The notes under the pieces were generated by a model. It saw nothing but the letters and a program-made list of their open reading frames with translations. It made no database searches and was not told where the DNA came from. A program made the position numbers and the translations under genes. From positions 2,542,001 through 2,606,000 of the forward strand of contig NZ_AP025688.1 in NCBI RefSeq assembly GCF_023168325.1: 64,000 nucleotides of DNA, in the 5' to 3' direction. This DNA comes from Tsukamurella sp. PLM1. Lineage in GTDB: Bacteria > Actinomycetota > Actinomycetes > Mycobacteriales > Mycobacteriaceae. Shown one piece after another: positions 1 to 64,000 of the stretch (position 1 is its first letter; each line of letters begins with the position of its first letter).

Positions 1-510
1 CCGAGCGCCAGTGACACGGGAACCGTGAACCAGAGGTTGTCGATGAGACTCTGCGGCGCCAGCGCCGAACCCTGCAGCGGATCCTCGCCCGCCGCGTCCA
101 AGAACAGCTTCGCGCAGGTGACGAGCAGGATTCCGACGAACAGCCAGCGCAGCAGCCGGTGCGAGATCCGCACGATCAGCTTGGCGCCGAAGAACGCGCC
201 CAGCGTGCCACCGATGAGCATCCCCGTGCCCGCGCGCAGGTCGATCGACCCGCCGACGATCGCGAAGGTGGCGGCGCCCACCGCACACCGCGATGTTGGC
301 CGCGCCCGCAGTGCCGTGCAGCGCGGGCCGCGATAGCGTCGTCAGCTTCTCGAGCGCCGGAACGAAGAACACCCCACTGCCGCCGCCGAGCAACCCGCCG
401 ATGACCCCGCCCGTGAACCCGACGCCGAGCTGCGCCCCGGTCGAGCCGTTATCGTCGCGCGACGCCGTGGGCGAACCCGGCGGTGTCGATTCCGTCGTCG
501 AAGAAGTCAT
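1..510 (-). CDS. TauE/SafE (TSUP) family permease, 3'-truncated by window edge, frameshifted
   Basis: An integral membrane permease of the sulfite-exporter TauE/SafE family; members move sulfite-like or organic anions, but the substrate cannot be told here. The start is ATG at 508-510. The N-terminal hallmark GGVIGGLLGGGSGVFFVPAL is followed by HGTAGAANIAV. Near 280-290 the frame breaks and the protein continues in another frame as VGAATFAIVGGSIDLRAG, then GMLIGGTLGAFFGAKLIV, running off the window start. About 165 residues are visible of the usual 250-270. The shift looks like a sequence error, because both halves read as one family member. Confidence 0.75.
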   Translation of the reverse strand, partial: MTSSTTESTPPGSPTASRDDNGSTGAQLGVGFTGGVIGGLLGGGSGVFFVPALEKLTTLSRPALHGTAGAANIAVCGGRRHLRDRRRVDRPARGHGDAHRWHAGRVLRRQADRADLAPAAALAVRRNPARHLREAVLGRGGRGSAAGFGAGAAESHRQPLVHGSRVTGAR

Positions 511-579
511 GATCCGGGACGCTACAACTTGTCAGACAAGCACGCAACCTACGAGCCGGGCAGAGTGCGGCGGTCGCCG

Positions 580-1169
580 TCAGCCCGCCGACGGGTGCGC
601 GGTGACAGGGAGCCCGATCTGCAACATGCGGACGATCGACGGCGGAGTGAGTAGGCACAGCTCCCCGCCGGATCGGCCGGCGCGTACCCCTCGAAACTCC
701 AGCGCAGCCAAGCACCGCCCCACCGCAGGAGGGCGTCCGAGCCGTCGGTGACGAAGGCACCGTCGGGCAGGGATGAGGTGACGACGGCGTTCCCGGCCCT
801 GCGTTCGGCGCGCAGCGCCCGGTCCATCGCCTTCGGCGTGTTCTCGATCACCGGATTCGCCAGCGCCCAAAGTCGTTTGAACTCGCGGTAGTCGGCGTTA
901 CGGCACTCGCCGCAGGGTCGGTGCCCCGCGGCGTAGGCGGTGGCCTCGTCGAACAGGAAGAGCTGGGTGTACTTCCGCGAATCCGGCTGTTTCGGCGAGC
1001 GGTAGCGGCCGTTGAAGTCGAGGCGGCACGCGATCCACATGGCGTTCGCGTGCTCGCGGACCACCGTGCCGGACGCGTCGTGCAGGATCCCGCGGTTACC
1101 CAACCATGCCCCACGGGCCGGATCTGCCACTATCCGGCCCCACGGGTCGACCCGGTTGCGCAGCGGCAT
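580..1169 (-). CDS. Uncharacterised protein with a CGECR metal-binding-like motif, frameshifted
   Basis: Function unknown. It starts at ATG 1167-1169, two bases after the stop of the upstream membrane-protein gene, so the two are probably co-transcribed. The N-terminus (MPLRNRVDPWGRIVADPARG) and the segment AAGHRPCGECRNADYREFKR resemble a family of about 200 residues that I recall from actinobacteria but cannot name; HRPCGEC could bind a metal. The frame changes near 665-670, after FEGYAPADPAG. In the next frame the C-terminus LTPPSIVRMLQIGLPVTAHP ends at a stop at 580. If the shift is not corrected, the frame runs on to about 549 with meaningless sequence. Confidence 0.6.
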
Positions 1170-1171
1170 CG

Positions 1172-2068
1172 TCACGCCTCGATCCGGCGGCCGCGACGCG
1201 TACCGGAACCGGTCGCTGCCGTCGAGATCACCAACCGGTCGTCTGCTCCGCGTGAGAATCCCAAGACCAGGGCAAGAAGCAGCGCGACCAGACCGAAGTT
1301 CTCGAGCTGCGCGAGGGCGGCCAGGGTGTTCTCGTGGCCGTCGACCCCGGGAAACAACACGTCGCCGGTCGGCGCGGTGGCCAGAGACGCACCGATCTCT
1401 TGGAGCAGACGTAGTAGGTCGCGACCGTCTCGCGCCAACCCGCCCACGATCACAGCTGCGGTCGAGCCGCTGAGCAACACGAGGTACAACAGGTACCCAC
1501 GATGCCGGTGCCACGTGCTCGACGTCATCAGCACGGAGATGCCGGTGATGACCGCGAGAATTCCGAGGGCGACCGCGACGACGATGCAGTCGCTAGTTCC
1601 GGCCAGGCTTCCCGACGATGCGCCCCGGCCTTCGACGGCGAGGGCGATCTGACCGTTCGGTTTGCGCGTTCCGTACGCCTCGACGGCCTTGAGTTCGCTG
1701 TGCACCACAGCGAGGATCCCCCAGCTCACGGCGAGCCCGGCTCCCACCAACAGCACGGGCGTCGCGGCGCGCGACGGCGCACCGGTCGGCTCGCCGCGGT
1801 GACCGAAAGCAGGGAGCAGCATCGCGGTCCCGGCGCCGACCACGAGCGCGATCGCAGGTCCGGCACCCTCATCGGGCCAGTCGAAGAGTCGCCCCAAGCC
1901 CACCACGACGAAGAAGATCACCACCCCCACACAGAGTGCCCGCATCGTCGCCAGGCGTACGTGAGGTCCGAACGACACCCGTCGGGCCAGTGGAACGAAA
2001 GCGATTCCCAGCGCGACAAGGCATCCGATGGGAACCAGAAATGCAACGATCGCCGGCAGATTGTCCAT
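1172..2068 (-). CDS. Multi-pass membrane protein of unknown function
   Basis: I do not recognise a family. The protein has about 298 residues and several strongly hydrophobic segments: near the N-terminus (IVAFLVPIGCLVALGIAF), residues ~50-65 (VGVVIFFVVVGLG), and further helices around residues 110-130, 165-190, 205-225 and 270-285. It is probably a plasma-membrane protein. ATG 2066-2068 is chosen because GAGGGG lies about 6 bases upstream; a GTG at 2084-2086 would add six residues but places that Shine-Dalgarno inside the gene. Its stop is two bases before the start of the CGECR gene, so the two form an operon. Confidence 0.55.
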   Translation of the reverse strand: MDNLPAIVAFLVPIGCLVALGIAFVPLARRVSFGPHVRLATMRALCVGVVIFFVVVGLGRLFDWPDEGAGPAIALVVGAGTAMLLPAFGHRGEPTGAPSRAATPVLLVGAGLAVSWGILAVVHSELKAVEAYGTRKPNGQIALAVEGRGASSGSLAGTSDCIVVAVALGILAVITGISVLMTSSTWHRHRGYLLYLVLLSGSTAAVIVGGLARDGRDLLRLLQEIGASLATAPTGDVLFPGVDGHENTLAALAQLENFGLVALLLALVLGFSRGADDRLVISTAATGSGTRRGRRIEA

Positions 2069-2317
2069 GTCGAACCCCTCGTTCACCGGACGCTACACGA
2101 CAATTCGGCAGCGCCCGCCTGCTCTCGCAGCACCGACAACCTGCGGGTTTGATTCACAACCACGGTGGCGGCGCGCTGTCGAACCGTGATCGGATCCATG
2201 GTTCCGCATAGATTCTCATGGTTCAGTAACGAATCTTCAAAGGGGAACGACACTCACCGCGAGGCTCAAGGAGGGGGCCACGCCATCGACGTGTTCCGTG
2301 AATCGAAGGGTTCTCAG

Positions 2318-2731
2318 ATGTCCCGTATCGCCAAACTCACAACGATCGCCGGCGCGCTCGCGCTCTGTGGCTCAACGATGGGAACCACTGCCGCCACCGC
2401 CGCGCCGGCGGGGTGCAATGTGGGTAACGACCTCAGTGTCGGCGCAGAACAGTCCCGGTCGGCTCCCGCGGCTGTCGATCTACTCGCGCTCTGGCCCAGC
2501 AAGGCCGATCCGGCCAGTACGAGCACCGTGGTGGACTGGCGGAACACGACGACCGGCAAGGTCGGCTCCCAGCGCGCACCGGGCGCACCGGGACTCTTCC
2601 TCGGGCAGTTGTCGTCCTCGATCAACGCGGTCCCCACCGGCGCCGGCACCGTCGAGTACACGCTGCACGTGTCCGACAGCTCGCTGAACCGGCCGTACCT
2701 GGAGTGCTCGGGCACCACGGTCATCCGCTGA
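2318..2731 (+). CDS. Small secreted protein of unknown function
   Basis: The product has 137 residues. A typical Sec signal peptide (basic MSRIAKL, hydrophobic core, cleavage around TAATAAPA) indicates export. The mature part of about 105 residues has two Cys, one at the start (GCNVG) and one near the end (LECSG), which could form a disulfide. No family is recognised; the size and cysteines are reminiscent of small secreted proteins common in Mycobacteriales. The start ATG 2318 has GAAGGG about 8 bases upstream. It stands alone, convergent with the suf operon, with 14 bases between the two stops. Confidence 0.55.
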   Translation: MSRIAKLTTIAGALALCGSTMGTTAATAAPAGCNVGNDLSVGAEQSRSAPAAVDLLALWPSKADPASTSTVVDWRNTTTGKVGSQRAPGAPGLFLGQLSSSINAVPTGAGTVEYTLHVSDSSLNRPYLECSGTTVIR

Positions 2732-2745
2732 CCGGAGGACGCGAT

Positions 2746-3132
2746 CTACACGGTGAAGCCGAGCGCCCTCAACTGCTCGCGGCCGTCGTCGGTGATCTTG
2801 TCCGGCCCCCACGGCGGCATCCACACCCAGTTGATCTTCGCGTCGGTCGCCAGACCCGACGAGACCAGCGCGGCGCGGGTCTGATCCTCGATCACGTCCT
2901 GCAGCGGGCAGGCCGCAGAGGTGAGGGTCATGTCGATGAGCACGGCGGCATCGTCGTCGACCTTGAGGTCGTAGACGAGGCCCAGGTCGACCACGTTGAT
3001 GCCGAGCTCGGGGTCGACCACGTCACGCATGGCCTCCTCGACGTCGAACAGGCTGGGCAGGTTCAGCGGGTTGTCGCCGGCCTGCGCCGGGTCGGACGCG
3101 GTGCCGGCGGCCTCAGCAGCGTTCTCGCTCAT
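2746..3132 (-). CDS. sufT: SufT-type metal-sulfur cluster assembly factor (DUF59/MIP18-like)
   Basis: A DUF59 (PaaD/MIP18-like) protein of 128 residues that assists maturation of Fe-S proteins. The conserved core appears as VDPELGINVVDLGLVYDLKV, then SAACPLQDVIEDQ with the conserved Cys, and a C-terminal WPPWG-like stretch (WMPPWGPDKIT). The start ATG overlaps the sufU stop (ATGA), making this the last gene of the suf operon. Position and family correspond to M. tuberculosis Rv1466. The first ~25 residues are low-complexity and not part of the domain. Confidence 0.88.
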   Translation of the reverse strand: MSENAAEAAGTASDPAQAGDNPLNLPSLFDVEEAMRDVVDPELGINVVDLGLVYDLKVDDDAAVLIDMTLTSAACPLQDVIEDQTRAALVSSGLATDAKINWVWMPPWGPDKITDDGREQLRALGFTV

Positions 3133-3586
3133 GCCGTCTTCTCCTTGGAGTCGATGATCTGGGACAGCGCATCCTTGAACGCCATCCATCCGAGCAGTGC
3201 GCACTTCACGCGCGCGGGGTACTTCGAGACGCCGGCGAAGGCGATGCCGTCGCCGATCAGGTCCTCGTCGCCCTCGAGCTGCCCTCGGGACTGCAGCATC
3301 TCCGTGTAGGACTGCAGCATCTTCAGCGCCTCGCCGACGGGCTCGCCGATCACCTGGTCGGTGAGGACCGAGGTGGAGGCCTGCGAGATCGAGCAGCCCT
3401 GGCCGTCGTACGAGACATCGACCACGGTCTCGCGGTCGTCGGACAGGTGCACGCGCAGCGTCACCTCGTCGCCGCACGTGGGATTGACGTGGTGCACCTC
3501 CGCCTCGAAGGGCTCGCGGAGCCCGCGGCCGTGCGGGTGCTTGTAGTGGTCCAGGATCACGTCCTGGTACATCTGCTCCATGCGCA

Positions 3587-3587
<1 letters not shown>
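3129..3587 (-). CDS. sufU: SufU Fe-S cluster assembly / sulfur-transfer protein
   Basis: A zinc-dependent SufU of 152 residues, the sulfur acceptor that takes persulfide from the SufS cysteine desulfurase and passes it to the SufBCD scaffold. The zinc/active-site ligands are visible: Cys38 and Asp40 in NPTCGDEVT, Cys65 in YDGQGCSIS, and a third Cys near residue 125 in RVKCALLGW. ATG 3585-3587 is chosen because it overlaps the sufS stop by one base (TGATG); a second in-frame ATG two codons later is possible. Homologue of Rv1465. Confidence 0.92.
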
Positions 3588-5634
<2,047 letters not shown>

Positions 5635-5654
5635 CGTATTTCCTTCTTCGAGTT

Positions 5655-6830
5655 TCAGACGCCGGCGGTGGCGAGTTCGTTTTCGATGGCGGCGGCGAGA
5701 CGCTCGCGCAGCTCGGGGACCGAGATCCGGTCGATCAGCTCCTGGAAGAAGCCGCGCACCACCAGGCGGCGAGCCTCGTCCTCGGGGATTCCCCGGGAGC
5801 GGAGGTAGAACAGCTGCTCGTCGTCGAAGCGGCCGGTGGCGCTGGCGTGGCCGGCGCCGGCGATCTCGCCGGTCTCGATCTCGAGGTTGGGCACCGAGTC
5901 GGCCCGGGCACCGTCGGTCAGCACGAGGTTCCGATTGAGCTCGAACGTGTCCGTGCCCTCGGCCTCCGCGCGGATCAGCACATCACCCACCCACACGGTG
6001 TGCGCGTCGGGCAGCTTCGAGGACGGGTCGCCCTGGAGCGCGCCCTTGTAGACGACGTTCGACTTGCAGTGCGGCACCGCGTGGTCGACCAGCAGGCGCT
6101 GCTCGAGGTGCTGCCCGTCGTCGGCGAAGTACAGGCCGAACAGCTCGGCGTTGCCGCCGGGGGCGTCGAACTGCACGCGCGGCGTCATGCGGACCAGCTC
6201 GCCGCCCAACTGCACGGCGAAGTGCCGGACGTGCGCGTCGCGACCCACGCGGACGTGGTGCTGGGTGACCCACACGGCGTCGTCGGCGAAGTCCTGCGCG
6301 TCGACGATCTGCAGCGAGGCACCGTCGCCCAGGACGACCTCGACGTTCTCGGCGACGGTACCCGAGCCGGTGTGGTCGAGCACGACCACGGCGCGGGCGT
6401 GCCGCTCCAGGCGCACCTGGATGTGCGTGAAGGCGGTCTTCCCCTCGCCCGGTCCGGCGATGCGGACGAAGATCGGCTCGGCGACCTCCGCCTCCTTGGC
6501 GACGGTCAGCAGATGCGCCTCCGTCATGGAGGTGAATGCCTGCGCCGCGACGCGGTCGAACGGGACGCCCGCCTGGCCGAGCCGCTCGTCGCCCTTGGCG
6601 ACGGTCTCGAACGACGTGCCGTCCGGCAGGGCGTCGACGGTGGCGGTGACGGCACCGTCGGCCTGCGCCGACCCGTCGTGGAGCCCCCGCAGGCGGCGCA
6701 GCGGGGTGAATCGCCACGCCTCGTCGCGGTGGCTGGGGATCTCGAAGGCCGCCGCGTCGAACGACGTGAACAGCTCGCCCTTGTTGGCGACAGGGTGGGC
6801 CTCCACCGCGTCGTTGAGAGTGTTGGTCAC
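5655..6830 (-). CDS. sufD: SufD Fe-S scaffold subunit
   Basis: A beta-helix scaffold protein of 391 residues that pairs with SufB. It has a family-typical C-terminal region (EIAGAGHASATGRFDDEQLF, then YLRSRGIPEDEARRLVVRGF) and the RLVVRGFFQEL motif shared with SufB. The GTG start at 6828-6830 overlaps the sufB TAG stop by one base, so translation is probably coupled. A much longer open frame continues upstream in this register through sufB, but its sequence is arginine/glycine-rich shadow and is not coding. Confidence 0.92.
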   Translation of the reverse strand: MTNTLNDAVEAHPVANKGELFTSFDAAAFEIPSHRDEAWRFTPLRRLRGLHDGSAQADGAVTATVDALPDGTSFETVAKGDERLGQAGVPFDRVAAQAFTSMTEAHLLTVAKEAEVAEPIFVRIAGPGEGKTAFTHIQVRLERHARAVVVLDHTGSGTVAENVEVVLGDGASLQIVDAQDFADDAVWVTQHHVRVGRDAHVRHFAVQLGGELVRMTPRVQFDAPGGNAELFGLYFADDGQHLEQRLLVDHAVPHCKSNVVYKGALQGDPSSKLPDAHTVWVGDVLIRAEAEGTDTFELNRNLVLTDGARADSVPNLEIETGEIAGAGHASATGRFDDEQLFYLRSRGIPEDEARRLVVRGFFQELIDRISVPELRERLAAAIENELATAGV

Positions 6831-8290
6831 TAGCCCACGGACCCTTCCATCTGCAGCTCGATCAATCGGTTGAGCTCGAGCGCGTACTCCATCGGCAGCT
6901 CCTTGGCGATGGGCTCGACGAAGCCGCGCACCACCATGGCCATGGCCTCGTCCTCGGTGAGGCCGCGGCTCATCAGGTAGAACAGCTGGTCGTCGGAGAC
7001 CTTCGAGACGGTGGCCTCGTGGCCCATCGTGACGTCGTCTTCGCGGATGTCCACGTACGGGTACGTGTCCGAGCGGGAGATCGTATCGACCAGCAGCGCG
7101 TCGCACTTCACGGTGGACTTGCTGCCGTGCGCGCCCTTGTTGATCTGGATCAGGCCGCGGTAGCTCGACCGGCCGCCGCCGCGGGCGACCGACTTGCTGA
7201 CGATGTTGCTCGAGGTGTTCGGCGCGAAGTGCACCATCTTCGAGCCCGTGTCCTGGTGCTGGCCCTCGCCGGCGAACGCCACGGAGAGCACCTCGCCCTT
7301 GGCGTGCTCGCCCATCATCCACACGGCCGGGTACTTCATGGTGACCTTGGAGCCGATGTTGCCGTCGATCCACTCCATGGTGGCGCCGGCCTCGGCCTTG
7401 GCACGCTTGGTGACCAGGTTGTAGACGTTGTTCGACCAGTTCTGGATGGTCGTGTAGCGGCAGCGGCCGCCCTTCTTGACGATGATCTCGACGACCGCGG
7501 AGTGCAGCGAGTCCGACTTGTAGATCGGCGCGGTGCAGCCCTCGACGTAGTGCACGTAGGCGTCCTCGTCGACGATGATCAGGGTGCGCTCGAACTGGCC
7601 CATGTTCTCGGTGTTGATCCGGAAGTAGGCCTGCAGCGGGATGTCCACGTGGACGCCCTTGGGCACGTAGATGAACGACCCGCCCGACCACACGGCGGTG
7701 TTCAGCGCGGAGAACTTGTTGTCGCCCGCGGGGATCACGGAGCCGAAGTACTCCTCGAACAGCTCCGGGTGCTCACGCAGGCCGGTGTCGGTGTCGAGGA
7801 AGATGACGCCCTTCTCCTCGAGGTCCTCGCGGATCGAGTGGTAGACGACCTCGGACTCGTACTGCGCCGCGACGCCCGCGACGAGGCGCTGCTTCTCCGC
7901 CTCGGGGATGCCCAGCTTGTCGTACGTGTTCTTGATGTCCTCGGGCAGGTCCTCCCAGCTCTCGGCCTGCTTCTCGGACGAGCGCACGAAGTACTTGATG
8001 TTGTCGAAATCGATGCCGTCGAGGTCGCTGCCCCAGGTGGGCATCGGCTTCTTCTCGAAGATGCTCAGGGCCTTGAGGCGCTGCTGCAGCATCCACTCCG
8101 ACTCGTTCTTCTTCGCCGAGATGTCGGCGACGATCGCCTCGGACAGGCCGCGCTGGGCGGAGGCGCCGGCATCGTCGGAATCGTGCCAGCCGTAGCCGTA
8201 GGTGCCCAGGGAGGCGATCGTCTCCTCCTGGGACAGCTTGGCGTCCTCGGCGGCTGGCGCCGACAGCGGGCCGTTCTCGACCGTTGTCAT
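6830..8290 (-). CDS. sufB: SufB Fe-S scaffold subunit
   Basis: The main scaffold subunit on which the cluster is built, 486 residues. Conserved segments include [55 protein letters not shown] and [15 protein letters not shown]. It is about the usual length for an intein-free SufB; the M. tuberculosis orthologue Rv1461 carries an intein but this one shows none. The ATG start overlaps the sufR stop (ATGA). Confidence 0.95.
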
Positions 8291-8973
8291 CGAAGCTCCT
8301 TAGCGGGTGTTGCTCGCGGTACCACGCGCTCGAGGGGCACGTGGGTGGTGCATGCGCGGTCACCATTGGCGATGGTGGCCAAACGCTGTACATGAGTTCC
8401 CAACGCCTGTTCGATCGCCGAAATTTCGGCCTCGCACAGTTCGGGGAATTCGGATGCGACCTCCGACACCGGGCAGTGGTGTTGGCAGATCTGGACGCCG
8501 TTGCCCACTTCCCGGGCATCGGCGGAGAACCCGGCGTCCGAGAGCGACGCCGCGATCCTACGGGCACCGTCCACCGGGTCCGCGGACTCCGTGGGGCTGA
8601 TGGTGCCGATGGCCTGTTCGGCCCGGCGCCGCGCGAAGGTGCGCACCGCCTCCTCACCGCCGACCTCGCGGAGGGCGCACAGCGCGTCCACTGCCAGGGC
8701 GTCGTAACCCTGGCCCAGCCTGCGCCGGCCGGTGGCCGTGAGGAGGAACTCCTTGGCCGGGCGACCCCGGCCGCGGCTTCCCAGGCCCGACGGTGCCGCC
8801 GCCGTCACGTCCCCCGCGTCCAGCAGGTTGTCGAGATGGCGCCGCACCGCGGTGGTCGTGATACCCAGGGCCTCGCCGATATCGGCTGCAGTGGCCTGGC
8901 CCCGGTTCGCGAGCAGCGCGATCACCGCGTCACGGGTGTCCCCGTCGCGCTGGATCTCGTGCTCGTTTTTCAC
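8287..8973 (-). CDS. sufR: SufR Fe-S-sensing transcriptional regulator of the suf operon
   Basis: A DeoR/ArsR-like winged-helix regulator of about 228 residues. The N-terminal helix-turn-helix reads [20 protein letters not shown]. The C-terminal half carries the cluster-ligating cysteines in [11 protein letters not shown] and FPELCEAE, typical of actinobacterial SufR, which represses its own operon when its [4Fe-4S] cluster is intact. The GTG start at 8971-8973 ([11 protein letters not shown]) fits the family N-terminus; the frame stays open further upstream but enters promoter sequence. It is the first gene of the operon and divergent from mptB. AACAATCGTGTT (8972-8983, read on the minus strand) is a weak inverted repeat at its start. 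Confidence 0.9.
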
Positions 8974-9009
8974 AACACGATTGTTTCCTAATTCGGCGAG
9001 CGCCGCCAG

Positions 9010-9028
9010 CAAGGTCAGGCTAAGCTTC
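9010..9028 (-). promoter_or_regulatory. Candidate DtxR/IdeR iron box in the sufR promoter
   Basis: The 19-base site GAAGCTTAGCCTGACCTTG (minus strand) matches 15 of 19 positions of the DtxR/IdeR consensus TWAGGTWAGSCTWACCTWA, including both AGST/ACCT-type arms. It lies 37-55 bases upstream of the sufR start, where a promoter -35 region would be. An iron-sensing repressor or activator acting on suf makes biological sense. The match was made by eye. Confidence 0.5.
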
Positions 9029-9101
9029 GCCACCCGCACGCGGCCCCATCTCAGCGCGCGCCGCGACCGGGCCCTGCGGCGCACCGTCTACGCTTGCGTG
9101 C

Positions 9102-10886
9102 GTGCGCGCAACCCCTCACGTCCCGGCCCCCGTGCGCACGTTCGCCGACTTCCTCTGCCTCACCAAGCCCGATGGTCCGCCGTCGCCCACCGCCGCGCAC
9201 GGGGCGGTGACGCGGCTGCACACCGACGAGCAGCAGCACCCCGACCTGAACGCGGCGGAGAAGCGCACCGTCCGCAAGATCGCGACCTTCGGCGGCGTCG
9301 GGGCCGTGCTGATCGCCTTCGGCGCGCTCGGGGTCGGATCGTTCCCGGTGGTGCAGAACCCGATCGCGGGCCGGCGCCTGCTGGGCCTGATGTTCCGGAT
9401 GCAGTCCACCGCGCTGACCGTCACGATGGTCGGGACGGCGATGCTGATGATCGCGTGGGTGCTGCTGCGCCGGTACACCATCGGCTACCTGAACCCGAAC
9501 GCGCACGCCGACCCCGCTCCCCGCGCAGGCTCACCCGCCGCGGCTTCGACCGGATCCTCGCGCTGTGGGTGCTGCCGTTCCTGTTCGCGCCGCCGATGTT
9601 CAGCAAGGACGTCTACTCGTACCTGGCGCAGTCGGAGATCACCGCCCGCGGGCTGGACCCGTACGCGATCGGGCCGGCCGAGGCGCTCGGCATCGACCAC
9701 GTCTTCACCCGCTCGGTGCCCAACATCTGGCGGGACACGCCCGCCCCGTACGGCCCCCTGTTCCTCTACCTCGGCCGCGGCATCACGTGGCTGACCGGCG
9801 AGAACGTGGTCGCCGGCGTCGTGCTGCACCGCGTGCTCGCGCTGGCCGGCGTCGCGATGATCGTGTGGGCGCTCCCCGGCTCGCGCGGCGCTGCGGCGTC
9901 AACGAGGTCGCGGCGCTGTGGCTGGGCGCCGCGAACCCGCTGCTGATCTTCCATCTCATCGCCGGCATCCATAACGAGGCGCTGATGCTCGGCCTGATGC
10001 TGGTCGGCATGGAGTGGTGCCTGCGGGCGATCTCGTCCGGGCTGCCGTTCCTCGACGGGTTCACCCCCACGCGAACGGGACTGCTGCTCACCGGCGGCGC
10101 CGCCACCATCGCCCTGTCCGGCCTGATCAAGATCACCTCGGTGCTCGCGCTGGGGTTCATCGGCATGGCGCTCGCGCGGCGCCTCGGCGGCAGCTTCCCC
10201 GACATCGGCGGCAGGCTCCGCGACTGGCGCACCGCGGTGCGTGAGTTCCGTCCGAACGCCGGACGCACCCTCGTCGCGCTCGCCGCGTCGGCCGGCTTCC
10301 TCGTGGTGGTCCTGGTGATCGTCGTGGTCGCGGTGTGCCAGGTGACGGGTCTGGGCTACGGCTGGCTCGACGCGGGCACGCTCGGCACGGCCAACAAGGT
10401 GCGGTCCTGGCTGTCGATCCCGACGGTGCTCGGCCTCGGGACCGGGCAGGTCGGCGTGCTCCTGGGCCTGGGTGACCACACGACGGCGATCCTCGCGATC
10501 ACCCGGCCGATCGCCGCCGCCCTCGCCGCGCTGATCGTGCTCCGGATGCTGATCGCCACCCTGTCGAACCGCATCCACCCGGTCGGCGCGCTCGGCATCT
10601 CGATGGCCGCGCTCGTCCTGCTGTTCCCCGTGGTGCAACCCTGGTACCTGCTGTGGGCGATCGTCCCCCTGGCCGCCTGGGCCACCGCGCCCGGCTTCCG
10701 ACTGGCAGCGGTCATCGTCTCCAGCGTCATCTCGGTCATGCTCATGCCCAACGGCGGCGAGATCGAACCGTACGTCATCGCCAAGGCGGGGATCAGCACC
10801 GTCGTCATCGTGGCCCGGCCCTCTACCTGACGTTCGAGCTGCCGCGTGACCGCGAGCGGCGCCGCAGCAGTAGCCGAGTACGCTGA
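9102..10886 (+). CDS. mptB: Alpha-(1->6)-mannopyranosyltransferase MptB-like (GT-C fold), frameshifted
   Basis: A multi-pass polyprenyl-phosphate-mannose-dependent mannosyltransferase that starts the mannan backbone of lipoarabinomannan. N-terminal part: LNAAEKRTVRKIATFGGVGA. The middle holds the GT-C loop FSKDVYSYLAQSEITARGLD with its catalytic acidic residue and PAPYGPLFLYLGRG. The C-terminal part has many helices, including VVQPWYLLWAIVPLAAWA, and ends LYLTFELPRDRERRR. The parts lie in three frames, with breaks near 9525, 9895 and 10815, each restored by a single base, so a sequence error is likely. The start is GTG 9102. Divergent from sufR exactly as Rv1459c is from Rv1460. Confidence 0.82.
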
Positions 10887-10892
10887 CCTCCC

Positions 10893-11825
10893 GTGCCCGC
10901 ACTGTCCGCGACCTCCGTGACCAAACGGTTCGGCGACGTCGTCGCCGTCGACGGACTGGACCTCACCGTCGAACGGGGCGCCGTCCTCGCCCTGCTGGGC
11001 CCGAACGGCGCCGGGAAGACCACCACCGTCGAGCTGTGCGAAGGATTCGGCTCGCCCGATTCCGGGACCATCGAGGTGCTGGGCCTGGACCCCGTCGCCG
11101 ACGCCGCCCGACTCAAGCCCCGGATCGGCGTGATGCTGCAGGGCGGCGGCGCGTACCCGGGCGCGAAGGCGGGCGAGATGCTGCGGCTCGTGGCGGCCTA
11201 CGCCGCGAACCCCCTCGATCCGGACTGGCTCCTCACGACCCTGGGGCTCACCGACGCCGTGGGAACCAGTTACCGCCGCCTGTCCGGCGGGCAGCAGCAG
11301 CGCCTCGCGCTCGCGTGCGCCCTCGTCGGCCGGCCCGAGCTGGTGTTCCTCGACGAGCCGACCGCCGGCCTCGACGCGCAGGCCCGCCTGCTGGTCTGGG
11401 ATCTCATCGCCGCGCTCCGCCGCGACGGCGTCACCGTCCTGCTCACCACGCACCTGCTCGACGAGGCCGAGGCCCTCGCCGACCGGGTCGTCATCATCGA
11501 CCGCGGTCGCGCCGTCGCCGACGGTACGCCGGACGAACTCACGCGCGCAGGCGCCGAGCACGAGCTGCGGGTGACGGCACCGTCGGGCCTGGACACCGCG
11601 GCCCTGACCGCCCGGCTGGGCACCGGCTTCACGGCGACGGTGGACGCCGCCGACCCGGGCCGGTCGACCTACGTGATCCGCGGCGCGGAGGTGACCCCCG
11701 CCGTGATCGCGGACACCGCGGCGTTCCTCGCGGCGCAGGGGGCGCTGCTCTCGGACCTGCGGGTGGGCACGCGCAGCCTGCAGGACGTGTTCCTGGACCT
11801 CACCGGCCGCGACCTGAGGGGCTGA
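10893..11825 (+). CDS. ABC-2 type exporter, ATP-binding subunit
   Basis: A DrrA-like ATPase of 310 residues. The Walker A is GPNGAGKTT, the signature is [15 protein letters not shown], the Walker B is ELVFLDEPTAGLDAQA, and the switch histidine is in LLTTHLLDEAEALADRV. It starts at GTG 10893, six bases after the mptB stop, and is followed one base later by its permease, so all three form one operon. It corresponds to Rv1458c, annotated as an antibiotic-transport ATPase; the cargo is unknown. Confidence 0.88.
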   Translation: MPALSATSVTKRFGDVVAVDGLDLTVERGAVLALLGPNGAGKTTTVELCEGFGSPDSGTIEVLGLDPVADAARLKPRIGVMLQGGGAYPGAKAGEMLRLVAAYAANPLDPDWLLTTLGLTDAVGTSYRRLSGGQQQRLALACALVGRPELVFLDEPTAGLDAQARLLVWDLIAALRRDGVTVLLTTHLLDEAEALADRVVIIDRGRAVADGTPDELTRAGAEHELRVTAPSGLDTAALTARLGTGFTATVDAADPGRSTYVIRGAEVTPAVIADTAAFLAAQGALLSDLRVGTRSLQDVFLDLTGRDLRG

Positions 11826-11826
11826 C

Positions 11827-12609
11827 ATGACCACCGAATCCCGGTTCGCCCGCGGCACGTTCCTGCCGAACCCCGAGGCGGCGCGCCCGTCGGCGATGCT
11901 GGCGGCGCAGACCCGCCTGGAGTTGACGCTGCTGCTGCGCAACGGCGAGCAGCTCCTGCTGACGATGTTCATCCCCATCGCCCTGCTCGTGGGGCTCACG
12001 GTGCTCCCGATCGGCGGGGAGGCCACTCGGATCGAGTACCTGGTGCCCGCGATCATGGCGGTGGCCGTGATGTCGACGGCGTTCACCGGTCAGGCGATCG
12101 CGGTGGGCTTCGATCGGCGCTACGGGGCGCTCAAGCGGCTCGGCGCCACCCCGCTGCCCCGGTGGGGTGTGATCGCGGGCAAGACGTGCGCGGTGATCCT
12201 GGTGGTGGTGCTGCAGGCAGTGATCCTCAGCGGGTTCGGGATCGCGCTGGGCTGGCGCCCCGGGCCTTTGGGCCTGCTGCTGTGGGTACCGCTGCTGGCG
12301 CTGGGCGTGTTCGCGTTCGCGTCGCTGGGGCTGCTGCTGGGCGGCACTCTCAAGGCGGAGGTCGTGCTCGCGCTGGCGAACCTGCTGTGGTTCGCGCTCG
12401 GCGCGATCGGCTCGCTCGTGGTGGCGCACGAGCACGTGCCCGACACAGTCGTGCAGATCGCGCGCGTGGCACCGTCGGGCGCACTGATCGAGGCGCTGAC
12501 CCGAGCGAGCGAGTCCGGCGCCGTCGACTGGTTCGGCGTCGCCGTGCTGCTCGTGTGGGGTGCCGTCGGGGCCACCGCCGCGGTGCGCCTGTTCCGCTTC
12601 GTCGATTAA
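11827..12609 (+). CDS. ABC-2 type exporter, membrane subunit
   Basis: A permease of 260 residues with about six transmembrane segments, e.g. LLLTMFIPIALLVGLTVLPI, YLVPAIMAVAVMSTAF and LLLWVPLLALGVFAFASL, and the ABC-2 motif YGALKRLGATPLPRW between helices two and three. It pairs with the adjacent ATPase. Order and type match Rv1457c. No substrate can be assigned. Confidence 0.85.
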   Translation: MTTESRFARGTFLPNPEAARPSAMLAAQTRLELTLLLRNGEQLLLTMFIPIALLVGLTVLPIGGEATRIEYLVPAIMAVAVMSTAFTGQAIAVGFDRRYGALKRLGATPLPRWGVIAGKTCAVILVVVLQAVILSGFGIALGWRPGPLGLLLWVPLLALGVFAFASLGLLLGGTLKAEVVLALANLLWFALGAIGSLVVAHEHVPDTVVQIARVAPSGALIEALTRASESGAVDWFGVAVLLVWGAVGATAAVRLFRFVD

Positions 12610-12634
12610 TTCGTTCGCACACCATTCGCACCGG

Positions 12635-13846
12635 GTGATACATCTGGGCGATGTCCGATTCACCGGAGCGCCGGTCTCCCTGCCCGCCTGGCTCCTCGCG
12701 CTGCTCGGCGCGTGCCTGGTGCTGTACACCGACGACTACGTGATCGCCGGGATCCTTCCCGAGGTCTCCGCCGACCTCGCGGTCAGCGAGGCCACCGCGG
12801 GCCAGCTGATCACCGTGTTCTCGCTGACGGTCGCGGTCGCAGCCCCTTCGCCGCGGTGGCGCTCATTCGAGTACCGCGGCGCGCGCTGTTCGCCACCGGA
12901 CTCGCGGTGTTCGTCGCGGCCAACACGGCCGCCGCCTTCGCGCCGAGCTATCCCGCGTTGTTCGCCCTGCGGATCGTTGCGGCGCTCGCGGCGGCGAGCG
13001 TCACCCCGTCGGTGTTCGCGTTCGCAGCGGAGCAGGCTCCACCCGACCGGACGGGGCGGTTCATCGCCGTGGTCGCGCTCGGCGTGACCGGGTCGATCGC
13101 GCTCGGCGTGCCCGTGGGCGCATGGATCGGCGGACAGTGGGGCTGGCGCGCGACCTTCGCGACGATGGCCGCCGCCGGCGTGGTGGCCCTGGTCGCCCTG
13201 CTGGCGACGCTCCCGCGCGACGAGCCCCACGCGACGTGCCGTCGCTGGGTGAGCAACTCCGGACGTTGCGCGCCGCGCCGGTCTCGCTCGGGCTCCTCGC
13301 GAACACCGCGCTGATGACGGGCTCGATGATGATGCTCACCTACCTCGCGCCGGTGCTGGCGGAGACCGCTTCCGCAGGCGTCGGACAGCGCGCCGTGACG
13401 TTCAGCCTCTCCGGCGTCGCCGGAATGGTCGGCATCTGGCTCGGCGGCGTCGCGGTGGACAGGTGGGGCGCGGACCGGACCCTGACGGTCGGCATCGCCG
13501 GGATCGGCGCCTCGATGGTGTGCCTGTGGCTGCTGTGGTTGGCACGTCCGGTGCCCTTCGCGGTCCTCCTGGCCCTGGGGACCGTGTGGGGCGGGCTGTC
13601 CTTCTTGAACTCCCCGCGATCCAGGCCCGGCTGTACGCCCTCGCCGGGCCTGTCGCTCCGCAGGCGCTGGCCCTGAACACCTCGGGGACCTACCTCGGGG
13701 TGGCCGCGGGCGGCGCGATCGGTGGGGCGCTCCTCGCGACGGCTGGCGTCGGGGCGCTCCCACTGGTCGCGGCGGCGTTCAGCGTGGCGGCGCTCCTCCT
13801 GCTCCGGATCGCGGCCGCGACGCACCACACCTCCGACGCGCTGTAG
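12635..13846 (+). CDS. MFS transporter (drug:H+ antiporter type), frameshifted
   Basis: A 12-helix major facilitator of about 400 residues. Pieces in order: ACLVLYTDDYVIAGILPEVS (helix 1), SPFAAVALIRVPRRALFATG (loop 2-3), AEQAPPDRTGRFIAVVALGV and GVPVGAWIGGQWGWRATF (motif C region), ALMTGSMMMLTYLAPVLAET, and SGTYLGVAAGGAIGGALLAT. They lie in successive frames with breaks near 12840, 13240 and 13610, each repairable by one base. GTG 12635 is in frame with helix 1; ATG 12651 is in another frame and could be the start if a further shift lies nearby. DHA-type (AraJ/Cmx-like) efflux is likely, substrate unknown. Confidence 0.7.
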
Positions 13847-13869
13847 TAGACAGCCGGCCGTCGCGTAGC

Positions 13870-14850
13870 ATGACCCGCGTGTACCAGCTCTTCCTGCGCC
13901 TCGTCGATCGCCTGCCGCTCCCCAGCGCGAAGGCGCAGCAGCGGTTCGCGCTCGCCGCGCTGCTGTCCCAGGCACTGATCGCCGTCACCGGTTCGGTGGT
14001 CCGGGTCACGGGGTCCGGCCTGGGATGCCCCACCTGGCCCAAGTGCTTCGACGACTCCCTTCTGCCGATCCCGCAGGACGAGGTGCCGTGGTGGCACCAG
14101 GCCATCGAGTTCGGGAACCGGCAGATCGCGGTGTGGATCGTGGTCACCACGTCGGTCGCGATCGTCCTCGCGGTGACGCGGGCGCGCCGCCGCCGCGAGA
14201 TCCTGGTCTACGCGTGGATCATGCCGCTGTCGACGTTCGCGCAGGGCGTCCTCGGCGGCATCACCGTGCTCACCGGCCTGCGCTGGTGGGTCGTCGGCGC
14301 GCACATGCTGGTCTCGTGCGCGATGGTGTGGCTCGCCGCCACCCTGTACGCGAAGGTCGGGGAACCGGACGACGGTGCCGACATCGCGGCCGCGCCCGCC
14401 GGCGCACGGCGCCTGGTGGCGTCCTCCGCGGTGGTCATGAGTCTCGTCCTGGCCGCCGGCGTCGTGGTCACCGCCGCCGGCCCGCACGCGGGCGACCGCA
14501 CCAATCCCAAGGCCATCGACCGCCTCGACGTGTCGATCCCGCTGCTGTCCTCGCTGCACGGCGCGCTGGTCGCGGTGTACGTGGCGCTGCTGGTCGCGGC
14601 GGCCGTGCTGATCTCCCGCGGGCCGTCGAGCGAGGCCGTGCGGCGCCGGGTGAAGATCGTGTTCGTCGTGGTCGCCGCGCAGTCGCTCATCGGCGTGGTC
14701 CAGTACTTCACCGGCGTCCCGGCGCTGCTGGTGGTGCTGCACGTGGCGGGCGCGATGTCGGTCATCGCCGAGACCGCGATCCTGTACCGGCTGATGTCCG
14801 CGCGGGTGGTGCGCGGTTCGGACCGCACGACCGATAAGCTGGCCGCATGA
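13870..14850 (+). CDS. ctaA: Heme A synthase CtaA (COX15)
   Basis: A membrane monooxygenase of 326 residues that oxidises heme O to heme A for cytochrome aa3 oxidase. The family signature GSVVRVTGSGLGCPTWPKC sits after the first helix, with the conserved Cys pair region. It has eight hydrophobic segments, with a second heme region at LSSLHGALVAVYVALL and VLHVAGAMSVIAETAIL carrying conserved His. The enzyme acts after CtaB, encoded about 5 kb away. Corresponds to Rv1456c. The 3' end overlaps the next gene by four bases. Confidence 0.9.
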   Translation: MTRVYQLFLRLVDRLPLPSAKAQQRFALAALLSQALIAVTGSVVRVTGSGLGCPTWPKCFDDSLLPIPQDEVPWWHQAIEFGNRQIAVWIVVTTSVAIVLAVTRARRRREILVYAWIMPLSTFAQGVLGGITVLTGLRWWVVGAHMLVSCAMVWLAATLYAKVGEPDDGADIAAAPAGARRLVASSAVVMSLVLAAGVVVTAAGPHAGDRTNPKAIDRLDVSIPLLSSLHGALVAVYVALLVAAAVLISRGPSSEAVRRRVKIVFVVVAAQSLIGVVQYFTGVPALLVVLHVAGAMSVIAETAILYRLMSARVVRGSDRTTDKLAA

Positions 14851-15140
14851 GTGACCAGGCACCCGGCAACGTCGTCTCCCGTCTGAAGGCCTTCGCCGCC
14901 AAGCACGACGGCGCGAAGGCCGTGCTGCAGAACATGGGCGAGGAGGGCGTGCGCATCACCCTCGTCGGCGGCGACGGGATCATGGGCGACCAGATCGTCG
15001 CGAACCCCGCGCAGGCGAAGGACGCCGCCGAGAAGGCCGGTCTCGACACCTCCGAGTGGGACCGCGAGTTGGTCAGCAAGGCCACCACGGAGCCCGGCCA
15101 CCACGAGCGGATGGCGGGCTACCGGGCGTCGTCCCGCTAG
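14847..15140 (+). CDS. Small conserved protein of unknown function
   Basis: A 97-residue soluble protein translationally coupled to ctaA through an ATGA overlap. It contains FAAKHDGAKAVLQNMGEEGV, then VRITLVGGDGIMGDQIVANP. No known domain is recognised. The sequence is charged and without a signal peptide or membrane segment, so a cytoplasmic role is likely. Linkage to ctaA suggests, but does not prove, a link to heme or oxidase maturation. Confidence 0.55.
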   Translation: MSDQAPGNVVSRLKAFAAKHDGAKAVLQNMGEEGVRITLVGGDGIMGDQIVANPAQAKDAAEKAGLDTSEWDRELVSKATTEPGHHERMAGYRASSR

Positions 15141-15174
15141 CGGCCGAGTCGATGACCACCCCACCCCGGGTGGC

Positions 15175-15743
15175 TCAGGAGCGCTCGTACTGCGCCAGGA
15201 TCACCCCGATGTCGAACACGCGGTGCGAGACGAGCTTCCACTGCTGCGGCGCGAAGCCGCCCGCGAACAGCGGGATCCCGTCGCCCGCGGTCACCGGGTA
15301 GATCTTCAGCACCAGCCGGTCGACCTCGGGTGCGAGCGTCGCGGCGAGCTTCCTCCACCGCACAACCAGATGTCGCCGCCTTCCTCCTGCTTGAGCGCGC
15401 GCATGTGCGCGACCGGGTCCTCGGCCACCACCTCGACCTCGGGAAACGCCGCCGGGTCCAGCGACTGCGAGTAGACGACGGTCCGCAGGTGCGGGTACGG
15501 GTCGTTCACGCCGACGTCGGCGCCGATCCGGTAGGTCGCGGACCCCATGACCACCGTGTCCCACTTCGTGAGCGGTGGCGTGATGCCCAGGGCCTCGTGC
15601 AGCGCCGTCGGCAGCCCGTCACCCCACTCCTCGTTCATCTGCCGCGAGTACTCCTCGTCGACGGGGTAGAAGTCGTACTCACCTCCGGGGCCGGCGATCC
15701 GGCCGTCCAGTGACAGCGCGACGTAATAGACGAGTGAACGCAA
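15175..15743 (-). CDS. Dihydrofolate reductase family protein (RibD C-terminal-like), frameshifted
   Basis: A pteridine/flavin-pathway-type reductase fold of about 189 residues. N-terminal SLDGRIAGPGGEYDFYPVD and WDTVVMGSATYRIG match the RibD_C/YwjB-like group of DHFR-related proteins; DIWLCGGG is the nucleotide-binding glycine motif. After it, near 15350, the frame shifts, and KIYPVTAGDGIPLFAGGF followed by VILAQYERS completes the family C-terminus. The TTG at 15741-15743 is chosen as start because GAGGAG lies about 6 bases upstream. The substrate is unknown. It stands alone. Confidence 0.72.
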
Positions 15744-15829
15744 CGAGGGACTCCTCGGTCGACGGGATGTGCGGGCCGGATTCTGCAGCCCCGTCGACCC
15801 TGCCACACCGCGTGCGGTAGAGATGAGGG

Positions 15830-16795
15830 ATGCGCGCGATCACGGTGACACAGCACGGCGGCCCGGAAGTCCTGACCTACGGCGAGGCGCCGGATCCCGT
15901 CCCCGGCCCCGGCCAGGTGCTCGTCCGGACCGGCGCCATCGGGGTCAACTTCATCGACACGTACTTCCGGGAGGGCATGTACCCCACCGCCCTGCCCTAC
16001 GTCCCGGGCAGCGAGGGTTCGGGCACCGTCGTCGCCCTCGGCGAGGGCGTCACGAACCGCGCCGTGGGCGATCGGGTCGCCTGGTGCGACGGCCCGGGGT
16101 CGTACGCCGAGCTCGTGAACGTCCCGGCCGACCGCACCGTCGTCGTGCCCGACGGTGTGCCGCCCGAAGTCGCGGCGTCCGTCCTGCTGCAGGGTATGAC
16201 CGCCCACTACCTGACCCACGACTCGCACCCCGTGCAACCCGGTGACACCGTGCTCGTCCACGCCGGCGCGGGCGGCACCGGACTGCTCGTGACCCAGATG
16301 GCGACCGCCCTGGGCGCCCGCGTTATCACGACGGTCTCAACCGACGAGAAGGAGCGGCTCTCGCGCGCGGCGGGCGCATGGCAGGTGCTGCGCTACGACG
16401 AGGACGTGGCGGCGCGCGTGCGCGAGCTGACGGACGGGGCCGGCGTCGCCGCGGTCTACGACGGCGTCGGCAAGGACACCTTCGAGGCCTCCCTGCTCGC
16501 GACGCGGCACAAGGGGGTCGTCGTGCTGTTCGGCGCCGCGTCCGGGCCCGTCCCGCCCTTCGACCTGCAGCGCCTCAACCCGCTGGGCTCGCTGTTCGTG
16601 CAGCGCCCGACGCTGGCGCATCACGTCGCGACCGCGGAGGACTTCGCGCGGCGCAGCGGCGCCGTTCTCGACGGGCTGCGGGACGGCTCGCTGACCTTCA
16701 CCGTGGGCGTCACGTACCCGCTGGCCGACGCCGCGCGGGCCCACATCGACCTGCAGGCCCGGCGCACCACCGGCTCGGTGGCGCTACTGCCCTGA
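15830..16795 (+). CDS. qor: NADPH:quinone oxidoreductase (MDR family)
   Basis: A zeta-crystallin/QOR-type medium-chain reductase of 321 residues. Its N-terminal GroES-like domain contains VNFIDTYFREGMYPTALPYV, and its Rossmann motif is VHAGAGGTGLLVTQMATALG. No zinc-ligand cysteine cluster is seen, as expected for QOR. It reduces quinones with NADPH in the cytosol. Position and family match Rv1454c. The 3' end overlaps that of the convergent oxidoreductase by 12 bases. Confidence 0.85.
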   Translation: MRAITVTQHGGPEVLTYGEAPDPVPGPGQVLVRTGAIGVNFIDTYFREGMYPTALPYVPGSEGSGTVVALGEGVTNRAVGDRVAWCDGPGSYAELVNVPADRTVVVPDGVPPEVAASVLLQGMTAHYLTHDSHPVQPGDTVLVHAGAGGTGLLVTQMATALGARVITTVSTDEKERLSRAAGAWQVLRYDEDVAARVRELTDGAGVAAVYDGVGKDTFEASLLATRHKGVVVLFGAASGPVPPFDLQRLNPLGSLFVQRPTLAHHVATAEDFARRSGAVLDGLRDGSLTFTVGVTYPLADAARAHIDLQARRTTGSVALLP

Positions 16796-18082
16796 CGGGG
16801 CGAGGGCGGCGGCACCGTCGGACGGACGGGACGCGAGCCAGCGGCGGTACCGGCCCAGCGCCCCGCGCACGACGACCAGGTCGCGCACCAGCGCGAACAC
16901 CGGGAGCACGCCGGGGCGAGGATCGCGGCCGGCGGCCATCCGGCGCAACTGGTACCGCACCTGCGCCATCGACGTCATCGAGGCGAGCGGCTTGTTCTTC
17001 CAGGTCACGGGCCGCAACGTCCCGACGGTGCCGTGCCCGGCCCGCCAGCGGGACGGCAGGTCGGGGGTGAGCGACAGCGCGGTGCCGATGCCGACGAGCG
17101 CGACGTTCTCGGCGAGGACGGCATCGGCGGTCTCGCGACGGGTGATGCCGCCGGTGAGCATGAGCGGGACCTCACTGGTCACCGCGAGGTCGGCGGCGAG
17201 CTCGAGGAAGTAGGCCTCACGCGCGACGCTGCGGGCGTCGCCGGGGCGGCCGTCCGTGGCCGGCGCGGTCGAGCGGCCGGTCATCGCCGGGCTCTCGTAG
17301 CTGCCGCCGGAGATCTCGATCAGGTCGACGCCGAGCGGGACGAGCATCGCGATGACGGCCTGGGCATCGGTGGCGTCGAAGCCGCCGCGCTGGAAGTCCG
17401 CGGAGTTCAGCTTCACGGCGACGGCGAAGCCCGGCGCGACCTCGGCGCGGATCGCGCGGACCGTCTCCAGCAACAGCCGCGCGCGGTTCTCCAGCGCGCC
17501 GCCCCACTGGTCGTCGCGCGTGTTGACCAGCGGAGAAAGGAACTGCGAGAGCAGGTACCCGTGCGCGGCGTGCACCTCGACACCGTCGAATCCCGCCTCT
17601 TCGGCCCGGCGCGCCGTCGTGGCGAAGCGGGCGATCGTCGCGCGGATCTGCGCCTCCGTCATCGCCGTCGGGGTGCCGAACCGCTTCGACAGGGCGCTGC
17701 CGAGGTCGACGGACTTCGCCGACGGGCCCCAGGTGACGCCGGGCATGTCGGACTGCACCTGGCGGCCGGGGTGGCTGATCTGCATCCAGATCCGCGCGCC
17801 GCCGGCATGTGCGGCTGCGGCCCACGCGCGGAACGGCTCGATCGGCGAGAGTGCGTCGAGCACGATCGCGCCCGGCCCGGTGAGCGCCTCGGCGTGCACC
17901 ATCACGTTGCCGGTGATGAGCAGCCCGGTTCCGCCGGCGCCCCAGCGCCGGTAGAGCTCGACGGTGCGCCCGTCGGGCGCCTGATCCGCCCCGGCGAGGC
18001 CCTCCTCCATGGCGGCCTTCGCGATGCGATTGGGCAGGACCGCGCCGGAGCGCAGCGTGAGCGGGGAGAACAGGTCGGACAC
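16784..18082 (-). CDS. NADH:flavin oxidoreductase, Old Yellow Enzyme family
   Basis: An FMN-dependent ene-reductase-type TIM barrel of about 432 residues. It shows LRSGAVLPNRIAKAAMEEGL, the substrate-binding HGYLLSQFLSPLVNTRDDQW (VHAAHGYL) and FMN-phosphate-binding motifs near MLTGGITRRETADAV. GTG 18080-18082 (MSDLFSPLTLRSG) is chosen; an upstream ATG at 18107-18109 would run through the operator. It is divergent from a TetR gene across a 101-base region with repeated operator-like sequences, so it is probably repressed by that TetR. The physiological substrate is unknown. Confidence 0.85.
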   Translation of the reverse strand: MSDLFSPLTLRSGAVLPNRIAKAAMEEGLAGADQAPDGRTVELYRRWGAGGTGLLITGNVMVHAEALTGPGAIVLDALSPIEPFRAWAAAAHAGGARIWMQISHPGRQVQSDMPGVTWGPSAKSVDLGSALSKRFGTPTAMTEAQIRATIARFATTARRAEEAGFDGVEVHAAHGYLLSQFLSPLVNTRDDQWGGALENRARLLLETVRAIRAEVAPGFAVAVKLNSADFQRGGFDATDAQAVIAMLVPLGVDLIEISGGSYESPAMTGRSTAPATDGRPGDARSVAREAYFLELAADLAVTSEVPLMLTGGITRRETADAVLAENVALVGIGTALSLTPDLPSRWRAGHGTVGTLRPVTWKNKPLASMTSMAQVRYQLRRMAAGRDPRPGVLPVFALVRDLVVVRGALGRYRRWLASRPSDGAAALAPSGQ

Positions 18083-18112
18083 GGGAACGCCTCTCGTCGA
18101 AGTAAGCATCGC

Positions 18113-18177
18113 TCACATCATGTGAACGCTGCTAACACTAGAGCGTCATGTAAGCGGTGTCAACACTGCGGTAGATT
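18113..18177. promoter_or_regulatory. TetR operator pair and likely leaderless tetR promoter
   Basis: The region holds a perfect palindrome TCACATCATGTGA (18113-18125) and two imperfect 18-base direct repeats, TGTGAACGCTGCTAACAC (18121-18138) and TGTAAGCGGTGTCAACAC (18149-18166), which agree at 13 of 18 positions and start 28 bases apart. A -10-like TAGATT (18172-18177) ends six bases before the tetR ATG at 18184, so the transcript would begin at or next to that ATG (leaderless). The second repeat would then occupy the -35 to -10 spacer. Confidence 0.5.
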
Positions 18178-18183
18178 GATGCC

Positions 18184-18753
18184 ATGTCCACCACGTACCA
18201 TCACGGCGACCTCCCCGACACCCTGGTCAGCGCCGCGGTCGAGATCCTCGACGAGGAAGGCGGAGCGACGGATCTGTCGCTGCGCGCCGTCGCCCGGCGG
18301 GCCGGTGTCTCGACGGCCGCACCCTATCGACACTTCCCGGATCGGAACGCGCTGATCTCGGCGGTCGCGGCGGTCGGCTACCACGAACTGGCGGCCGCAC
18401 TGATGGAGGCGAGCCCGGCACCGTCGGCGCCCGAGGACCTGGCCGACATAGCCGTGGCGTACGTGGACTTCGCGCTGCAACGCACGGGCCTGTTCCGGGC
18501 GATGTTCGCCGAGCCGTGCGGCACGGATCCCGCGCGCGCGGAGGCCGTGGTGATGATCACCGGGTACCTGAACGCGCTGGTGGCCCGGACCCTCCCGACG
18601 GACGACGCGGAAGCCACGGCGACGGCCGTGTGGGCCCTGGTGCACGGGCTCGCGTTCCTGCACCTCGACGGCAAGCTGGACGCGACGGACCCGGCCGAAG
18701 TGCACCGTCGGGTCCGTGCCACGGTCTCGGCGGCGCTGGGCGGCCGCGCCTGA
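18184..18753 (+). CDS. TetR/AcrR family transcriptional regulator
   Basis: A repressor of 189 residues. The N-terminal DNA-binding domain contains [20 protein letters not shown], then [17 protein letters not shown], the classic TetR helix-turn-helix and following helix. The C-terminal ligand domain resembles the TetR_C_33/WHG type ([26 protein letters not shown]). It most likely controls itself and the divergent Old Yellow Enzyme gene through the repeats between them. The ligand is unknown. Confidence 0.85.
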
Positions 18754-18773
18754 ATCCGGCGCGGCATCAGCCG

Positions 18774-18802
18774 TGAGGCCGCGGGCCGCCCCGCGGACCT
18801 CA
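18774..18802. terminator. Bidirectional hairpin between tetR and ctaB
   Basis: TGAGGCCGCGGG (18774-18785) pairs with CCCGCGGACCTCA (18790-18802), a 12-bp stem with one bulged A and a CCGC loop. It lies between two convergent genes and includes the predicted ctaB stop codon (18800-18802). There is no T tract, which is common for actinobacterial terminators. Confidence 0.5.
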
Positions 18803-19779
18803 GTGCCGAGCAGCTGCCAGACGGTGCTGTAGTTGAGGATCGAGTCCACCGACAGCGCGCAGAACAGCACGGCCAGGTAGTTGTTCGACTGCAGGAACAC
18901 CTTGAGCGGCTTGATCTCCTGCCCCGCCTTGGTCTGCTTGTACAGCTTGTGCACCGCGTACAGGAACCAGCCGCCGCACAGCACGGCGGCGGCCGCGTAC
19001 ACCAGGCCGGCGGCGGGGATCAGCACCAGGGTGGTGATCACGGTGGCCCACGTGTACCAGACCATCTGCCGCGCGACGGTGGTCTCCGGCGCCACGACGG
19101 GCAGCATCGGCACCCCGGCGGCCTTGTAGTCCTCGCGGTAGCGCATGGCCAGCGCCCAGGTGTGCGGCGGCGTCCAGAAGAAGATCACCAGGAACAACAC
19201 CACGGCGGGCCAGGCGATGGTGCCGGTCGCGGCCGCCCAGCCCACCAGGGTGGGCATGCAGCCGGCGGCGCCGCCCCACACCACGTTCTGCGAGGTGCGG
19301 CGCTTGAGCAGCATCGTGTACACGAACAGGTAGAACGCGATCGTGACGAGCACCAGGACCGCCGAGAGCACGTTCGCCATCATCGACAGCCACGCGAACG
19401 ACGCGGCCGCGAGCACCAGGCCGAAGATCAGCGCGTGCCGCACCGGCACCGCATGCCGCGCGAGCGGGCGCCGCTCGGTGCGCTTCATCTTCTGGTCGAT
19501 GTCGGCGTCGGCGACCATGTTGAGCGTGTTCGCGGACGCGGCCCCCAGCCAGCCGCCGAACAGCGTGGACAGGATGAGCGGCAGGTCCACGTGCCCGCGG
19601 TCCGCCAGCAGCATCACGGGAATGGTGGCGACGAGCAGCAACTCGATGACCTTGGGCTTGGTCAGCGCGATGTACGCCAGCACGGTGTGCCAGGCGCGCC
19701 CGGCGAACGAGGCGGGGATCGGCGCGGCCGCCGAGCGAGCGTCAGGGGTGTTCGTCCCGTGCCCACCCTTGAAAACCAT
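18800..19779 (-). CDS. ctaB: Protoheme IX farnesyltransferase (heme O synthase)
   Basis: A UbiA-family prenyltransferase that makes heme O for the aa3 oxidase. Motifs: [18 protein letters not shown], the polyprenyl-PP site [20 protein letters not shown], and [20 protein letters not shown]. It has about nine membrane helices and starts at ATG 19777-19779 with AGGAGAGAG upstream. As written, the frame does not stop but runs on antisense through tetR to 18160. Adding one base at WQLLGT gives a TGA at 18800-18802, inside a terminator hairpin, which I take as the real end (about 326 residues). Confidence 0.85.
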
Positions 19780-20084
19780 CGTGTGCCGCACTCTCTCCTG
19801 ACGGGCCCGGGCTGTACCGGGCACTTATTCATCGCGTCCGGGGCTGACCGGGCGCGCCGCGAGGCAGGCGCCCCACCGCGGGTCGGCGACCGGCGCCGAC
19901 CCCATCTACTACGCCCCATGGTAGTCCTCCGACCCCGCCCGGGAAGAATCGGGATCGGGTCCGCACCGAAACGCCGGGTGATCACCACCGCGCTACCCGA
20001 CAGTTCGCACTGACCGTGCACCGCCGCCGAGTAGGGTTCACACTTGAGCACGCATCCCCACACGACCAGGAGAGCCCTTCCGCC
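19780..20084. promoter_or_regulatory. Divergent intergenic region between ctaB and tkt
   Basis: No gene is seen in these 305 bases. An inverted repeat ACTAC-8 bases-GTAGT (19908-19925) could be an operator. The tkt ribosome site AGGAGA lies at 20068-20073. A TAGGGT at 20031-20036 is a weak -10 candidate for tkt. No repeat, RNA gene or riboswitch is recognised. Confidence 0.35.
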
Positions 20085-22179
20085 GTGACCAGCACCGCCG
20101 AGATCCACGCACTCACCACGCCGCACCACCCCGCCGACTGGACCGACCTGGACACGCGCGCGGTGGACACCGCCCGGGTGCTCGCGGCCGACGCCGTGCA
20201 GAAGGTGGGCAACGGCCACCCCGGCACCGCGATGAGCCTCGCTCCTGGCGTACACGCTGTTCCAGAAGGTCATGGTGCACGACCCGTCGGACACGCACTG
20301 GATCGGCCGGGACCGATTCGTGCTGTCCTGCGGCCACTCGAGCCTCACGCTGTACCTGCAGCTGTACCTGGGCGGCTTCGGCTTGGAGCTCGGCGATCTG
20401 GAGGCGCTGCGCACCGAGGGCTCGCTGACCCCGGTCACCCCGAGTACGGGCACACCAAGGGCGTCGAGATCACCACCGGTCCCCTGGGCCGGCCTCGCCT
20501 CGGCGGTGGGCATGGCGATGGCCTCGCGCTACGAGCGCGGCCTGTTCGACCCGGACGCCGCACCGGGCACCAGCCCGTTCGACCACTTCGTCTACGTCAT
20601 CGCCTCCGACGGTGACATCGAGGAGGGCGTCACCTCCGAGGCGTCGTCGCTGGCCGGCACCCAGCAGCTCGGCAACCTGATCCTGTTCTACGACGACAAC
20701 AAGATCTCGATCGAGCACAACACCGACATCGCGCTGTCGGAGGACGTGGCGAAGCGGTACGAGGCGTACGGCTGGCACGTGCAGTACGTGGAGGGCGGCG
20801 AGAACGTCACCGCGATCGAGGAGGCCACCGCGGCGGCCAAGGCCGTCACCGATAAGCCGTCGATCATCATCGTGCGCACGGTGATCGGGTTCCCCGCCCC
20901 GAACAAGATGAACACCGGCGGCGTCCACGGTTCGGCCCTGGGTGCCGACGAGGTGGCCGCGGTGAAGGAGATCCTCGGCTTCGATCCCGCCAAGAGCTTC
21001 GACGTGGCGCCCGAGGTCATCGCGCACGCGCGCGAGCTGGTGAAGCGCGGCCAGGCCGAGCACACGGCGTGGAACGTGCGCTTCGACGCCTGGGCCGCCG
21101 CGAACCCCGAGCGCAAGGCGCTGCTCGATCGTCTTGAGGCCCGCGCGCTGCCCGCCGGCTGGGACGCCGAGCTTCCCACCTGGTCCGTCGGCGACAAGGC
21201 CATCGCGACTCGCGCCGCGTCGGGGGCCTTCCTCGCGGCCGCCGGCCAGACCCTGCCCGAGCTGTGGGGCGGTTCCGCCGACCTCGCCGGCTCGAACAAC
21301 ACCACGATCAAGGGCGCCGACTCGTTCGGTCCCCCGTCGATCTCCACCGAGGACTGGAGCGCGCAGCCCTACGGTCGGACCCTGCACTTCGGCATCCGCG
21401 AGCACGCGATGGGCGCGATCCTCAACGGGATCGTGCTGCACGGCCCCACCCGCCCCTACGCGGGTACGTTCCTGCAGTTCGCGGACTACATGCGCCCCGC
21501 CGTCCGGCTCGCCGCGCTGATGGACATCGACCCGATCTACGTCTGGACGCACGACTCCGTCGGCCTCGGCGAGGACGGTCCCACCCACCAGCCCGTCGAG
21601 CACCTCACCGCGCTGCGCGCCATCCCGGGCCTCAACATCGTCCGGCCGGCTGACGCGAACGAGACCGTCGCCGCGTGGAAGGCGACCCTCGAGCGCACGG
21701 GCGGTAACGGCCCCACCGGCCTCATCCTGACCCGCCAGGGCGTGCCGATTCTGGCCGGCACCTCGTCGGAGGGCGTCGCGCGAGGTGGTTACGTCCTCTC
21801 CGACCCCGACGGTGCCTCCCCGGACGTCATCCTCATCGGCACGGGCTCCGAGGTGCAGCTGGCCGTGGAGGCCGCGGAGATCCTCGCCGCCAAGGGCGTT
21901 CGCGCGCGCGTGGTGTCGATGCCGTCGATCGAGTGGTTCCACGCCCAGGACCGCGAGTACCAGGACAGTGTGCTGCCGCCGGCAGTGAAGGCGCGTGTCG
22001 CGGTCGAGGCGGGCATCGCCCTGTCGTGGTGGCCCATCGTCGGCGGCTTCGGCGAGATCGTCTCGCTCGAGCACTTCGGCGAGTCGGCGTCCGACAAGGT
22101 CCTGTTCGCGAAGTACGGATTCACCGGCGACGTCGTGGCCCAGAAGGCCGAGAAGTCCATCGCCAACACGAAGGGATAG
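20085..22179 (+). CDS. tkt: Transketolase, frameshifted near the 5' end
   Basis: A thiamine-diphosphate enzyme of the non-oxidative pentose-phosphate pathway, about 697 residues. GTG 20085 has AGGAGA upstream. KVGNGHPGTAMSLAP is followed by a shift near 20240, then FQKVMVHDPSDTHWIGRDRF. From about 20432 to 20488 a second stretch is out of frame (it should read GHPEYGHTKGVEITTGPLG), then returns at LASAVGMAMASRYERG. The ThDP motif is SDGDIEEGVTSEA, and the second-domain motif is TLHFGIREHAMGAILNG. All breaks are one- or two-base losses in G/C runs. First gene of the tkt-tal-zwf-opcA-pgl operon (as Rv1449c). Confidence 0.92.
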
Positions 22180-22188
22180 CTGATAACC

Positions 22189-23295
22189 ATGGCTCAGAAC
22201 CCGAACCTGGCCGCACTGTACGAGGCGGGCGTCTCCGTCTGGCTCGACGACCTGTCGCGCAGCCTGATCGAGTCCGGCAAGCTCTTCGAGCTCACCGAGA
22301 CCGATTCGGTCACCGGCGTGACCACCAACCCGGCGATCTTCCAGGCCGCACTGTCCAAGGGCACCGAGTACGCGGCGCAGGTCGCCGAGCTCGCCGCCCG
22401 CGGCGCCGACGTGGACCAGACGATCCGCACCGTCACCACCGACGACGTGCGCGCGGCCTGCGACGTGCTGGCGCCCGTCTTCGAGAAGACGGGCGGCCTC
22501 GACGGCCGCGTGTCGATCGAGGTCGACCCGCGCCTGGCCCACGACACCGAGGGCACCGTCGCCCAGGCGATCGAGCTGCACAAGATCGTCGACCGGCCCA
22601 ACGTGCTCATCAAGATCCCGGCCACGCTCGCGGGCCTGCCCGCGATCAGCCGCGTCATCGCCGAGGGCATCTCGGTGAACGTGACCCTGATCTTCTCGGT
22701 GGAGCGGCACCGTCAGGTCATGGACGCGTACCTGGACGGCATCGAGGCCGCGGCCGCGGCGGGCCGGAGCGTGGCCGACATCTACTCGGTCGCCTCGTTC
22801 TTCGTCTCCCGCGTGGACACCGAGATCGACAAGCGGCTCGACGCCCTGGGCACCGACGCGGCGCTCGCGCTGCGCGGCAAGGCCGGCCTGGCGAACGCGC
22901 GCCTGGCGTACGCGGCGTACGAGGAGGTCTTCGGCGCGGCGCGGTTCGCCGCGATCGAGGGCGCGAACGTGCAGCGCCCGCTGTGGGCGTCGACGGGCGT
23001 GAAGAACCCCGCCTACCCCGACACGCTGTACGTGGCCGAGCTGATCGCGCCGAACACCGTCAACACCATGCCCGGCGCGACGATGGCGGCCTTCGCCGAC
23101 CACGGCACCGTCACCGATGGCACGATCCTCGGCCGCGCCGAGGATTCCGCGCAGGTCTTCGCCGACCTCGAGGGCGCAGGCGTCGACCTGTCGTCGGTGT
23201 TCGACCAGCTCGAGACCGAGGGCGTGGACAAGTTCGAGCAGGCGTGGGGCACCCTGCTCGATGCGACGGCCGAGCAGCTCAAGGCCGAGGCCTGA
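22189..23295 (+). CDS. tal: Transaldolase
   Basis: A class 2 (TalAB-type actinobacterial) transaldolase of 368 residues. The Schiff-base lysine is in [15 protein letters not shown], and [11 protein letters not shown] and [14 protein letters not shown] are conserved. It moves a three-carbon dihydroxyacetone unit between sugar phosphates. It lies 9 bases after tkt and 8 bases before zwf in the same operon. The frame is intact. Confidence 0.95.
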
Positions 23296-23303
23296 CACCT
23301 CGA

Positions 23304-24822
23304 TGACCTGGACGAACGAACTCCGCGATCCGCGGGACCGCAGGCTTCCCGGATCGCGGGGCCGTCGTCCCTGGTGATCTTCGGTGTCACCGGCGATCTG
23401 TCGCGCCGCAAGCTGATGCCCGCGGTGTACGACCTGGCCAACCGCGGCCTGCTCCCGCCCGGGTTCTCACTCGTGGGCTTCGGCCGGCGCGCGTGGTCCG
23501 ACGAGGACTTCGCCGCGACGGTCCGGGAGGCGGCGAAGAAGCACTCCCGCACGGAGTTCCGCGACGACGTGTGGGACCGGCTCGCCGAGGGTATCCGATT
23601 CGTGCAGGGCGCGTTCGACGACGACGCCGCATTCGACCGGCTGTCGGTGACCCTGACCGACCTGGACCGGACGCGTGGCACGGGCGGCAACACCGCGTTC
23701 TACCTGTCGATCCCGCCCGACGCCTTCCCCACGGTGTGCGAGCAGCTCAAACGCTCGGGCCTGGCGGATCAGTCGCAGGGCTGGCGCCGCGTCGTCATCG
23801 AGAAGCCGTTCGGGCACGACCTGGAGTCGGCCAAGAAGCTCAACGCGGTGCTGGGCGATGTCTTCCCGGAGCAGTCGGTGTTCCGCATCGACCACTACCT
23901 GGGCAAGGAGACGGTCCAGAACATCCTGGCGCTGCGCTTCGCGAACCAGCTGTTCGAGCCGACGTGGAACAGCCACTACGTGGACAGCGTCCAGATCACC
24001 ATGGCCGAGGACATCGGTCTCGGCGGCCGCGCCGGCTACTACGACGGCATCGGGGCGGCACGTGATGTGATCCAGAACCATCTGTTGCAGCTCATGGCCC
24101 TGGTCGCGATGGAGGAGCCCACGAGCTTCCATCCGTCGGAGCTGCAGGCGGAGAAGATCAAAGTGCTCTCGGCGGCGTCCCCGGTGCAGCCGCTGGACGA
24201 GACGTCGGCGCGGGGCCAGTACGGCCCGGGCTGGCAGGGCAGCGACAAGGTCGTCGGCCTGCTCCAGGAGGAGGGCTTCAGCGCCACCTCGACCACGGAG
24301 ACGTACGCGGCGATCACCGTCGAGATCGCGTCGCGGCGGTGGGCGGGCGTGCCGTTCTACCTCCGCACCGGCAAGCGCCTGGGCCGCCGCGTCACCGAGA
24401 TCGCGCTGATCTTCAAGCGCGCCCCGCACCTGCCGTTCGACGACACGATGACCGAGGAACTGGGCCAGAACGCGCTCGTCATCCGGGTGCAGCCCGACGA
24501 GGGCGTGACTCTCCGGTTCGGCTCGAAGGTGCCGGGCAGCTCCATGGAGGTCCGCGACGTCAACATGGACTTCACCTACGGCGAGGCGTTCACCGTCAGC
24601 TCCCCCGAGGCGTACGAGCGGCTGATCCTCGACGTGCTGCTCGGCGAACCGTCCCTGTTCCCGGTGAACGCCGAGGTCGAGCTGTCGTGGCGGATCCTCG
24701 ATCCCGTGCTCGCACTGTGGGCCGCGGGCGGCGCGCCCGAGGAGTACGAGTCCGGCACCTGGGGCCCGGCGTCCGCGGACGCGATGCTGGCCCGCACCGG
24801 AAGGACGTGGCGCCGACCATGA
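23304..24822 (+). CDS. zwf: Glucose-6-phosphate 1-dehydrogenase, frameshifted at the N-terminus
   Basis: The first enzyme of the oxidative pentose-phosphate pathway (G6P + NADP+), about 506 residues. It starts at ATG 23304 (MTWTNELRDPRDRRLP). At about 23348 one base is missing, after which RIAGPSSLVIFGVTGDLSRR would follow. The Rossmann motif is FGVTGDLSRRKLMPA and the active site is RIDHYLGKETVQNIL. Orthologue of Rv1447c (zwf2). The stop overlaps opcA by four bases; OpcA is needed for its assembly in this order. Confidence 0.92.
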
Positions 24823-25732
24823 TTCTCGATCTCCCGGACACCTCGACCCAGGACGTGTCCAAGCAATTGGTCCGGCTCCGCGAGACCGGCGGCGCCGTCA
24901 CGCTCGGCCGCGTCCTCACACTGATCGTCTCCGCCGACGAGGGCGAGCCCACGGAGAGCGCGATCGAGGCGACGAACGCCGCGTCGCGCGAGCACCCGTG
25001 CCGCGTCATCGTCCTCGCCCGCGGTTCGCGGGCCGAGCCGACCCGGCTCGATGCGCAGATCCGGGTGGGCGGCGACGCCGGCGCCTCCGAAGTGGTGGTG
25101 CTGCGGCTGTACGGCGAACTCGCCGACCACGGCGCGTCGGTGGTCGTACCGTTCCTGCTGCCGGACACGCCCGTTGTCGCCTGGTGGCCGGGCGCCGCGC
25201 CCGTGGAGCCGGCCGCCGACAAGGTGGGCCGGCTCGCGTCGCGCCGGATCACCGACTCGATGACCTCCCCGACCCGGTTCAAGCCCTGGACCTGCGCCGC
25301 GTGGGCTACACCCCGGGCGACACCGACCTCGCGTGGTCGCGCATCACGCCGTGGCGGGCGCTGCTGACCTCGGCGCTCGATCAGCCGCCTTTCGAGCCGA
25401 TCACGGCAGCGGTGGTGACCGGGCCCGCGGACAGCGCGGGTGTCGACCTGCTCGCGGGCTGGCTGCACGCGCAACTGCGGGTCCCGGTACGCCGGCGCGC
25501 CGGCAGTTTCGAGGTCCGGCTCGATCGGGAGGGCGGCCCGCTCACCCTGGAGTTCGACCAGAACTCGACGGCCGTCCTGGTGCGCCCGGGCCAGCCCGAC
25601 GGTCGCGTCGCCATCCGCCGACGGGACGTGGCCGGCTGCCTCGCGGAGGAGCTGCGCCGGCTCGACGACGACGCCGTCTACTACACCGCGCTGGGCGGCG
25701 TGCCCGGCGTCGACCGATCGGAGATGCCCTGA
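24819..25732 (+). CDS. opcA: OpcA, glucose-6-phosphate dehydrogenase assembly protein, frameshifted
   Basis: An allosteric/assembly partner of G6P dehydrogenase, about 304 residues, found in actinobacteria and cyanobacteria. It starts MILDLPDTSTQDVSKQLVRL, overlapping zwf. The centre PDTPVVAWWPGAAP is typical. Near 25270-25285 the frame breaks by one base; the conserved GYTPGDTDLAWSRITPWRAL follows in the next frame, and the protein ends YYTALGGVPGVDRSEMP. Its stop overlaps the pgl ATG by one base (TGATG). Confidence 0.9.
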
Positions 25733-26499
25733 TGACCGCACCCAGCGCGCCCGCCGTCCGCCGGTTCGACGATGCCGCCGACCTCGTCGCCGCCGCCGCC
25801 GACGACCTCGTGGCCGTGATCGCGCGGGCGCAGGCCGAGCGCGGCTTCGCCTCGATCGTCCTCACGGGCGGCACCAACGGCAACGCCCTGTCGGCGGCGT
25901 TGCGCGAGCGGGCGATCGATTGGTCGCGGGTCGACGTCTTCTTCGGCGACGAGCGCTTCGTGGCGGGCGACCACCCCGACCGCAACGTGCTGCAGGCCGA
26001 AGACGCCCTGCTGAACCACGTGCCGGTGCCCGACGAGAACGTGTACCGGTTCCCCGCCGCCGACGAGTTCAGCGGCGACGGCGCGCTGGCCGCCCGCGTG
26101 TACGCGAAGCGGTTGGCGGACAACGCCGCCGCCCGCGGCAACGGCGTGGTCGTGGGTGGTTCGCTGGTCCCGAGGTTCGACGTGCACCTACTGGGCATGG
26201 GCGGCGAGGGCCACGTCAATTCGCTGTTCCCGCACACCGACGCGGTGCGCGAGCGGGACCTGCCGGTGGTGTCGGTGACGGACTCGCCGAAGCCGCCGCC
26301 GAAGCGGCTCACCCTGACGCTGCCCGCCGTGGCCGCCGCGCGCCGCGTGTGGCTGCTGGTGTCCGGCGCCGAGAAGGCGGAGGCCGTCGCCGCCGGCGTG
26401 GGCGGTGCGTCCCCCGACGACTGGCCATGCGCCGGCGCGCACGGCTCCGACGAGACCGTCTGGTACGTCGACGGGGCCGCGGCGGCTCAGCTGCCCTAG
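25732..26499 (+). CDS. pgl: 6-phosphogluconolactonase
   Basis: A DevB-type lactonase of 255 residues that hydrolyses 6-phosphoglucono-lactone. Motifs: IVLTGGTNGNALSAAL (LTGG), VDVFFGDERFVAGDHPDRNV and FDVHLLGMGGEGHVNSLFP, followed by RLTLTLPAV. It completes the operon tkt-tal-zwf-opcA-pgl, as Rv1445c does. Its stop codon shares the palindrome CTAG with that of the convergent VOC gene. Confidence 0.93.
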   Translation: MTAPSAPAVRRFDDAADLVAAAADDLVAVIARAQAERGFASIVLTGGTNGNALSAALRERAIDWSRVDVFFGDERFVAGDHPDRNVLQAEDALLNHVPVPDENVYRFPAADEFSGDGALAARVYAKRLADNAAARGNGVVVGGSLVPRFDVHLLGMGGEGHVNSLFPHTDAVRERDLPVVSVTDSPKPPPKRLTLTLPAVAAARRVWLLVSGAEKAEAVAAGVGGASPDDWPCAGAHGSDETVWYVDGAAAAQLP

Positions 26500-27169
26500 G
26501 ACTGCTCGAGCACGATCGTCGGGACGCCCAGTTCGCGGTCCTTGACGGTCGCGACTCGGGTGCCCGGCTTCGCGCCGCGCTTCACGTCGCCCATCGTGAT
26601 CCCCTGCGCGGTGAGGCGGGCGTGCGTCGCGTCGGCGTCGGCGGTGCGCCAGGCGAGACCCCACAGCGCGTCCGGCCCGGCCGGGTCGGCGTCCTGCAGG
26701 ATCACCTCGACGAGCAGTTCGCCGCGTCGCAGGAACAGTTGGTGCACGCCCCAGGGCTGCAGGCGGTCCAGCCGCAGGTCGAAGTCGAGCCGGCCACACA
26801 GGGTCGCGATGACGCGGTCCCGGTTCGGTGAGGTCAGCACCACGTGGTCGACGCCGGTGATCTCCGCCCCGGGCGGGGTGCCGGGCACCGTCGGGCCCGC
26901 GATACCGAGCACGAGCCCGTCCGCCGCGCCGGCGAATCCGCCGTCGACCTCGGCGACCGCGAGGCCGCGGCGCTCGGAGAGCTTCGCCGCGACGACGGGG
27001 GCGTCCGCCGCGACGAGCAGGCCCGCGCCGCTCGCCCACGGCGGTGCGCCGACGGCGACGTCGACACCGCCGAGCGTGTACCGCGCGGCGGGTTCCGCCC
27101 CAGCAGCCGTGCGTGCGCGGGCCGCGCACCGTCGGGAACGTCGAGGACGAGTAAGTCGCGTGCCGTCAC
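26496..27169 (-). CDS. VOC/glyoxalase-like domain protein, frameshifted
   Basis: A small betaalphabetabetabeta-fold protein of about 224 residues; the family includes glyoxalases, extradiol dioxygenases and isomerases. No substrate can be named. The N-terminal part VTARDLLVLDVPDGARPAHA (GTG start 27167-27169) breaks near 27098 by one missing G, then continues as RYTLGGVDVAVGAPPWASG. The C-terminal half carries GVDHVVLTSPNRDRVIATL and LLVEVILQDADPAGPDALWG. It follows the effector-like gene by four bases and is probably part of that operon. Confidence 0.65.
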
Positions 27170-27173
27170 CCCG

Positions 27174-28121
27174 TCATCCTGCCCCATCCGCCCCGGGCGA
27201 CGCCGTCCCGGACCACGTCTTCCACCCGTCCCCGGCGGCCTTGATCCCGACGGTGCCCACCTGGACCGCGATGTCCTTACCGGTCGGGGTGGTCGGAGCC
27301 GCGGTGAACCAGCGATTCACCAGACCGTTCATCACGCGCGTCGAGCCGGCACCCGACGCCCCGAGGTCTGCGGCGCGGACCGCGGCACCGTCGACCCTCG
27401 CCGCCGCCCGCTGCAACGCCTGCGCCGCCTCGCCCAGCTTGCCGAGCCTGCCGGCGAAGGATTCCAGCTTGGTGCTCAGCGTCCGCAGCATGCCCGCGAA
27501 CTTCTGTCCGAGCTGTGCGCCGCGCAGGATCGCGCCGTTCGTGAAGGTCGCGAGGGAGCCGCCCATCGTGGGCGCGGACGCCGCGGCCGCGATCGCGTAG
27601 CCGGCCACCAACCAGCCGAGGTAGCTCGACAGCTCGTCGCGGATGGTGTTGCGCACCTCCACGACCAGGGTTCCCGCGGCGCTCAGCCCCGCACCCGCGG
27701 CCCGCGCCGCGGTGCCGAGGGCCTCGCTGTGCCCCGCCAACTCGGTCGTCGCGGACCGGTACGCGTCGGCCGCGGCGCCCTGGAATCCCGCGCTCGTGCT
27801 CGAACCCGCCTGCGCGACATCGCCGGCCACCCCGGTGAGCGGCGTCGCGACCTCATCCGTCCAGGTCGTGACCACCGACTCGATCGCCTCCGGGTTCCCG
27901 GAGACGGCGTTGAGCGCCGTGCGCAGGATCGGGTTGTGCTCGATCGTCCAGCCGAACCCGGCGGCGCCGATCGCCCCGATCGGGTCGGCCACGACGTCGC
28001 GGACCGCGCTGACCGCCCCGTAGGCCGCGCCGCCGAACCCGATCCAGGAACCTTCGCCCACGGCCTCCGCCGCGTCGCGGACCGACTCGGCCAGCGGCAC
28101 GCCGTCGATCAGCCCGGTCAT
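27174..28121 (-). CDS. WXG100-like type VII secretion substrate, possible effector
   Basis: 315 residues, alanine-rich and mostly helical. Residues ~85-165 resemble a WXG100/LXG-like domain: VVTTWTDEVATPLTGVAGDV, then GFQGAAADAYRSATTELAGH and a long helix. A glycine-rich hydrophobic stretch near residues 170-200 (LGWLVAGYAIAAAASAPTMG) is typical of T7SS effectors in Mycobacteriales. No toxin or enzyme domain is seen at the C-terminus. It overlaps the small EspC-like gene (ATGA), the usual pairing of a partner with its effector. Function is inference from fold and context. Confidence 0.55.
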   Translation of the reverse strand: MTGLIDGVPLAESVRDAAEAVGEGSWIGFGGAAYGAVSAVRDVVADPIGAIGAAGFGWTIEHNPILRTALNAVSGNPEAIESVVTTWTDEVATPLTGVAGDVAQAGSSTSAGFQGAAADAYRSATTELAGHSEALGTAARAAGAGLSAAGTLVVEVRNTIRDELSSYLGWLVAGYAIAAAASAPTMGGSLATFTNGAILRGAQLGQKFAGMLRTLSTKLESFAGRLGKLGEAAQALQRAAARVDGAAVRAADLGASGAGSTRVMNGLVNRWFTAAPTTPTGKDIAVQVGTVGIKAAGDGWKTWSGTASPGADGAG

Positions 28122-28411
28122 CGGGGCGTCCCGGACGCGCCCGAGTCGTCGGCGGCCACGAGTTCCCGGGCCGTGCGTTCGAAGTCCCGACGGTGCGCGG
28201 CCAGCTCTGCCGCATGCCTGCTCACCGCGCCGCCGACCTGCTCGAGCGCGACGTTCACGGCCAGCATCAGCGGCGCGAACATCGCCCCGAAATCGCCCGC
28301 GCCGACGCGCGTCCGCCCTGCCGAGCCGGCGTTCTGAACCGTCCCGGCGATGTCCGTGAGCGCCTGCGCGTGCCCCTGGACGGTTTCCGCCGTGAGCTCG
28401 AAGTCCGTCAT
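28118..28411 (-). CDS. EspC-like type VII secretion target protein
   Basis: A 97-residue helical protein starting MTDFELTAETVQGHAQALTD with GGGGGAG just upstream. Its length, two-helix pattern and C-terminal HAAELAAHRRDFERTARELV fit the ESX-secreted EspC/DUF2580-type family, which forms heterodimers with larger substrates. It overlaps both neighbours by four bases, between a YbaB-like gene and a WXG-like gene. Confidence 0.6.
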   Translation of the reverse strand: MTDFELTAETVQGHAQALTDIAGTVQNAGSAGRTRVGAGDFGAMFAPLMLAVNVALEQVGGAVSRHAAELAAHRRDFERTARELVAADDSGASGTPR

Positions 28412-28736
28412 CGCTCCCCCGTGTACTGATTCCACATCTCGTGGTCCGGATACCAGTGGGACGTGATCGAGTGGACCTCCCTGGCCGCTGCCCGCTCGGC
28501 CAGGGAGGCCGCTGTCATGATCTCGGCGCTCAGAGCCTCCCCCGAGTACTCCATCGCGCGCCCCGCGATCACCACCCCCGTGAGCCGTCCCCCGATTCCG
28601 ACGGTGACCCGCACATCCCCCGTGCGGCCGTCCCCGTGCCCACTATCTGGGCCAATCGCTCACGGACCTCGTGCGCCTGATCCGCCACGGCATCCGCTCG
28701 TGCCGCATCGGACCAGACCTGCGGTGTGGCAGCCAA
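28408..28736 (-). CDS. YbaB/EbfC-like nucleoid-associated family protein, frameshifted
   Basis: About 110 residues in two frames. The first part AATPQVWSDAARADAVADQA, then HEVRERLAQIVGTGTAARG, changes frame near 28617 by one missing G, and DVRVTVGIGGRLTGVVIAGR followed by SAEIMTAASLAERAAAREV gives the YbaB-type strand-helix end. TTG 28734-28736 is proposed as start because GGGGGAACGAG precedes it; ATG 28772 or a start further up in another frame (ELVRLIDAEEKPTRSGE) is possible. YbaB-like genes often lead small T7SS substrate operons in this order. The start is uncertain. Confidence 0.5.
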
Positions 28737-28957
28737 CTCGTTCCCCCGATCTCGTTGGTTTTTCCTCCGCATCAATTAGACGCACCAACTCGGCGATCGG
28801 TTCCGAGATTGTGTTTCCGCAGGTCAATCGGCCATGCGCCGCACCGTAACACACAAGTTAATCAACATTCGTGCACCCCTGCTTGTTTTGATCGCGGCGG
28901 TTCTGATTAAGTGGTGCTCAACAAGCCCGCTTCACCCTGCAGAAAGGTGGTCATCTC

Positions 28958-30105
28958 ATGGCCGCACGCCGCCGCTCGAGCTGGATGAACGAGGAGCTCG
29001 ACGCCCTCCGCGATCTCGCGGACAAGTTCCTCGCCAAGGAGCTCACTCCGAACATCGAGAAGTACATGGAACAGCACCACGTCGACCGCGACCTGTGGAA
29101 CAAGGCCGGCGAGCTGGGCCTGCTGTGCCTGTCGATCCCGGAGGAGTACGGCGGGGGCGGCGGCGACTTCCGCCACGAGGCCGTGCTGATCGCGGCGCAG
29201 GCCCAGGCCTTCGACACCAGCTGGGGCGTCTCGCTGCACAACGGCATCGTCGCGCATTACATCCTCGCGTACGGCACCGAGGAGCAGAAGCAGCAGTGGC
29301 TGCCGAAGATGGCCTCCGGCGAGGCGGTGGGCGCCATCGCCATGACCGAGCCCGGCACCGGCTCGGACCTGCAGAACGTGAAGACCCGCGCCATCAAGAC
29401 CGGCGACGAGTACGTGATCAACGGCAGCAAGACCTTCATCACCAACGGCAGCCAGGCCGACATCATCATCGTGGTCTGCAAGACCAACCCGGACGAGGGC
29501 GCCTCCGGCATCTCGCTGGTCCTGGTCGAGGGCGACCGCGAGGGCTTCCGGCGCGGCAAGATCCTCAACAAGATCGGCCAGAAGGGCCAGGACACCTCGG
29601 AGCTGTTCTTCGACGACGTCCGCGTGCCCGTCGCGAACCTGCTCGGCACCGACGAGGGCCGGGCTTCTACCAGCTGATGCAGCAGCTGCCGCAGGAGCGC
29701 CTGATCATCGGCCAGGCCTGCGTCGCCGGCATGGAGGTCGGGTTCGAGGAGACCCTGCGCTACGTCAAGGAGCGCGAGGCCTTCGGCCGCCCCATCTTCG
29801 GCTTCCAGAACACCAAGTTCAAGCTCGCCGAGGTGATCACCGAGACCACCATCGCCCGCGTCTTCGTCGACGACTGCATCGAGAAGCACATCAAGGGCGA
29901 GCTCGACATCCCCACGGTGGCGATGGCCAAGTGGTGGACCTCCGACCGAGCGCAGGAGGTCGCGAGCGAGTGCCTGCAGCTGTTCGGCGGTTACGGATAC
30001 ATGGCCGAGTACCCCGTGGCGCGCTTCTGGGTCGACAACCGCGTCCAGATGATCTACGCCGGTACGAACGAGATCATGAAGGAGATCATCGCGCGCACGC
30101 TCTGA
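28958..30105 (+). CDS. Acyl-CoA dehydrogenase, frameshifted
   Basis: A FAD-dependent beta-oxidation-type dehydrogenase of about 382 residues. AIAMTEPGTGSDLQNVKTRA is the FAD/substrate signature and LFFDDVRVPVANLLGTDEGR the conserved loop; at about 29660 one G is missing. The other frame gives GFYQLMQQLPQERLIIGQAC, REAFGRPIFGFQNTKFKLAE and the C-terminal signature QLFGGYGYMAEYPVARFWVD with a terminal NEIMKEI, whose Glu would be the catalytic base. It starts at ATG 28958 with AGAAAGGTGG upstream. The acyl chain specificity is unknown. The 28737-28957 region before it is AT-richer and probably carries its promoter. Confidence 0.88.
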
Positions 30106-30134
30106 TCTCCACGCGCGCAACGACTCCACACACA

Positions 30135-30174
30135 ACGCCCGGACAATCATCTGAACGGATGATTGTCCGGGCGT
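30135..30174 (+). terminator. Strong hairpin after the acyl-CoA dehydrogenase
   Basis: ACGCCCGGACAATCATC (30135-30151) and its exact reverse complement (30158-30174) form a perfect 17-bp stem with loop TGAACG. It lies 30 bases after the dehydrogenase stop and 25 bases before the next gene. No T tract follows; the stem alone is strong. Confidence 0.75.
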
Positions 30175-30198
30175 CGGTGCATCTGATCGGGTTGACGG

Positions 30199-32478
30199 AT
30201 GCAGCCGTATCCGCCCCAACAGCCCGGGTCTCCGTACGGGTACGCCCCTCCGCCCGCGCCGCGCCGACGGTCCGCCCTTCCCTGGATCCTCGCCGGCGTG
30301 TCGGTGGTGTGCGTCGTCGTCCTGGTGGCGGGCGGGATCTACTGGTGGCACTCCCGCCCGTCCGACGGTGACTCCGGCCCCGTCCCGGGGCAACTCACCG
30401 CCGAATTCCCGACGGCCCCGTCGGTCGCGTGGACGGTCCGTCCCTCGGACGTCGGCGCGTCGACGTTCTTCTCGACCAACTTCACGGCCTCGCAGTACGG
30501 GTCGCCCGGCGGCGCCACCGATGGGCGCTTCGTCCTCACCGGCGCAGAGGTGAACGGCAGGAGCACCGTGGTCGGCATCGACGCCGCCGGCCGCGCCTGG
30601 GTGCCCGACCAGTCGTTGGCGTGCGCGGATCAGGTCGTGGCCGGCCGCACCGCCTGCCGCGTGAGCCAATCGGACGACTCCCGCGTCTTCATCGCCGACC
30701 TCGCCGGACGGACGGTGAGCGCGGGAGTGCCCGCGTCCGACAAGCACTTCGGCATGGTCGCCTACAACGGCGAGGCCGCGTTCCGCACCTCCGACACCAG
30801 CATCATGCGGGTCACCGCGAGCGGCGTCGAGTGGTCTCGGCCGGTGACCATGCCCGAGTCGCCCGGCGGGGACTTCCACGCCGCACTCGCGACGAGGTCG
30901 CTGGTCAGCTTCTACTACGGCGGCGCCGCGTACGTCGCGTCGGCCGGCGACGGCACCGTCCTACACACGTACACCGGCAATCGCGCGCGCATCCTGCCGA
31001 ACGGCGGGATGGTGGTCGCGGACTCCGGATCGGGAACGAACGCACCGATCACCGTGATCGCCCCCGCCGGCGAGGTCCTGCACCCCGGCCGCGGCACCGT
31101 CGGCGTACCCACCGTGGCCTCGCCCGGCCTGGCCGGTGCCGTGATCGTCGACGGCGTCCTCCATGACGCCGCCGGCAGCGCCCTCTGGTCCGCCTCCGTC
31201 TCCGCCTCCACGAACAATCGCGTCGTCGAAGCGCCACTGGTGAGCACTCGCGTCACGGTCCTCGAGTCGGACTCCGGCTACCTCGGCATCGACACCGCGA
31301 CCGGACGGGAGCTCTGGCGCGACCAGTCGGGCATCGGCCGGGTGGGATCGAGTGGCGGCACCAGCGCCCTGACCGACGGTCGATACCTGATCTTCCCGTC
31401 CGGCACCGAACTCGTCGCGATCGACACGACGACCGGACGACGAGCATGGTCGATCCCGTCGCCGCTCGGGTCGGGCGAGCAGGTGGGCGCGCTCCTCGCG
31501 GTGGGCGACACCCTCGTCGTCGTGGGCAAGAACGCCGTGGTCGGCTACAAGGCGACCGGCGGAGCGGCCCGCGCCCCCGGTACGAGCACCGGCACTCCGG
31601 CCGAGGGCTCCGGCTCGGACGAGTACTACACGCGCTGCGGCAGCAAGCCGGTGTTCACGCCGCAGAAGTTCCGCACGGAATCGGACGGGCTCGTGGTCAC
31701 CATGAAGATCACGGCCACCTGCCCGGGCGGCGACGCGCTGACCTCGGCCGGCACCGCGGTCACGATCTCCGACTCCGCCGGCGTGATCGCCAGCGGCACC
31801 TTCGACTTCGCGACGAACGCGATCGGCGTCCCGAAGCCCGAGGAAGGTGACGACGGGCAGAAGGCCGGCACCACCGTCGATCTGCTGTTCCGGCACGGAC
31901 AGTTCTTCCGCACCCCCGACACTCTCCCGCCCGCGCATACGGGCAACGGCTCCAGCGGCGCGGGCGGCCCCGGCGGACACCAGTACCTCGTCGACTGCGT
32001 GCAGCCCGATTCCGGAACGGGCAGGGCGCGGGTCCCGGCTCCGTCGGCCCCACCCATCGGTTCGACGGGGCCCGGGCCGCAGTCGGGCCTGAACCCCCAG
32101 TCGGGCCTGAGCGCCCTGCGGATCCAGGCGGACAGCGACAAGGCGTTCATCCTCGGCAGCCTGAACGATCACTGGGTGGCGCAGCTGTCCAGCAAGCGGG
32201 TGGGGCTCGTGGCCGACGGCCGCACCTGGGACGAGAAAGCGATCCTCGACGAATTCCTCGCCCTCCGCCTGCGGTTCGCCGACGTGCGCCTCTTGTACTC
32301 CGACGAGTGGCCGGTGTTCAACTACAAGGGCTGGTGGGTCACGGTCGCGGCCGCCACCTTCCCCGGCCCGGACGAGGCCAATCGGTGGTGTGCCGCCAAC
32401 GGTTTCGACCGCGATCACTGCTTCGCGAAGCTGGTCTCCAGCACCGCGGGCTCCGAGGGCTCCACCCGGTACCGGTGA
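30199..32478 (+). CDS. Membrane-anchored PQQ-like beta-propeller protein sharing its C-terminal domain with the next-door kinase
   Basis: 759 residues, not a named family. A proline/tyrosine-rich N-terminus (MQPYPPQQPGSPYGYAPPP) precedes one transmembrane helix (residues ~30-50, ILAGVSVVCVVVLVAGGIYW), so the rest is extracellular. The middle carries PQQ-type propeller repeats: SGVEWSRPV, GSALWSASV, IDTATGRELWRDQSG and IDTTTGRRAWSIPS. After a linker with an 18-base tandem duplication (PQSGLN/PQSGLS, 32080 on), residues ~645-745 (LNDHWVAQLSSKRVGLV through GFDRDHCFAKLVS) match the C-terminus of the kinase encoded next. An extracellular sensor or partner of that kinase is inference. Confidence 0.6.
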   Translation: MQPYPPQQPGSPYGYAPPPAPRRRSALPWILAGVSVVCVVVLVAGGIYWWHSRPSDGDSGPVPGQLTAEFPTAPSVAWTVRPSDVGASTFFSTNFTASQYGSPGGATDGRFVLTGAEVNGRSTVVGIDAAGRAWVPDQSLACADQVVAGRTACRVSQSDDSRVFIADLAGRTVSAGVPASDKHFGMVAYNGEAAFRTSDTSIMRVTASGVEWSRPVTMPESPGGDFHAALATRSLVSFYYGGAAYVASAGDGTVLHTYTGNRARILPNGGMVVADSGSGTNAPITVIAPAGEVLHPGRGTVGVPTVASPGLAGAVIVDGVLHDAAGSALWSASVSASTNNRVVEAPLVSTRVTVLESDSGYLGIDTATGRELWRDQSGIGRVGSSGGTSALTDGRYLIFPSGTELVAIDTTTGRRAWSIPSPLGSGEQVGALLAVGDTLVVVGKNAVVGYKATGGAARAPGTSTGTPAEGSGSDEYYTRCGSKPVFTPQKFRTESDGLVVTMKITATCPGGDALTSAGTAVTISDSAGVIASGTFDFATNAIGVPKPEEGDDGQKAGTTVDLLFRHGQFFRTPDTLPPAHTGNGSSGAGGPGGHQYLVDCVQPDSGTGRARVPAPSAPPIGSTGPGPQSGLNPQSGLSALRIQADSDKAFILGSLNDHWVAQLSSKRVGLVADGRTWDEKAILDEFLALRLRFADVRLLYSDEWPVFNYKGWWVTVAAATFPGPDEANRWCAANGFDRDHCFAKLVSSTAGSEGSTRYR

Positions 32479-32539
32479 CGCCCGAAATCCGTCGGTTCCG
32501 CCCGCTACGATCAGCGCAGAACGAGCGGGAGGGGGATCC

Positions 32540-34216
32540 ATGAGCGAGGGCACGCGCAGCGGCACCACGTTGGGTCCGTACGAGATCGGCCGGCTGCTGG
32601 GGCGCGGCGGCATGGGCGAGGTGTACCTCGCGCACGATGCGCAGCGCGACCGCGAAGTCGCACTCAAACTGCTGCACGCCTCGGCGGCGGAGGATCCGCA
32701 GTTCCGCGAGCGCTTCTCCCGGGAATCGCAGACGGTGGCGCGCCTGGCGGATCCGCACGTGATCCCCATCCACGATTTCGGCGAGATCGACGGGGTGCTG
32801 TTCATCGACATGCGGCTCGTCGAGGGCCGCAATCTCGCGGAGGTCCTGCACGACGGTCCGCTGTCCCCCGACCGCGCCGTCACCCTCGTCGAGCAGGTGG
32901 CGGGCGCGCTCGACGCCGCGCACGGCAAGGGCCTCGTGCACCGGGACGTCAAGCCCGCGAACATCGAGCTCACCGAATCGGGCTTCCCGTACCTCCTCGA
33001 TTTCGGTCTCGCGGTGGCGGATTCGCAGGCCCGGATGACCTCGGCGGGATTGTTCGTGGGCTCGCAGGCGTACGCGGCACCCGAGCGGTTCGACGGTGAC
33101 TCCGCGACCGTCGCGGGTGACGTCTACTCGCTCGCCTGCGTCCTGTTCGAGACCCTCACCGGGCACGCCCCGTACCGCGGGGAGAGCCTGGGCGCCATGC
33201 TCAAACAGCACGTCACCGCCCCGATCCCGCGGCCGAGCGAGGAGGCGCCGGTCCCCGCGGCGATGGACACCGTGATCGCCCGCGGCATGGCCAAGGACCC
33301 CGGATCGCGGTTCGCGTCCTGCGGCGAGCTGGCCGCGGCCGCCCGGCAGGCGCTCGCCGGGCACAGTGTGGACGTGCCGCTGCCCGCCCCCGCGTACGAC
33401 CAGACGCTGATCCGTCCCGCAGCGCCGCTGTCGGATCCCACGGTGATCTCGCAGCCGGGACCACCGGCGGACTCGTACCCCACCGTCGTCTCGCAGCCGT
33501 CCCATCCTCCGGCGCCGCGCGGATCGTACCCGCAGGCCCCGTCTTACCCGGCCGCGCCGTCGTACCCGGCCGCGCCGTCGTACCCGATGGCTCCCGTGTA
33601 CCAGCAGGCCCAGGCCCCGGCGCGCAGTCGCGCCGTGCCGATCCTCGCCGTGGTCGCGGCGGTCCTGGTGGGCGCCACCGCGGTGCTCGGCTATGTCGCG
33701 CTGTCCGACCGCGAGAGCCGGCCGGCCGCGCAGACCGCGGGCGTCACCGCGACCGCCACCGTCACCGCCCCAGGCCAGGCCACCACCGAGGCGCCGGCCG
33801 CGACCACCACGGAGACGACCACCGCTGCGCCGAATCCGCTCGCCGCGCTGCAGGCACGCGCGGCGGCCGACCGGCCGGTGGTGTTCGCGACGCTCAACAA
33901 CCGTTGGGTCGCCCAGTTGTCGTCGAAGTACGCCGGTGTCGTCGACCTGGGCAAGGCCTGGTTCGAGGCCGACATCCTGGGCGAGATCGGGTACTTCGAC
34001 CAGCGCTTCGGCGATGTCAAGGTGCTCTCGAGCGCCGACTGGTCGGTGTACTCACATGATCGCCAGTACTGGATCGCGATCTACGCGGGACTGAGTTGGG
34101 ACTCCGCGGAACCCGCGAAAGCCTGGTGCCTGCAACAGAGTTTCGATCGCGACCACTGCGCCGCGAAGCTGATCTCGGATACTCACCCCGTGAGCGGCAG
34201 CACGTCCTACAACTGA
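32540..34216 (+). CDS. Receptor-type serine/threonine protein kinase (Pkn family)
   Basis: 558 residues with ATG 32540. The kinase domain (residues ~12-270) has P-loop LLGRGGMGEVYLAHD, VAIK-like Lys in EVALKLLHA, catalytic loop VHRDVKPANIEL, DFG in YLLDFGLAVAD, and APE in YAAPERFDG; all key residues are present. A Pro/Tyr-rich juxtamembrane segment holds two exact 18-base repeats (YPAAPS, 33545-33580). One transmembrane helix (~363-385) is followed by a Thr/Ala-rich stalk and an extracellular domain from ~448 (LNNRWVAQLSSKYAGVV to FDRDHCAAKLIS) with two Cys, homologous to the end of the upstream protein. The ligand is unknown. Confidence 0.9.
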   Translation: MSEGTRSGTTLGPYEIGRLLGRGGMGEVYLAHDAQRDREVALKLLHASAAEDPQFRERFSRESQTVARLADPHVIPIHDFGEIDGVLFIDMRLVEGRNLAEVLHDGPLSPDRAVTLVEQVAGALDAAHGKGLVHRDVKPANIELTESGFPYLLDFGLAVADSQARMTSAGLFVGSQAYAAPERFDGDSATVAGDVYSLACVLFETLTGHAPYRGESLGAMLKQHVTAPIPRPSEEAPVPAAMDTVIARGMAKDPGSRFASCGELAAAARQALAGHSVDVPLPAPAYDQTLIRPAAPLSDPTVISQPGPPADSYPTVVSQPSHPPAPRGSYPQAPSYPAAPSYPAAPSYPMAPVYQQAQAPARSRAVPILAVVAAVLVGATAVLGYVALSDRESRPAAQTAGVTATATVTAPGQATTEAPAATTTETTTAAPNPLAALQARAAADRPVVFATLNNRWVAQLSSKYAGVVDLGKAWFEADILGEIGYFDQRFGDVKVLSSADWSVYSHDRQYWIAIYAGLSWDSAEPAKAWCLQQSFDRDHCAAKLISDTHPVSGSTSYN

Positions 34217-34656
34217 CGCTGCAGCGGCCGCAGGGGCCGCTGCGCCGCGGGAATCACGAGAGCGAGTACTCCGCGCAGCACGCCCTTGGCGATGTCGAGG
34301 TTGTCGAAGTAGTCCCGCCACAGCACGATCCGCCCGTCGTGCACGTCGAAGCGCCCGCACACCCAGAACCGCACGCGCAGCGGTCCCACCCGCAGTTCGT
34401 CGATGCGCTCGGTGAGGACCACGGCACCGTCGGACGCGATGGACGTGACCTCCACCCCGAACCCGACCCCCGGCCTCGCGAGCAGCCGCAGCACCCGCGC
34501 CGCGCGGTCGCGCCCGCGCAGCGTGGCCAGGCCCACATTCGTATAGACCACGTGCTCGTCGAACGCGGCGATGGCCGCGTCGGCCCGCCCGTCCGCCATG
34601 TCGGCGAGGAAGGTCAATACCGTCGCCTGTTCGTTCCGCAGATCCACGTCAGTCAT
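34207..34656 (-). CDS. Limonene-1,2-epoxide hydrolase-like (SnoaL-fold) protein
   Basis: 149 residues with a cone-shaped alpha+beta-barrel fold typical of LEH/SnoaL proteins. It starts MTDVDLRNEQATVLTFLADM (ATG 34654-34656). FDEHVVYTNVGLATLRGRDRA and RFDVHDGRIVLWRDYFDNLD carry the Asp-Arg-Asp type residues used by limonene-epoxide hydrolases, so an epoxide hydrolase like mycobacterial EphG is possible, but a non-catalytic SnoaL-like role is not excluded. Its 3' end overlaps the kinase stop by 10 bases. Confidence 0.7.
   Translation of the reverse strand: MTDVDLRNEQATVLTFLADMADGRADAAIAAFDEHVVYTNVGLATLRGRDRAARVLRLLARPGVGFGVEVTSIASDGAVVLTERIDELRVGPLRVRFWVCGRFDVHDGRIVLWRDYFDNLDIAKGVLRGVLALVIPAAQRPLRPLQRQL
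34221..34243 (+). terminator. Hairpin directly after the kinase gene
   Basis: GCAGCGGCC (34221-34229) pairs with GGCCGCTGC (34235-34243) around loop GCAGG, five bases after the kinase stop. It lies inside the 3' coding end of the convergent LEH-like gene and could end transcripts from the left. No T tract. Confidence 0.4.
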
Positions 34657-34712
34657 GCGGCAGACAGTACCGTCGCGGTGCGGCCCCGTCGTCCGCCCTG
34701 GGGTGGAGACCG

Positions 34713-37478
34713 CTATCCGGAGTTCCGCAGCGCGGTGGCCAGACCGTTCATCGTCAGCAGGATCCCCCGCTGGACCTGCGGATCTGTGTCGCCGGAGCGG
34801 TAGCGGCGCAGCAGCTCCACCTGCAGGTGATTGAGGGGCTCGAGGTAGGGGAACCGGTTGAACACCGACCGCTTGAGCGCCGGGTTGTCGGCGAGGAGAT
34901 CGTCGGTCTCGGTGATCGCGTAGTACATCTCGATGGTTCGGCGGTGCTCGTCGGCGATCTTGCCGAACACGCGCTCGCGCAGCGCCGCATCGGGCACCAA
35001 CTCGGCGTATCTTGCGGCCAGCCCCAGATCGGACTTCGCCAGCACCTGCGCCATGTTCGACAACACGGAGCGGAAGAACGGCCACCGCCGGTGCAGCTCC
35101 CGCAAGCGCTCGAGGCGGGCCGGATCTCCGCCGATCCACGTCTCGAAGGCCGTCCCGGTGCCGTAGAACCCGGGCAGCATCACGCGCGACAGCGACCACG
35201 CCATCACCCAGGGGATGGCCCGCAGGTCGGAGATCTGCGAGGTCTGCTTGCGCGAGCTCGGGCGCGAGCCGATGTTCAGCGAGCCGATCTCCTCCACGGG
35301 CGTGGACGTGGTGAAGTACTCGACGAACCCGTCGGTCCGGTGCACGAGGTCGCCGTAGGCCTCGCGGGCCAGCGCCGCGAGCTCGTCGAGGACCTCGTAC
35401 GCCTCCTCCGCGCCGTCGCCGAGGCCCTCCACGTCGAGCAGCGTCGACTCGAGCGTCGCCGCGACCAGCGATTCCAGGTTCCGCACCGCGAGAGCCGGTT
35501 CCGCGTACTTCGCGGCGATGATCTCGCCCTGCTCGGTCAGGCGGAGCGTGCCGCGGACCGCGCCGGGCGGCTGGGCGAGGATGGCGTCGTAGCTCGGACC
35601 GCCGCCGCGGCCGACGGTGCCGCCGCGGCCGTGGAACAGCCGCAGCGTGATCCCGGTGTCCCGCGCCATGGCGACCAGATCCAGCTCGGCCCGATACAGC
35701 GCCCAGTTCGCGGCGAGGTAGCCGCCGTCCTTGTTGGAGTCGCTGTAGCCCAGCATGATCTCCTGGAGGCCGCCCTTGCCGTCCACGAGCGACCGGTAGA
35801 CGGGTACCTCGAGCACGGCGCGCATCGTCGCCGCGCCCTGCTGCAGATCCTCGATGGTCTCGAACAGCGGCACGATGTTGACGGGGCAGTCCGCGCCGCC
35901 CCCGGTGTCGGGCCGGAGCAGGCCCACCTCCTTGAGCAGCACGGCCGCTTCGAGGAGATCGGACACCGAGGTGCACATCGAGATGATGTAGTTCGGCACC
36001 GCTCGCTCGCCCAGGATCTCGACCGCCCGCGCCGCGGCGCGCAGCACCCCCAACTCCTTGGCGGTCTGCTCGGAGAACTCGGCGCCGGGCCCCACGAGCG
36101 GGCGCCGCAGCCGCAGCTCGTCGGTCAACAGCGCCACCCGCGCGTCCTCGTCCAGCGAGGCGTAGTCCGGGTGCACGCCGGCCCACGCGAACAACTCCGC
36201 GATGGTGTCGGCGTGCACGTCGGAGTTCTGCCGCTGATCCAGACCCGACAGATGGAAGCCGAAGGTGTGCACGGCGTCCCGCAGATCCTGAAGCCGGTCG
36301 TCCGCGATCAGCCCGTCGCCGCCGGCGCGCAGGGACGCGTCCACCACGCCCAGGTCCGCCAGGAGTTCCGACGGTGCGCCGTACCGCTGCGCCCCGATGT
36401 CGACCCGATCGGCGAGCGGCTCGTCGAGCGGACCGTCGAGCAGGGCGTCAGCGGTCGCGGACAGGCGCCCGCGGATGCCGTGCAGCGCGCGCCGGTACGG
36501 CTCGTCCGCCCGTTTGGGCGAGTCGTCCCAGGCCGCGAGCGCAAGCAACTCGTCGGACACGCTGGTGAGCCGCGAGCTGAGGGCGAGTTCCTGTTCCAGT
36601 GCCAGCAGCTCGCGCAGGTAGTGCGCGAGCGCCGTCGCGGCGGCCCGGCGCGACGCCATCGTGACGACCTCGCCGGTGACGAACGGGTTACCGTCACGGT
36701 CGCCGCCGATCCACGACCCGGGCCGCACGATCGGCTCGGCCAGCAGCTGCGTGCCGGGGTACAGCTCGCGCAGCCGCTCCCGCGCACCGCGGTTGATCCG
36801 TGGCATCACGGCCAGGAACGCGGCGTCGAAGTACCGCAGCCCGTTCTCGATCTCGTCCTGGATCCGTAGCCGCTCGAGGCGAACGAGCGCGGTGTCCCAC
36901 AGCGTGAGGATCTGGCGCCGCAGCGCGCGCTGCACCTGCTCCTCCTCCGCGCCGTCGAGCTGCGTACGGTCGCGGTACCGCATGAGCTCGGTGATCCGGT
37001 GCTGCGTGTCGAAGATCGTACGGCGCCGGGTCTCCGTCGGGTGCGCCGTGATGACGGGCACGACGAGCGCGTGCCGGAGGGCCGAGGTGACCTCGGCGCC
37101 GTCGAGCCCCGCGGCCGCGAGGAGCCCGTACGTGTGCGCGAGCGAGGACGCCTGGGGCGGCGCGCCCGCCCGCACGTGAATGGCGCGGCGTCGCTCGCGG
37201 TGCAGATCCTCCGCGAGGTTGGCGAGCAACGCGAAGTGCGAGAACGCCCGGATCACGGGGACGGCCTCCCCGGTGGGGAGGTCAGCGAACATCGCGGCGA
37301 GCTGCTCCCGGTCGATCTCCGAGCGGCGCACGGCGAACGACTCCCGCCTCGCCCGCTCCACCAGTTCGAAGATCGCGTCGCCGGCCTGCTCGCGGACGGT
37401 GTCGCCGAGGATCCCGCCCAGCAGGCGGATGTCGTCACGGAGTGGTTCTGTGGCGGCGCGCGCTGGCTCAGTGGTCAT
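34713..37478 (-). CDS. ppc: Phosphoenolpyruvate carboxylase
   Basis: An anaplerotic enzyme (PEP + HCO3- to oxaloacetate) of 921 residues with an intact frame. Motifs: [14 protein letters not shown] with the catalytic His, [52 protein letters not shown] and the C-terminal [16 protein letters not shown], which normally ends MRNTG. ATG 37476-37478 ([17 protein letters not shown]) is chosen over an upstream ATG at 37551-37553 whose extra 25 residues are not family-like. Transcribed alone; a 14-base palindrome lies just upstream. Confidence 0.95.
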
Positions 37479-37520
37479 TGCACGCAGTATGCCCTGTTGC
37501 ACCGCCGTAGTCCCGCCGTG

Positions 37521-37534
37521 CGCCCATATGGGCG
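37521..37534. promoter_or_regulatory. Perfect palindrome upstream of ppc, possible operator
   Basis: CGCCCATATGGGCG is a perfect 14-base palindrome 43-56 bases before the ppc start, in the short region between ppc and the secG terminator. Placement suits a repressor or activator site. The cognate regulator is unknown. Confidence 0.35.
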
Positions 37535-37569
37535 TGCGTCCGCCCGCGTGCAACCGCCGGAAACGCGAC

Positions 37570-37601
37570 AGCGCCGCGGACCCGGGCGGGTCCGCGGCGC
37601 T
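37570..37601 (-). terminator. Terminator of the gap-pgk-tpiA-secG operon
   Basis: AGCGCCGCGGACCC (37570-37583) and GGGTCCGCGGCGCT (37588-37601) form a perfect 14-bp stem with a GGGC loop, 20 bases downstream of the secG stop on the minus strand and upstream of ppc. No T tract. Confidence 0.7.
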
Positions 37602-37621
37602 GAGTCGCTCTACCGGAGGCG

Positions 37622-37867
37622 TCAGGAACTGAGCTTGATGCTCAGGGTGACGCCGACGATGCAGACCGTCCAGATGATGCCCACGAAGATCGTCACGCGG
37701 TCGAGGTTCTTCTCCACCACGGACGAGCCCGACAGCGACGACTGCACGCCGCCGCCGAACAGCGACGACAGACCGCCGCCCTTGCCGCGGTGTAGCAGTA
37801 CGAGCACCACCAGCAACAGGCTCAGAGCGACGATCGCGATCTTCAGCACCAACTGCAAAGTTTCCAC
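37622..37867 (-). CDS. secG: SecG preprotein translocase subunit
   Basis: A small membrane component of the SecYEG channel, 81 residues. It has two transmembrane helices ([19 protein letters not shown] and [19 protein letters not shown]) around the conserved loop [20 protein letters not shown]. It lies 16 bases after tpiA, the arrangement seen with Rv1440 and in many actinobacteria. Confidence 0.92.
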
Positions 37868-37883
37868 GAGGATCCAGCCTACC

Positions 37884-38666
37884 TCAGAGCGGCCCGCCGG
37901 CCGCGATCGCGCTCAGCGCGGCGAACTCGTCGGGCTTGAGCGACGCCCCGCCCACGAGGCCGCCGTCGACGTCGGGCTGGGCGACCAGCTCGCCCACGTT
38001 CTTGCTCGACACCGAACCGCCGTACAGGACGCGGATCCCTGCGGCCACCTCGGCGCCGCCGAGCTCGGCGATGGTCGCGCGCACCGCGGCGCACACCTCC
38101 TGCGCGTCCTGCGGGGTGGCCACCTTGCCGGTACCGATCGCCCACACGGGCTCGTACGCGATGACGGTCTTGGACAGCTCCTCGGCACTGAGCCCGGCGA
38201 GGGAGCCCTTGAGCTGCTCCACGTTGTACTCAACCTGGGTGCCCTGCTCGCGGATGTCGAGGCCCTCCCCGATGCACACGATCGGCGTGAGGCCGTGCCG
38301 CAGCGCCGCCTTGGTCTTGGCGAGGACGTGCTCGTTCGTCTCGCCGTGGATCGTGCGGCGCTCGCTGTGCCCGACCACCACGTACGTGCAGCCCAGCTTG
38401 GCGAGGAAGGCGCCGGAGATGTCACCCGTGTAGGCGCCGGAGTCGTGGGGCGAGAGGTCCTGCGCACCGTAGGTGATCTTCAGATCGTCGCCGTCGACGG
38501 CCGTCTGCACCGAACGCAGGTCGGTGAACGGCGGAATCACCGTCACGTCGACGTGCGCGAAGTACTTGTCCGGCAGAGCGAACGCCAACTTCTGCACCAC
38601 CGCGATCGCCTCGAGGTGGTTGAGGTTCATCTTCCAATTGCCGGCGATGAGCGGCTTGCGGCTCAT
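37884..38666 (-). CDS. tpiA: Triosephosphate isomerase
   Basis: A glycolytic isomerase of 260 residues. Active-site segments: [14 protein letters not shown] (Lys), [11 protein letters not shown] (catalytic His), [17 protein letters not shown] (catalytic Glu, loop 6) and [16 protein letters not shown] (phosphate loop). The start overlaps the pgk stop by four bases. Confidence 0.96.
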
Positions 38667-39900
38667 GATTCGCCTCCTTCCAGGACCTTCAGGCCGGGGA
38701 GTTCCTTGCCCTCGAGGTATTCCAGCGAGGCGCCGCCACCGGTGGAGATGTGGCTGAAACCGTCCTCGTCGAGGCCCAGCGTGCGCACGGCGGCGGCCGA
38801 GTCGCCGCCCCCCACCACGGTGAAGGCGCCGCCCATCGTGGCCTTGATGACCGACTCCGCGACGGCCTTCGTGCCGGCCGCGAAGGCCGGGAACTCGAAG
38901 ACGCCCATGGGGCCGTTCCAGAACACGGTCTTGGCCTCGGTGAGCACGGCGCCGAACCGCCGCGCGGACTCGGGGCCGATGTCGAGGCCCATCCAGCCGT
39001 CCTCGATCGCGTCGGCGGCGACGGTCTTCGATGCGGCGTCGGCGGCGAACGAGTCGGCGATCACGACGTCGACGGGCAGGTGCAGGACATCGCCGAACTC
39101 CTCCAGCAGCTGCGTGCAGGTCTCGATCTGGTCCTCCTGGAGCAGCGAGGCGCCCACGGAGTAGCCCTGCGCGGCGAGGAAGGTGAAGGCCATGCCGCCG
39201 CCGATCACCAGGGTGTCGACCTTCGGCGCCAGCGCGCGGATGACGCCCAGCTTGTCGGAGACCTTGGAGCCGCCGAGCACCACGGCGTAGGGCCGCGACG
39301 GGTTCTCGGTCAGCTGCGCGAGGACGCGCACCTCGGCGTCGACGAGGCCGCCGGCGTACGCGGGGAGCAGCTTCGCCACATCGAAGACCGAAGCCTGCTT
39401 GCGGTGCACCACGCCGAAGCCGTCGGAGACGAAGGCGCCCTCGCCGGCGTGCGAGGAGACGTCGACGAGCTCGGCGAGGTCGCGGGCGAGCGCCTCGCGC
39501 TCGGCGTCGTCCTTGCTGGTCTCGCGCGGGTCGAAGCGGACGTTCTCGAGGAGGAGCACGTCACCGTCGGTGAGCCCCTCGGCGCGCGCGAGCGCGTCCT
39601 GTCCCACGACGTCGCCCGCGAGCTGGACGTTGCGGCCCAGCCGCTCGCCCAGCTCCTTCGCGACGGGCGCGAGGGAGAACTTCGGATCGGGCTCACCCTT
39701 CGGGCGGCCGAGGTGCGCGGTCACGATCACCTTGGCGCCGGCCTCGGCGAGCGCCTTGAGTGTCGGCACCGACGCGACGATGCGGCCGGCGTCGGTGATC
39801 ACCCCGGAGTCGTCGAGCGGCACGTTCAGGTCGCTGCGGACCAGCACGGTGCGGCCCTCTACGCCCTCGGACAGCAGGTCGGAAAGTGTGGGAACGGTCA

Positions 39901-39901
<1 letters not shown>
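38663..39901 (-). CDS. pgk: Phosphoglycerate kinase
   Basis: 412 residues. [20 protein letters not shown] is the N-terminal substrate site; [50 protein letters not shown] and [20 protein letters not shown] are family signatures, ending with [16 protein letters not shown] at the nucleotide site. The ATG overlaps the gap stop (TGATG). Confidence 0.96.
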
Positions 39902-40968
<1,067 letters not shown>

Positions 40969-41023
40969 TCACCCCTCCCGCTTGGTTATTACCAGTTCTG
41001 CGCATGGTGCCGAACGTGCCCGT

Positions 41024-41668
41024 TCAGTCGGCTTTCGCGTGCCGCCCGACGGTGCGCGAGACGAACACGCTCGGCGCACGTTCGTCCGACAGATACGCGT
41101 GCGCCACCAGGACGAAGATGAACAGGCCCGAGGGCATGGACGTCAGGTCGGCCCCCATCCCGATCCACGCCCCGAGCGTGCCGACGACGCCGAGCAGGAA
41201 CAGGCCGCGGCCGAGCCACCTCGGCGTCCGGGCGGTCCACAGTCGCCGGATCGACTTCTTGGTCGGCTCGTTGGTCCCGGCCCGCAGCGCGAGCCAGCGC
41301 CGCACCGGCCCGATCCCCGCCGCGGCCGCGATGGGGCGCCAGCGCCGTACCGCCCGGCGCCGGTGCGCACACCAGTAGAGCCGTCGCACCGACGCCATCA
41401 GCGCGTAGCCGTACAGAACCGCCAGGAACAGCAACTGAACCAGCGCGAGCACGCCCGTGACCACCCAGACTCCGGCCGCGAGCCAGGCCGGCCACGCCCG
41501 GCCGAACCACATGCCGCCGCCGTGGATGCGCCGCCCGGCGGCGTGCAGCTCCGGCGCGAAGATCAGCGCATAGCAGGCCGCGAGCAGCACCACGAGGATC
41601 GCGAACCACCGCAGGACGCGCACCACTCGCCGGCCACGTCCGATCACAACCTCCGCCGGATCACCCAT
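41024..41668 (-). CDS. Membrane protein of unknown function
   Basis: About 214 residues from ATG 41666-41668 (MGDPAEVVIGRGRRVVRVLR). Four or five transmembrane segments are clear: LRWFAILVVLLAACYALIFA, WLAAGVWVVTGVLALVQLLF, FLLGVVGTLGAWIGMGADLT and SGLFIFVLVAHAYLS. The loop between helices is Arg-rich (cytoplasmic). No family is recognised. It lies 46 bases after whiA on the same strand and may be co-transcribed with it. Confidence 0.6.
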   Translation of the reverse strand: MGDPAEVVIGRGRRVVRVLRWFAILVVLLAACYALIFAPELHAAGRRIHGGGMWFGRAWPAWLAAGVWVVTGVLALVQLLFLAVLYGYALMASVRRLYWCAHRRRAVRRWRPIAAAAGIGPVRRWLALRAGTNEPTKKSIRRLWTARTPRWLGRGLFLLGVVGTLGAWIGMGADLTSMPSGLFIFVLVAHAYLSDERAPSVFVSRTVGRHAKAD

Positions 41669-41714
41669 GTACCGACCATATCCACATGGGCGAACCATAA
41701 ATTCGTTGTGTCGA

Positions 41715-42698
41715 TCAGCCCTCGTCGAGCATGTCCGCGGTGACGGCGGACTCGGTGTCCGGCACGCCGTCGGCGGCGGCGCGCTTGTCCGCCATCGACA
41801 GCAGCCGCCGGATCCGGCCGGCGACGGCGTCCTTGGTCATGGGCGGGTCGGCGAGTTGCCCGAGCTCCTCCAAGGATGCCTGGCGATGCTGCACGCGCAG
41901 CGATCCCGCCTGCGCGAGGTGGTCCGGCACGTCCGGGCCGAGGATCTCGAGCGCGCGCTCGACGCGCGCCGCGGCCGCCACGGCGGCCCGGGCGGACCGT
42001 CGGAGGTTGGCATCGTCGAAGTTGGCCAGACGGTTCGCCGTCGCCCGGACCTCGCGCCGCATGCGGCGCTCCTCCCACACCAGCCGGGTGTCGTTCGCGC
42101 CCATCCGCGTGAGCAGCGCGCCGATCGCCTCGCCGTCGCGCACCACCACCCGGTCCGCTCCGCGGACCTCGCGCGCCTTGGCCGTCACACCCAGCCGGCG
42201 GGCACAGCCGACGAGGGCCAGCGCGACCTCCGGACCGGGGCACGAGACCTCGAGCGCGCTCGACCGGCCCGGTTCGGTCAGTGAGCCGTGCGCGAGGAAC
42301 GCGCCGCGCCACGCCGCCTCGGAGTCGTGCACCGACCCGCCGACGATCTGCGACGGCAGCCCGATCACGGGGCGGCCCCGCATATCGAGCAGACCGGTCT
42401 GCCGGGCGAGGGCTTCGCCGTCCTTGACCACCCGCACGATGTACCGCGCCGCCTTGCGGAGCCCGCCCGCGCCGAGCACATGCACGTCGGAGTTGTAGCC
42501 GTACAGGTCGAGGATCTCCTTGCGCAGGCGGCGCGCGGTGATGCCCATGTCCACCTCGGCCTCGACGATCACCCGTCCGCCCTGGATGTGCAGCCCGCCC
42601 GCGAAACGCAGCAGCGACGCCACTTCTGCGCGGCGTGCGCTCACCTGGGTGATGGACAGCCTGCTCAGCTCGTCCTTGACCTGGGATGTCAGCGCCAC
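41715..42698 (-). CDS. whiA: WhiA sporulation/cell-division regulator
   Basis: 327 residues. An N-terminal LAGLIDADG-homing-endonuclease-like domain ([40 protein letters not shown]) is followed by a C-terminal helix-turn-helix ([28 protein letters not shown]). WhiA is a transcription factor in actinobacteria; in non-sporulating members it affects division. It is the third gene of the conserved rapZ-yvcK-whiA cluster (Rv1421-Rv1423). Confidence 0.94.
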
Positions 42699-42754
42699 AG
42701 CGGGACCCCTCCTAGGATTCTCGGTTACGTCGGTTTTGAAACACGAAAGCTTAA

Positions 42755-43716
42755 CTATTCTCGGCTCGGACGTTCACTGTAGGCCACTTTTCGGATCGCG
42801 GCTGCCAGAGCACTCGGGGCGTGCTGATGGGTGCCCGGCACGCCGACGTCGACGAAATGTGGCCGCGCGCCCAGCAAAGCGGTCGCGCGGATCAGATGCT
42901 CACGCTCCGTTCCGGGCGGGACGGTGCCCGCGTCGACGATGACGTCGTCGAACCGCAGTCCCTCGGCGTGCGCCGCGAGGACGTGGAGGTGCCGCTCGGG
43001 TGAATAGCCACCCGTCTCCTCGGGTTCGGGCGCGAGATTCAGGATCAGCACCCGCCGCGCGGCCGTGCGGCGGAGCGCGTCGAGTTGCTCCGGGACCAGG
43101 ACGTGCGGGATGACGGAACTGAACCAGGATCCCGGCCCGAGCGTCACCACGTCGGCGGCGAGGATCGCGTCGACGGCATCGACGCACGCCTCGGGGTGCG
43201 CCGGCAGCAGCCGCACCCGCCGGACCTTGCCCGGCGTCACCGCGACCGCCACCTGCCCCCGGATCACCCGCGACAGGCGCGGGTCGTCCTCGAGCCCGGT
43301 CACGTCGGCCTCGATCCGCAGCGGCCCCGGCACCATGGGCAGTACCCGCCCCTCGACGCCGAACCGGTCGGCGATCGCGTCGAGCGCCTCGACGGGGTCG
43401 CCCAGGACTTCGCACAGCCCGGCCAGCAGCAGGTTTCCCACCGGATGCCCGGCCATCGCCCCTCCGCCGCCGAACCGGTGTTGCAAGATCCCGGCCCAGA
43501 ACTCGCCGCGGTCGTCGTCGGGCATCAGCGCGGCCAGCGCCATGCGCAGGTCCCCGGCGGGATGATGCCCAACTCGGTGCGCAGCCGTCCGGACGAGCCG
43601 CCGTCGTCGGCGACCGTCACGATCGCGGTGATGTCCGCCTCGAGCTCGCGCATCGCCCGCAACGTCGCGAAAAGGCCGTGGCCACCGCCCAGCGACGCCA
43701 CCTTCAGCGCGGTCAT
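42755..43716 (-). CDS. yvcK: YvcK/GlmR-type gluconeogenesis and cell-wall factor, frameshifted
   Basis: A CofD-like, UDP-GlcNAc-binding protein of about 320 residues that links central carbon metabolism to cell-wall synthesis; the orthologue Rv1422 (CuvA) localises to growth sites. N-terminal [20 protein letters not shown] and [20 protein letters not shown] carry the nucleotide-binding motifs. After PPG, near 43560, one G is missing, and [20 protein letters not shown] continues in the other frame to [20 protein letters not shown]. The ATG overlaps the rapZ stop. Confidence 0.9.
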
Positions 43717-44653
43717 TCCAGCCCCAGATCCCGGTGCGCGGCGCGCACCTCGATGCCCTCGCGTCCCGACAACCGACGCACCAGTTCCTCGGTCATCGCG
43801 ACGCTGCGATGCTTACCGCCGGTGCACCCGATCCCCACCGTGAGGTAGGACTTGCCCTCTCGGCGATACCCCGCGAGCACCGGATCGAGCAGCGCCGCAT
43901 AGGTGTCCAGGAAGTCCGACGCCCCGGGCTGGCCGAGCACGTAGCCGGACACCTCGGCGGTGAGGCCGTTGCGGGGGCGCAGCTCCGGCACCCAGAACGG
44001 GTTGGGCAGGAACCGAACGTCGAGCACCATGTCGGCGTCCAATAGGATCCCGTTCTTGAAGCCGAACGATTCGACGGTGACGGTGATCGTCCCGGAACGC
44101 AGCGTGCGGAACGAATTCTCGATCGTCTCGCGCAGCCGCGCGACCGACAGGGCCGACGTGTCGAGCACCAGGTCCGCCGTCGAGCGGATGGGCTGCAGGA
44201 TGCGACGCTCGGCCGCGATACCCTCGGCGAGCGTGCCGCTGCCCTGCAACGGGTGTTTGCGCCGCACCTGCTCGAACCTCCGGATCAGCACCTCGTCCGA
44301 GGCGTCGAGGAACAGCACCCGCGGTTCGATCTCCTTCTCGGCCAGTTCCTCCGGATGTTCGCGAAGTCACCCGTGAACGTGCGGCTACGCACATCGGTGA
44401 CGATGCACAGGCGGTGGATCCGCGACTCGTCGGCCAGCGAGATGTCCACCATGTTGCTGATCAGTGCGGGTGGCAGATTGTCGGCCACGTACCAGCCCAG
44501 ATCCTCGAGCACTTTGGCAGCGGTGCCGCGCCCCGCGCCGGACAGTCCGGTCACGAGCAGGACGTCCATCGGGCCGTCGCTGCGGTGTTCGCCGACGGTC
44601 CGCTCCTCGGCCCGCTCGCCGGCGCGGAAGTCCTGATCCCCGGTCGGACGCAC
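43713..44653 (-). CDS. rapZ: RapZ family nucleotide-binding protein, frameshifted
   Basis: A P-loop protein of about 313 residues; in enterobacteria RapZ controls GlmZ RNA, while in actinobacteria the role is unclear. The Walker A is [20 protein letters not shown], followed by [12 protein letters not shown]. Near 44365 a C is missing; [20 protein letters not shown] then continues, with [16 protein letters not shown] and the C-terminal [21 protein letters not shown] 44651-44653 is chosen with AGGAGGGG just upstream. First gene of the rapZ-yvcK-whiA operon. Confidence 0.9.
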
Positions 44654-44764
44654 GTCCCCTCCTGTCCCGTCGTGGATACGTACCCAGCGTAGCCATCCCG
44701 CACGGCCCTCGCGCCGACTCCAGCGTGAGCCCCCGACCGAGCGACAGCGCTACAGTGATCAACC

Positions 44765-45238
44765 GTGTCCGGTCTTCGATCCCTCTGCGTGCCCGCAACG
44801 GCCGCTGCCCTCGCGACAACGCTGCTGGTGGCACCGTCCGCCTGGGCCGAGACGGCACCCGGCACCGCCGGCCTGAATCCCGCGCTCGCGGATGCGTATT
44901 CGGCGGCGTACCGCGCGGCCGGTTCCGCCGGGGTCGTGCTGAGCGTCACGTCCGGCAAACGTTCCTGGGCGCAGCAGGAGTCCCTGTGGCAGAACGGACT
45001 GGCGACCCACGGTTCAGCCGGAGCCGCGCGACGGTGGGTCCTGCCGCCCGCCCAGTCCACGCACGTCAGTGGCGACGCCGTGGACGTGGGGCCGTGGGAG
45101 GGCGCCGCGTGGCTCCACGCGAACGGCCACCGCTGGGGCCTGTGCCGCACGTTCGACAACGAGTGGTGGCACTTCGAACTGGCGACGTCCCCGGGTGGAG
45201 CGTGCCCCGCGACGGTGCCCGACGCGTCGTACCGCTGA
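44765..45238 (+). CDS. Secreted VanY-type D-alanyl-D-alanine carboxypeptidase
   Basis: 157 residues with a Sec signal peptide (cleavage near SAWAETA). The metallopeptidase M15B motifs are STHVSGDAVDVG (SxHxxGxAxD zinc ligands) and NEWWHFELA (His ligand), so it should trim peptidoglycan stem peptides outside the membrane. The start GTG/ATG region at 44765 gives MSGLRSLCVPATAA. It is a single gene, divergent from rapZ, in the segment that separates rapZ from uvrC. Confidence 0.82.
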   Translation: MSGLRSLCVPATAAALATTLLVAPSAWAETAPGTAGLNPALADAYSAAYRAAGSAGVVLSVTSGKRSWAQQESLWQNGLATHGSAGAARRWVLPPAQSTHVSGDAVDVGPWEGAAWLHANGHRWGLCRTFDNEWWHFELATSPGGACPATVPDASYR

Positions 45239-45329
45239 CTCTCGCGACTCCTTCGCCGCTCTCCCGAACCCTCCGCGCGGCCCGCGGGCCGGTGTTACGT
45301 TGCGATGATCCGATCGCTTGGAGGACGCC

Positions 45330-47292
45330 ATGTTCCGTCTCAGGTCAGCGGCCGCCGTCGCCTTCGTCATCCCCCTCGCGCTGGCGGGGTGCGGCACGTC
45401 GGGGTCCGACGGTACGCCGTCCGCGACGCCGGCCGTCGCCGCCGGGGTTGCGACGCCACGGCCGCCGAGGGAACGATGTACCGGCCGTCGTCCACCGCGT
45501 CGCCGACCGGCGCCCGCGACATCAGCGTGAACCCCGAGGGCGCCTCCGGCTACCGCTCCGGCCTGCCGGTCACCCACACCAAGGACTACGCCGCCGCCAC
45601 CGCGAACCCGATCGCCACGAAGGCGGCGTGCGAGGTACTGGCCGGGGGCGGCACGGCGGCCGACGCCCTGGTCGCGGCGCAGACGGTGCTCGGCCTCGTC
45701 GAACCGCAGTCCTCCGGCATCGCGGGAGGCGCGTTCCTGCTGTACTACGACGCGAAGTCGAAGAAGGTGCAGGCCTACGACGGTCGTGAGACCGCGCCGG
45801 CGAGCGCCGACGAGAACTACCTGCGCTGGATCTCACCGGACGACCGGACCGCGCCGAAGCCCGACGCCCGATCCTCCGGCCGCGCGATCGGCGTGCCCGG
45901 CGCGTTGCGGCTCCTCGAAGCCGTCCACGGCGAGCACGGACAGAAGTCCTGGCGCGAACTGTTCGACCCCGCGACGAAGCTCGCCGACGACGGCTTCGAC
46001 ATCAGCCCGCGCCTGGCCGGCGCGCTCGCCGACGAGGCGGAGAACTTCGCCGACGACGCCGACCTCAAGGCCTACTTCCTCGAGCCCGACGGCGCGCCGA
46101 AGAAGGCCGGCGTCCGGTTGACCAACCCCGCCTACGCGAAGACCCTGGGCGCCATCGCCTCCGAGGGCCCGAAGGCTTTCTACACCGGGGCGATCGCCCA
46201 GGCCATCGTCGATTCCGTGCGGGACACCACCGGCGGCCGCACCGCCGGGACCATGACGCTCGAGGACCTCGCGAACTACCAGGTGAAGACCCGCGAGGCG
46301 GTCTGCACCCCGTACCGCGACCGGGAACTGTGCGGCATGCCCGCACCGTCGTCGGGCGGGATCACCGTCGCGCAGGCGCTCGGCATCCTCAACTCGTTCG
46401 ACCTGTCGAAGCTGGGGCCGGCTGCCGTGCACGGCGCCGATCCCGGCCCCGACGGCGGTATCCCCACCGCCGAGGCGATCCACCTGATCTCCGAGGCCGA
46501 GCGGCTCGCGTACGCCGACCGCGACAAGTACATCGCCGATCCCGATTTCATCCCGCTCCCGGGCGGATCGCCCGCCGCGCTGGTGGATCCGGCGTACCTC
46601 GCCGGCCGCGCGAAGCTGATCGACCGGAACAAGTCCATGGGCACCGCGAAGCCCGGCGAGTTCGCCACCGCCACACCGGGTGTGACGACCACACCGGAGC
46701 ACGGCACCAGCCACATCACGGTGCTCGACAAGTTCGGTAACGTCGCGTCGATGACCACCACCATCGAGTCAGCGTTCGGCTCGTATCACATGGTCGACGG
46801 CTTCCTGCTGAACAACCAGCTCACCGACTTCTCCGCCGAACCCGCCGATTCCGCCGGGCAGCCGGTGGCGAACCGGGTGCAGCCGAACAAGCGACCGCGC
46901 AGTTCGATGTCGCCCACGATCCTGTTCGCGAAGGGCTCCGACGGGGCACGGGGCGACGCGATCGGGGCGCTCGGCTCCCCGGCGGCGCCGTGATCATCCA
47001 GTTCGTGATCAAGACGATCATCGGCCTGACCGATTGGAAGCTGGACCCGCAGCAGGCGGTGGGCATGGCCAACTTCGGCGCGGCGAACACGCCGAAGACC
47101 AACGTGGACAGCGCCCACCCGGTCCTCGGCACCGACGAGGGGAAGAAGGTCGTGGAGGCGCTCACGGGCCTCGGGCATCAGCTCAACCTGGCGCCCCAGG
47201 TCTCCGGGCTCTCGGCGATCGTCAAGCAGGGGTCGGTGTTCGCGGGCGGCGCCGATCCGCGCCGCGAGGGGATCGTGCTCGGCGGTGGCTGA
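45330..47292 (+). CDS. ggt: Gamma-glutamyltransferase (lipoprotein), frameshifted
   Basis: An Ntn-hydrolase that cleaves gamma-glutamyl bonds of glutathione-like thiols outside the membrane, about 654 residues. It starts at ATG 45330 after GAGGACG, with lipobox LALAGC. A break near 45465 is followed by AAATANPIATKAACEVLAGG and ETAPASADENYLRW. The catalytic Thr is in TPEHGTSHITVLDKFGNVAS (processing site G-T). Another break near 46985 leads to DPQQAVGMANFGAANTPKTN and the C-terminal GGADPRREGIVLGGG. Both breaks are single-base. Confidence 0.88.
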
Positions 47293-47325
47293 TCCCTCCG
47301 ACGTGGCGACGGTGCCGCTGCTCGC

Positions 47326-48387
47326 CTACCGCTGAGCGGCAGCCGGATCGAGGATCACGGCGGAGCCCGTCACGCATAGCCGCACCTCGTCGCCGGGCGC
47401 GGGCAGCTCCGTGCTCGGGTGCCGGATCTCGATGACGGGCCCGTCGGTCAGCGTCAGCCAGACGGTGGCGTCCGGCCCGAAGAATTCGACCCGGGTCACG
47501 GTGGCGCGCACGCCCTCCGCCGCGATCCGGATCTGTTCGGGGCGCAGCAACAGGGCCACCGGGGCGGGCCGGGCGGCACCGTCGGCCCCGGCGACGGGGA
47601 TCCGCCCCAGCACCGTCTCGGCGACGGCACCGTCGAGCGCACCGTCGAGCACGACGACGTCGCCGAGGAACCGGGCTACGGCTTCGGAAGCGGGACGCGA
47701 ATAGACCTGCGCCGGTGGGCCCACCTGCTCCAGCGCGCCGTTCCGGAGGACGGCGACCTGGTCGGCGAAGGACAGTGCCTCCGACTGGTCGTGCGTGACC
47801 AGCACCGTGGTGATGCCCGCCGTCCCGAGCACGTCGGCGACGGCGGCGCGGGTGGCCACCCGCAGCCCCGCGTCGAGCGCGGAGAAGGACTCATCGAGCA
47901 GCATGATCCTGGGGCTCCCCGCCAGCGCCCGCGCGAGCGCGACGCGCTGCTGTTGCCCACCGGACAGCTCGTGCGGATAGCGCCGCGCCAGAGCGAGATC
48001 CAGCGAAACCGTGTCCAACAACTCCGCGACCCGTCCAGCCGCGGCGCGCCGCCGCACGGGCAGCGAGGCACCGAGGCCGAAGGCGATGTTCCGCGCCACC
48101 GACAGGTGCGGGAACAGCGCACCGTCCTGCGCGACATAGCCGACGCCCCGCCGGTGTGCGGCGACCCAGACGGAGTCCGAGGCGAGGTAGCGGTCGCCGA
48201 GGCGGACACTCCCGGCGTCGGGCCGCGCGAAGCCCGCGACGAGGCGCAGCAGCGTGGTCTTCCCCGAACCGGACGGCCCGACCACCGCGGTGATGGACCC
48301 CGCGGGCACCGTCAGGTCGACGTCCCGCAGCACGGTGTCGGCGCCGTACCGCTTGGTGAGCCCGCGCAGGGCGAGTTCGGCGCTCAT
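47326..48387 (-). CDS. fbpC: Fe(3+) ABC transporter ATP-binding protein (FbpC-like)
   Basis: 353 residues. The Walker A is [18 protein letters not shown], the signature is [19 protein letters not shown] and the Walker B is [16 protein letters not shown], plus a C-terminal TOBE-like domain ([20 protein letters not shown]). It energises iron import together with the permease and binding protein upstream in the same operon. The ATG overlaps the permease stop (ATGA). Confidence 0.87.
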
Positions 48388-49863
48388 GCGGCTCCTTTCG
48401 TCCGGGTGGTGCGTCCCGCGGCCCGGCGGGACTGGCGGAACAGCAGGTACGTGGTGGGCAGCGAGAGCAGCACCATGGCCAGCGCATAGGGCGCCGCGCC
48501 CGCGTAGTCGATCTCGCTGCTCCGAGCCCAGAACTCCGTTGCCAGGGTGCGGGTTCCGTTGGGCGCCAGGATCAGCGTCGCCGTCAGCTCGTTCGTCACG
48601 GCGAGGAAGACGAGGGCGGCGCCGGCCGCTGACGCGGGCGCGGTGAGGCGGAGGGTGATGCGCGCGAAGGCGATCGGCGGCGGCGCGCCTAGGGCGCGGG
48701 CCGCCTCCTCGAGCGGGACCGGCGCCTGCGCGAGACCGGCGCGCAGGCCGACGGCGGCGCGGGGCAGGAACAGGAGGGCGTAGGCGAGGATCAGCACCGT
48801 CGCGCTCTGGTACAGGTCGGGCACCACCCGGATCGAGACCGTGACCAGGGCCAGGCCGATGACGATGCCCGGCATCGCGCTGCTGATGTACGTCGACGCC
48901 TCCAGCGTCCGGGTGACCCGGTTCGGGCGGCGGACGGCGAGGTACGCGAGCGGAAACGCTGCGACGACGGTGAGCACAGCGGTGACCGCACCGTAGCCGA
49001 GGGACGTGCCGAGCGCCTCGAGGAGGTCGGCCGGCACCATCTGCGCGGCGCCGCGCACGGTCCACCGCACGACGAACCACAACGGGAGCCCGAGAGCCGC
49101 GCCCACCAGCGCCAGGAGCGCGAGTTGCGCCCCGGCCTGGTGGCCGCCCAACGGAATCCGCTCCGGAGTCGCAACGGCGCCTGAGCCGACCCGCGCGTAG
49201 CGGGCCCGGCCGCGCGCGGCCACCTCGGCGAGGAGCAGGAACAGGCACAGCAGCGCGAGCACCCCGGCGAGCATCGACCCGGCGGTGCCGTTGAAGGTCG
49301 ACTGGTACTGGACCATGATCGCGGTGGTGAAGGTGTCGAACCGGATCATGGCGAACGCCCCGTACTCGGCGAGCAGGTGCAGCGCCACGAGCACGGCCCC
49401 ACCGAGGGCGGCGAGCCGCAACTGCGGGAGCACGACCCGGGCGAACACCGCCCACCGGCCGAGGCCAAGCGCGGCGGCGGACTCCTCGAGCGCGGGGTCG
49501 AGGCGGCTCAGCGCCGCCGCGACGGGGATGTAGACGAGCGGATAGTAGAACAGGACCGCGATGAGGACGCCCGACCACAGCCCGCCCAGCGACGGGATCG
49601 CGGAGACCCAGCCGTAACTGCCGACGAACGCGGGGATGGCGAGGGGCGCCGCCGAGCAGCGACCAGGCGCGGCGGCCCCACAGCGTGGTCCGCTCGACCA
49701 GCCAGGCGCCGCCGACGCCGACGATCACGCTGAGCGGCACCGCGATCACCGTGAGTAGCACGGTGTTGGTGAGGAGCTCGGCGACGCGGGGCCGGAACAC
49801 GAGCCGAGCGGATTCCGCCCAGCCCGTGTCGATCGTCGTGTAGACGACGAAGCCCAGCGGCAC
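48384..49863 (-). CDS. fbpB: Fe(3+) ABC transporter permease (FbpB-like), frameshifted
   Basis: A fused two-domain permease of about 495 residues with roughly twelve helices and two EAA loops: [20 protein letters not shown] and [21 protein letters not shown]-terminal [20 protein letters not shown] precedes a break near 49655; then [20 protein letters not shown] continues. GTG 49861-49863 is the clear start candidate; the hydrophobic frame stays open upstream into the fbpA end, so a CTG or other start up to 14 codons earlier is possible. Confidence 0.83.
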
Positions 49864-49907
49864 CGCCGCGACCGCCGCGATGGCGGCGGCCGCGAGGGCG
49901 AGCAGCC

Positions 49908-50954
49908 TCAGAGCAGGCCCGCCTCGGTCATCAGGGTCACGACCTGCGGGCCGTTGAGCTTGGCCGGGTCGACCGTCGGGGCCTGGAGGTCCGCCATCGG
50001 GACGAGCTTCGGGTTGGCCGGGACGTCCGAGGCCACCGGGTACTCGAAGGACGTGCCCTTCTCGAGCACCTCCTGGCCGGCCTTGGAGGTGATGAACTTC
50101 AGCAGCTGCTGGGCCTGCGCCTGCTTCTTCGACGACTTCAGCACGCCACCGCCGGAGATCGAGACGAAGGCGCCGGGGTCCTGGTTCTTGAAGTAGTGGG
50201 TGCCCACGTTGCCGGAGTTCTCGCCGGTCTTGGCCTGGTCGCCGTAGAAGTAGTAGTGGTAGATCAGAGCGGTGTCGACCTCACCGGCGTTGACGGCCTT
50301 CATGGCGGCGCCGTTGCCCTTGTACTCCTTGGCGTTGTCCTTCATCGCCTTCAGCCAGTCCTTCGTGGCCTGCTCGCCCTTGAGCTGCAGGTACGCCGAG
50401 ACGATCGCCTGGAAGTCCGCGCCCGAGGGCGACGCGCTCCAGCGCCCCTTCCAGTCCGGCATCGCGAGGTCGGCCATCGACTTCGGCAACTGCTCGGGCG
50501 TCACCTTGCGCTTGTCGTAGACCAGTACCGTCGAGCGGGCCGCGATGCCCGTCCACTTGCCCGTGGACGGCTTGAGGCCGTTGCCGACCTGCGCGAGCGT
50601 CGCCGGGTCGACATCGGCGAACAGGCCCTTGTTCTCGACCTGGGTCATGGCGGGCGAGTTCTCGGTGAGGAAGACGTCGGCGGGCGAGCGGTCGCCCTCG
50701 GCGATGATCTGTTGCGCCAGTTCGGAATCCTTGCCCTGCCGGATGGTGACCTTGATGCCCGTCTCCGCCGTGAACTTCTCCACCCACTCCTTCGCGAGGG
50801 TGTCGTGCTGGGCGTTGTACAGCGTCAGGTCGCCGCCCGCGGAGCTCGAGCTCGACGGTGCCGCACCGTCGCCGCTCGACCCGCAGGCCGTGATCGTGAG
50901 GGAGGCCACCGCCACCAGAGCGGCGGCCAGGGTGGAGCGTGTGCGCAATGACAT
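49908..50954 (-). CDS. fbpA: Iron ABC transporter substrate-binding lipoprotein (FbpA-like)
   Basis: 348 residues from ATG 50952-50954 with AAAAGGA upstream. The lipoprotein signal has lipobox LTITAC. The mature part matches the Fe(3+) FbpA/extracellular-solute-binding family: LTLYNAQHDTLAKEWVEKFT, EGDRSPADVFLTENSPAMTQ, and the Tyr-rich YHYYFYGDQAKTG near the metal site. It binds ferric ions at the cell surface for import by FbpBC. A candidate IdeR box lies 49 bases upstream. Confidence 0.88.
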   Translation of the reverse strand: MSLRTRSTLAAALVAVASLTITACGSSGDGAAPSSSSSAGGDLTLYNAQHDTLAKEWVEKFTAETGIKVTIRQGKDSELAQQIIAEGDRSPADVFLTENSPAMTQVENKGLFADVDPATLAQVGNGLKPSTGKWTGIAARSTVLVYDKRKVTPEQLPKSMADLAMPDWKGRWSASPSGADFQAIVSAYLQLKGEQATKDWLKAMKDNAKEYKGNGAAMKAVNAGEVDTALIYHYYFYGDQAKTGENSGNVGTHYFKNQDPGAFVSISGGGVLKSSKKQAQAQQLLKFITSKAGQEVLEKGTSFEYPVASDVPANPKLVPMADLQAPTVDPAKLNGPQVVTLMTEAGLL

Positions 50955-51002
50955 CGTCGAATCCTTTTCTTGAGCAACGAGATGACTCACGACGATCGAG
51001 AG

Positions 51003-51021
51003 TAAGGCGACGCTACACTAA
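51003..51021 (-). promoter_or_regulatory. Candidate DtxR/IdeR iron box upstream of fbpA
   Basis: TTAGTGTAGCGTCGCCTTA (minus strand) agrees at 14 of 19 positions with TWAGGTWAGSCTWACCTWA, including both outer arms. It is 49-67 bases before the fbpA start, and iron transport is the expected regulon of such a box. Matched by eye; the centre is weaker than in known boxes. Confidence 0.5.
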
Positions 51022-51059
51022 GCGTCCGCGGCGCGGAACGCGATGGATTACCGGACGCG

Positions 51060-52126
51060 TCAGACAACGAGAACGGCGGCGATCGTCGCCGGAACGGCCA
51101 GGACCACGCCGTGGATCGCGAACCGTCGGGCGGAGATCCGCACCCCGCGCGGGCACACCGCTCCCGCCACAGCAGCGTCGCGAGCGACGCCCAGAACGTG
51201 ACCACGGGCGCGATCCCCACGCCGACGAGAAGCGCCATGAGGCGCACCGGTTCCCCGACCGCAACGGGCTCGAGCGCGAGGTAGGCGGGCAGATTGTTGA
51301 CGCCGTTAGCGGCGAGGGCCCCGGTGCCCGCCAACCGCAGCAGGTCCGACGGTGCCGTCCCCTCCCCCGCCACACCGCGCACCAGGTCCTCCAACCCGAC
51401 CGCCAGCAGTGCCTGCACTGCGGCGAACACCGCCGCGAGGATCAGCACCATCCGCCAGGGCACCACGATCTCGCGGAGGCGCTGCGGGGCGCGGACCGCG
51501 AGCGCCGCGACCAGGGCGAGCGCGGCCACCGTCGACGCCGCGGCCGGAGGGACTCCGAGCGCGAAGGCCGGCCCCAACGCCACGCAGACGGCCGCCGCGA
51601 TGCCGAACAGAACCCGGTCGGCGGGCGGCGCGACGTCGGGGACCGCGTACCGGCCGCGCAGGTCGCGGCGGTGCAGCAGCCACAGCACGACGACGGTGAG
51701 GGCAATCGCCGCCAGCGCGGGCCGCCACGAGAGGGCGATGTACGCCCGGACGCCGCCCTCGAGGTGGTAGACGGCGAGTAGGTTGGTGAGGTTCGATACC
51801 GGCAGCAGCAGCGAGGCTGTGTTGGCGAGCCAGACCGTGGTCATCGCGAACGGCAAGGGCGACAGGCCGAGCCGCGACGCCGCGGCGAGCACCACGGGAG
51901 TGAGCAGCACGGCAGTGGTGTCCAAGCTCAGAACGATCGTCGCCGCGCAGGCGGCGAGGACCAACCACAACCACATCAGCGTGACGCGGCCTCGTCCGAG
52001 GCGCGCGGCGAACACACCCAGGGCATCGAACACCCCTGCCAGCTGGGCGATCTCGGCGATGACGGTGATGGCGAGGAGGAACACCAGGACCGGCGCGACC
52101 TGCGCGACGATCTCGCCGGCGTTCAC
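51060..52126 (-). CDS. SLC13/ArsB-type anion permease, frameshifted at the 3' end
   Basis: A multi-pass permease of the ion-transporter superfamily, about 355 residues. Helices include [20 protein letters not shown], and motifs [18 protein letters not shown] and [16 protein letters not shown] are typical of ArsB/CitMHS-like carriers. The substrate (arsenite, dicarboxylate or other anion) is not deducible. Near 51150 a base is missing; with it restored the protein ends [20 protein letters not shown] and stops at 51060. Uncorrected, the frame runs on through the fbpA promoter to 50987, which is implausible. The stop side of uvrC overlaps its start (ATGA). Confidence 0.75.
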
Positions 52127-54168
52127 GCGTCGGCGCGCAGGCCGTCGAGGACCGTGCGGGCGGTGGTGAGCCCGATACCCGGGACCTCCACGATCTCCTC
52201 GAGGCTCGCCTCCCGGAGCTTGGTCACCGAACCGAAGTGCTGCAGCAGCGCAGCCTTCCGCGTTTCACCGAGCCCCGGGATCGCGTCGAGCGCACTCGCG
52301 GTCATGCGCTTGGAGCGCTTGCTGCGGTGGAAGGAGATCGCGAACCGGTGCGCCTCGTCGCGCACGCGCTGCAGCAGGAACAGCGCATCCGAGCTGCGGG
52401 GCAGGATGACGGGGTCGTCGTCGCCGGGGACCCACACCTCCTCGAGGCGCTTGGCGAGGCCGACGACCGCGACGTCGGTGACGCCCAGCTCGTCCAGGAC
52501 CTCCTGGGCGGCGGCGGCCTGCGGAGCGCCACCGTCGACCACGAAGAGGTTGGGCGGGTACGCGAACCGGCGCGGACGTCCGGTCTGCGGGTCGATCGCG
52601 GCTTCCGGGGCGAGGTCGCCCCCGTTGTCGGCAGCGGCGAGGCCGATCCCGTTGTCGGCAGCGGCGAGGCCGATCCCGTTGTCGCCGGTCCCTTCGGCGC
52701 CACCGGCGTCCTCGGCCTGTCTTGTGTCCGCGCGGTGGCGCAGGAAGCGGCGGCGGGTGACCTCGGCGATCGACGCGACGTCGTCGCTGTGGCCGTCGCC
52801 CGCGGCCTCCTTGATCCCGTAGTGCCGGTAGTCGGACTTCTTCGCCAGGCCGTCCTCGAAGACGACGAGCGAGGCGACCACGTCGGAGCCCTGGATGTGG
52901 CTGATGTCGACGCACTCGATGCGGAGCGGCGCCTCGTCGAGGTCCAGCGCGTCCTGCAGGCCCTGGAGCGCCGCCGAGCGGGCCGTGAGGTCGCCGGAAC
53001 GCTTGAGCTTGTGCTGGTGCAGCGCCTCGACCGCGTTGCGCTCCACCGTCTCCATGAGGGTGCGCTTGTCGCCGCGCTGCGGGATGCGCAGCGACACCCG
53101 GGCGCCGCGCAATCCGGTGAGCCAGTCCTGCAGTTCGTCGACGTCGTCCGGCAGCACGGGTACGAGGACCTCGCGTGGCACGGGGTTGGGGGCACCGTCG
53201 CCCGACTGCATAGCCCGCTCGGCCTCCTCACCGTAGAACTGGGTGACGAACTGCTCCAGCAGTTCGGCGTGCTCGTTCTGCTCCGCGTCACCCGGCTTCT
53301 CCACCACCCAGCCGCGCTGGCCGCGGACCCGGCCGCCGCGCACGTGGAAGATCTGCACGGCCGCCTCGAGCTCGTCGGCGGAGAAGGCGATCACGTCGGC
53401 GTCGGTGCCGTCGCCGAGCACCACGGCCTGCTTCTCGACGGCCTTGCGCAGGGCCGCCACGTCGTCCCGGAGGCGGGCGGCGCGCTCGAAGTCGAGTTCC
53501 TCGCTGGCGCCGAGCATGTCGTTCTCCAGCTGACGGATGAGGTTGTCGGTCTTGCCGGCGAGGAAGTCGCAGAAGTCCTCGACGATCTGCCGGTGTTCGG
53601 GGGCGGTCACCCGTCCGACGCAGGGCGCCGAGCACTTGTCGATGTAGCCGAGCAGGCAGGGCCGGCCCATCTGATTGTGTCGCTTGAAGACCCCGGCCGA
53701 GCAGGTGCGGGCGGGGAACACGCGCAGCAGCAGGTCGAGCGTCTCGCGGATCGCCCAGGCGTGGCTGTACGGGCCGAAGTACCGCACGCCCTTGCGCCGC
53801 GGACCGCGGTAGACGTAGAGCCGCGGGAACTCCTCGTTCAGGGTGACCGCGAGCATCGGATAGGTCTTGTCGTCCCGGTAGCGGACGTTGAACTGCGGGT
53901 CGAACTCCTTGATCCAGTTGTACTCGAGCTGGAGAGCCTCGACCTCGGTGCTCACCACGGTCCATTCGACCGAGGCGGCGGTGGTGACCATCTGCTGCGT
54001 TCGCGGGTGCAGCCCGTAGACGTCCGCGAAGTACGAGTTCAGGCGGCTGCGCAGCGACTTCGCCTTGCCCACGTAGATGACACGGCCGTGCTTGTCCCGG
54101 AACTTGTACACGCCGGGCTGCGTGGGGATGGTGCCCGGTGCCGGGCGGTAACTCTGCGGATCGGCCAC
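52123..54168 (-). CDS. uvrC: UvrC, excinuclease ABC subunit C
   Basis: The dual-incision nuclease of nucleotide-excision repair, 681 residues. It has an N-terminal GIY-YIG domain ([20 protein letters not shown]), zinc/Cys region [23 protein letters not shown] motif, and a C-terminal RNase H-like nuclease domain ([40 protein letters not shown]). It ends in a helix-hairpin-helix pair ([32 protein letters not shown]). A 27-base tandem duplication (52622-52684) inserts repeated NGIGLAAAD units in the linker before [20 protein letters not shown]. Orthologue of Rv1420, but separated here from rapZ. Confidence 0.95.
52622..52684. repeat. 27-base tandem repeat inside uvrC
   Basis: Two identical 27-base copies (52622-52648 and 52649-52675) and a 9-base third start (52676-52684). 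The repeat keeps the frame and encodes NGIGLAAAD units in a flexible linker of UvrC. Confidence 0.9.
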
Positions 54169-54234
54169 CCATCCAGATTAGGACGGGTGGCCGACATGTT
54201 CGGGTGCGGGCGCCGCGGACGGTCACCCGAGCAC

Positions 54235-55892
54235 CTATTCGCTGACGACGGAGAGATCTCCTGAAGCGTGCTGCGCGCGCAACACCTTCTTGTCGAACTT
54301 CCCCACCGAGGTCTTCGGGACCTCGGCGATGAACGACCAGTTGTCCGGGATCTGCCACTTCGCGAACTTCCCCGCGAGGTGCTCGCGGAGCTCGGCGACG
54401 GTCACCGTCGAGCCCGGTTGGAGGACGACCGCCACGAGCGGGCGCTCGTCCCACTTCGGGTCGGGGACGCCGATCGCCACGGCCTCGAGCACCGCGGGGT
54501 GGGCCATGACCTCGTTCTCGAGCTCGACGGAGCTGATCCACTCGCCGCCGGACTTGATCACGTCCTTCGACCGATCCACCAGCGTGACGAAGCCGTCGGC
54601 GGTGAGCTTGCCGATGTCGCCGGTGCGGAGCCAACCGTCCTCGAACTTGTCCGCGCCGACCGGATCGGCGCCCTCGGGGCTGTAGTAGCTGCCGGTGATC
54701 CAAGGACCTCGGACCTGCACCTCGCCCTGCGATTCGCCGTCGGCGGGGACCACCTCGCCGAGATCGTCGACCAGCCGTCCCTGCACACCGGGCAGGAACC
54801 GGCCCTGCGTGTTCCGGTAGCGCCAGGCATCGTCGCCGGTCACGCCCGGGGTGGCCATGCGATGCTGGCCAGCGGCGAGGTCTCCGTCATCCCCCACGCC
54901 TGCACTACCTGCACGCCGTGCCGGTCGAGCGCCTGCGCGAGGCTCAGCGGCACCGCGGACCCGCCGCAGGCGATGTGCCGCAGGTGGCTGATGTCCTGCG
55001 GGTGCGTGGCGAGGTGGTTGACGATGCCGATCCACACGGCCGGTACCGCGGCCGAGATCGTCGGCTTCTCCTCGGCGAGCAGGCGCGTCATGGGCTCGGG
55101 CTGCAGGTACCGGTCGGGCAGGATCAGGGACGCGCCCGACATGAGGGCACCGAACGGCGTGCCCCAGCTCATGGCGTGGAACATCGGCACGATGGGCAGC
55201 ACCGTGTCGCTCGGGCCCATGCCGAGGCCGTAGCTCGCACACACCGCAGTGGAATGCAGCCATATGCTGCGGTGGCTGTACATCACCCCCTTGGGATCAC
55301 CCGTGGTCCCCGACGTGTAGCAGGCCGCCGCCGCGGCACGCTCGTCGATGTCCGGCCAGGCGTAGTCGTCGGACTGCGCGTCGAGCAGGTCGCGGTAGTC
55401 GTGCAGCTGAACCCCCGACGGCGCCTCGACCTGAGACTTGTCGCCGTCCACCACGATCACGTGCTCGATCGTGGTCATGCCGCCGATGGCGGCGTTGAGC
55501 TGCGGGATCAGGCTGCCGTCGGCGATGATCACCCGGTCCGCCGCATGGTTCGCGATGTAGGTGACCTGCTCCGGGAACAACCTGATGTTGATCGTGTGCA
55601 GCACGCTCCCCATCGCCGGGATCGCGACGTACGCGGTCATGTGCTCGTTGTTGTTCCACTGGAACGTGCCCACCCGGTCGCCCGGGACCACGCCGAGTGC
55701 CTTCAGCGCGTTCGCGAGGCGCGCGGCCTCGTGGCCCAGCTCGCGGAAGCTCATCCGGGTGGTCTTCTCGGGGGTCCAGGTGGCCACCTCCGCGGAGTCC
55801 GCGTACCAGGTGGTCGCGTGTCGGAGCAGCGTCGCCAGCGACAGGTGCTCGTCTTGCATGGTGGAGGTCAGGGGCAGGATCCGCTCGGGCAT
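54235..55892 (-). CDS. Fatty-acyl-CoA ligase (AMP-binding, medium/long chain), frameshifted
   Basis: An adenylate-forming enzyme of about 552 residues that activates carboxylic acids to acyl-CoA. P-loop [20 protein letters not shown], then [12 protein letters not shown]. Near 54850 a base is missing; the C-terminal half has [37 protein letters not shown], and [16 protein letters not shown] with the catalytic Lys. The overall match is to the FadD/medium-chain ligase group (long LEDIA-like start [19 protein letters not shown]). ATG 55890-55892 is chosen; another at 55908 is possible. The substrate is not known. Confidence 0.85.
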
Positions 55893-55955
55893 GGACCATA
55901 CGTACCGCATGCCCGACGGTCCGCGGCCCGGTTTGGCCGAGCTCGCCGGTCCCGC

Positions 55956-56617
55956 TCATGCGACGGACCTGACGAGCTGCAGGTCCACGAGGCGGCCCAG
56001 AGCGAGCTGAGGATCGCGGCGGTCGCCCGGACGCCACCCGGCCACGATCACCCGGACCGCGAAGCCGGTCAACTGCCCCGTGTCCCGATCGAAGCCGGTG
56101 GGCTGCGAGACCTCCAGGTGCGTCCTCGCGCCGTCGCGGCGGTAGAAGAAGACCCAGGCGCTGGGCGGCGCACCGTCGGGCCGGGGCTCGACCCGAGCTC
56201 CGCGAGGGAGAACAGCATCTCGTGCGGCGCGAAGGAATCGGCCGTGGCGGCGCCCTTGCGGCGCACGGTGTGCGGGCCGCCCGGGAGCTCCGGGTTGCCG
56301 GTGGCCACGTCGCCGCTCATCACCGCGAGGGTGCGGCCGCTCGTGAGGTGCCGGCAGATGGGCTGGCCGCGACGATCGCCCAGCGTCCACTCCCCTGTGT
56401 CGACCAGGCGCCGGCGGAGCGTGCTGACCACCTCGACCCAGCGCAGGAGGCCGGCGGCCATGACGGGAGCGAAGGCGTCCACGCCCGCCGCGGCGCGCTC
56501 GCCCGCCCGCACCGCCGCGTACAGGTCCTCGACCGCGATCCCGATCCCGCGCAGGTACGCCGGCGCGCGATCCGGCGGGACGATCAGGGCCGTGGGCAGG
56601 GCTTCGATACCGGTCAC
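55956..56617 (-). CDS. Conserved protein of unknown function, frameshifted
   Basis: About 220 residues in two frames. GTG 56615-56617 (MTGIEALPTALIVPPDRAPA) with GGGAGA about 6 bases upstream; LLRWVEVVSTLRRRLVDTGE and PICRHLTSGRTLAVMSGDVA follow. After SLAELG, near 56195, the frame shifts, and WVFFYRRDGARTHLEVSQPT plus QLTGFAVRVIVAGWRP complete it. The end LGRLVDLQLVRSVA has no motif I recognise. No signal peptide or membrane segment. Confidence 0.5.
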
Positions 56618-56728
56618 GGTGTCTCCCTTCGACGACGCCCGCACCGTATCGCCCGGCACTGACAAGTACAGCGACCTCACAGCGCGATCCCAGCCACCGG
56701 CCGGGCGGCGCTCGCTACGTTCGTCCCC

Positions 56729-57669
56729 ATGATCCCTACCTTCCGTGATCGCCCGCTCCCCGCCCCGACGAAGAGATCGTCGACCAGGGGCTCGGCTTCG
56801 ACCTCGGCACGCTCGCCAGTCGCCGCAGGATGCTGACGATGCTCGGGCTCGGCACCGTCGGGCTCGGGTTGGCGGCGTGCGGGACGAACGCGACCACGGC
56901 GTCGGGGACGTCCTCGACGGCGTCTGCGTCCCCGTCGGGGTCCGCGACGGCGGGCACGACCCCGGCGCTCGCGGAGATCCCCGACGAGACGGCCGGCCCG
57001 TATCCCGGCGACGGGTCGAACGGCCCCGACGTCCTCGAGCAGGCCGGCGTCGTCCGCAGCGACATCCGGACCAGTTTCGGGGAGATGCGGGGTACGGCCG
57101 ACGGCGTCCCCATCACCCTGGAGCTGACGGTGCGCGACCTGGCGAACGACGGCGTCCCGTTCGCCGGGACGGCGGTGTACGTGTGGCAGTGTGACCGCGA
57201 GGGCCGGTACTCCCTGTACAGCGACGGCGTGACGGACCAGAACTACCTGCGAGGCGTGCAGATCGCCGACTCCGCCGGGGTCGTGCGGTTCACGAGTGTG
57301 TTCCCCGCCTGTTACGACGGCCGGTGGCCGCACATCCATTTCGAGGTGTACCGCGACCGGGCGGACATCACCGACGCCACGAAGGCCATCGCCACCTCAC
57401 AGCTGGCGCTGCCGAAGGACGTGTGCGACGCCGTCTACGCCACCGCCGGGTACGAGGCGTCGGTGCAGACGCTGGGCCGGGTGTCGCTGACGTCGGACAA
57501 CGTCTTCGGCGAGGATGGCGCGGCGCATCAGCTGGCCACCGTGACCGGCGACGTCACGAAGGGCTACGCGGTGAAACTGCCGGTGGGCGTGGACACCCGG
57601 ACCACCCCGACGGTCCGCGGGATGCCGGGCCCGCCGCCGGGCGGCGGCCGGCCCGGCGGCCCGCGGTAG
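56729..57669 (+). CDS. Exported intradiol ring-cleavage dioxygenase, frameshifted at the 5' end
   Basis: A non-heme Fe(III) dioxygenase-type protein of about 313 residues. It starts MIPTFRDRPLP (ATG 56729), one base missing near 56757, then PDEEIVDQGLGFDLGTLASR. A twin-arginine-like SRRRMLTMLGLGTVGLGLAA with lipobox LAAC suggests Tat export and lipid anchoring. The catalytic core holds the iron ligands: TAGPYPGDGSNGPDV (Tyr), YSLYSDGV (Tyr), and FPACYDGRWPHIHFEVYRDR (HxH). Such exported members of the protocatechuate/catechol dioxygenase superfamily are common in Mycobacteriales; the substrate is unknown. The C-terminus is Pro/Gly-rich. Confidence 0.8.
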
Positions 57670-57754
57670 CGATTTCGCCCAGCCGGAGCGCAAGGGTTCC
57701 CGACGGTGTCCGTCCGCCGGAGACTGCAGGGACGCACCCGACGGAAGGAACGTC

Positions 57755-59107
57755 ATGGCCCGGCAGCTGCACCTCGGTGGATTCCAGATCGCCTCGCACG
57801 TCACGCATTCGCACGCCGCATGGCGGCACCCCGCGTCCGATCCGGCGTTCCTGACGCCCGAGTACTACCACCGGATCGGCCGGATCCTGGAGCGCGGCAC
57901 GTTCGACTTCCTGTTCTTCGCGGACCTGCTGTCGGTGCCCACGCGCTTCGGCGACGACATCGACGAATCGCTGCGCCGCGGAACCCAGGCGTCCGCCACG
58001 CTGGACCCGTCCATCGTGGCGGCGTCGATCGGGGCGGTGACCTCGCGACTGGGGATCGCGATCACCAAGTCCACCACGTACTTCCACCCGTTCGAGCTGG
58101 CGCGGATCCTCTCCAGCCTCGACCATGTCACGCGCGGCAGGATCGCGTGGAACATCGTGACCTCGCTGAGCCAGTCGGAGGCGCTCAACTTCGGGCACGA
58201 CGAGCACCTGGAGCACGACCTGCGGTACGTCCGGGCGCAGGAGTTCGTGGAGACCGCCGTGGAGCTGTGGGCGTCGTGGGAGCCCGGGGCGCTGGTGCAG
58301 GACAAGGAGTCCGGCGTGTTCGCGGATCCGGCCCGGATCCACGCGGTGTCGCGCGATTCCGAGCATTTCCGCACCCGCGGTCCGCTGCCGACGCCGCGGT
58401 CGCCGCAGGGCCGGCCGGTGCTGATCCAGGCCGGATCGTCGAGCCGGGGCAAGGATTTCGCGGCGCAGTGGGCCGAGGCGATCTTTGAGATCGACCCGAC
58501 GCCCGAGGGCCGGCGGGCCTACTACGACGACGTGAAGTCGCGGGCCGTGAACTTCGGCCGGAACCCCGACCACGTGAAGATCTTCCCCTCGTTCATCCCG
58601 TTCGTGGGCGAGACGGAGTCGATCGCGCGCGAGAAGCAGGCGTTCCACAACGAGTTGGCCGACCCGATCTCCGGGCTCATCACTCTGTCCGTGCACACCG
58701 ATCACGACTTCTCGCAGTACGACCTGGACAAGCCCGTCGCGGACGTGACGGTGAGCGGCACGCAGGGGCTGTTCGACGTGGCCCGACGCTTGTCCGAGCG
58801 CGACAACCTGACGCTGCGCGACATCGGCAAGCTGTACGCGGAGGGCGTGCTGCTCCCCCAGTTCGTGGGCACCGCCTCGGACATCGCCGATCAGATCGAG
58901 GAGGGGTTCACCGGCGGCGAGGCCGACGGCTACATCCTCTCGGCGGCCAGCTCGCCCGGCACGTTCAACGACTTCGTCGACTTCGTGGTGCCCGAACTGC
59001 GGCGCCGCGGGCTGTTCCGTCGCGAGTACGCCGGAACCACCCTGCGCGAGCACCTCGACCTGCCGGCCGATCCCTTCGCGCCGCGAGCGGTGGCGAAGGC
59101 CGGGTAG
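57755..59107 (+). CDS. Flavin-dependent monooxygenase, NtaA/DszA/SnaA family
   Basis: A luciferase-like (LLM) class oxygenase of 450 residues that uses FMNH2. It starts MARQLHLGGFQIASHVTHSH (ATG 57755). Typical blocks: YYHRIGRILERGTFDFLFFA, LARILSSLDHVTRGRIAWNI, RPVLIQAGSSSRGKDFAAQW and FVGTASDIADQIEEGFTGGE. Family members act on nitrilotriacetate, dibenzothiophene sulfone, alkanesulfonates and similar; the substrate is not deducible here. No flavin reductase gene is adjacent. Confidence 0.87.
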   Translation: MARQLHLGGFQIASHVTHSHAAWRHPASDPAFLTPEYYHRIGRILERGTFDFLFFADLLSVPTRFGDDIDESLRRGTQASATLDPSIVAASIGAVTSRLGIAITKSTTYFHPFELARILSSLDHVTRGRIAWNIVTSLSQSEALNFGHDEHLEHDLRYVRAQEFVETAVELWASWEPGALVQDKESGVFADPARIHAVSRDSEHFRTRGPLPTPRSPQGRPVLIQAGSSSRGKDFAAQWAEAIFEIDPTPEGRRAYYDDVKSRAVNFGRNPDHVKIFPSFIPFVGETESIAREKQAFHNELADPISGLITLSVHTDHDFSQYDLDKPVADVTVSGTQGLFDVARRLSERDNLTLRDIGKLYAEGVLLPQFVGTASDIADQIEEGFTGGEADGYILSAASSPGTFNDFVDFVVPELRRRGLFRREYAGTTLREHLDLPADPFAPRAVAKAG

Positions 59108-59171
59108 GGGCAGTCGTCTCGCCCCGCCGGTCGTCGCCACTGACAAGTTCGCGGTGCCCACCGGAAGGTCG

Positions 59172-59531
59172 TCAGAATTCAGCGAGTGGCCGCCCGTTCT
59201 TCTTCGCCCACCGCCACCGAAGTGCTTGCGGCGCAGGTCGATCCTTCTTCGCCTTCGGAGTCGTCAGCTCGGTCAGGTTCTCGTACTCCGTGCCGACGAG
59301 TTTGGGATCCACCTCGACGCGATTCCTAGATCCGATTCTGATCAGCGATCGATCGAACAGGCGGTGAACATCGGCGCGGAGCAATATCCCGTTCGACGTA
59401 TCGTTCACACCGCCGGACCTCCATTCGATGATGTGAGCAGCCTCAAGCGATTCCTCAGCGGCGGTGCCGGTGAGGGCACACTCACCGCCGTACGATGCAA
59501 GCAGACGATCGCGGAATTCGTCCTGCCCCAT
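59172..59531 (-). CDS. HNH endonuclease domain, likely the C-terminal half of an EVE-HNH restriction enzyme
   Basis: 119 residues opening exactly at the nuclease domain: MGQDEFRDRLLASYGGECAL, then the HNH core AHIIEWRSGGVNDTSNGILL and ADVHRLFDRSLIRIG, with the His, Asn and His of the beta-beta-alpha-metal fold. It lies in the same reading frame as the EVE-like ORF upstream, separated only by a TAG at 59544-59546 and the codons for VASR, so the two were probably one protein. Domain order and context point to cutting of modified DNA. Confidence 0.75.
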   Translation of the reverse strand: MGQDEFRDRLLASYGGECALTGTAAEESLEAAHIIEWRSGGVNDTSNGILLRADVHRLFDRSLIRIGSRNRVEVDPKLVGTEYENLTELTTPKAKKDRPAPQALRWRWAKKNGRPLAEF

Positions 59532-59543
59532 CCGCGAGGCGAC

Positions 59544-60073
59544 CTACGCCAGACGCTTCGCCCTGGCTTCCTCGGTGCCGTCGTGGGTGAGAACGTCACT
59601 GATCTGCGGGCCATCCAGCACTGGCGTGAGATCCAGTGCAGGCAGGTAGAAGGCCTCGGCGAGTAGGTTCTCGGCGTCACCCTCGAACGGCGTCGGAGAC
59701 TGAAACATGTAATTGGCTGATCCAGCCCCGAGTGCAGCGCGGATCTCGGCTGGCAGCACCTCACGGACAGGAGTAACACTCACCGGATCCATGAGGACTC
59801 GATAGTGGTATTCGAAGGATTCAGGCGTATCCCAGAACGGCTCACGGTCGTTGTGCAGCACCTTCCCAGCTCCATCTCGGAGAGCGAAGGTCGCCGCAGT
59901 GGCACAGAACATGCCGACGAGCGAGCCGCCACCCCCGTTGCGGAATACGATCCGGTCGTTCGGATTGATCGGAACCTTCCAGCGCTTGTTCGCGAAATCC
60001 CAAACCCCTTCTCCAGGGCGTATTGGAGATGCTGCGGATATTCTTCGTTGATCGTCACCAGCCACGCCGTCAT
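59544..60073 (-). CDS. EVE-like modified-base-binding domain, frameshifted, stop-separated from HNH
   Basis: About 176 residues. It starts MTAWLVTINEEYPQHLQYAL (ATG 60071-60073). Near 60005 one G is missing, after which WDFANKRWKVPINPNDRIVF continues with GGGSLVGMFCATAATFALRD and ESFEYHYRVLMDPVSV; this order (W-x-basic core, DxIVF, SLVGxF, YRVxMDPV) is that of the EVE/PUA-like fold that reads modified cytosines. After RAKRLA a TAG ends the frame, followed in frame by the HNH nuclease. EVE-HNH proteins are known type IV restriction enzymes; the fold assignment is from recognition only. Confidence 0.65.
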
Positions 60074-60154
60074 CGCCCTTGCGCCCTTTCGGGTTTCGCA
60101 ACGGGTGGAGGCGTGTCCTACACGGAAGCCTGTCGGGCCGAGCTCGTTTCGTCT

Positions 60155-62025
60155 CTACTGGTGCACGAGGCGCCGGAGCGCCTCGCGGGTCTCTTCGTCG
60201 GTGGAGTACAGAACGGTGCCGACCATGCCTCGGGTCAGCAGCACCTTGTAGGTGTTGCGGATCAGCAGGTCGAACCGTACGTCGGTGAGGTTCTTCTTCG
60301 ATTTCAGGCTGGGATCCCGGTTCTCGGCGCGCTGCACCACGAACCGCCCGTCCCGGTACACCAGGTCCGGGCCGAGGATCACTCCGCTCCAGTCGTATTC
60401 GAAGCCCTGCGCGGTGTACACGCAGCCCACCTGGCCGAAGCCGCCGTCCTCAGTGGCCCACAGCTGCGACGGCGGGACGTCGCCCATCCGCCTGTCTGAC
60501 TTGGAGTTCCACGGCCGGGCCCAGTCGCCGATCGTCACGTCGGGCACCAGGGTCCGCTCCGGTGTCGGATCGCTCCACGGCCAGCAGTAGCCGGCTGTCA
60601 TCCGCGCCGAATAGCCCTTGTCCCGCTGCTCGTCCAGCATCCGCTCCAACTCCCACGGAGTCTCGGCGACGCGCACCTCGAAGCCGTCGTCGCCGGTCCA
60701 TCGCCACGGCTTGCGCTCGCCCAGCCCCACCAGGTCGACCGCCCACTCGACGTACCGTTCGCTTCCGCCGCACCGGAACTGGTCGTCGAGCGGGATGTGC
60801 ATCGTCTCGAGCCCGAGCGACGCCGCGTACGCGCGGATCTGCCCGAGCGACCCGAGCTCTCCCGGGCGCACCACCTGATGCTCGTCGAGCAGGAACAGCG
60901 GAACCCGTGCGGCCGCGATCAATTCGTCGACCTGTGGTCGCCCGGTCCGGTCCGCGGCACGGGTGTACCGGTTCGCGGACGTCTCCCGGATCCGGTGCGC
61001 CTCATCGAGGATCAGCACGTCCAGCCCGTTCCGGTCTGCAGCGACGAACTGGTTGAAGTACTTGAACATGGCCTTGACCCGCGGCGCCCGCGCCCCGCCA
61101 CCTGCCGCAGCGTGGTGGTGAACGACCGGGAACCCGTGGCGTGCAGCACCGTCCGGCCCCGTCGGGCGAGGTCACCGAGCAGGGCGAGCGCGATCGCACT
61201 CTTGCCGCTCCCGGGCCCGCCCGTCACCACCAGGACGCGTTTGACGTCCGCCGCGCGGGCCCGCTCCACGTCGTGCAGCACTAGGTCCACCGCGAGCCGT
61301 TGGTTCCCGAGCAGGTGGAACACTTGTCGCTCCCGGACCTCCTCGGCCGCGACGGCCAGCAACTGCTGCGACGGCGCCGCGGGCGAGTTCAGCAGGACGT
61401 CGGCCGCGTAGCCCGACGGTGCCCCCGGCCTCAGCCGGGTCCGTAGGTAGTCGAGCATCGCGTCGGTATCGGCGCCGGTGAACAACCGTCCCGCGGGGCT
61501 CGCCGGGTATTCCGCCAGGTCCGCGACCACGCCGGGGTCGTGCACGTTGTGCAGGTAGGCGATGCCGGCCAGCGGATCGGGTTGGTCGCGCAGGGCGCGG
61601 GCGAAGTCGCCGAGGTACTCGCAGTATCCCGCCACCTGCGCCACCGGATGCAACAGCGGGCCGCCCAGGTGCGGCACCGTCACCATCGCGGGGTCCCCCT
61701 CGAACGCCGTGGCCGAGGACCACTGCTTGAGCTCCACCACCACGTACGACGGCGCCCCGGTCGCGGGATGGACACCGGCGAGCACCACGTCGGCGCGACG
61801 CGAGGAGAGCGGGAGCTTGTACTCGATCAGCATCTCGACGTTGCCGAGGCCGCCGTGGCGCAGGTCCGCCGCGAATGCTGGAAGGCTCTTCCCCCAAGAT
61901 CGCTGCTCCGCGTCGCCGACGGTGATCCCGCGTTCGAACAGCATCCGCTCCAGCAGCTTCTCCACGAGCGACTCCGAGGTGTACTCCTCGAGCAGCCGGT
62001 TCGCGGTGACCCGCAACAACGTCAC
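60155..62025 (-). CDS. PD-(D/E)XK nuclease-DUF2075 helicase fusion, frameshifted
   Basis: About 624 residues. The N-terminal third has a nuclease-like pattern: EYKLPLSSRRADVVLAGVHP with the Asp, and SYVVVELKQW with the E-x-K pair. Then a P-loop helicase: Walker A VTGGPGSGKSAIALALLGDL and SRSFTTTLRQV. After a break near 61088 (one G missing) come Walker B GLDVLILDEAHRIRE, QFRCGGSERYVEWAV, and a final helicase block YTAQGFEYDWSGVILGPDLV with RNTYKVLLTRGM. These are the marks of DUF2075 (Schlafen-like) proteins. Acts on nucleic acid; a defence role is suggested by its neighbours. Confidence 0.75.
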
Positions 62026-62292
62026 GCCAGAATCCCCCTGGGCAGCACGAATGATCGTGCGGAGGGGATCTGCCCTGAGCGGGAGTTCCGTCGAACCGCT
62101 GCCGACGAGACTACCTCGCCGGACGAGCGCCGTCGCCGGGGATCAAAACGTATCGGTGAGGCGAAGAGTGCTCGGCGGCTTGTCGGCGAACCTCCGGGAC
62201 TGAAGATCAGTGGCGCACGAGGACGCGCCCGAGCGATGATCCATCCGTACGAAAGCCTCAACAGAGCACCACGACCGGGAAGGACTTTCACG

Positions 62293-62739
62293 ATGCGAGT
62301 CATCGACTCGTTCCGCGGGGATCACCTCTTCCTCTCGAACTTCTATCCAACCCGCGTCCTGTTCCGAGGCCGCGAGTTCCCCACGGCCGAACACGCTTTC
62401 ATGTCAGCGAAGACCACGGACGAACGCAGCATCGAACTCATCCGGACCGCTCCCACTCCTGCGGAGGCGAAACGGATCGGCCGCTCGGTCACGCTGGTCG
62501 ACGACTGGGACCGCATCCGGTTCGACGTCATGGCCGACGTGCTCGCCGCCAAGTTCGACGACGCCGAGCTCGCGCGGCTTCTCGTCGACACCGGCGGCGC
62601 GCTGCTGATCGAGGGCAACTCCTGGCACGACCAGGTCTGGGGATCGTGCACGTGCGACAGACACCGGCGGATCGACGGCGACAACGCGCTCGGCGTGCTG
62701 CTGATGAACGAACGCATACAGCAGAAGTTCGTCCTGTAG
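62293..62739 (+). CDS. NADAR family protein (YbiA-like, DUF1768)
   Basis: 148 residues, full length. It starts MRVIDSFRGDHLFLSNFYPT (ATG 62293, GGAAGGA upstream). The family motifs are present in order: FPTAEHAFMSAKTTDERS, AKRIGRSVTLVDDWDRIRFD, VMADVLAAKF, TGGALLIEGNSWHDQVWGSC and NALGVLLMNERI. Members remove riboflavin intermediates (YbiA) or ADP-ribose from nucleotides, and some partner ADP-ribosyltransferase toxins. Divergent from the DUF2075 gene; the 267-base region between them (62026-62292) holds no further gene. Confidence 0.85.
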   Translation: MRVIDSFRGDHLFLSNFYPTRVLFRGREFPTAEHAFMSAKTTDERSIELIRTAPTPAEAKRIGRSVTLVDDWDRIRFDVMADVLAAKFDDAELARLLVDTGGALLIEGNSWHDQVWGSCTCDRHRRIDGDNALGVLLMNERIQQKFVL

Positions 62740-62799
62740 GAATCCGCCCCGTCCGTCTCCAGGGCGACCGGGCCGAACTTGTCGGTCTCCCGTGCGACC

Positions 62800-64000
62800 A
62801 TGGCAGGCGTGACGGCAGAAGAGGAGCTCGACAGCGCCGGCGAGCCCGCGGAGCAGGCGCTTCGCCCGTTCGCGCACGTCCACGCCGCGAACGCACACCT
62901 CTACCGGCGGGTGATGGGCGCGTTCGCGACCGCCAAACGACGCTTCACCATTCATCTCCGGCCAGAGGACGTCCTCGATCACCTCACGGCGACCGGGGAC
63001 GATCCGCCGGACCAGGGGGTGGTGGTAGACGCCCTCACCAAGCTCGAGGAGTGGGGCAACCTCCGGGCGGATCCGGATACCAGCCGGGTGACGACCGTCG
63101 AGGACTTCCACCGGGCCCGCTACCTGTATCAGATGACCCGCGAGGGGGCGGCAGCCGAGGCGGCGCTCACCGCCTACGACGAGGCGTTGGGCCGCCGAGG
63201 CGCCCTCCAGCGGGTCGCACTCAGCGACATCGCGGCGCAGCTGCGGTCCCTTCTCGCGCTCGCGCGGGCCGCCGAGTCCGACGAGGCGGTCGCCTACCTC
63301 ACCTTCGAGTCGCTGGCCACGCGGTTTGATGAGCTCGCGGACAACGCTCAGTCGTTCATGGCCTCGCTGCAGCGCACGATCGACCTGCACGATGCCGAGA
63401 TCGAGGCCTTCCTGGCCTACAAGGACCGCCTGATCGACTACCTGGAGCAGTTCATCAAGGACCTGGTGTCCACCGGCGCGGAGATCGCGAACCTGATCCA
63501 GCAGCTCGACGAGGCCGGTGTCGGCCGCCTCCTCGACGACGTCGCCCACCGCGCCGGCCGCGACATCGCGCCGGACGAGACGGAGGACTTCGCCGAGCGC
63601 GAGTTCGCGCGCCAGCGGCTCCTCTGGGCCGAGCGCTGGGCCGGATTTCACGACTGGTTCCTCAACTCCCCCGGCCATCCCAGCCAGTCGTCGCTGCTGC
63701 GCACCCAGGCCCGGGCGGCGATTCCCCGGCTGCTGCGGGTGGTATCGGTGCTCAACGACCGACGCACCGGCCGGTCGGACAGGTCGGCCGATTTCCACGC
63801 GCTCGCGGTCTGGTTCGCCGAGGCGCCGGACGAGGAGGCGATACACCGCCTGTGGCGGGCGGCGTTCGGGTTGCAGTCCTCACGGCACCTCACCGTCGAT
63901 GCGGACACCCTCGAAGCGCGGGACGCCGCGCCCGTGGCAGCGTCCGTCTCGTGGACCGCGGCGCCGCCCATCGAGATCAGCCCCCGCCTGCGCCAGACCG
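62800..64000 (+). CDS. jetA: JetA-type subunit of a type II Wadjet system (TIGR02677/DUF2397), cut by window edge
   Basis: At least 400 residues, open to the window end. ATG 62800 (MAGVTAEEEL) or GTG 62809 could start it. The N-terminal block ALRPFAHVHAANAHLYRRVM, then RRFTIHLRPEDVLDHL, the EWGNLRADPDTSRVTTVEDF and RARYLYQMTREGAAAEAALT segments, and the helical QSFMASLQRTIDLHDAEIEA, are those of TIGR02677, the kleisin-like first gene of four-gene Wadjet systems that block plasmids and sense DNA with an SMC-like complex. JetB, JetC and JetD should follow outside the window. Confidence 0.75.
   Translation, partial: MAGVTAEEELDSAGEPAEQALRPFAHVHAANAHLYRRVMGAFATAKRRFTIHLRPEDVLDHLTATGDDPPDQGVVVDALTKLEEWGNLRADPDTSRVTTVEDFHRARYLYQMTREGAAAEAALTAYDEALGRRGALQRVALSDIAAQLRSLLALARAAESDEAVAYLTFESLATRFDELADNAQSFMASLQRTIDLHDAEIEAFLAYKDRLIDYLEQFIKDLVSTGAEIANLIQQLDEAGVGRLLDDVAHRAGRDIAPDETEDFAEREFARQRLLWAERWAGFHDWFLNSPGHPSQSSLLRTQARAAIPRLLRVVSVLNDRRTGRSDRSADFHALAVWFAEAPDEEAIHRLWRAAFGLQSSRHLTVDADTLEARDAAPVAASVSWTAAPPIEISPRLRQT

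Follow-up and report, generated by a model that had tools for sequence, protein, structure and literature searches.

A variable defence island in Tsukamurella sp. PLM1 with a helicase–nuclease module and copies of a putative regulatory leader RNA

The window analysed here, a 64,000-nucleotide stretch of DNA from Tsukamurella sp. PLM1, ends on its right side in a cluster of genes that a preliminary description took for a defence island. The cluster was said to hold an EVE-like plus HNH restriction gene, a PD-(D/E)XK-DUF2075 helicase, a NADAR gene and the first gene of a type II Wadjet system. Is this a defence island, and what ties the helicase to the nuclease gene beside it? The features on which the answer rests are given below in window numbering; R1 is an RNA model built from A4, an alignment of 72 leaders.

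Gene content and extent of the island

57755..59107, plus strand: luciferase-like monooxygenase-type gene, left flank and edge of the hotspot (named by eye)
59172-59531, minus strand: HNH nuclease portion of reader-HNH, a separate open reading frame after an in-frame TAG (HNH_2 PF13391, E 3.6e-14; PADLOC HNH, E 3e-11)
59544-60101, minus strand: central part of the reader-HNH gene (EVE-like reader), an open frame alignable with intact relatives (288-337 aa)
60071-60142, minus strand: second copy of the leader RNA, directly before the reader-HNH start (R1 34.9 bits, E 0.0013)
60155-61069, minus strand: C-terminal piece of the SLFN-g3 helicase (PF09848, E 6e-70)
61012-62025, minus strand: PD-(D/E)XK-like N-terminal part and start of the helicase (Walker A), in the other frame (PF09848, E 3.5e-7)
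62025-62100, minus strand: first copy of the leader RNA, directly before the helicase GTG start (R1 57.3 bits, E 6.5e-8)
62293..62739, plus strand: NADAR/YbiA-like gene (PF08719, E 1.6e-24 on an open reading frame with an earlier start, 62197-62739)
62779..64000 and on to 64440, plus strand: jetA of type II Wadjet (PADLOC JetA2, 7.7e-193)
about 64437-65679, beyond the window: jetB in two frames (PADLOC JetB2, 1.9e-46 and 8.4e-84 for the two pieces)
about 65676-69790, beyond the window: jetC in three frames (PADLOC JetC2, 2.2e-222 and 4.6e-110 for two of the three pieces)
about 69786-71039, beyond the window: jetD (PADLOC JetD2, 1.7e-133)

All four genes proposed for 59172-64000 were recovered with Pfam and PADLOC profiles, and the HNH, helicase and Jet proteins fall in restriction, helicase and Wadjet families rather than in housekeeping ones, which supports the defence-island reading. 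The Wadjet assignment was borne out as well: the part of jetA inside the window (62779-63999, plus strand) is a DUF2397/JetA2 gene (PADLOC E 7.3e-150), and PADLOC places jetB, jetC and jetD to its right. The four genes form one operon in the order of type II Wadjet (JetA2, JetB2, JetC2, JetD2), from which the locus differs in that jetB occupies two frames and jetC three in this assembly. The proposed extent of the island was too short, as it reaches about 71039, the end of the jetD open reading frame, and not 64000.

The NADAR gene belongs to its proposed family, but its defence role is the weak point, because it exceeds the NCBIfam cut-off for riboflavin-intermediate N-glycosidases (TIGR02464, 86.9 versus 73.7 bits) and misses that for anti-phage NADAR (41.1 versus 240 bits). 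Further, the scanned island proteins gave no hit to a DarT family of the DarT-NADAR toxin-antitoxin kind.

The block is variable in relatives and is not fixed at one place in all of them. Among 16 genomes of the genus, JetA is present in one, the helicase in five (with a 27-residue remnant in a sixth) and NADAR in five, two of these with fragments only; the same slot in relatives holds other defence systems or almost nothing. The left-flank monooxygenase-type gene is 94-95% identical in G001, G002, G003 and G008 and lies in two pieces in G007 (94 and 91%); names of flank genes, here monooxygenase and acyl-CoA ligase, were assigned by eye. A tRNA search found no tRNA within the window. The site is a genus-wide chromosomal hotspot, and the genes at the window's right end make up a genuine anti-phage defence island whose content varies. 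Jointly with the leader-RNA explanation developed below, we hold with some confidence that the island comprises a Wadjet II operon complete in content, a NADAR/YbiA-like gene and a two-gene helicase/reader-HNH module.

The helicase, reader-HNH, jetB and jetC genes all have broken frames. The helicase, described earlier as one gene, is present but split by a frameshift near 61090. The true start of the reader-HNH gene (MTAWL..., ATG 60073-60071) lies in another frame than the open reading frame 59544-60101, whose TTG is not the gene start, and an in-frame TAG (59546-59544) precedes the HNH part. The breaks are likely assembly errors, because split frames also affect 5 of the 17 flanking genes whose orthologs in relatives are intact; the idea that such breaks are peculiar to the island was rejected on this count. 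That they are real, leaving both module genes and the Wadjet system dead in this strain, would fit the splitting of all four genes and a helicase fossil that lies with its leader at the same site in G003. However, given the broken flanking genes, a genome completeness of 83.88% and the persistence of catalytic motifs in the gene pieces, we regard it as unlikely.

A near-constant helicase and its partner nucleases

The helicase part of the PD-(D/E)XK-DUF2075 claim stands on PF09848, while the PD-(D/E)XK part is a matter of invariant residues read by eye, with no family match. The C-terminal piece is 93, 87, 84 and 83% identical to the long-frame helicases of G009, G004, G008 and G011, respectively. 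D79, E98, K100, the Walker A motif (GGPGSGKS) and DEAH are invariant in 14/14 relatives; in the N-terminal part, a region with no Pfam family, D79, E98, K100, Q131 and Y135 were read by eye as invariant in 18/18. This D...ExK (and QxxxY) pattern would correspond to the PD-(D/E)XK active-site motif. The helicase shares the PF09848 domain with Schlafen group 3 / DUF2075 helicases, and the homologue at locus L032 matches far above the cut-off (E 5.2e-83), as expected of that group. It differs from them in its N-terminal PD-(D/E)XK-like part and in lacking the Schlafen core family: no Schlafen core nuclease domain occurs among the Pfam hits of the window proteins and relatives. A profile search at E 0.01 returned no PDB relative of the helicase.

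For the neighbouring gene, the HNH half of the earlier assignment held, with HNH_2 above cut-off in the window open reading frame and in four intact genus relatives, whereas the single open frame did not. The window piece has no Pfam EVE call; in relatives, EVE (PF01878) matches are weak and below the gathering cut-off (L032, E 0.0018; L133, E 6e-4). The reader-HNH profile matches VcaM4I (PDB 6yex) in the HNH half (E 1.5e-11). EVE-HNH modification-dependent endonucleases such as VcaM4I (PMC7897488) have a reader ahead of an HNH half, an order that the present gene, alignable in the HNH half, probably shares. The present gene stands apart in its weakly detected EVE fold, in a reader that is very divergent between close species, and in its helicase neighbour and RNA leader. 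The reader-HNH partner probably reads modified bases.

The reader-HNH gene lies directly 3' of the helicase in 4/4 intact genus loci and likewise, in pieces, in the window. Among the best 80 of at least 518 helicase relatives, a same-strand open reading frame follows immediately in 59, and the sole broad family among these followers is the reader-HNH, at 11 loci, two of which (L141 and L157) lack the EVE-like start. Within 700 bp of the helicase a reader-HNH gene is found at 14/80 named loci (the same best 80) and 4/60 fetched loci, and most helicase loci outside the genus have none within this distance. A MazG-like gene occurs within 700 bp at 35/80 of these named loci and at 30/60 fetched loci; near the helicase within the genus it was detected in 0/4 loci.

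Within the genus, helicases are 79-84% identical, versus 27-46% for the partner nuclease halves (N-terminal 27-36%, HNH 32-46%). Between genera, the N-terminal and HNH halves average 29 and 44% identity. As a control, MazG is 69-82% identical where helicase identity is 80-86%, that is, it tracks the helicase. Mere fast evolution of the partner was rejected, since its within-genus distance equals its between-genera distance while MazG follows the helicase. Sequence comparison thus indicates that the helicase stays near-constant while its partner nuclease is exchanged.

A leader RNA ahead of both module genes

Both module genes are preceded on the sense strand by copies of one leader. The first copy is itself a row of A4, so that its R1 match is partly by construction. 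The score of the second copy, 34.9 bits, is also reached by some antisense matches; R1 gives partner leaders just 25-36 bits, and antisense matches over true leaders equal that (L203, 36.1 bits; L152, 31.3 bits). The second copy was accepted because of its exact 5' motif, its position and a core common to 15/15 partner leaders. The 18 nt 5' motif is exact in the 5/5 helicase genomes of the genus and absent, with one mismatch allowed, from the other 11.

In the order, 78/397 genomes have an RNA match: RNA and helicase occur together in 75, the helicase only in 20 and the RNA only in 3, an association whose Fisher test counts related genomes as independent. In the class, 43/394 genomes have a match, the helicase is present in 37/37 RNA-match genomes outside the order, and 16/58 helicase genomes lack a match. 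These order and class counts assume that the same genomes were drawn for RNA and helicase (numbers and handles are equal), and searches over 40 genomes used stricter filters, with weak matches lost. Some A4 loci come from the genomes surveyed; as R1 was built on them, the RNA ahead of A4 helicases is found by construction, but its scarcity away from the helicase is not.

Twenty of the 78 genomes were typed for the place of the leader: in 17 its 3' end lies between -2 and +7 nt relative to the aligned helicase start, and in the other three the distance is 43-53 nt. The leader stands directly ahead of the helicase in 60/60 best matches examined (the top 30 loci per RNA search; six odd cases were also examined). 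Among the best 80 of at least 518 relatives, 78 named loci have an R1 match at E <= 0.1, with none in L174 and L195. A survey with the strict 5' motif, confined to loci selected by their helicase, gave 75 copies, of which 54 stand ahead of the helicase and 16 ahead of HNH-like genes. Both module genes carry the same leader in the genus and in Gordonia, Rhodococcus, Williamsia, Janibacter, Serinicoccus, Ornithinimicrobium and Humibacillus. Extra copies near MazG were rejected as leaders of MazG itself, as they lie ahead of reader-type nucleases behind it (L087, L126, L188, L194). Viral contigs searched with a 17-mer yielded 13 matches, all of them lacking both the RNA model and the helicase; on its own, the 17-mer therefore turns up by chance in GC-rich DNA.

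For A4, 135 leaders with an in-frame start were reduced to 72 by length and similarity; L200 was dropped, some 3' ends were changed by hand and the window leader was added, leaving 72 rows. The main stem, P2, was named by eye from the aligned sequences and its pairs were counted afterwards. Across the 72 rows, 94.0% of stem cells are paired versus 26-47% when the stems are slid, and 33 cells show double changes versus 6.9 after shuffling (0/500 shuffles reach 33). Two stems carry compensatory changes, and the small hairpin P1 also shows covariation. On the helicase tree such changes are scarce: the independent pairs going the same way number 2.5, 4.5 and 1.8, those going the opposite way 0.0-0.1, and none of the sign tests taken singly reaches significance. 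The leader thus has compensatory pairs and a sense position before the start codon, as a cis-regulatory RNA should, the pairs being weaker when counted on the tree. P1, which lies inside the 5' motif, was rejected as the main fold, since 86.5% of its cells are paired and the first part of P2 reaches 94.1%; where P1 and P2 disagree, the preserved one is P2, by 6 to 0 (column 13) and 12 to 1 (column 15). RNAalifold alone did not find the full structure, giving only 9 pairs without P2 on a MAFFT alignment.

In predicted folds, a G of the Shine-Dalgarno (SD) region pairs with a C-rich strand (P > 0.5) in 71/72 leaders and exceeds the shuffled control in 64/66, a pairing that is already high in shuffled GC-rich sequence (0.86 versus 0.98 real). 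P2 reaches P > 0.5 in 2/72 helicase leaders, so folding energy alone does not favour it. The mean folding z is only -1.9, and at z 0.33 the stability of the window's partner leader, taken together with the adjoining sequence, is unremarkable. In partner leaders the hairpin is kept as AGGC/GCCU in 15/15 rows, while the 3' half differs.

A possible translational switch and its alternatives

We favour, as fairly probable, a defence module with two translationally repressive leader copies and a competing hairpin. To judge from its families and neighbours, restriction of modified phage DNA is the module's most likely task: the reader-HNH protein would recognise and cut modified DNA, and the helicase-nuclease would unwind and degrade it from the break. 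The leader copies would keep both genes translationally off, the predicted default fold pairing the C-rich strand with the SD region just ahead of the start codon. The upstream conserved hairpin (RGGC-U-UCC / GGA-CAY-GCCY), supported by covariation, would compete for the same C-rich strand, and its stabilisation would open the ribosome site. The binder is most likely a protein of the module itself, with autoregulation relieved or triggered during infection, because the RNA was found almost only ahead of this helicase and the nucleases that partner it; next in rank comes a small molecule linked to the phage.

The small molecule is the core of one alternative, in which the leader is a riboswitch for a compound made or consumed in infection, for example a nucleotide removed by the MazG-like pyrophosphohydrolase. 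Its compact hairpin with an asymmetric internal loop and SD-sequestering platform would suit a riboswitch, as would the MazG-like gene at nearly half of the named loci (35 of the best 80 of at least 518) and half of the fetched ones. However, no metabolic gene was encountered downstream of the RNA: the helicase is present in 75/78 match genomes of the order and 37/37 of the class outside it, with the leader directly ahead of it in every best match examined, and the genus loci show no MazG-like gene near the helicase. We therefore see this as somewhat unlikely. The strong sequence conservation of the 18 nt 5' motif could instead mark a DNA operator or promoter. Against this, two stems show compensatory changes, the insert between the leader halves varies in length, the element lies in sense orientation at the start codon, and partner leaders maintain the hairpin with a different 3' half; we hold this reading to be improbable.

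Defence genes generally cluster, and the locus might be an ordinary island in which a plain type IV restriction gene and an unrelated helicase are neighbours by chance. The low frequency of a reader-HNH gene within 700 bp (14 of the best 80 of at least 518 relatives, 4/60 fetched loci) agrees with this, but the same leader ahead of both genes in the genus and seven further genera does not, and we judge chance neighbourhood quite unlikely.

Returning to the module under leader control, a bolder version is conceivable, if doubtful: the leader would be an infection-sensing switch, the modified-base nuclease beside the helicase a plug-in, and the one RNA tag the definition of a socket for varied type IV readers. 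The switch would be closed in healthy cells until the hairpin was stabilised, either by a signal from the phage or because the helicase was titrated away from its own leader, so that helicase-nuclease and plugged-in nuclease would be made together only during attack. To our knowledge, RNA switches dedicated to anti-phage genes are hardly known. The leader marks genes of one module in many Actinomycetes, and nucleases of unusual architecture were noticed here only through the leader ahead of them. This opens the questions of how costly restriction nucleases are silenced until needed and how reader nucleases are exchanged beside a constant helicase.

Like translational riboswitches and autoregulatory leaders, the element is a structured sense leader that has competing pairings and is predicted to sequester the SD; it differs in being nearly exclusive to one module in the surveyed genomes and in having no credible match in Rfam 15, none reaching a gathering threshold, in searches with one stretch of the window, with four loci and, even at E 10, with two leaders taken singly. 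A 2017 catalogue of 224 RNA candidates reportedly includes an ssNA-helicase RNA motif, a candidate that likewise lies upstream of helicase genes. A 2023 benchmark paper lists the ssNA-helicase RNA motif among new RNA families (PMC10044938).

Gene content and variability of the island

The preliminary description had placed genes for a reader-HNH nuclease, a helicase, a NADAR protein and JetA at the right end of the window, and all of these genes and families were found there as ORFs or family matches. Two 20 kb stretches were examined outward, starting 5 kb inside the right end of the window (G000:C1:2542001-2606000, from a genome that is a single contig of 4.39 Mb with 83.88% completeness). 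The expected jetB, jetC and jetD are present right of jetA beyond the window end, each matching a PADLOC Wadjet II family. JetC has its Walker A motif within the first piece and an LDEAF Walker B within a third frame, and JetD retains a Toprim-like GDFDWYG. We conclude that the island holds Wadjet II, a NADAR/YbiA-like gene whose role is uncertain, and a restriction-like module of helicase and reader-nuclease, each gene of which is preceded by the same kind of leader RNA:

62025-62100, minus strand: leader copy before the helicase gene
60071-60142, minus strand: leader copy before the reader-HNH gene

In this assembly four genes, those for the helicase and the reader-HNH protein together with jetB and jetC, are broken across frames. 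These breaks could be read as decay; however, 5 of the 17 flanking genes with an intact ortholog in a relative are split likewise, so the island breaks are probably assembly errors and no proof of decay. In the same comparison, the helicase is split and the NADAR gene unsplit (n = 2 island genes). The split flanking genes, window region 54235-55910 included, lie over two frames here and are intact in relatives.

Across Tsukamurella, JetA occurs in 1 of 16 genomes, that of the window only. The helicase is found in five of the 16, a sixth retaining a 27-residue remnant of it, and NADAR in five, two of which hold fragments only. Nine stretches from relatives were fetched and compared at the hotspot site:

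G004, G008: reader-HNH and helicase (G004 without the monooxygenase gene)
G009: BrxC, PglZ, BrxD and BrxHI with reader-HNH and helicase; right flank on the stretch
G001: NADAR, type I methylase, Mrr and type I restriction subunit
G005: type I restriction subunit; left flank on the stretch
G007, G002: site almost empty
G003: site almost empty, helicase remnant present
G011: short contig without the hotspot flanks

Different defence genes, or a near-empty site, thus lie between the same flanks in relatives, and the proposed defence island is both real and variable. In G003, the otherwise near-empty site holds a decayed helicase together with its own leader RNA (L036 10393-10960, 36.2 bits). Adjoining NADAR in G001 is a 300-residue protein (L037 3231-4133) matching no Pfam or PADLOC family. 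Locus L131 (CAJCHX010000298.1), titled Acidobacteriaceae, equals the G011 contig in size (15479) and is probably mislabelled or from a mixed bin.

The helicase and its partner nuclease

In the intact relatives, the helicase has 623-624 residues with D79, E98, K100, Walker A and DEAH invariant, and a reader-HNH protein of 288-337 residues starts 55-73 nt after it. Among four species the helicases are 79-84% identical; the reader halves of their partners are 27-36% and the HNH halves 32-46% identical, a divergence within the genus that matches that between genera (means of 29% for the reader and 44% for the HNH half). A different alignment yielded 28-37% and 33-47%. As a control, 31 loci were compared, each holding only one helicase and, close to it, only one MazG-like gene. 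MazG identity tracked helicase identity (Spearman 0.74), with MazG-like proteins 69-82% identical at a helicase identity of 80-86%. Given a near-constant helicase, a divergent partner and a control that follows the helicase, the partner nuclease has therefore been replaced or has diversified separately from the helicase. Constant swapping is argued against by Serinicoccus and Ornithinimicrobium, which kept the same partner (87/74% identical at a helicase identity of 91%).

Among the best 80 of 518 named relatives, reader-HNH is the sole broad family downstream on the same strand, occurring in 11 of the 59 loci with a same-strand downstream ORF, two of the 11 lacking the EVE-like start. The module probably restricts modified DNA. 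EVE-HNH enzymes were reported in a study of EVE genomic context, the main text of which does not contain DUF2075, Schlafen or MazG (PMC7641849), and Schlafen RNases beside BREX have been mentioned (PMC12839542). Literature searches, with subscription journals mostly outside their reach, found no paper on DUF2075 with phage defense or with MazG; earlier descriptions of the findings given here are possible.

No more than 700 bp from the helicase, 35 of the 80 named loci above and 30 of 60 fetched loci carry a MazG-like gene (PF12643, PF03819), so that a MazG-like pyrophosphohydrolase occurs near it in about half of the loci (e.g., L080, L084, L118). Of 60 fetched loci, five have JetA no further than ~5 kb from the helicase, two of them immediately downstream. 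The jetA of Wadjet II begins on the same strand ~133 nt (L104) and ~42 nt (L100) after the helicase, an adjacency that thus recurs outside the genus. A second helicase with its own leader copy adjoins the first, in tandem or converging, in L159, L177, L189, L196, L205, L208, L209 and L210.

Structure of the leader RNA and predicted Shine-Dalgarno closure

At the helicase-partner junction, one 50-column block averages 90% identity among five species, compared with 71-87% for helicase blocks and 72 and 70% for the neighbouring junction blocks. An 18-mer of the 50-column block is exact in all five helicase genomes of the genus and was not found in the other 11. The same element recurs in fetched loci, mostly ~70-105 nt upstream of the helicase start, and a further copy precedes the reader-HNH gene or another helicase.

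The alignment of 72 distinct leaders supports a stem P2 (RGGC-U-UCC with GGA-CAY-GCCY) and a hairpin P3 (GCACGA/UCGUGC). Together, 94.0% of their cells are paired (93.0% with pair 18/56 included), with seven pairs showing double changes in 33 cells. None of 500 shuffles matched the paired percentage or the cell count and one of 500 the pair number; sliding the partner strand lowered pairing to 26-47%. On a phylogeny of the helicase, paired columns that changed independently did so in the same way in 2.5, 4.5 and 1.8 pairs versus 0.0-0.1 in the other, with no test significant singly. Where P2 conflicts with the alternative hairpin P1, the columns kept P2 by 6 to 0 and 12 to 1. The entire P2 hairpin is also kept, as AGGC/GCCU, in 15 partner leaders chosen by the 5' motif, in which the 3' half differs. 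The leader RNA is therefore conserved in structure and place.

The C-rich strand of P2 is also complementary to the G-rich Shine-Dalgarno (SD) region (mean helix 5.5 versus 3.5 shuffled), which lies a median of 8 nt from the start codon. In computed ensembles, this strand pairs at P > 0.5 with at least one SD G in 71 of 72 leaders, while P2 reaches P > 0.5 in just two of 72; SD pairing is stronger than in shuffled sequence for 64 of 66 (0.98 versus 0.86). Closure of the SD by the C-rich strand is thus predicted, and as the two pairings are mutually exclusive, the leader would have the anatomy of a translational switch. Release might occur during infection, and the binder would most likely be a protein of the module itself.

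Specificity of the leader RNA

A covariance model of the 72 leaders (R1) matched 78 of 397 genomes of the order, 75 of them among the 95 with the helicase; as rows of the model derive partly from searched genomes, such matches are partly by construction. The three RNA-only genomes comprise one orphan and two with decayed helicases. Of 394 genomes of the class, 43 matched, 58 have the helicase and 42 have both, the single matched genome without an intact helicase having a decayed one. All 37 matched class genomes outside the order have the helicase. The 60 best loci were inspected, and in every one the helicase follows the RNA immediately. In the fetched loci, a strict 5' motif yielded 75 copies, followed by helicases (54), HNH-like genes (16) and five others:

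L034: intact reader-HNH, overlooked by the search pattern
L077: truncated reader
L126 1161-3368: 735-residue protein, EVE-like start by eye, PADLOC mREase_IV (E 8.9e-11), no Pfam family at E 0.5
L194: 426-residue protein, mREase_IV (E 8.4e-62)
L072: remnant

The leader is near-exclusive to the module in the genomes surveyed. Rfam gave no credible family for 59-64 kb of the window (E <= 1) or four loci (E <= 0.5), and the best matches of two single leaders at E <= 10 were far under gathering. Low R1 scores alone prove little, because the model also matches the antisense of some true leaders, as on the minus strand at L203 5946-6024 (36.1 bits) and L152 5948-6024 (31.3 bits). In L249 (819-1889), from the genome that also holds L081, a 63.8-bit leader stands immediately before the gene of a 331-residue protein, whose AAHI HNH-like motif Pfam reports only under the cut-off (E 0.13); JetA comes next.
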